Below the pieces are notes generated by a model. That model worked only from the letters and a program-made list of their open reading frames with translations, had not been told where the DNA came from and made no database searches. The translations under genes and the position numbers were made by a program. A stretch of 20,121 nucleotides of DNA from a virus. Of this stretch, positions 1 to 20,121 are shown piece after piece. The stretch's first letter is position 1. Each line of letters starts with the position of its first letter. The stretch is taken from the IMG/VR virus record IMGVR_UViG_3300025687_000444, positions 1 to 20,121 of that record, one strand, 5' to 3'.

Positions 1-29
1 TGCATCAGTTTCTCAATAAGATGTTTCAT
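1..29 (-). CDS. 5' fragment of an unknown gene running off the left edge
   Basis: Only the first nine complete codons are in the window (MKHLIEKLM) with no stop. The ATG at 29 overlaps the TGA stop of the preceding small gene in an ATGA arrangement, which indicates translational coupling. Nothing can be said about function from this length. Confidence 0.5.
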
Positions 30-166
30 AGCACAAATATCAAAATGATTAAAATTACCATGCTTCCACCCGTACAGCCTAGCATGGCTAGAAATTTATC
101 ATACCATTTGGCATAAAAAGCTGTACTTAAAAAACTTATTAATAAAATTGTTAGTATATAAGTCAT
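26..166 (-). CDS. 46-aa small membrane protein, unknown
   Basis: This short frame encodes 46 residues. Two hydrophobic stretches are visible, one at the N-terminus (TYILTILLISFLSTAFYA) and one at the C-terminus (about residues 34-46, GGSMVILIILIFVL), joined by a short charged segment around KWYDK. That pattern fits a two-pass membrane miniprotein. Its ATG overlaps the TGA of the 31-aa gene upstream, and its own TGA overlaps the ATG of the next gene, so three consecutive genes are linked by ATGA junctions. A holin-like or spanin-like role is possible for small phage membrane proteins, but nothing here demonstrates it. Confidence 0.6.
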   Translation of the reverse strand: MTYILTILLISFLSTAFYAKWYDKFLAMLGCTGGSMVILIILIFVL

Positions 167-258
167 AACATTAATCCTCTAATTGATGTATAAATTATAA
201 AAAATAACATTATCGTTTTAACAATAGCTACATATAGAAATTCATTATGTTTTTTCAT
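163..258 (-). CDS. 31-aa single-pass membrane miniprotein, unknown
   Basis: A 31-residue frame starting MKKHNEFLYVAIVK, followed by a hydrophobic run TIMLFFIIYTS and ending RGLML. It looks like one membrane-spanning helix with a positive N-terminus. The TGA stop overlaps the ATG of the 46-aa gene (ATGA), which supports real translation. It begins 15 nt downstream of the tRNA-like minihelix. No family is recognised. It is short enough to be chance, but the coupling and hydrophobic pattern argue for a gene. Confidence 0.45.
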   Translation of the reverse strand: MKKHNEFLYVAIVKTIMLFFIIYTSIRGLML

Positions 259-272
259 AATTATTTATTTTG

Positions 273-305
273 AACTTAGGACAGGATTCGAACCTATCCT
301 AAGTT
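273..305 (-). ncRNA. tRNA-like acceptor/T-arm minihelix hairpin
   Basis: On the minus strand the 9-nt arms AACTTAGGA and TCCTAAGTT enclose a 4-bp stem TAGG/CCTG and a 7-nt loop TTCGAAT, giving a continuous 13-bp helix with a canonical T-loop. One pair is U-G on the minus strand and would be a C-A mismatch on the plus strand, so the structure belongs to the minus transcript. AGGTTCGAATCCT is identical to the T-arm of the tRNA-like gene at 17701-17812. No D arm or anticodon arm lies upstream. It begins 1 nt after the stop codon of the gene at 307 and has no U-run, so it is not a standard terminator. Confidence 0.55.
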
Positions 306-306
306 A

Positions 307-624
307 TTATTCTTTTTTATATCTATTATCTAAATCTGGACGATTTTGTATCATCCAGCTTAGAAATAACGTATTACATTGCATATGACCTATATGTGAT
401 AAACCACTTTCTGGATCAATGTCTTCACCTTCGAGAAAAGCATAAGTATGTCTTAATAAACTTTCAACTATTTCTGTATAGGGTAAACCTTTTATCCAAT
501 TATAGGGAGCATATTTAATTGCACCATATTCAAGTACATTAACCATAGGTTCTAATGCTTTAAATGGAACTAATGACCATTTACGTTTACCTTCATTAAA
601 TCTATCACCTAATTTATTCTCCAT
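307..624 (-). CDS. dATP/dGTP diphosphohydrolase-like protein (DUF5664 type)
   Basis: A 105-aa protein with the pattern of the phage family annotated as dATP/dGTP diphosphohydrolase N-terminal domain (DUF5664): an N-terminal KRKW-LVPF segment, then VLEYGAIKYAPYNWIKG, a helix containing SLLRHTYAFLEGEDID, and a C-terminal helix SGLSHIGHMQCNTLFL. The His, Glu and Asp residues in RHTYAFLEGEDID and SHIGH are candidate metal ligands of an all-alpha NTP hydrolase. It starts 4 nt after the stop of the ribonucleotide reductase gene, so the pair would be co-expressed and both act on deoxynucleotide pools. Assignment is from remembered family pattern; enzymatic activity is inferred. Confidence 0.65.
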   Translation of the reverse strand: MENKLGDRFNEGKRKWSLVPFKALEPMVNVLEYGAIKYAPYNWIKGLPYTEIVESLLRHTYAFLEGEDIDPESGLSHIGHMQCNTLFLSWMIQNRPDLDNRYKKE

Positions 625-627
625 TAT

Positions 628-3054
628 TTAACTACATTTACTATATGTACAACTGATACAACTTTCACACCCACCTTCATATTTTAAAGGTTGTCCACAT
701 TCAGGACAATTTTCACGTGTATCTGTACCGTTTGTTATATATTGTTTTAAAACTCTTATAATTGCACTTGTTAATGAACTAATTTCAAAATCAAACTTAT
801 TTAATGTTTTAACAATAAATTGCGGTTTTGCTCCATGTCTTAACATCATAGATATAAATACAGCAACCATTTTAGTTATTAATTCAGCTTTATCTTGAAT
901 ATTATCTATAACTGTACCATCGTTTATAAAATCAAAACGTCTACGTCTAATTTTACGAATAATACCATGTTTAGATTTAAATTGTTCATTAGTACGAAAT
1001 GCAAATAATTCATAAGGTTTATCATTTAATTTTCCAATTGTAATTACAAATGTTTCACCTTTACGAGTTACTGTATGTAAATCAGCATCTAAATCTTTTG
1101 GTCGTTTTGGTGCATCATGATATTCAAAATTAACTATATCTTCACCACTAGATAAAATTGAATTTCTACTACCTTCACGATAAACAGTAATACCTTTACA
1201 ACCTAATTCCCAAGCAGTTTTATATAAGTTACTTACTTCTTCTTCGGTTGTTTTTTTTGGTAAATTATATGTATTACTAATACTATGATCAATCCATTTT
1301 TGTAATGCAGCTTGCATTTTCAATTTTTGAAATGGACTAACTTCATGTGCTGTAGATTGGTAATATGGTGATTGTGATACAACTTCTTTCATATCAAATG
1401 GATATTTTATATCATTTGCTAAAAGATAATCGTTAAATGGTTTATGTATTACTTGATATTCTTTCCAATGATCACCTAAATCATCTGTAAATGTTGCATC
1501 TTCTTTAGTATGAACTTTAACACGACGTTTATAATTTAACTGAAATACTGGTTCCATACCAGATGAAACACCTGATAATATAGCAATTGTACCAGTTGGT
1601 GCAATAGTTACATTAGCAATATTTCGTCTACCGTATTTTTTATATCGTTGTTGGTATTCCATTGGTAATTCTGGAATAATAGTTTGAAGAAATTCGTTAT
1701 CTCTTTCAACTTCATAATTCCATAATGGAAACGCACCACGTTCTTTTGCAAGGTCAATAGAAGCCATATAAGAGCCGATAGTAATTTCACGCATTACTTG
1801 TCCACTTAAATCAATTGCTTCTTCAGAATCGTACCTAAGACCCAATGCAGCTAACATATCACCTAATCCTAAAATACCTAAACCTGTTCGACGACCTTTA
1901 ATAAGATTTTCTCTAATTTTTTTCCAAACTTGTAATTCAATAGCTTTAATTTCTTCTGCTTCTGGATCACTAATTACTTTTTCAATAATATTATTAATTT
2001 TCTCTAATTCTAAATCAATAATATTATCCATCATAATTTGTGCTTCATAAGCAACCATACGTATATCACCAATTGATATGGTTGAATTATCTTTAAATGG
2101 ACGAGTTACTAATTTATACAAATTAATTGCTAATAACCTACAACTATCATATGGACTTAAAGGAATCTCACCGCAAGGATTTGTACCTTTAGTACCAAAA
2201 CCAAAATCTTTATATGCATCTGCTGGTGAATAACTTGTAATTTTATCCCAAAATAATACACCCGGTTCAGCATTTTTCCAAGCTTGATGAATTATTTTAT
2301 CCCATAATTCTCTTGCTTGTACAATTTTATCATCTTTAGATATAGAAGATATATCTTTATCAATAGGAAATCTTAATATATGAGGTTCATCTTCTATAAC
2401 AGCATTCATAAAATCATCTGTAACTTTAACACTAATATTAGCACCAGTTACTTTATCAAGATCATCTTTTACTGTAATAAACTTTTCAATATCAGGATGA
2501 TTTATGTGATGTGATATCATTAATGCACCTCTACGTCCATCTTGTGCTACTTCACGAGTAGTATAAGAATAACGATGTGCAAAATTTACAGAACCTGTTG
2601 ATGATCCTGCGGAATTAGTAACTTTTGATCCACTGGGTCGTATATGTGATAAATCAGTACCTACACCACCTCTACGTTTCATGAGTTGTGCAGTTTCTTG
2701 ATCAATACTCATAATACCACCATAAGAATCAGAATCATTACTAACAAAAAAACAATTACCTAAACTTGTTAAAGAATAAGGATTACCGATACCATAAAGA
2801 TTTGAACCTCCCAGTATAAGAATCATATCATATAAGTAATTGTATGTTCGACTAAAATTTAAAGATGAATCTTTTAAATAACCTTTTTCTATACGTGTTA
2901 ATTCAGTTGCAAGACGTCGAAACATTCCTTCTACATCTTCCTGAATTACTTCATCTTTATTTTTTAATGCGTATTTGTCTAACCAGACATTTGTAGCGAG
3001 AATGTCCCCACCAAAAAAAGCTAATGCTTTTTCTACTACTTCACTAATATTCAT
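628..3054 (-). CDS. nrdJ: class II (adenosylcobalamin-dependent) ribonucleoside reductase
   Basis: An 808-aa enzyme that would reduce ribonucleotides to deoxyribonucleotides in the cytoplasm using a B12-derived radical. The catalytic cysteines are visible: Cys101 (LGNCFF), Cys294 in NPCGE with Glu296, and Cys305 (PYDSCRL). The 11-residue spacing of the last two matches the Thermotoga NrdJ active site. RRGGVGTDLSHIRPSG (about 127-142) and NVTIAPTGTIAILSG are hallmark segments. The C-terminus has a cysteine-rich tail (CPECG, CESC, CTYSKC) that in NrdJ proteins regenerates the active-site disulfide. No NrdB-like subunit is nearby, consistent with class II. A good promoter lies immediately upstream. 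No intein or frame break is seen. The enzyme would depend on host cobalamin. Confidence 0.93.
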   Translation of the reverse strand: MNISEVVEKALAFFGGDILATNVWLDKYALKNKDEVIQEDVEGMFRRLATELTRIEKGYLKDSSLNFSRTYNYLYDMILILGGSNLYGIGNPYSLTSLGNCFFVSNDSDSYGGIMSIDQETAQLMKRRGGVGTDLSHIRPSGSKVTNSAGSSTGSVNFAHRYSYTTREVAQDGRRGALMISHHINHPDIEKFITVKDDLDKVTGANISVKVTDDFMNAVIEDEPHILRFPIDKDISSISKDDKIVQARELWDKIIHQAWKNAEPGVLFWDKITSYSPADAYKDFGFGTKGTNPCGEIPLSPYDSCRLLAINLYKLVTRPFKDNSTISIGDIRMVAYEAQIMMDNIIDLELEKINNIIEKVISDPEAEEIKAIELQVWKKIRENLIKGRRTGLGILGLGDMLAALGLRYDSEEAIDLSGQVMREITIGSYMASIDLAKERGAFPLWNYEVERDNEFLQTIIPELPMEYQQRYKKYGRRNIANVTIAPTGTIAILSGVSSGMEPVFQLNYKRRVKVHTKEDATFTDDLGDHWKEYQVIHKPFNDYLLANDIKYPFDMKEVVSQSPYYQSTAHEVSPFQKLKMQAALQKWIDHSISNTYNLPKKTTEEEVSNLYKTAWELGCKGITVYREGSRNSILSSGEDIVNFEYHDAPKRPKDLDADLHTVTRKGETFVITIGKLNDKPYELFAFRTNEQFKSKHGIIRKIRRRRFDFINDGTVIDNIQDKAELITKMVAVFISMMLRHGAKPQFIVKTLNKFDFEISSLTSAIIRVLKQYITNGTDTRENCPECGQPLKYEGGCESCISCTYSKCS

Positions 3055-3080
3055 ATATATTTGATTTTTAAACAGATGTG

Positions 3081-3111
3081 AATTGTATATTCATATTTCA
3101 AATATACAATT
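3081..3111. promoter_or_regulatory. 11-bp inverted repeat overlapping the -7 box, candidate operator
   Basis: AATTGTATATT and AATATACAATT form a perfect 11-bp inverted repeat with a 9-nt spacer. It overlaps the -7 element of the promoter in front of the reductase gene, so it could be a repressor or activator site or a hairpin in the 5' leader. No U-run follows it on the minus strand, so it is a poor terminator candidate. Confidence 0.5.
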
Positions 3112-3130
3112 AAAAGTTTAACTTACCAAA
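3099..3130 (-). promoter_or_regulatory. Bacteroidota-type promoter for the reductase operon
   Basis: On the minus strand TTTG (3130-3127) is followed after exactly 20 nt by TATATTTG (3106-3099). This matches the Bacteroidota primary sigma consensus TTTG, 19-21 nt, TAnnTTTG. The site is in the 68-nt gap between the UDG and reductase genes, and the -33 element overlaps the last codons of UDG. It is the only intergenic match I found by eye. Confidence 0.65.
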
Positions 3131-3827
3131 TAATTTCTCGTTTATTTCTTGCTGAAAGTTCAATATTAAATTTTGAAAAACATTGACTTCCAATAAATGG
3201 ATTTGAACCTTTTGTTGCACCCAATGGACTTGGATGTGAAGTTTCAATAAATCCATGACTTTTATTTGTAATATAATCTCTAAATGAAGATGCGTGTCTA
3301 CCCCACATCATCCAAATTATATTATCTTGTTTGTTTAATATATTAATAACTTCAAGAGTAAATCTTTTCCATACTTTAGTATGAGTATCTGGTTGATGTT
3401 CTCTTACAGTTAAAGCTGTATTAATCATTAATAATCCTTGTTCAGCCCAACTATATAATGATAAATCACTTAAACGTTCTATATTTTTTCCAGCATATAT
3501 ATCGTTATTTACTTCTTTAAGTATATTTCGTAACGATGGTGCAGGTGTAATACTGGTTGCATTACTAAAACATAATCCATCATATTTACCATTATGATAT
3601 GGGTCTTGACCTAATATAACCCCTCTTACATTATTAAGAGGGGTTATTTTAAAGGCTGTAAAAATATCCTTATTTTGTTTAGGATATACCATATAATTTT
3701 GTCGCTCTTTACGTAAATACTTTCCCAATTTTTGGAAATATTCAGATTCAATTAACGGTTTTAATGCTTCATACCAATCTAAACCTAAATAATTTATTAG
3801 TTTGACATTATTTGTCGAATGTTTCAT
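3123..3827 (-). CDS. ung: uracil-DNA glycosylase, family 1
   Basis: A 234-aa enzyme of normal family length that excises uracil from DNA. Motif A is GQDPYH at 73-78 with catalytic Asp75. GLCFSNA at about 84-90 is the uracil pocket, and SHPSPLGATKG at about 197-207 carries the second catalytic His198. It starts at ATG 3827, overlapping the upstream unknown gene by 20 nt. Encoding UDG implies that the phage genome does not use deoxyuridine. It may clear misincorporated uracil or act with the neighbouring nucleotide-pool enzymes. A 13-bp perfect palindrome lies inside the gene just before the catalytic motif. Confidence 0.95.
   Translation of the reverse strand: MKHSTNNVKLINYLGLDWYEALKPLIESEYFQKLGKYLRKERQNYMVYPKQNKDIFTAFKITPLNNVRGVILGQDPYHNGKYDGLCFSNATSITPAPSLRNILKEVNNDIYAGKNIERLSDLSLYSWAEQGLLMINTALTVREHQPDTHTKVWKRFTLEVINILNKQDNIIWMMWGRHASSFRDYITNKSHGFIETSHPSPLGATKGSNPFIGSQCFSKFNIELSARNKREIIW
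3616..3647. repeat. 13-bp perfect inverted repeat inside the UDG gene
   Basis: ATAACCCCTCTTA and TAAGAGGGGTTAT are perfect complements separated by 6 nt. On the minus strand they encode the stretch just before GQDPYH. This GC-rich stem stands out in AT-rich coding sequence and would form a strong mRNA hairpin. On the plus strand it is followed by TTTT and could act as an antisense terminator. Confidence 0.7.
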
Positions 3828-4572
3828 TTGTTATTTCCATTTTGTTATATAAATCCAGATGTTCGGGAATTTTTACATCTAGTACTTTTTCTATTTCTTT
3901 TTTCAACTTTTCATCTTTATATAGAATTTTTGTAATAAAACTTGATTTACTTAATTCATTTACATTTATAATTCTTTGTTTAGCTTTATCGCTAATTTGT
4001 GAGTATTTACCTTCAATTATAAGGTCTACATCATTTTGGAATTCTTCTGGAATTTTCAGTTTATAAATTGTATATGAATAATTAGGTTCTATTACTTTAA
4101 CAAATTCTTTTATATTTTTAAAAAATTGTTCTATTTCTTGAAAAGATTTACTATCAATATATTTAAATACAATATATATGTATTTATTATCAATATTTTC
4201 TTCAAGATTTATACGTAAATAAGCATTAATAAGATGATAATATACAATATCTGTATATTTATGACCCAATAAAGGATAAATATAAGTAGTTGTATCATTA
4301 ATTAAAGCTTCTAGTAAATATATTGCGTTATTTTCAAACATAATATAATTTACATAAAACTTATAATCTTTATTCTCAACATTTAAAAGAATATGATCAC
4401 CTACATTGATAATATATTCATCATCAAATGTTATCTTAACAATTTGATTATCTTTTTGTGATAATTTAATATGCACTTTAGGACTAACTATTTGTAATTT
4501 TTTCCACATAAATTGTCGAAAATTGATAACTTTACCATTACGTATTGTTATTGTTTTTACAAATTGTTCCAT
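3808..4572 (-). CDS. 254-aa hypothetical protein
   Basis: No family is recognised with confidence. The N-terminal half (about 1-110) looks beta-rich, with alternating hydrophobic and charged residues (KTITIRNGKVI, NQIVKITFDDEYIINVGDHI). The C-terminal part (about 170-250) is helical and contains a segment around KIPEEFQNDVDLIIEGKYS that resembles a tail seen in hypothetical phage proteins. There is no signal peptide or membrane helix. It overlaps the FEN gene upstream by 16 nt and UDG downstream by 20 nt, so it is translationally linked to DNA-repair enzymes. Its role is unknown. Confidence 0.8.
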   Translation of the reverse strand: MEQFVKTITIRNGKVINFRQFMWKKLQIVSPKVHIKLSQKDNQIVKITFDDEYIINVGDHILLNVENKDYKFYVNYIMFENNAIYLLEALINDTTTYIYPLLGHKYTDIVYYHLINAYLRINLEENIDNKYIYIVFKYIDSKSFQEIEQFFKNIKEFVKVIEPNYSYTIYKLKIPEEFQNDVDLIIEGKYSQISDKAKQRIINVNELSKSSFITKILYKDEKLKKEIEKVLDVKIPEHLDLYNKMEITNETFDK

Positions 4573-5360
4573 TCTTCAATTATTTCATCACTCAAAGGAT
4601 TAAAATCATCCTCTGTAATAGACATAATAGGTATACCTAGTGTATGAAAATCATCTTCGGTTTTTAGTAGTTTAATAAGATTAAAATTTATATAAAACCA
4701 ATATATTCCTAAAGTTACATCATAATGTTTGATATATTCATTTAAAACACAAGAATAATAATTTTCAACTTTACATTTAGCTAATATTTTTTCTGCATTT
4801 TTAATACCAACACCCGGTATACCTTTTATACCATCGGTTGAATCACCCATTAGTGTCTGTAACCATAAAAAATGATTAGCATCTACTTTACTAGTGTTTA
4901 CCCATACTCCTTTTTGTATTGTTTCGATTTTTGTTTCTTCATCTATATTTTTTCGTATTCGATAATCAAAGTGTGTACCAGATATTTGATGTAGTACATC
5001 TTTATCTGGTGAACACACTATTGAATCAGGGAATAACGTTTTGGTATACGCAACAGCATCATCAGCTTCTATTTGTCGAATAATTTTTGCATTATGCTCC
5101 ACAATTAAATAATGCTTTAATACTTTAGAATAATTTTTTGTTTTATTCTTATATATATTTCTTAAAGCTTTATATTGAGGATATAATTTATGTCTAAAAT
5201 ACAATCCGTCTGATAAAAAAATAATGTAATCTGTTGCACTAGTTTGTTGAAATATCTCGACAAGTCTCTGTTCTAAACTTTCAATAGAATCTTCAATAGT
5301 TTCTTTTGAAGCATAAAACGTTAATGAGTCTCCATCAATGATAATTCTTCTTTTTCCCAT
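4557..5360 (-). CDS. 5'-3' exonuclease / flap endonuclease (FEN, T4 RNase H type)
   Basis: A 267-aa nuclease expected to remove RNA primers and 5' flaps during replication. Visible family features are the N-terminal IIIDGDSLTF with metal-binding Asp9 and Asp11, a segment DGLYFRHKLYPQYKALR typical of the helical arch, QIEADDAVA with the acidic metal cluster, VCSPDKDVLHQ, and the helix-hairpin-helix-type GDSTDGIKGIPGVGIKNAEKIL that binds the DNA backbone. Start is ATG 5360, inside the end of the preceding unknown gene (40-nt overlap). The compact polymerase in this genome has no 5' nuclease domain, so this gene would supply that activity. Confidence 0.9.
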   Translation of the reverse strand: MGKRRIIIDGDSLTFYASKETIEDSIESLEQRLVEIFQQTSATDYIIFLSDGLYFRHKLYPQYKALRNIYKNKTKNYSKVLKHYLIVEHNAKIIRQIEADDAVAYTKTLFPDSIVCSPDKDVLHQISGTHFDYRIRKNIDEETKIETIQKGVWVNTSKVDANHFLWLQTLMGDSTDGIKGIPGVGIKNAEKILAKCKVENYYSCVLNEYIKHYDVTLGIYWFYINFNLIKLLKTEDDFHTLGIPIMSITEDDFNPLSDEIIEEWNNL

Positions 5361-5812
5361 AATATTTGTGTATATTTATTATTTAAATATTCATAATAAG
5401 ATGTTGGGTTAATTTCATTTTTATTTTTTATAATAAAGGATTCCAATGTTGGAAAATGTAAGAACCTTTTCAAATTTAAATTATTCATTACATTTTTTAA
5501 ATCCAATGGAATATCTTTAATTTGTAAATGTTTTTGAAAGTCAATTTGTTTAATAGGTATTTGTAAATCAAGAAAAAATTCATTATAAATTTCGGTTATA
5601 TACTGAATTACATAAGAATTATTTTCATAATATAAAATATTATTATAATATACCATTATTGGACGTTTTGCTTGATAAAAAAACCCATTAATAAATTCTA
5701 TCCTATATCCAAAGTCATAAGTGATATTTTCTCTGAAAGTATAACCATATTTTACTTCTGGAATAACTGAGTTTGGTGCTAAATCGTTATTTCTTTTAAA
5801 TATAGTTGACAT
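5321..5812 (-). CDS. 163-aa unknown protein at the end of the Ubl cassette
   Basis: Starting at ATG 5812 (MSTIFKRNND) gives 163 residues. A longer frame to 5938 exists but would lie entirely within the E1 gene, so the inner start is preferred. The gene overlaps the E1 gene by 17 nt and the FEN gene by 40 nt. It is rich in Tyr, Phe, Ile and Asn, with a beta-looking N-terminal half (IPEVKYGYTFRENITYDFGYRIEF) and a helical C-terminal half. No catalytic motif or family is recognised. The tight coupling to E1 makes it a candidate fifth component (adaptor or target-recognition factor), but it could equally belong with the repair genes downstream. Confidence 0.75.
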   Translation of the reverse strand: MSTIFKRNNDLAPNSVIPEVKYGYTFRENITYDFGYRIEFINGFFYQAKRPIMVYYNNILYYENNSYVIQYITEIYNEFFLDLQIPIKQIDFQKHLQIKDIPLDLKNVMNNLNLKRFLHFPTLESFIIKNKNEINPTSYYEYLNNKYTQILWEKEELSLMETH

Positions 5813-6521
5813 GTTGTGGAAAGTCCACAGTTTTTGGTGTTGCAATGTGTAACGTTTCATGTAGTAAATCAAGATTTTTAGTAATAAAAAAAGGAACTTC
5901 TCTATAATTATCATCACCAACTGCAAGATTTGATGCAATATTTACTACAATTGCTACAATTAATGATGCAATTGATGCAGCACAATGACTTGTTGCTTTT
6001 GTACTACAAGATTGTTCCGGTACTTCATCATCATTAAATAAATAATTTTTATATAAATCATGTGTTGTACCATCTTTAATAGTAAATATTTGATATGTTT
6101 CAGCTTCCATGCGACCATCAATAAAATATGTATTGTAAGGTAAATAATCATATAGATGCTTACGTGCTAACATATTGTCAGTAGCATTAATAACAATATC
6201 AAATGATGATATAAAAAATTTACTAAGTTCTTGTATCGAGTTTCTATAAGTATCTACATTATATTGTGAAAAACTTTGAACAATATTTTTTAACGCCATA
6301 GTCTTTGAAAACATTATATCTTCATCACGATATAATTGTCCACCTAAATTGGTTTCATCAACAGTATCGTTGTCAACTACTGATAATAAATAAGGTGACA
6401 TACGACTTAATAATAAAGTAGTCCAACTACCAATACCACCGGCTCCTACCACAAGAATATTTAATGTTTTAATCTTATTAAACCATTCCAAACCGCTGAA
6501 TCTTAATCTATTTTGTTCCAT
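5796..6521 (-). CDS. E1-like ubiquitin-activating enzyme (ThiF/MoeB family)
   Basis: A 241-aa ThiF-fold protein expected to adenylate the C-terminus of a ubiquitin-like protein and pass it on. It shows the Rossmann motif GAGGIGS (26-32), VVDNDTVDETNL (48-59), Lys73 (FSKTMALKN) and INATDN with Asp115. It also has an N-terminal Arg-containing helix (NRLRFSGLEWF) like the one that donates Arg14 in MoeB. Cys172 and Cys180 (SCSTKATSHC) are the candidates for a catalytic or transfer cysteine. The canonical NxxRQ arginine is replaced by glycine (NLGGQ). Start is taken at ATG 6521; the longer frame begins with TTG. It overlaps the JAB gene by 14 nt. The length matches minimal bacterial E1s. Confidence 0.88.
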   Translation of the reverse strand: MEQNRLRFSGLEWFNKIKTLNILVVGAGGIGSWTTLLLSRMSPYLLSVVDNDTVDETNLGGQLYRDEDIMFSKTMALKNIVQSFSQYNVDTYRNSIQELSKFFISSFDIVINATDNMLARKHLYDYLPYNTYFIDGRMEAETYQIFTIKDGTTHDLYKNYLFNDDEVPEQSCSTKATSHCAASIASLIVAIVVNIASNLAVGDDNYREVPFFITKNLDLLHETLHIATPKTVDFPQHVNYI

Positions 6522-7497
6522 AAGGTATGTGTATATTATATTCAATTTCTCCAATAGCTCGTAGTATAATACTTGTTGTATTATATGATTTGTGGTGTTG
6601 TAAAATATTTTTTATATATTGAAATATTTCAGCTCTTTCCTTTTCTTTTATATCACCAATTTCTTCTTCATACCACTTTTCCCAATTATTACAAATACTT
6701 TCAAAATATAATTGTTCTCTCACTGAATTATCTTCAAAAATAGCATCTTCAAATTCAAATTCGCTGAATGCAAACAATTCTGAAACAGTATCGGTAATAT
6801 CTCTATTTCCGTTTACAATTATACGTTTTAAGAAATTTAAATTGCTTAATTTTCTCACGGGTGGGTTTTTAACACCAGAAGTTTTAGGTAAAGGAAGTTT
6901 ACCCTGTTGACCCGGATAATAAGTTCTACTATATGCAACTTCTGATGGAGCATTAGCTAGTAAATTTTCTAAACGTTCAATAACATCAGCATGAATAGTT
7001 TCTTCATATTCAATTTCTAATGAACTTATAAGTACATCAGGTTCAATATTAAAAGAAATATTTGATCCATTACGTGTTAATGTTGCAGTTACTTGATCTG
7101 GTTTTATAGCTACTTTAGCAACGTACCTAATTTGAAAATCAACAACTAATGATAAATAAACATCATAATTTTCTGCATTTTCTATAATTTCAGATTGATC
7201 TACATTTGAAAATGATGCACCCATTGAATGGTGAGTATGTACTAATCCTTCTTTGCAATCTTCAGCATCTGGAAAAATATCATATGCATTTAAGATTTCA
7301 TTTGAATATTCAAATTTTGTCGAAGCCGATGTTCCAACATCCATTGGATAAATATATTGGGGAATAAATTTACAATCTGGTGTAAGTAATTCACCCTCTA
7401 TTTTATAAAATAACGTACCACTCCATTCAGTCTTACCGACAATTCTGTGGAACATGTTTACAAATTCTTGAAATTTGTTTGTTATAAGTAATTTCAT
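6508..7497 (-). CDS. JAB/JAMM metalloprotease (deubiquitinase-like)
   Basis: A 329-aa protein whose first ~140 residues are a JAB domain, with Glu24 (KTEWSG) and the complete zinc motif HxHx7SxxD at His87, His89, Ser97 and Asp100 (HTHHSMGASFSNVD). Such enzymes in bacterial Ubl operons trim pro-Ubl C-termini or remove Ubl from targets. A ~190-residue C-terminal region follows, with helices rich in Glu (FEFEDAIFEDNS, WEKWYEEEIGDIKEKERAEI) that I do not recognise. The ATG at 7497 overlaps the TGA of the E2-like gene (ATGA) and the gene overlaps E1 at its end, so the three enzymes are translationally coupled. Confidence 0.88.
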   Translation of the reverse strand: MKLLITNKFQEFVNMFHRIVGKTEWSGTLFYKIEGELLTPDCKFIPQYIYPMDVGTSASTKFEYSNEILNAYDIFPDAEDCKEGLVHTHHSMGASFSNVDQSEIIENAENYDVYLSLVVDFQIRYVAKVAIKPDQVTATLTRNGSNISFNIEPDVLISSLEIEYEETIHADVIERLENLLANAPSEVAYSRTYYPGQQGKLPLPKTSGVKNPPVRKLSNLNFLKRIIVNGNRDITDTVSELFAFSEFEFEDAIFEDNSVREQLYFESICNNWEKWYEEEIGDIKEKERAEIFQYIKNILQHHKSYNTTSIILRAIGEIEYNIHIPYGTK

Positions 7498-8636
7498 GAG
7501 TTATTTATTAAGTATAATAATTTTTCTTGTATTGCGTTAATAGTACTATTAACAAATTTTATTGGTACTGTTGTACTAACATTGTGAGATGGTGTAATAA
7601 TAATATCATCATTAATGATTTCTTTTGGTTTAATTTTCTGACCTTTAAAATACAACTGGTATGTTCTAATTGAATTAGGTACTATTTTGAAACTTTTATT
7701 ATCATATTTATTACTATTTAAAAATAGTAAAGTTGACCTATCAATAAGATTTGGTTTTGTTTTTAATAAATGATTAATATTATAAAGAACATGTTCATAA
7801 TCAACATCAAAATAAATAGTTTTATCGTCTAATTTTTCTGGCTTAAAACCTAAATATTTTGGATAATAACTATTAATGTAATACGAACTAATTTGATTTG
7901 AAAATTCAAATAGATCACGCATTATTTCGTTATTGTACAAACTTCTTATGTGTCTATATGGCCCACCTTCTTCACTTTGGTAATTAACCAAAGAATCTAT
8001 TAAATATAATAAATCTTCAAAAGCATCCGGTATTTCATCATTATCTTCTAATAAATTACAAGATTTGAAAATATCTAATGTAACCTGTAATGTAGTTGAC
8101 CCTAAACAAAAACTGTCATTTTGACCACGTAAGTGTGGATGTAAAAACATACTAGAAGAATACTGTTGTTCTGTAAATCCAGCTTGGTATCCATATAATC
8201 TAGTAGCATGTGTTCTATTTAATGTATGAATTATGTCTGCAAAAACATATAAATCATAAATATTTGTATACAATTTTTCATCCTCACTACTTTTTACTTT
8301 TATTTTTGGATATCTGATAATAAATTTACTACCAAATTGAGCAGCTAATTTAAAATATTCATACATATTACAAATTAACGGATTTGGATAAATATCAAAA
8401 TTATCCCCATGTATTTCTGTACCTAATTTTAATAATTTAGCATAAGTAATTCGATAATTTTGATAATTTTTATATACTTGTTTTAACCGACTACCAATAA
8501 TTGGTAAACTTTGTATATGATGTCTTTTTCCAAAATAAGTATACGATACAGGGCGATAATTTCTTAAATCGTTTATTGAATCTGTAAATGCATATATACC
8601 ATGTCTATCTGCACTAAATAAAAATGTAGTTTCCAT
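7494..8636 (-). CDS. E2-like ubiquitin-conjugating protein
   Basis: A 380-aa protein. Start is ATG 8636 (METTFLFSADRHG); the longer frame begins with TTG inside the terminator hairpin. Strands around FIIRYPKIKVK (105-115) and TNIYDLYV lead to LHPHLRGQNDSFCLG, with HPH at 166-168 and Cys177. In eukaryotic E2s the HPN motif precedes the catalytic Cys by 10 residues from its His; here the distance is 11, and HPH...CLG is the usual form in bacterial E2-like proteins. Cys177 is therefore the proposed thioester site. The ~165 residues before it and ~200 after it are not assigned. Context (Ubl upstream, JAB and E1 downstream) strengthens the call, which rests on motif plus neighbours. Confidence 0.75.
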   Translation of the reverse strand: METTFLFSADRHGIYAFTDSINDLRNYRPVSYTYFGKRHHIQSLPIIGSRLKQVYKNYQNYRITYAKLLKLGTEIHGDNFDIYPNPLICNMYEYFKLAAQFGSKFIIRYPKIKVKSSEDEKLYTNIYDLYVFADIIHTLNRTHATRLYGYQAGFTEQQYSSSMFLHPHLRGQNDSFCLGSTTLQVTLDIFKSCNLLEDNDEIPDAFEDLLYLIDSLVNYQSEEGGPYRHIRSLYNNEIMRDLFEFSNQISSYYINSYYPKYLGFKPEKLDDKTIYFDVDYEHVLYNINHLLKTKPNLIDRSTLLFLNSNKYDNKSFKIVPNSIRTYQLYFKGQKIKPKEIINDDIIITPSHNVSTTVPIKFVNSTINAIQEKLLYLINNS

Positions 8637-8645
8637 AATAAAAAA

Positions 8646-8668
8646 GGGAGCACCTTTATAGTGCTCCC
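8646..8668 (-). terminator. rho-independent terminator between Ubl and E2 genes
   Basis: GGGAGCAC and GTGCTCCC form a perfect 8-bp stem with a 7-nt loop, followed on the minus strand by a run of T residues (TTTTTTATT). The stem begins 18 nt after the Ubl stop codon. The E2 ATG at 8636 lies directly behind the U-tract, so E2 expression would depend on read-through or a separate start. Confidence 0.85.
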
Positions 8669-8685
8669 TCAAATTAAATTAAGTT

Positions 8686-9210
8686 TTACAATCCTAACCG
8701 TTTCTTAATATCGGCATAGTCTTCTTCTAATGCAACTAATTCATGATCAATTACCTCATTGTCCATTTGATCAACAAGTTTACGCAATTTAGCTAAACTA
8801 TCGTTCATGTTGTTCAAAATTCCGTTAATTTCAGTTTTTGGATCAGTTGATTTAGCATCATCTGCTTCTAAAAGTGCAATCATATTTTCAGTTGTACCAT
8901 ATGTTCCATTATTATGTGGAGATACAACATTTTCACGAGAATTACATTCTTGACGTAATTCACTATGACTCATACTTGTGTAATCAACACCAGCTTTGAT
9001 TTTTACTGGATACAAAAATAAAGAAAAGGGAGTTGTTGGTAAATGAGCTTCATCATCTTCTAATGTTACTCTGGTTTGACGTACAATTGCCTTTTGATTT
9101 GAGAAATTAACATCGGTTAATTGAGCTTTCAATTCACCAAAAGTTGTTGCTTCAGTTTCAACGGTTGATACATTACCACCGTCCATACGAATTTTTACAG
9201 TTCGTTTCAT
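8686..9210 (-). CDS. ubiquitin-like beta-grasp protein with C-terminal extension
   Basis: A 174-aa protein. Residues 1-74 follow the beta-grasp order: strand KRTVKIRM, strand VSTVETE, helix TFGELKAQL, strand KAIVRQTRVTL, then DDEAHLPTTPFSLFLYPVKIKAG. The last segment resembles the end of ubiquitin (LHLVLRLRGG), with Ala73-Gly74 in place of Gly-Gly. A further 100 residues follow. The part around MSHSELRQECNSRENV to MIALLEAD is vaguely SAP-like, and residues 130-174 look like a coiled coil. E1 substrates need a free C-terminal Gly, so processing after Gly74 by the JAB protease is a natural hypothesis. It has its own strong terminator. Confidence 0.7.
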   Translation of the reverse strand: MKRTVKIRMDGGNVSTVETEATTFGELKAQLTDVNFSNQKAIVRQTRVTLEDDEAHLPTTPFSLFLYPVKIKAGVDYTSMSHSELRQECNSRENVVSPHNNGTYGTTENMIALLEADDAKSTDPKTEINGILNNMNDSLAKLRKLVDQMDNEVIDHELVALEEDYADIKKRLGL

Positions 9211-9214
9211 TTGT

Positions 9215-9685
9215 TTATGTTAAATTAAAAATTAGTTTTCGATCATTTAAATTATCTATTTGATAATATTTGATACATAATCCATTAATATCTTTTACTG
9301 TATCTTTAGGAATTAATTTTTGTTCCTGTAATACATCATTAAATAATTTTATCCAAATCCATTGATTATCTATATCCCATGTTGGTATATAATCCTCTTT
9401 TGGAGGTTTCCAATTGATTTGTCCTTTTATACGTCTTACGTTTCCATAGTTAATGGGAGCATAAAATTCTAAATTTGTTATAAAAGGATATGTAATATTA
9501 ATAGATTGTGGCAATCCTTGTATTAAGTAATTATGTAAATTACTAACAGCTGTTGCCCTTTGAAATCTACCTAGTGTACCATTATAAATGGCTTGTCCAG
9601 ATATTTTTATATATTTATTTGGTGCTTTTTTATTATTTGTAATAGCTACATGTGTAGGAAATTGATTATATATTATACGTTCCAT
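9215..9685 (-). CDS. RusA-like Holliday junction resolvase
   Basis: A 156-aa protein. The core PTWDIDNQWIWIKLFNDVL (about 101-119) reproduces the RusA signature DxDN followed by a Lys and a further Asp: Asp104, Asp106, Lys113, Asp117. Downstream acidic residues (Asp128, Asp132) could provide the third catalytic Asp. RusA enzymes are small dimeric nucleases that cut four-way junctions, here presumably in phage recombination or in resolving replication intermediates before packaging. It overlaps the zinc-ribbon gene by 13 nt and ends 4 nt before the Ubl start. It is longer than E. coli RusA (120 aa) because of an N-terminal extension. Confidence 0.75.
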   Translation of the reverse strand: MERIIYNQFPTHVAITNNKKAPNKYIKISGQAIYNGTLGRFQRATAVSNLHNYLIQGLPQSINITYPFITNLEFYAPINYGNVRRIKGQINWKPPKEDYIPTWDIDNQWIWIKLFNDVLQEQKLIPKDTVKDINGLCIKYYQIDNLNDRKLIFNLT

Positions 9686-9867
9686 GTTAATAACTTTTTA
9701 TTAAGTCTTTTATCAGGGTCTGGAACTAAATAACGATATTCATTTTCACTATGAATACATCCACAATTTTTACATATAATAACTTTAATATGTATTTTTC
9801 TTTCTATAAGATTAATACTATTACAACGTAAGCATCCATCATTATTAGCTTTAATACGATCAAACAT
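9673..9867 (-). CDS. 64-aa zinc-ribbon protein
   Basis: Two CxxC knuckles, Cys12/Cys15 (CLRC) and Cys32/Cys35 (CKNC), are 16 residues apart, as in a zinc ribbon. The C-terminal part is basic (DPDKRLNKKLL). It overlaps the primase gene by 8 nt and the RusA-like gene by 13 nt. The upstream primase lacks recognisable zinc ligands in its N-terminal region, so this protein could supply a zinc module in trans; this is speculation from position. It could also be a transcription-related zinc ribbon. Confidence 0.75.
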   Translation of the reverse strand: MFDRIKANNDGCLRCNSINLIERKIHIKVIICKNCGCIHSENEYRYLVPDPDKRLNKKLLTWNV

Positions 9868-10891
9868 ATTTGCTTAATTCAGAATGAACAAGATTGACAA
9901 ATTCATTAGAACCATATTTGAATCTAAAATCACTTGGGTCTTTTTCTGTATTGTCAGGGGTTAATAAGTATGGTATATTATATTGTTCTGAATATTTAAT
10001 AGCATTTCGTAAACCGGGATTATCCAATTTACTGAAATCATTATCATACCATATAAATATATGTTTCCATCTTGTTTGTAATTTTTGAAATACTTTTTCT
10101 GGTATAAAAGTTTCTTCATTGTTTGGAGCAATACTGTAAATATCATTACAATTACACATAATTGTACCTACATCTTTAAAAGATGATGTAATTATTAGTA
10201 TATTTCCACCAGATTTAGGCAACATATCCCAACCTTGTACTATAGTTGAATCAACATTACTTATCCATTTAAAATCTTTATTATACGGTTGATATATTTT
10301 TCTTCTGAATATATTATCATTCCAATAATAATTAAACGAATATGAAAGTTTGTCAGCTATGAACATATGGTTCATTATTTTATGATTAGTTAACCAAAAA
10401 TAAGATATAGGCTCTATATTTGCCTGTTTTAACCATTTCAGGTTTATACCATATTTACCATACCAAAAATCTTTATCATCCGTTGTCCATTTTCTTGATT
10501 TTTTACGAATAATAGATGGTTTAATAATAAATGTTTTTGGTTGATATTTGGATTTTTGAGCATTTTCCTTTATTAAATCTACATCTAATGGTTCTATAGT
10601 ATTTAAATCAAAATCTCGTCTTATTTTTTCTAAAGCAGAACGAAAATCTAATCCATACTTTTCCATTACATATGAATAACAAGTTAATGCACCTTTTACT
10701 GCAAAATCTTTATATAGTAATACATTATTATAATAAAATAATCTACAGGAAGGATTTTTATCTTTTCTTAATTGTGACTGAAATGGAATTTCAACATCAA
10801 TTAAATCTTTAATATAGTGATTAAATATATCCCAATGTGTAATATATAATTCAATTGATTCTGTACTTAAGGGAAGTTTTAAATCATACAT
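9860..10891 (-). CDS. DnaG-like Toprim primase
   Basis: Counting from ATG 10891 the protein is 343 aa. A longer frame starts at GTG 10912 inside the terminator hairpin and is not preferred. The N-terminal part (about 36-90: SQLRKDKNPSC, KDF, FRSALEKI) resembles the fold of the primase zinc-binding domain but lacks the CHC2 ligand set. The Toprim part shows NILIITSSFKDVG (230-242), where the usual Glu is replaced by Ser-rich sequence, IFIWYDND (278-285) with the two Asp, and EKDPSD (317-321). Such variants occur in phage DnaG-like primases. It would lay RNA primers for the polymerase, working with the DnaB-like helicase. It is coupled to the zinc-ribbon gene downstream. Confidence 0.75.
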   Translation of the reverse strand: MYDLKLPLSTESIELYITHWDIFNHYIKDLIDVEIPFQSQLRKDKNPSCRLFYYNNVLLYKDFAVKGALTCYSYVMEKYGLDFRSALEKIRRDFDLNTIEPLDVDLIKENAQKSKYQPKTFIIKPSIIRKKSRKWTTDDKDFWYGKYGINLKWLKQANIEPISYFWLTNHKIMNHMFIADKLSYSFNYYWNDNIFRRKIYQPYNKDFKWISNVDSTIVQGWDMLPKSGGNILIITSSFKDVGTIMCNCNDIYSIAPNNEETFIPEKVFQKLQTRWKHIFIWYDNDFSKLDNPGLRNAIKYSEQYNIPYLLTPDNTEKDPSDFRFKYGSNEFVNLVHSELSKYV

Positions 10892-10894
10892 ATT

Positions 10895-10918
10895 AAAAAG
10901 GGGGAATTTCACCCCCTT
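10895..10918 (-). terminator. rho-independent terminator between SSB candidate and primase
   Basis: AAGGGGG and CCCCCTT form a 7-bp stem with a 7-nt loop, followed by TTTTT on the minus strand. It starts 9 nt after the stop of the gene at 10928. The primase ATG at 10891 is 3 nt beyond the U-tract. A GC-rich stem in such AT-rich DNA is a clear signal. Confidence 0.85.
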
Positions 10919-10927
10919 ATATTTTTT

Positions 10928-11530
10928 CTACCAATCTTCTTCAGAAGTAGTTGGTTTTTGTTCCGCATCTGGTTTTTGTTTGGGCATTTCTGTAGTATCC
11001 CATCTATTATAAACCAATTTGCTATCTTTTTCCGCTACAACAGTAGGGTCTTCACAAATAGGAGCAGCACCCGGTAATGTAACAAAACCTTTGCTATTAT
11101 AAACCGTTTTAACCCTTAATTCTTTAGTTTTGTAAGCTTCCCCCACAGTACTATTAATATCATCAATTACAGCCATACAAACGCTTTTAAACGTAGTTAA
11201 TGGACGTGCTTCAGTTGATACTATAGTATAATTAGGAATAAACTTTCTAGCAATATTAGCTAATACCGCTTTAAACTTTTTAATCTCGGCTGATAACTTC
11301 TCCTTATCTTTTATATATACATCATCTATTTTTGGTGCAAAATACCTTCTAGATGCCATACGACCATCATTATCAGTTACTTCAACAGATAATGCTTGGT
11401 TTTCTTCATCAATAAACTCTAATTTAGTAATAAATCTACCTGCTTCAATTGAAACATCCATCATTTTCGATGAAGATTCTTCACTTTGGACATCTTCTCC
11501 GATGCCCCATACGTCTAAATTTTCTTCCAT
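10928..11530 (-). CDS. candidate single-stranded DNA-binding protein, acidic C-terminal tail
   Basis: A 200-aa protein with no certain family. The N-terminus is acidic and Ser-rich, and the centre (about 30-165) is mixed strand and helix (FITKLEFIDEENQALSVEV, RRYFAPKID). The C-terminal 25 residues are low-complexity, ending EEDW. A flexible tail ending in acidic residues plus an aromatic is typical of SSBs, where it recruits partner proteins. The strong terminator right behind the gene suggests high dose relative to the primase, as expected for an SSB. The next gene upstream has the same type of tail. The stop is TAG. SSB is an inference from tail, context and terminator. Confidence 0.55.
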   Translation of the reverse strand: MEENLDVWGIGEDVQSEESSSKMMDVSIEAGRFITKLEFIDEENQALSVEVTDNDGRMASRRYFAPKIDDVYIKDKEKLSAEIKKFKAVLANIARKFIPNYTIVSTEARPLTTFKSVCMAVIDDINSTVGEAYKTKELRVKTVYNSKGFVTLPGAAPICEDPTVVAEKDSKLVYNRWDTTEMPKQKPDAEQKPTTSEEDW

Positions 11531-11557
11531 TGTAATTATTAAATTATTTTTCTTCTA

Positions 11558-12208
11558 CTACCAACGTTCATCTTCTTGGAAGGAACCATTTGCAGTAGCA
11601 TCATTATCATCAGATACTGCCATTGCTTCGGGTTGTTCATCTACATAATCATCTGTATCATCAGACACTGTTGATGCAGTATCATTAATTTCAGTATCTA
11701 AACTTTCTACTTCATTTATTTCATCTATTTCATCTACTTCATCTATTTCCTGAAGTTCTTCTGTTGGTTGTTGAAATACTGAAGGTGTATCATCAATAGG
11801 TTCTGGTACAAATTTATTTAATATATAAATTTGTTTATTATCAATTTCAGCCGGAGTTAATTTAAGTAAAAATTCATCATTTTCAACCTTAAACACTTCT
11901 CTATAATGTGTCCATAACGATTTGTTATTTAAATGACCATTATTAGCAACCAAATATATACTACCATTATAAGTACTAAATTCATTATGATCAGCAATAA
12001 AATGTTTAGATACTCCTTTATCTACATATTGACCAATAATAATATTAGTTCCGCTAAATAAATCTATGGCCATATCTGATAAAAACTTAATACGGTGTGA
12101 TGCACCTTTTAATTCTTCAGGTCTTGCTAATACAGAAATAACTATTTCATCAGGATATTGATTAACAACCTGTTGTCTTTTTTTGGGTATTCCAAATTTA
12201 AATTCCAT
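11558..12208 (-). CDS. acidic-tailed DNA-metabolism protein, unknown (second SSB candidate)
   Basis: Starting at ATG 12208 (MEFKFGIPKKRQQ), one base after the stop of the ATPase gene, gives 216 aa. A longer frame to 12250 would lie inside that gene. About 130 N-terminal residues look globular (QYPDEIVISVLARPEELKGASHRIKF...). The last ~80 are strongly acidic and contain a DE[IV] tripeptide repeat, ending EDERW, then TAG. Architecture (fold plus acidic tail ending in Trp) and position between a Sak4-like ATPase and another acidic-tailed protein suggest an ssDNA-binding or recombination-mediator role. No family is recognised. Confidence 0.65.
   Translation of the reverse strand: MEFKFGIPKKRQQVVNQYPDEIVISVLARPEELKGASHRIKFLSDMAIDLFSGTNIIIGQYVDKGVSKHFIADHNEFSTYNGSIYLVANNGHLNNKSLWTHYREVFKVENDEFLLKLTPAEIDNKQIYILNKFVPEPIDDTPSVFQQPTEELQEIDEVDEIDEINEVESLDTEINDTASTVSDDTDDYVDEQPEAMAVSDDNDATANGSFQEDERW
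11711..11746. repeat. four-copy 9-bp tandem repeat in the acidic tail
   Basis: Four consecutive 9-nt units of the form TTCATCTAT (with T or C variants) encode Ile/Val-Asp-Glu tripeptides on the minus strand, the last as Ile-Asn-Glu. Such a minisatellite could change copy number by slippage without breaking the frame. Confidence 0.8.
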
Positions 12209-12209
12209 T

Positions 12210-12938
12210 TTAAATATAAATTTTGTCCCAATAATAATTAAACTGTCCATCTTTTGAGTCTAACATTATAAAGGACTTGTTTTTTAAATGTTGTGGTCTT
12301 GCACCACATATTATATTTTCTTGAGTTATAAAACTAACCCAAGTTTGTGAGGCATCTTTACCCATACGATAAACATACCCAATTGCATCTGCTTCAGCAG
12401 ATATAATAGATTTTAATTTACCAGTTAAATCTAATTCCATTGAAACTAGTTCTTCACCTTCTTTTTCAACGTATTTATCCTTTAAATGACAGATTAAAAT
12501 TAAACGCTTACTTACTGCTCGAAAATTATTAATAACTTGTTTATAAGCTTCTCTAATATATAAATAACCAGCTCCTTGTGGTAATGTTCGTAAATCATCA
12601 CCTGTATATTTTTTAGCTATCGGTAATTTTTTATACATACTAACAGCAAGAGGCATAACCATTTCTTCTAATTTTGTACCAGTATCTATAACTATTTGAT
12701 CATATAAATCTGGTTGAGCAGCTAAAGCTCTACGAATCTCTCCTAATTCGGATAGATTTGATGCTTTAATTTTCATCATATTGAAATAATCAGTACCATT
12801 TTCTAGATCAATAGTTAAAGTATTAGGTAAACCCGCAATCAGTTGTGTTTTTCCGCTTTTGGGTTTACCATATAATATTAAAAATCTAGGATTTACTTCA
12901 CTAGCTAGTACAATTTCTGTTGGCAATTCTATTCCCAC
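12210..12938 (-). CDS. RecA-fold ATPase, Sak4-like recombination protein
   Basis: A 242-aa AAA/RecA-type ATPase with Walker A GKPKSGKT at 24-31, a following LTIDLENG (41-48) and Walker B QIVIDT (81-86). It has the compact single-domain layout of phage Sak4-like proteins, which help single-strand annealing and recombination together with an SSB. The start is GTG 12938: an in-frame TAG lies four codons upstream, and no ATG occurs before the Walker A motif. Its first 38 nt overlap the end of the glucosaminidase gene. The candidate SSB genes directly downstream support the assignment. A generic AAA_24-type ATPase is the alternative. Confidence 0.75.
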   Translation of the reverse strand: MGIELPTEIVLASEVNPRFLILYGKPKSGKTQLIAGLPNTLTIDLENGTDYFNMMKIKASNLSELGEIRRALAAQPDLYDQIVIDTGTKLEEMVMPLAVSMYKKLPIAKKYTGDDLRTLPQGAGYLYIREAYKQVINNFRAVSKRLILICHLKDKYVEKEGEELVSMELDLTGKLKSIISAEADAIGYVYRMGKDASQTWVSFITQENIICGARPQHLKNKSFIMLDSKDGQFNYYWDKIYI

Positions 12939-13470
12939 TTTGTAATTTTTCTAAATTAATTGATTTCAGCAAAGCTACATATTTTCCATTCTCCGCATAT
13001 CCAACATGGCTTAAAAATGCATAATAATTGTCTATATTATCAATAGACATAATAGTTTTAAAGTAATTCTGCCATAAGACATAATCTTTTACACTATCTG
13101 TCCAATGACGAAATTTAGCATGACCTAACGCACGACCAATTGCTGTAGTTGGTCTAATTTGTGGTTTTTTCATACCAAATAAATTATTATGATGTACAAA
13201 TAAGTCGCTTTTAAACCAACCTGATTCTAAAACAGCTTGGCGTATTACAACTTCTATTTCCTCAATTTTCAATAAATCCATATATGTAACAAGATTATTA
13301 TATGAAAATTCGGAATGTTCTAATTGGTTTATATGTTCTAATTTTAATCTTAATTGATAATAAGTATCACTTTGTTTACTATACTCTATTTGATCACTTA
13401 ATGATAAATTTGGAGCATAACACCACAAAGTAGTGAATATTAACAATACTACTATTATTATTTTTTTCAT
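12901..13470 (-). CDS. secreted glucosaminidase-type endolysin (GH73-like)
   Basis: A 189-aa protein with an N-terminal signal or anchor sequence (MKKIIIVVLLIFTTLWCYA), so the product acts outside the cytoplasm on peptidoglycan. The catalytic region shows AVLESGW with Glu82, followed by HHNNLFGMK (93-101) and FRHWTDSVKDYVLWQNYF, the typical order of the mannosyl-glycoprotein endo-beta-N-acetylglucosaminidase family. Cys17 in the leader is not preceded by a good lipobox (Trp at -1), so lipidation is doubtful. It is oddly placed between the replicative helicase and the recombination ATPase, and overlaps the latter by 38 nt. A signal-bearing lysin could reach the periplasm by Sec rather than by holin. 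Confidence 0.85.
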   Translation of the reverse strand: MKKIIIVVLLIFTTLWCYAPNLSLSDQIEYSKQSDTYYQLRLKLEHINQLEHSEFSYNNLVTYMDLLKIEEIEVVIRQAVLESGWFKSDLFVHHNNLFGMKKPQIRPTTAIGRALGHAKFRHWTDSVKDYVLWQNYFKTIMSIDNIDNYYAFLSHVGYAENGKYVALLKSINLEKLQSGNRIANRNCTS

Positions 13471-13494
13471 AATTTTTTAGTTAAGACAGCAAAA

Positions 13495-14607
13495 TTAAAC
13501 ATAATATTTTAAATTATCAAGTTTATTATAGACTTTTTGCATGTCAGATGAATCTGGGTGAGGTAATTCTTTAAAAAAGTTAACTGCACCGTGAAAAAAT
13601 AGATCAATTGATTTATTTCCACTACCAGACCTATTTAATAAAATAGAAAGTTGTCTATAATGATCACCAAATTTATCCATATCATAACCACCATATGTTT
13701 TAAAACCGTGTCTAGCTGGATTGAATAAACCAAACATTAAATCAACATCACGTTGAGTTAGTTTGTTATCACCCAAACCATCAGGTGTTGGTTTTACTTT
13801 ATTAATGATAGAATCACCACGCATTGTAAACTGTTGTTTTTCAGATTCTGCTGATTGTTGTTGTACAAATACAGGTGATACACCATAACGATCTCTTAAT
13901 CGTAAGCAATATATTGAACTTAAATCGCTTAAAGATTGGTGCAATGATTTTTTTTGTTCAGTAGTAATTAAACCAACGTGATCAAAAATAACTAAAACAA
14001 TTTCATTTGGATTATTTGGTGTATAACTATCAAATACTTGAATTGGTTCACCTTTATATAATCCAGGTTTTTTAACAGTTTTACCATTTTTTTGCATATA
14101 ATCTCTAACATATTCATACATTCCAAACGGATTACGAATATTGGTAATAACTTTTACATGTTTATTAAAATGATCATAAAATGGTTTATTTTCTCTAACT
14201 AATGTTAAAAGTTCATCTGTTACTGTTCTATCTTTAAATAAAGATAATAATTCTTTTGGTGAACGAATTACGTTAAAATTATTGTATAAATAATGTGACA
14301 TAGCAGCTAATGCTTTCATTCGTTCACTAACCTCTAAACTAAAGTAGAATATTTTTAAATCTATTCCACTATTTGGATTTTGCATCATCCATTTTAAAGG
14401 TTCATACACAAATAGAAAATCGGTAAGTTGTGTTTTTCCAACTTTGCTATTTGCTGTAACATTGTAATACCTTGCTTTTTCTATACCCGGTATTACATTT
14501 GACAACTTTGGTAAAGACGGCCATAATATTGAATTTGCCCTCCCTTCTTCCACTCTCTTTTTATTTTGTTCTATATTATCATATGCTTCACTAAATATGT
14601 CTGCCAT
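13495..14607 (-). CDS. DnaB-like replicative helicase
   Basis: A 370-aa RecA-fold protein matching the C-terminal domain of DnaB-type helicases. Walker A is the variant ANSKVGKT (52-59), with Ala in place of the first Gly. IFYFSLEVSE (86-95) corresponds to the conserved catalytic Glu segment. Walker B is VLVIFDHVG with Asp209, and PVFVQQQSAESE is the glutamine-containing sensor loop. QLSILLNRSGSGNKSIDLFF near the C-terminus corresponds to the KxRxG finger region. The DnaB N-terminal domain is absent, as in many phage helicases. The ATG at 14607 shares bases with the stop of the preceding gene (TAATG), giving coupling. Confidence 0.88.
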   Translation of the reverse strand: MADIFSEAYDNIEQNKKRVEEGRANSILWPSLPKLSNVIPGIEKARYYNVTANSKVGKTQLTDFLFVYEPLKWMMQNPNSGIDLKIFYFSLEVSERMKALAAMSHYLYNNFNVIRSPKELLSLFKDRTVTDELLTLVRENKPFYDHFNKHVKVITNIRNPFGMYEYVRDYMQKNGKTVKKPGLYKGEPIQVFDSYTPNNPNEIVLVIFDHVGLITTEQKKSLHQSLSDLSSIYCLRLRDRYGVSPVFVQQQSAESEKQQFTMRGDSIINKVKPTPDGLGDNKLTQRDVDLMFGLFNPARHGFKTYGGYDMDKFGDHYRQLSILLNRSGSGNKSIDLFFHGAVNFFKELPHPDSSDMQKVYNKLDNLKYYV

Positions 14608-15173
14608 TATAACCTATCTTTCCTATCGTTAAACTCCTCTATTTCACCTCTCGACACTCGTTCACAATAAGCATTAAGATTGGATGATCCGTCTTTTGCT
14701 ATAAAATAATGCGCTTGTTGTCTGTATCCGTTTTTTCTTGTAATTTCATCATTATATATTCTTGTTGCTTTAAGAATTAATTCATGTGTATATCCTTTAT
14801 GTTGTTTTAGAAAAGAAATCATTTTATTTCTACATCCTTTACTATCTCCTTTATAATTTGAAGGAAATAATTCACGATATTTAAATATAAGATCATCAAT
14901 ATCTACTATTTTAACATCAAGAATATCATATGCCTCTTGTCGTAACGAAATATTTTGTGGAACTAATTTATCACTATCGTCACGTAATTCACCAACAATT
15001 TTTATCAAGCCATAACTTTCCATTGTTTGAAATAATCCTTCTAAATTCTCTGGATAATTCTGATCAATTTTAATTATGGCTTGATATTTTTGTAAATATA
15101 ATAGATTTAATATAACATTCCATAAAAACGGATAAATAGTTTTTTTTAATGTTAAATTTAATTCTATATTCAT
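14607..15173 (-). CDS. 188-aa hypothetical replication-region protein
   Basis: Start at ATG 15173 (MNIELNL) forms an ATGA overlap with the previous gene; an ATG at 15188 is an alternative. The N-terminal part is helical and hydrophobic and may be a winged-helix-like domain (KYQAIIKIDQNYPENLEGLFQTM). The C-terminal part (about 105-180) contains KMISFLKQHKGYTHELILKA and a conserved-looking HYFIAKDGSSNLNAYCE. Similar tails occur in hypothetical proteins next to phage helicases. A helicase-loader or initiator role is a guess based on its TAATG coupling to the helicase gene. Confidence 0.75.
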   Translation of the reverse strand: MNIELNLTLKKTIYPFLWNVILNLLYLQKYQAIIKIDQNYPENLEGLFQTMESYGLIKIVGELRDDSDKLVPQNISLRQEAYDILDVKIVDIDDLIFKYRELFPSNYKGDSKGCRNKMISFLKQHKGYTHELILKATRIYNDEITRKNGYRQQAHYFIAKDGSSNLNAYCERVSRGEIEEFNDRKDRL

Positions 15174-15400
15174 CTTAAATCTTCCCATCTGACAGTATCA
15201 GATGCTTGTTTTTCTTCGTAACTTTTAATAAGATAATGTTCTTGGTAAAATTCATTAATATCATCTTCTGTAAAATCTTTGTCAAATTCTAAATTTACAT
15301 AAACAGTTAATTCTTTAATGTTTAAATCAGAACCATATAATTCAGATACGATACCTACCATAATTTCTAATTCAACATACTTTTGATTTATACTAGACAT
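15170..15400 (-). CDS. 76-aa acidic hypothetical protein
   Basis: A small, strongly acidic, mostly helical protein (SELYGSDLNIKELTVYVNLEF, EDDINEFYQEHYLIKSYEEK, ending VRWEDLR). No motif or family is recognised. It ends in an ATGA overlap with the next gene and begins 11 nt after the preceding stop, so it belongs to the helicase-polymerase operon. Confidence 0.7.
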   Translation of the reverse strand: MSSINQKYVELEIMVGIVSELYGSDLNIKELTVYVNLEFDKDFTEDDINEFYQEHYLIKSYEEKQASDTVRWEDLR

Positions 15401-15411
15401 AATAATTGATT

Positions 15412-15723
15412 TTAATTACCAAGCATTTCTTCATAAACTAATAAATCTTCCCAAACTTTAGTTCTTTGCTTTTTACCAAGTTGTAGGAAATCTAATGCTT
15501 TACGTAATGATACATGACGACCAGTTTTTTTACTAAACTTGTCTTTGTAACTTAAATAAGCACTAGTTATTACTATATTACCATTAAAATGTACATGACA
15601 ATCTGTACCAAATGTTGGTTCATCGTTTTCTAATGCTATTTTTGGTGAACGTGGTACAACATCATCTTTTTCTGGGGGGTAATGTTCCCAATGAACCTTA
15701 AGTTTTCCTAATTTTAATTTCAT
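15412..15723 (-). CDS. 103-aa conserved-type phage hypothetical protein
   Basis: Begins MKLKLGKLKVHWEHYPP, then GTDCHVHFNGNIVITSAYLSYKD and FSKKTGRHVSLRKALDFL. The order of a Cys/His-containing beta hairpin, KD.FSKKTGR and a basic helix resembles a small family of unknown function common near phage replication genes. Basic residues (KKTGRHVSLRK, KKQRTK) suggest possible nucleic-acid contact. It starts 2 nt after the polymerase stop, so it is tightly linked to the polymerase. Function is unknown. Confidence 0.7.
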   Translation of the reverse strand: MKLKLGKLKVHWEHYPPEKDDVVPRSPKIALENDEPTFGTDCHVHFNGNIVITSAYLSYKDKFSKKTGRHVSLRKALDFLQLGKKQRTKVWEDLLVYEEMLGN

Positions 15724-15725
15724 TT

Positions 15726-17594
15726 TTAAAATAATTTAATTTGACCATCATATACACTATAAATAATATCATAAGCTTGAGCAATGTAGTAGTTATAATT
15801 GATATTATATTCTTTCATTGTATCCTTCTTAAAATATTTATTAAATATAGTTACTGAAGTATCTGATAAAATATTAATTATTCTACCATCATCTTCATTA
15901 ACTTTTCTTAGTATTGCTCCATTATTTGATACAAAGTATCTTACATTTTTTGATAATGTAGTTTGTTTAATTGTATTTGTATCATAATCTAAACTATCTG
16001 CAATTACTTTCCAACCTTTTGCAGCTCTAAATCGAAAACAAAAATCATAAATATCCATATGTTCTTTGATAGTCTGTTCTACAGGTATATTATCTACATA
16101 ATAATCTTTTACAGCTTTTCTAACAATTAACATAGAATGATCTTTATGAATATCTTTGTTTATCTCAAATATACCTTTTAATTTGACTGAACCGTCGTTA
16201 AATACTCCAATATAATTATTTACATCACGCATAACAATACGTTTAAAATAATCAAAATCAAGTTTTAACTGTGTTAATTGTTCCCAATTATTACAAATTT
16301 CTCTTAGTTCATCAACTTTATTACGAGGACAGTTTACCATTATACCATCAGTGTTTATCTGTATTATAGGTATATCAGCGTCTGCTATCGTTTCAGCTAA
16401 TTGGGCAAGTAACAATTGACCATTAATTGTTATTCGCATTGTAAACATTGGATCATATAAAAAACTATATTTATCATTAGATTTACCAAATGCAGAATTT
16501 AGAGCTAACTTCAATCCTTTATCTACTGGTTTATTACCAGTTAATTTAGCAATAAGTCTTTTTTGATAAATTTCATCATATATTTTACAGAATTTTTCAG
16601 TCAAATGTCTTGGATAGAACTTATTTTTAATTGCTAAATTCGGATAATATGAACTTACATCAACTAAAATAATCTGATTTTGTTCATCACTATCATAAAT
16701 ACCAGAATGAATAGCTCCATGTATACCACCAGTACCAAAATCATATTTAACACCTTTATATAGAACTGAAAAGTTTTTAAAAGCATTTTTAGTTTCAGTT
16801 ATTACTGTTGATTTAAATCTATCTAATATTGTATTAAATTCTTTACTTTTAAATTGTATATATGGAACTAAACACTTTTTAATTGGTATATTTTTATGAT
16901 ATGTTCGCATTTTATGTAAATAACTATGTGGAATATTTAATGCTTCTGATAAATATTTACCAATTAAAGTTGTTCCAATCTGTGTATCATTCGAATTCAT
17001 AACTTCAATTTGATATTCTTTACCAAATTGTTTACGCATTTGAATCATAGAAATAGACTTTTCATAAAATACTCTAGTTATATCTACATCATTAAGGTTA
17101 TAATCCAATATAGATTGAATTTCATCTTCTACTACCCAATGATCCGGTACAAAAGGTAAATCTTCAATATTGGGATATTTTAAAGCAATACCCACAGCTT
17201 TTAATGAAGTTAGTTTAGCTTTATTATCAAAATGCCATATTTTAAATAAATCTAATTGTGGAATTTTAACTTTATACCAACTAATTTCACTATATTCTGT
17301 GTTAATTATAGTAAAAGATGTATAGTATAATTCTTTTACTACTTCTTTTACGTCCATTTCTAACAACCTATCTTTATAACGCAAAATATGGTGTAATAAA
17401 GGATAATCATATTTAAGATTATTAAATCCAATTAAACCTTTTACTTCAGTTTCAAGAAATGTAATATATTCTTTTAATTCATTTTTAGTAGAATGTATTA
17501 CAAAGGTTCTTATTGTTTTTGCATCTTTCAACATAAAAGTTGCAGAATGGAAATTCATAAATTGTTCTAGATCATAGAACCATATTTGTTTCAT
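15726..17594 (-). CDS. family B DNA polymerase with 3'-5' exonuclease
   Basis: Counting from ATG 17594 (MKQIWFYDLE) the enzyme has 622 aa; a longer TTG-started frame adds 13 residues. Proofreading motifs are Exo I YDLE (Asp8, Glu10), Exo II GFNNLKYDY (Asn59, Asp63) and Exo III YNLNDVD (165-171). Polymerase motif A is VDVSSYYP with Asp312, preceded by GTGGIHGAIH (the YxGG-like link). Motif B is KLALNSAFG (362-370), and motif C is QINTDGIMV with Asp416. Motif C reads NTDG rather than DTDS, so only the second Asp is kept. The size is close to compact phage enzymes. No 5' nuclease domain is present; the FEN gene would fill that role. It is preceded by the structured-RNA cluster. Confidence 0.92.
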   Translation of the reverse strand: MKQIWFYDLEQFMNFHSATFMLKDAKTIRTFVIHSTKNELKEYITFLETEVKGLIGFNNLKYDYPLLHHILRYKDRLLEMDVKEVVKELYYTSFTIINTEYSEISWYKVKIPQLDLFKIWHFDNKAKLTSLKAVGIALKYPNIEDLPFVPDHWVVEDEIQSILDYNLNDVDITRVFYEKSISMIQMRKQFGKEYQIEVMNSNDTQIGTTLIGKYLSEALNIPHSYLHKMRTYHKNIPIKKCLVPYIQFKSKEFNTILDRFKSTVITETKNAFKNFSVLYKGVKYDFGTGGIHGAIHSGIYDSDEQNQIILVDVSSYYPNLAIKNKFYPRHLTEKFCKIYDEIYQKRLIAKLTGNKPVDKGLKLALNSAFGKSNDKYSFLYDPMFTMRITINGQLLLAQLAETIADADIPIIQINTDGIMVNCPRNKVDELREICNNWEQLTQLKLDFDYFKRIVMRDVNNYIGVFNDGSVKLKGIFEINKDIHKDHSMLIVRKAVKDYYVDNIPVEQTIKEHMDIYDFCFRFRAAKGWKVIADSLDYDTNTIKQTTLSKNVRYFVSNNGAILRKVNEDDGRIINILSDTSVTIFNKYFKKDTMKEYNINYNYYIAQAYDIIYSVYDGQIKLF

Positions 17595-17615
17595 ATTAAC
17601 TATAAAACAAAAAAC

Positions 17616-17685
17616 AGGATACATGTTTCTCAACGTGTCAAATGAAAAGTTTGATGTTTGTTTTTGAATTTGCTGTATGTATCCT
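17616..17685 (-). ncRNA. structured RNA A (tRNA-like, anticodon-loop-like hairpin)
   Basis: Read on the minus strand, AGGATACAT and ATGTATCCT form a closing 9-bp stem around 52 nt, followed by G and a T-run. Inside are the shared motif ACAGCAAATTCAAAAAC and a 5-bp/7-nt hairpin TCAAA-CTTTTCA-TTTGA of anticodon-arm geometry (UUU at the anticodon place, but C at 37). The total of 70 nt fits a tRNA, yet a D arm is not recognisable. It could be a degenerate tRNA, a tRNA-like RNA or a large hairpin terminator. Confidence 0.45.
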
Positions 17686-17700
17686 TATAACAAAAATGTG

Positions 17701-17812
17701 TGGGGCGGTAAGGATTCGAACCTTAATTACATGCGCCATATGCAGTTTTGAATTGCTGTTAATAATCTTTACAGATTACATTTAATGTGTGCTACCATTA
17801 CACCACCTCCCC
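17701..17812 (-). tRNA. tRNA-like gene with ~38 extra nucleotides
   Basis: The acceptor arms are GGGGAGG and CCGCCCC (6 of 7 pairs, one A-G mismatch), with A as discriminator and no encoded CCA. The D arm is GTGT/GCAC with AATGGTA in the loop, and the T arm is TAAGG-TTCGAAT-CCTTA. These are canonical. The part between D and T arms is about 38 nt too long. The best 5/7 hairpin next to the T arm is TGCAT-ATGGCGC-ATGTA (anticodon place GGC, Ala), leaving only a 2-nt variable loop; other foldings are possible. Identity is therefore not assigned. Confidence 0.6.
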
Positions 17813-17818
17813 AAAAAC

Positions 17819-17875
17819 AGGACACTAACTTTACAATTTAACAGATTGTTGTTTTAAAGTTGCTGTAAGTGTCCT
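17819..17875 (-). ncRNA. structured RNA B (short tRNA-like, Asn-type anticodon loop)
   Basis: On the minus strand AGGACACT and AGTGTCCT close a 57-nt unit followed by GTTTTT. It contains ACAGCAACTTTAAAAC and the hairpin ACAAT-CTGTTAA-ATTGT, which has perfect anticodon-arm geometry with GUU (Asn), U33 and A37. Six additional pairs AACTTT/AAAGTT extend that stem across a bulge. A T arm is missing, so it is too short for an ordinary tRNA. The closing stem differs from that of RNA A by paired changes, which supports structure. Confidence 0.45.
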
Positions 17876-17887
17876 TATAATACTAGC

Positions 17888-17924
17888 GAGAAATTATATA
17901 GTTATCCCATATAATTACATCTCG
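17888..17924 (-). other. hairpin at the end of the 68-aa gene
   Basis: GAGA/TCTC and AATTATAT/ATATAATT pair across a 3-nt bulge with a 9-nt loop, overlapping the stop codon of the 68-aa gene. No clear U-run follows. It may mark the boundary or processing point before the RNA cluster. Confidence 0.35.
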
Positions 17925-18121
17925 TTTGCTATTGTTACAATATTTCTCCACATTTGACGTGCTTTATAGTCATTTCGTTTTGCTTCATATTGTTTCTGTT
18001 GTGTGATTAGATGATCACGTTTTAGAAATAATCTTTCAACTTCACTTCTATTTAAATTTCTATATAAATTTGCCAACATGGAAAAATTTGTAATTTTCAC
18101 TGGCTCTGGAAAATTCGCCAT
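17915..18121 (-). CDS. 68-aa hypothetical protein
   Basis: A basic, helical small protein (NRSEVERLFLKRDHLITQQKQYEAKRNDYKARQMW) with a likely coiled-coil centre. No family is recognised. It has a clear Shine-Dalgarno-like AAAGGA a few bases before its ATG, unusual among its neighbours. A hairpin separates it from the membrane-protein gene upstream, and the structured-RNA cluster follows it. It may be its own transcription unit. Confidence 0.7.
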   Translation of the reverse strand: MANFPEPVKITNFSMLANLYRNLNRSEVERLFLKRDHLITQQKQYEAKRNDYKARQMWRNIVTIANEM

Positions 18122-18142
18122 GATTTTTCCTTTCGTTTAAAT

Positions 18143-18169
18143 AAACAGTAGCTAATATAACTACTGTTT
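18143..18169. terminator. hairpin terminator after the membrane-protein gene
   Basis: AAACAGTAG and CTACTGTTT form a perfect 9-bp stem with a 9-nt loop, in the 58-nt gap between the genes at 18180 and 18121. It is flanked by T-rich sequence on both strands (TTTATTT on minus, TTTTAT on plus), so it could terminate in either direction, most relevantly for the SPFH operon. Confidence 0.65.
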
Positions 18170-18179
18170 TATACTACAC

Positions 18180-18482
18180 TTATTGAAATAATCCAATTAA
18201 TGCTTTAACCCAACTAGATATTTGTAAAAGTAATAAAATTATTGTTAATATCCAAAGTAATATACCAGAAAATGTATAAATATTTTGTTGATTTTTAACA
18301 TTTTGTTCATGTTCTTCATCAGAACCCCACCTATCTTTTTTAGGTAATGGTAAATTTGGAATTATTTTTAATATTTCTACAAATTGTGGGTATTTTTCTT
18401 TATCTATTTTTTCAAGTATATAATTATTTAAAAGTATAATACCTAGAATAAAAAATAGAATAGCCATTATAAGAAATCCCAT
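18180..18482 (-). CDS. 100-aa two-helix membrane protein, SPFH neighbour
   Basis: Hydrophobic segments lie at residues 3-22 (FLIMAILFFILGIILLNNYI) and about 72-98 (FSGILLWILTIILLLLQ...), joined by a polar loop with LPLPKKDRWGSDEEHEQN. Its ATG overlaps the stop of the SPFH gene, so the two proteins are made together and may interact in the membrane, in the way NfeD-type partners accompany bacterial SPFH proteins. No sequence family is recognised. Confidence 0.75.
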   Translation of the reverse strand: MGFLIMAILFFILGIILLNNYILEKIDKEKYPQFVEILKIIPNLPLPKKDRWGSDEEHEQNVKNQQNIYTFSGILLWILTIILLLLQISSWVKALIGLFQ

Positions 18483-19657
18483 TATTTCTTCTTTACTATT
18501 TCTTGCATCATTTGAATCATTAATGCATTCTCAATGCTAGACCCTCCTTTGCCATCAGAACTACCTACAACGAATTGTGGACCAACCCATTTAGACATAT
18601 GTTCTGCTACACCAATATCACGTCGTACATCAGCATCAATTTGATATTTTTCACGTTCAGATAATCCATCTGCAATACGTAATTCTTCAGCAATACCTTT
18701 GGCTACTTCGATTTTTTTAAACTTTTCTTGTTCAGCTTGTTTAGCTGCAAATTCAGCTACTTCAAACTTTTCTTTCGCTTTAGTTACTGCTTCAATCTTT
18801 TCAACCTCTTTAGTATATTGTGCTTTAGCTACATCTGCTTTACCTTGTTCTTCAGCTGTTATTGCATCTTGTTGTGCTCTAAGTGCTGCTTGTTTAGCAA
18901 GTTCTGTTTTCATAGCTTCATCTTTACGTTTTGCAATCATTTCCTCAACTTTATTATCAAAGCCGGGAACATCAATAACGCAAGATACAATATCACAACC
19001 TAATTCTTCTAGTCTATTTGGTTGCCTTAAAGGTTGACCTAAAGTATCATATACAATAACTGTGACTTGTCTAACTTCTGTATCACCAGTACTGTTTACA
19101 ATTTCTTGTCGATCTGATTTAGTTACATATGTACCATTTTCTAGTTGATCTTGTACAGCTTGTTGAAATAAAGCTAATGTTGTATATGCATCTTGAGCTG
19201 ATCTTAAATTTGCTCCAAGCTTAACAGCATTTTCTACAATAGGTACTACACCTGCACTAATAAAATGTTGATAACCACCTGCAAATTCTTTTTGTAAATT
19301 TATTAATTCTTGTTCCGAATTAGGTAACTGTATTCGAATTAATCCAGCTATTTTAGCTTTAGAACCATCATTAAAAATTACAGGTATTGAATCCTGATTT
19401 GCAGAAATATCACCTTCTTGTTGATCACCAAAACCCATAGTAGTTACTGCTCTATAAGTTTCAATATTACCAAACCATTGACCATATAAACCCGGAACCA
19501 TCCGAGCTGTCATTTCACCAGTAATAAATGCTTGTTTTACTTGATAATGACCTTGATCATTAGTTTCAAAGATTTTTGCTGACATAGCAATAATTGCTAT
19601 TGCTGCAATAATGAACAAACCTAGTGTCCATCGTTTTGCGTTTTTTGCTTTCGCCAT
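18482..19657 (-). CDS. SPFH/band 7 (prohibitin/HflK-like) membrane protein
   Basis: A 391-aa protein with one N-terminal membrane helix (about 11-27, TLGLFIIAAIAIIAMSA). An SPFH domain follows (about 30-230, beginning NDQGHYQVKQAFITGEMTARMVPGLYGQ). A long charged coiled coil, rich in Ala, Lys and Glu, covers about 235-345, and the tail ends in a Met-rich helix. SPFH proteins assemble into membrane-bound rings or cages that organise microdomains and control proteases. Several large phages carry a copy, but its role in infection is not established. The next gene, overlapping by a few bases, encodes a small membrane protein. Confidence 0.88.
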   Translation of the reverse strand: MAKAKNAKRWTLGLFIIAAIAIIAMSAKIFETNDQGHYQVKQAFITGEMTARMVPGLYGQWFGNIETYRAVTTMGFGDQQEGDISANQDSIPVIFNDGSKAKIAGLIRIQLPNSEQELINLQKEFAGGYQHFISAGVVPIVENAVKLGANLRSAQDAYTTLALFQQAVQDQLENGTYVTKSDRQEIVNSTGDTEVRQVTVIVYDTLGQPLRQPNRLEELGCDIVSCVIDVPGFDNKVEEMIAKRKDEAMKTELAKQAALRAQQDAITAEEQGKADVAKAQYTKEVEKIEAVTKAKEKFEVAEFAAKQAEQEKFKKIEVAKGIAEELRIADGLSEREKYQIDADVRRDIGVAEHMSKWVGPQFVVGSSDGKGGSSIENALMIQMMQEIVKKK

Positions 19658-19686
19658 TTTTAAATAATATTAATTAAACTTTGTTT

Positions 19687-19830
19687 TTAGGAAAACCAAT
19701 AATAATAAGGAATAAATGCCTTACTACTTTTATAATTTTTGGGTGTTCTATTTGTAACTTCCCAATAAATCATATTACAATAGTACATTACTAATGTAAC
19801 GACAAATAAAAATTGTAAAAGTTGAAACAT
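19687..19830 (-). CDS. 47-aa small membrane protein, unknown
   Basis: This short frame starts at ATG 19830 (MFQLLQFLFVVTLVMYYCNM) with one hydrophobic helix at residues 1-18, followed by a polar, Tyr-rich tail (RTPKNYKSSKAFIPYYYWFS). It starts 2 nt after the upstream stop and ends 29 nt before the SPFH gene, so it fits the operon spacing. No family is recognised. Confidence 0.6.
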   Translation of the reverse strand: MFQLLQFLFVVTLVMYYCNMIYWEVTNRTPKNYKSSKAFIPYYYWFS

Positions 19831-19832
19831 AA

Positions 19833-20121
19833 TTAAATAATTTCAAATGTAAAATCTATACCATTTACCGAATCTGATAAGATTTTTAAATGATATTTTA
19901 ATCTTTGTCTTGGAGATAATTTTAACCACTTCGACCAAAATTGATAAGATTCTATCCTATCTGGTCTACTGTTAAAACTAGTAAAATAATTGACAGCACT
20001 AACATTAATTCTCCAATTACGAGTAATTGTTTTATTAACATATTGCCATCTCTTTTGAATAGTATTGTATCTACGTACAATGCCTCCCTCTGTTTCAACA
20101 GTCAGGAGGACTTCATTATCT
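19833..20121 (-). CDS. 3' part of an unknown gene entering from the right edge
   Basis: The last 95 codons of an open frame without a start in the window. The sequence is beta-rich at first (EVLLTVETEGGIVRRYNT), then basic and aromatic (KRWQYVNKTITRNWRINV, YQFWSKWLKLSPRQRLKYHLKIL), ending FTFEII. No family is recognised. The open frame through 289 nt and tight spacing to the next gene support a real gene. Confidence 0.65.
   Translation of the reverse strand, partial: DNEVLLTVETEGGIVRRYNTIQKRWQYVNKTITRNWRINVSAVNYFTSFNSRPDRIESYQFWSKWLKLSPRQRLKYHLKILSDSVNGIDFTFEII

Follow-up and report, generated by a model that had tools for sequence, protein, structure and literature searches.

Introduction

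The general design of operons that join a ubiquitin-like protein (Ubl) to E1, E2 and JAB enzymes is already known from operon types 6a-6e (Iyer et al. 2006; PMC1779556), and so are its parts, which occur in these operons, in the PRTRC cassette, in Bil and in Cap2/Cap3 of CBASS. The PRTRC cassette is operon type 6d of Iyer 2006 and is borne by large plasmids. Bil (BilABCD) comprises a Ubl, an E2, a DUB and an E1; BilD is a two-domain pseudodimer of one inactive and one active adenylation domain, and in BilB the cysteine is followed by a CEHH motif (PMC11354881). In type II CBASS, a fused E1-E2 protein (Cap2) acts on the CD-NTase. Phages lambda and T1 combine a Ubl that has a glycine boundary and a C-terminal domain with a JAB protein for tail assembly (TAPI/TAPK), without any E1 or E2 (PMC1779556).

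Here we analyze a locus that is encoded by a virus. The window, i.e., the whole stretch of DNA under study, is the 20,121-base virus record IMGVR_UViG_3300025687_000444 (positions 1-20,121), for which an original prediction had proposed a phage-encoded Ubl-E2-JAB-E1 cassette inside a replication operon. This core reading is supported by the gene set, the predicted fold of the Ubl and the co-occurrence of the genes, and on balance we think it probable that the cassette is a self-contained, phage-encoded and reversible system of Ubl conjugation and deconjugation, with host takeover or counter-defense as its most likely use.

Results

Five consecutive genes within a viral replication operon

The minus strand of the window carries a replication operon that encodes a PolB-type DNA polymerase, a DnaB-like helicase, a Sak4-like AAA ATPase and a primase together with a weak RusA-like protein, the five cassette genes, a FEN-type exonuclease, a uracil-DNA glycosylase (UDG) and a B12-dependent ribonucleotide reductase. 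The five consecutive open reading frames (ORFs) that had been proposed at 5321-9210 are all present (Table 1; cassette coordinates are counted from ATG starts), and most of them indeed overlap, by 4 nt at E2/JAB, 14 nt at JAB/E1 and 17 nt at E1/fifth ORF. Their placement between RusA and FEN is firm on the FEN side, where Pfam and PHROGs agree, while the RusA-like call rests on a weak PHROG match. Pfam and PHROGs left the Ubl, E2 and JAB proteins unnamed. By tblastn, the window primase has matches in crAss-like, Cellulophaga and Flavobacterium phages, and the exact taxon of the virus remains unsettled because no structural gene was recognized in the 20,121-base fragment.

The fifth ORF has no family match in Pfam, PHROGs or NCBIfam. 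Other loci have an ORF of 140-444 aa at this position, and the window ORF was not recognizable with a profile of that fifth-ORF family; the iteration used to build the family was permissive, and some drift is possible. The fifth ORF may provide specificity, a suggestion for which its position is the sole support.

Table 1. Cassette genes, key codons and flanking genes in the window
Feature	Position	Strand	Remarks
Putative Ubl precursor, 174 aa	8686..9210	(-)	predicted beta-grasp residues 1-68, tail KIKAG to Gly74, then 100-aa helical C-terminal extension
Gly74 codon of Ubl	8989-8991	(-)	invariant Gly
Putative E2-like conjugating enzyme, 380 aa	7494..8636	(-)	H166-P-H168, predicted catalytic Cys177, C-x-G
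Cys177 codon of E2-like protein	8106-8108	(-)	
JAB/JAMM isopeptidase, 329 aa	6508..7497	(-)	E24, H87, H89, S97, D100
ThiF-family E1, 241 aa	5796..6521	(-)	G26xGGIG, K73, D115, catalytic-loop Cys172; Gly61 at usual Arg site
Cys172 codon of E1	6006-6008	(-)	
Fifth cassette ORF, 163 aa from ATG	5321..5812	(-)	no assigned function; position conserved
DNA primase, upstream flank	9860..10912	(-)	phrog_12622 1e-35; common to crAss-like phages
RusA-like Holliday junction resolvase, flank (weak)	9215..9685	(-)	phrog_1682 E=0.018
5'-3' exonuclease/FEN, downstream flank	4557..5360	(-)	Pfam PF02739 7e-10; phrog_107 3e-43
Uracil-DNA glycosylase, downstream flank	3123..3827	(-)	NCBIfam 1.4e-62, above cut-off; far slot border in relatives

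A cassette conserved in crAss-like and Flavobacterium phages

We compiled 108 loci, i.e., the window, three annotated phages and 104 IMG/VR loci found via E2 or ThiF; IMG/VR scans with the single E2 or ThiF sequence of the window had detected no relative, and alignment queries were required. All four genes are present in the order Ubl-E2-JAB-ThiF at 96 of the 108 loci, and in each of the other 12 a contig end cuts off the missing side, so the conserved co-occurrence on which the prediction depended is strongly confirmed. This recurrence of gene order puts the gene set well beyond chance. E2 and JAB mostly overlap across loci, with the remaining genes closely spaced. Since these loci had been found via the cassette genes, we also set up a primase-anchored survey. 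It covered 50 loci in which 6.5 kb or more of downstream sequence was available, 48 of them from the scan and the other two being phi14:2 and cr116_1. All four genes are present in 14 of these loci, 28 lack all of them and 8 have only the C-terminal tail of the Ubl described below; no locus has two or three of the genes.

Among annotated phage genomes, E2 was found in 74 records of the collection, chiefly of Bacteroides crAss-like and Flavobacterium phages. The named Crassvirales genomes with the cassette that we opened are all Steigviridae, and cr10_1 (Suoliviridae) has no cassette at the corresponding place. Isolated phages with the cassette are PhiCrAss001 (gp76-79), DAC15 and Fpv. PhiCrAss001 shows the order helicase, ATPase, primase, gp79, gp78, gp77 (metalloprotease), gp76 (ThiF), gp75 and UDG, beyond which lie a Holliday junction resolvase, an exonuclease and a ribonucleotide reductase; annotations in its record read "metalloprotease", "thiamine biosynthesis protein, ThiF" and "hypothetical". 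Rather than a one-off, the cassette is a module that is conserved in crAss-like and Flavobacterium phages, and its initial description as unusual needs adjusting given how widespread it is in Steigviridae.

Relatives carry rIIA and rIIB in the same slot

In cr116_1 (Steigviridae), the slot between primase and UDG is occupied by rIIA and rIIB (PHROGs 7.6e-17 and 5.6e-35). Across the viral loci compared, 125 have E2 without rIIAB, 16 have rIIA (15 of them with rIIB) without the cassette and 43 have neither, and cassette and rIIA/rIIB never occur together (125 vs 16 loci). These numbers count loci and not independent events, since some loci nearly duplicate one another or show one contig twice. 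T4 depends on rIIA and rIIB to get past RexAB in lambda lysogens (PMC9391042). It is because sister phages have rIIA/rIIB in the same slot that a role of the cassette in host takeover or counter-defense suggests itself; the exchange is positional evidence for such a role and not proof.

The phage might instead modify its own replication or repair proteins, with conjugation serving as a replisome switch like SUMO or ubiquitin on PCNA; the original prediction had named replication proteins as possible targets, next to host proteins and host defense factors. Such a switch would suit the constant position of the cassette beside primase and UDG and the overlapping genes, which imply co-transcription. 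However, relatives with rIIA/rIIB or other genes in place of the cassette keep homologous primase and UDG, and their replisome therefore has no need of it. We consider a replisome switch unlikely but not negligible, and the rIIA/rIIB swap favors host takeover or counter-defense over it.

Three predicted enzymes with conserved active sites

All catalytic residues of the complete JAMM protease that had been claimed are in place (E24...HTH(87-89)x7S97xxD100, following the JAMM isopeptidase motif E...HxHx7SxxD). E24, H87, H89, S97 and D100 are conserved at 99-100% in about 91 homologues, 11/11 PDB sequence matches were CSN5 or JAMM1, and the profile also matched PRTRC-A (E=7e-8), so that the identity of this protein is clear. 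Equally clear is the identity of the proposed ThiF/E1 enzyme, a single domain of 241 aa (Pfam ThiF PF00899, 2.1e-28) with the ATP-binding glycine motif, Lys and Asp of the ThiF superfamily and a catalytic-loop Cys that is invariant in 93/93 sequences. PDB matches of its profile comprised MccB (best), UBA5, UBA1, NEDD8/SUMO E1, ThiF, MoeB and Cap2. The Arg of N-x-x-R-Q, which is usual though not universal in E1 enzymes, is replaced by Gly in 29/32 phage E1 representatives; membership in the family is secure by Pfam, and the missing Arg may weaken adenylation in this clade. A quick tree placed the phage E1s in one group (SH-aLRT 88) separate from PRTRC and bacterial ThiFs, which suggests one old acquisition, with many deep branches being weak.

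An E1 without this Arg could also belong to a decoy or antagonist of host Ubl-based defenses (Bil, Cap2-CBASS and similar), in which the JAMM protein would strip host conjugates or the Ubl, E1 and E2 would compete with their host counterparts. Host systems of this type work against phages (PMC10097602 and PMC11153139), and the rIIAB found in the same slot of relatives counters RexAB (PMC9391042). Yet invariance of all E1 and E2 active sites would not be expected of a decoy, and we hold this explanation to be quite unlikely.

For the 380-aa protein, an E2/RWD fold had been predicted. The motif, the order of secondary-structure elements and the profiles speak for it and the structural search is silent, so that this protein does not fail the fold test set beforehand but does not pass it cleanly either. 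His168, Cys177 and Gly179 of the HPH...C177 motif are invariant in 66 aligned homologues and His166 is nearly so; the invariant His residues precede the Cys, after which a Gly, a Ser and a Gly are invariant. The AlphaFold2 (AF2) model (pLDDT >90 across most of residues 100-190, 73 overall) has a core in which a long helix is followed by four strands, then by the HxH...Cys loop and a pair of helices, i.e., elements in E2-like order. Foldseek of this model against the PDB gave no match and hence no E2-like structure, and against BFVD it found other phage proteins, including those of cr128_1 and another crAss-like virus. Neither the whole nor the core profile retrieved an E2 in two HMMER searches of PDB sequences, with weak unrelated matches only, and Prok-E2_D was absent among the Pfam families matched by the 66 homologues.

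Support comes from comparisons between profiles, for which E-values are pairwise and not those of a database search. The phage E2 profile matched that of seven bacterial operonic E2s (an alignment excluding L119 and L133, which are JAB proteins) at E=1.7e-4 over 106 columns, scoring 37.4 against a maximum of 18.3 in 100 column shuffles. The bacterial operonic E2s in turn matched the profile of PRTRC-B (5e-4), which is Pfam Prok-E2_D (2.9e-59), and unrelated families gave about 0.1 or worse. The connection is a chain that runs from phage E2 through the bacterial operonic E2s to PRTRC-B/Prok-E2_D; direct profile comparison of phage E2 and PRTRC-B was not significant. Based on the motif, the order of elements and the profile links, we infer that the 380-aa protein is very likely E2-like, which is not proven.

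An invariant glycine inside the ubiquitin-like protein

The 174-aa protein has the beta-grasp fold that had been claimed, as judged from a predicted structure that passed the fold test set beforehand. Its AF2 model, built with 54 homologues (mean pLDDT 90), runs strand-strand-helix-strand-strand-strand over residues 3-68. Foldseek against the PDB gave 17 matches at E <= 0.001, and each of the best 50 matches listed is ubiquitin or ISG15, another ubiquitin-like domain, a UBX domain or a complex of these. A search of PDB sequences with the whole Ubl profile was set aside, as it returned mostly helical proteins that matched the tail rather than the Ubl domain.

Conceivably, the Ubl could serve a sulfur-carrier or small-molecule pathway as a thiocarboxylate (ThiS/MoaD-like) or in making an MccB-like nucleotide-peptide, e.g., for nucleotide or tRNA modification, with E2 and JAMM as accessories. 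The single-domain ThiF/MoeB-like E1 with MccB as its top PDB match, the location among nucleotide and replication genes and the ThiS-like Ubls of bacterial sister operons are in line with this idea. However, the listed Foldseek matches of the Ubl are ubiquitin-likes and not ThiS, no rhodanese or sulfurtransferase was recognized among the scanned window proteins, and all complete cassettes encode an E2-like protein whose Cys is invariant, together with a JAMM that has its full set of catalytic residues. We therefore regard such a pathway as decidedly improbable.

A ubiquitin-like protein modifier, as we prefer to see this Ubl, needs a Gly at its domain end, either bare or after processing. This Gly is present in 101/101 loci (K-I-K-A-G at Gly74 in the window), with Ser or Ala before it in nearly all, while cleavage itself is only inferred. 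It is never the last residue but followed by 1-217 residues (median 132), with 9/101 Ubls ending just 1-5 residues past it. Because residues follow the Gly in every Ubl, each copy looks like a precursor that would need trimming.

The post-Gly tail also exists as a separate gene in 10 loci without E2 (9 from the primase-anchored scan plus cr116_1) and stands alone in 9/16 rIIA loci. In nearly all cases, no more than a few residues separate the Met of the stand-alone tail from the post-Gly position, with a further Met upstream in one locus; the fused protein gp79 of PhiCrAss001 reads KIKSG-A-MSRAEAY across the boundary, and the stand-alone gene of cr116_1 starts with MSRKELY. Since stand-alone tail genes start at the Gly, this residue is a real domain boundary. 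A comparable domain boundary is known from ubiquitin-ribosomal protein fusions. We do not claim a SAP/HeH DNA-binding function for the tail, for which a Pfam SAP match in 2/54 members (E=0.037) is a hint only.

That maturation of the tail is the main purpose, with the Ubl as a cleavable leader as in those fusions and conjugation secondary, could explain the independent tail gene next to rIIA/rIIB in relatives but is highly improbable, given that 9/101 Ubls stop 1-5 residues past the Gly and that E1 and E2 would be superfluous. For a conjugation system, one might speculate that the cassette is functionally interchangeable with rIIA/rIIB as a counter-defense or takeover weapon, and that the tail is a shared adaptor, a protein of its own alongside rIIAB and cleavably fused to the Ubl within the cassette; we find this idea doubtful as it stands.

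Discussion

In the pathway that we propose, the JAMM protein would cleave the Ubl precursor behind its conserved Gly (K-[S/A]-G), which would free the C-terminal tail. The E1 would adenylate the exposed Gly and take the Ubl onto its own Cys, from where it would move to the E2 Cys and on to lysines of target proteins, and the JAMM protein would also remove it from these targets. Host (or phage) proteins may be modified in this way during takeover or counter-defense. Near-invariant active sites in three enzymes and the Gly of the Ubl, together with the all-or-none presence of the cassette, speak for this putative pathway, and we consider the conjugation biochemistry quite likely even though all catalytic steps are inferred. 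No dedicated E3 was recognized and no target is evident. The purpose is likewise an inference, and for takeover or counter-defense taken by itself we would assume somewhat less than an even chance.

Culturable phages carry the cassette (PhiCrAss001, DAC15 and Fpv), and its function is therefore open to direct experiment. From the Gly boundary, a Ser-Gly remnant on lysine (+144.05 Da) is expected after trypsin digestion in proteomes of infected cells, and the exchange with rIIAB offers a fresh way to approach rIIAB, whose role is poorly understood. The cassette moreover resides in a prominent group of human gut phages. A full-text search that did not cover subscription papers or supplements revealed no open paper linking Crassvirales to ubiquitin-like conjugation by title or abstract, which leaves priority uncertain. 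A large survey of crAss-like phages (PMC7886860) mentions none of ubiquitin, ThiF, JAB, MPN or rII in its main text. New in our data are the invariant Gly of the Ubl with 1-217 residues after it, the tail-only gene of relatives that starts there, and a primase-UDG slot with either the cassette or rIIA-rIIB but never both.

Among known systems, PRTRC shares with the phage cassette the order Ubl (C), E2 (B), JAB (A) and ThiF, though with further genes between C and B, as well as a single Gly near the Ubl end, C-x-G at the E2 Cys, and JAB and ThiF proteins that are profile relatives of the phage ones (E=7e-8 and 6e-17). It differs in being plasmid-borne and in its PRTRC-B, which has Asn in place of the HxH that precedes the Cys in phage E2. 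The profiles of phage Ubl and PRTRC-C, compared directly, showed no significant match and could not be aligned, the phage ThiF is below the PRTRC cut-off of TIGR03736 (41.5 vs 144.75 bits), the PRTRC A, B and C models gave no NCBIfam match for JAB, E2 and Ubl of the window, and no ParB, D, E or F family of PRTRC was seen among the scanned window proteins. Unnamed bacterial Ubl-E2-JAB-ThiF operons of Myxococcota, Planctomycetota, Ignavibacteriota and Bacteroidota (L109-L111, L114 and L185) resemble the phage cassette in gene order where the loci reach far enough, in HPH...CxG in most E2s and in an E1 without the Arg (N-x-x-N-Q or similar). Their Ubl, in contrast, is ThiS-like and carries GG or KG close to its end, their E2 has a long coiled coil, and the sequences are far apart, with the phage E1s grouping separately.

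Type II CBASS is similar in its E1 domain alone, where the phage E1 resembles Cap2-type E1-E2 models; Cap2, however, is a fusion, and no CD-NTase was recognized among the scanned window proteins. The TAPI/TAPK proteins of lambda and T1 share the layout of the Ubl and the JAB partner but belong to a tail module and not a replication module. Bil has the same contents of Ubl, E2, DUB and E1, whereas the phage E1 is a single ThiF domain and the phage E2 has His before its Cys and no CEHH. Judged by these sequence features, the cassette does not qualify as a member of PRTRC, Bil or CBASS. Bil, moreover, is anti-phage and thus on the opposite side of the conflict: bacterial ubiquitin-like conjugation is mainly known as anti-phage defense or from plasmid cassettes, and here the side of the virus appears complete and reversible.

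Variation in the cassette and its genomic slot

The ThiF-family E1 protein of the cassette carries a glycine (Gly61; codon at window positions 6339-6341) at the place of the usual E1 arginine in the N-x-x-R-Q motif, a substitution found in most of the phage E1 clade, and the E1 proteins of some bacterial operons have asparagine or threonine there. At two of the compared loci, L047 (823-2961) and L028 (10034-11863), the cassette JAB and ThiF genes seem to be split in two with ca. 1 kb between the pieces, perhaps due to insertion of homing endonucleases or introns.

In Cellulophaga phage phi14:2 (8031-12123), the slot between the primase and uracil-DNA glycosylase genes is filled by genes for a gamma-glutamyl cyclotransferase, an ATP-grasp protein, a COOH.NH2 ligase (phrog_3815 match, 1e-78), and an amidotransferase. 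These genes may form, in place of the Ubl cassette, another module for modifying peptides or proteins.

Elsewhere in the window, a glucosaminidase-type lysin gene (12901-13470) lies within the replication operon, flanked by the helicase and AAA ATPase genes. A 391-aa protein of unknown function (phrog_11908; 18482-19657) combines an N-terminal hydrophobic stretch with a long charged part and is perhaps membrane-scaffold-like.

Bacterial operons

Compact Ubl-E2-JAB-ThiF operons are also present on four contigs of bacterial MAGs. Only some of the operon proteins have Pfam matches.

Bacterial Ubl-E2-JAB-ThiF operons
Contig	Coordinates	Remark
L109	1-1860	contig ends before Ubl
L110	2237-6278	
L111	5820-8570	
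L185	2909-6069	

Their E2 proteins display HPH...CxG (L109, L110, and L111) or HPH followed by C-L-G (L185), together with long coiled coils or cysteine-rich tails.
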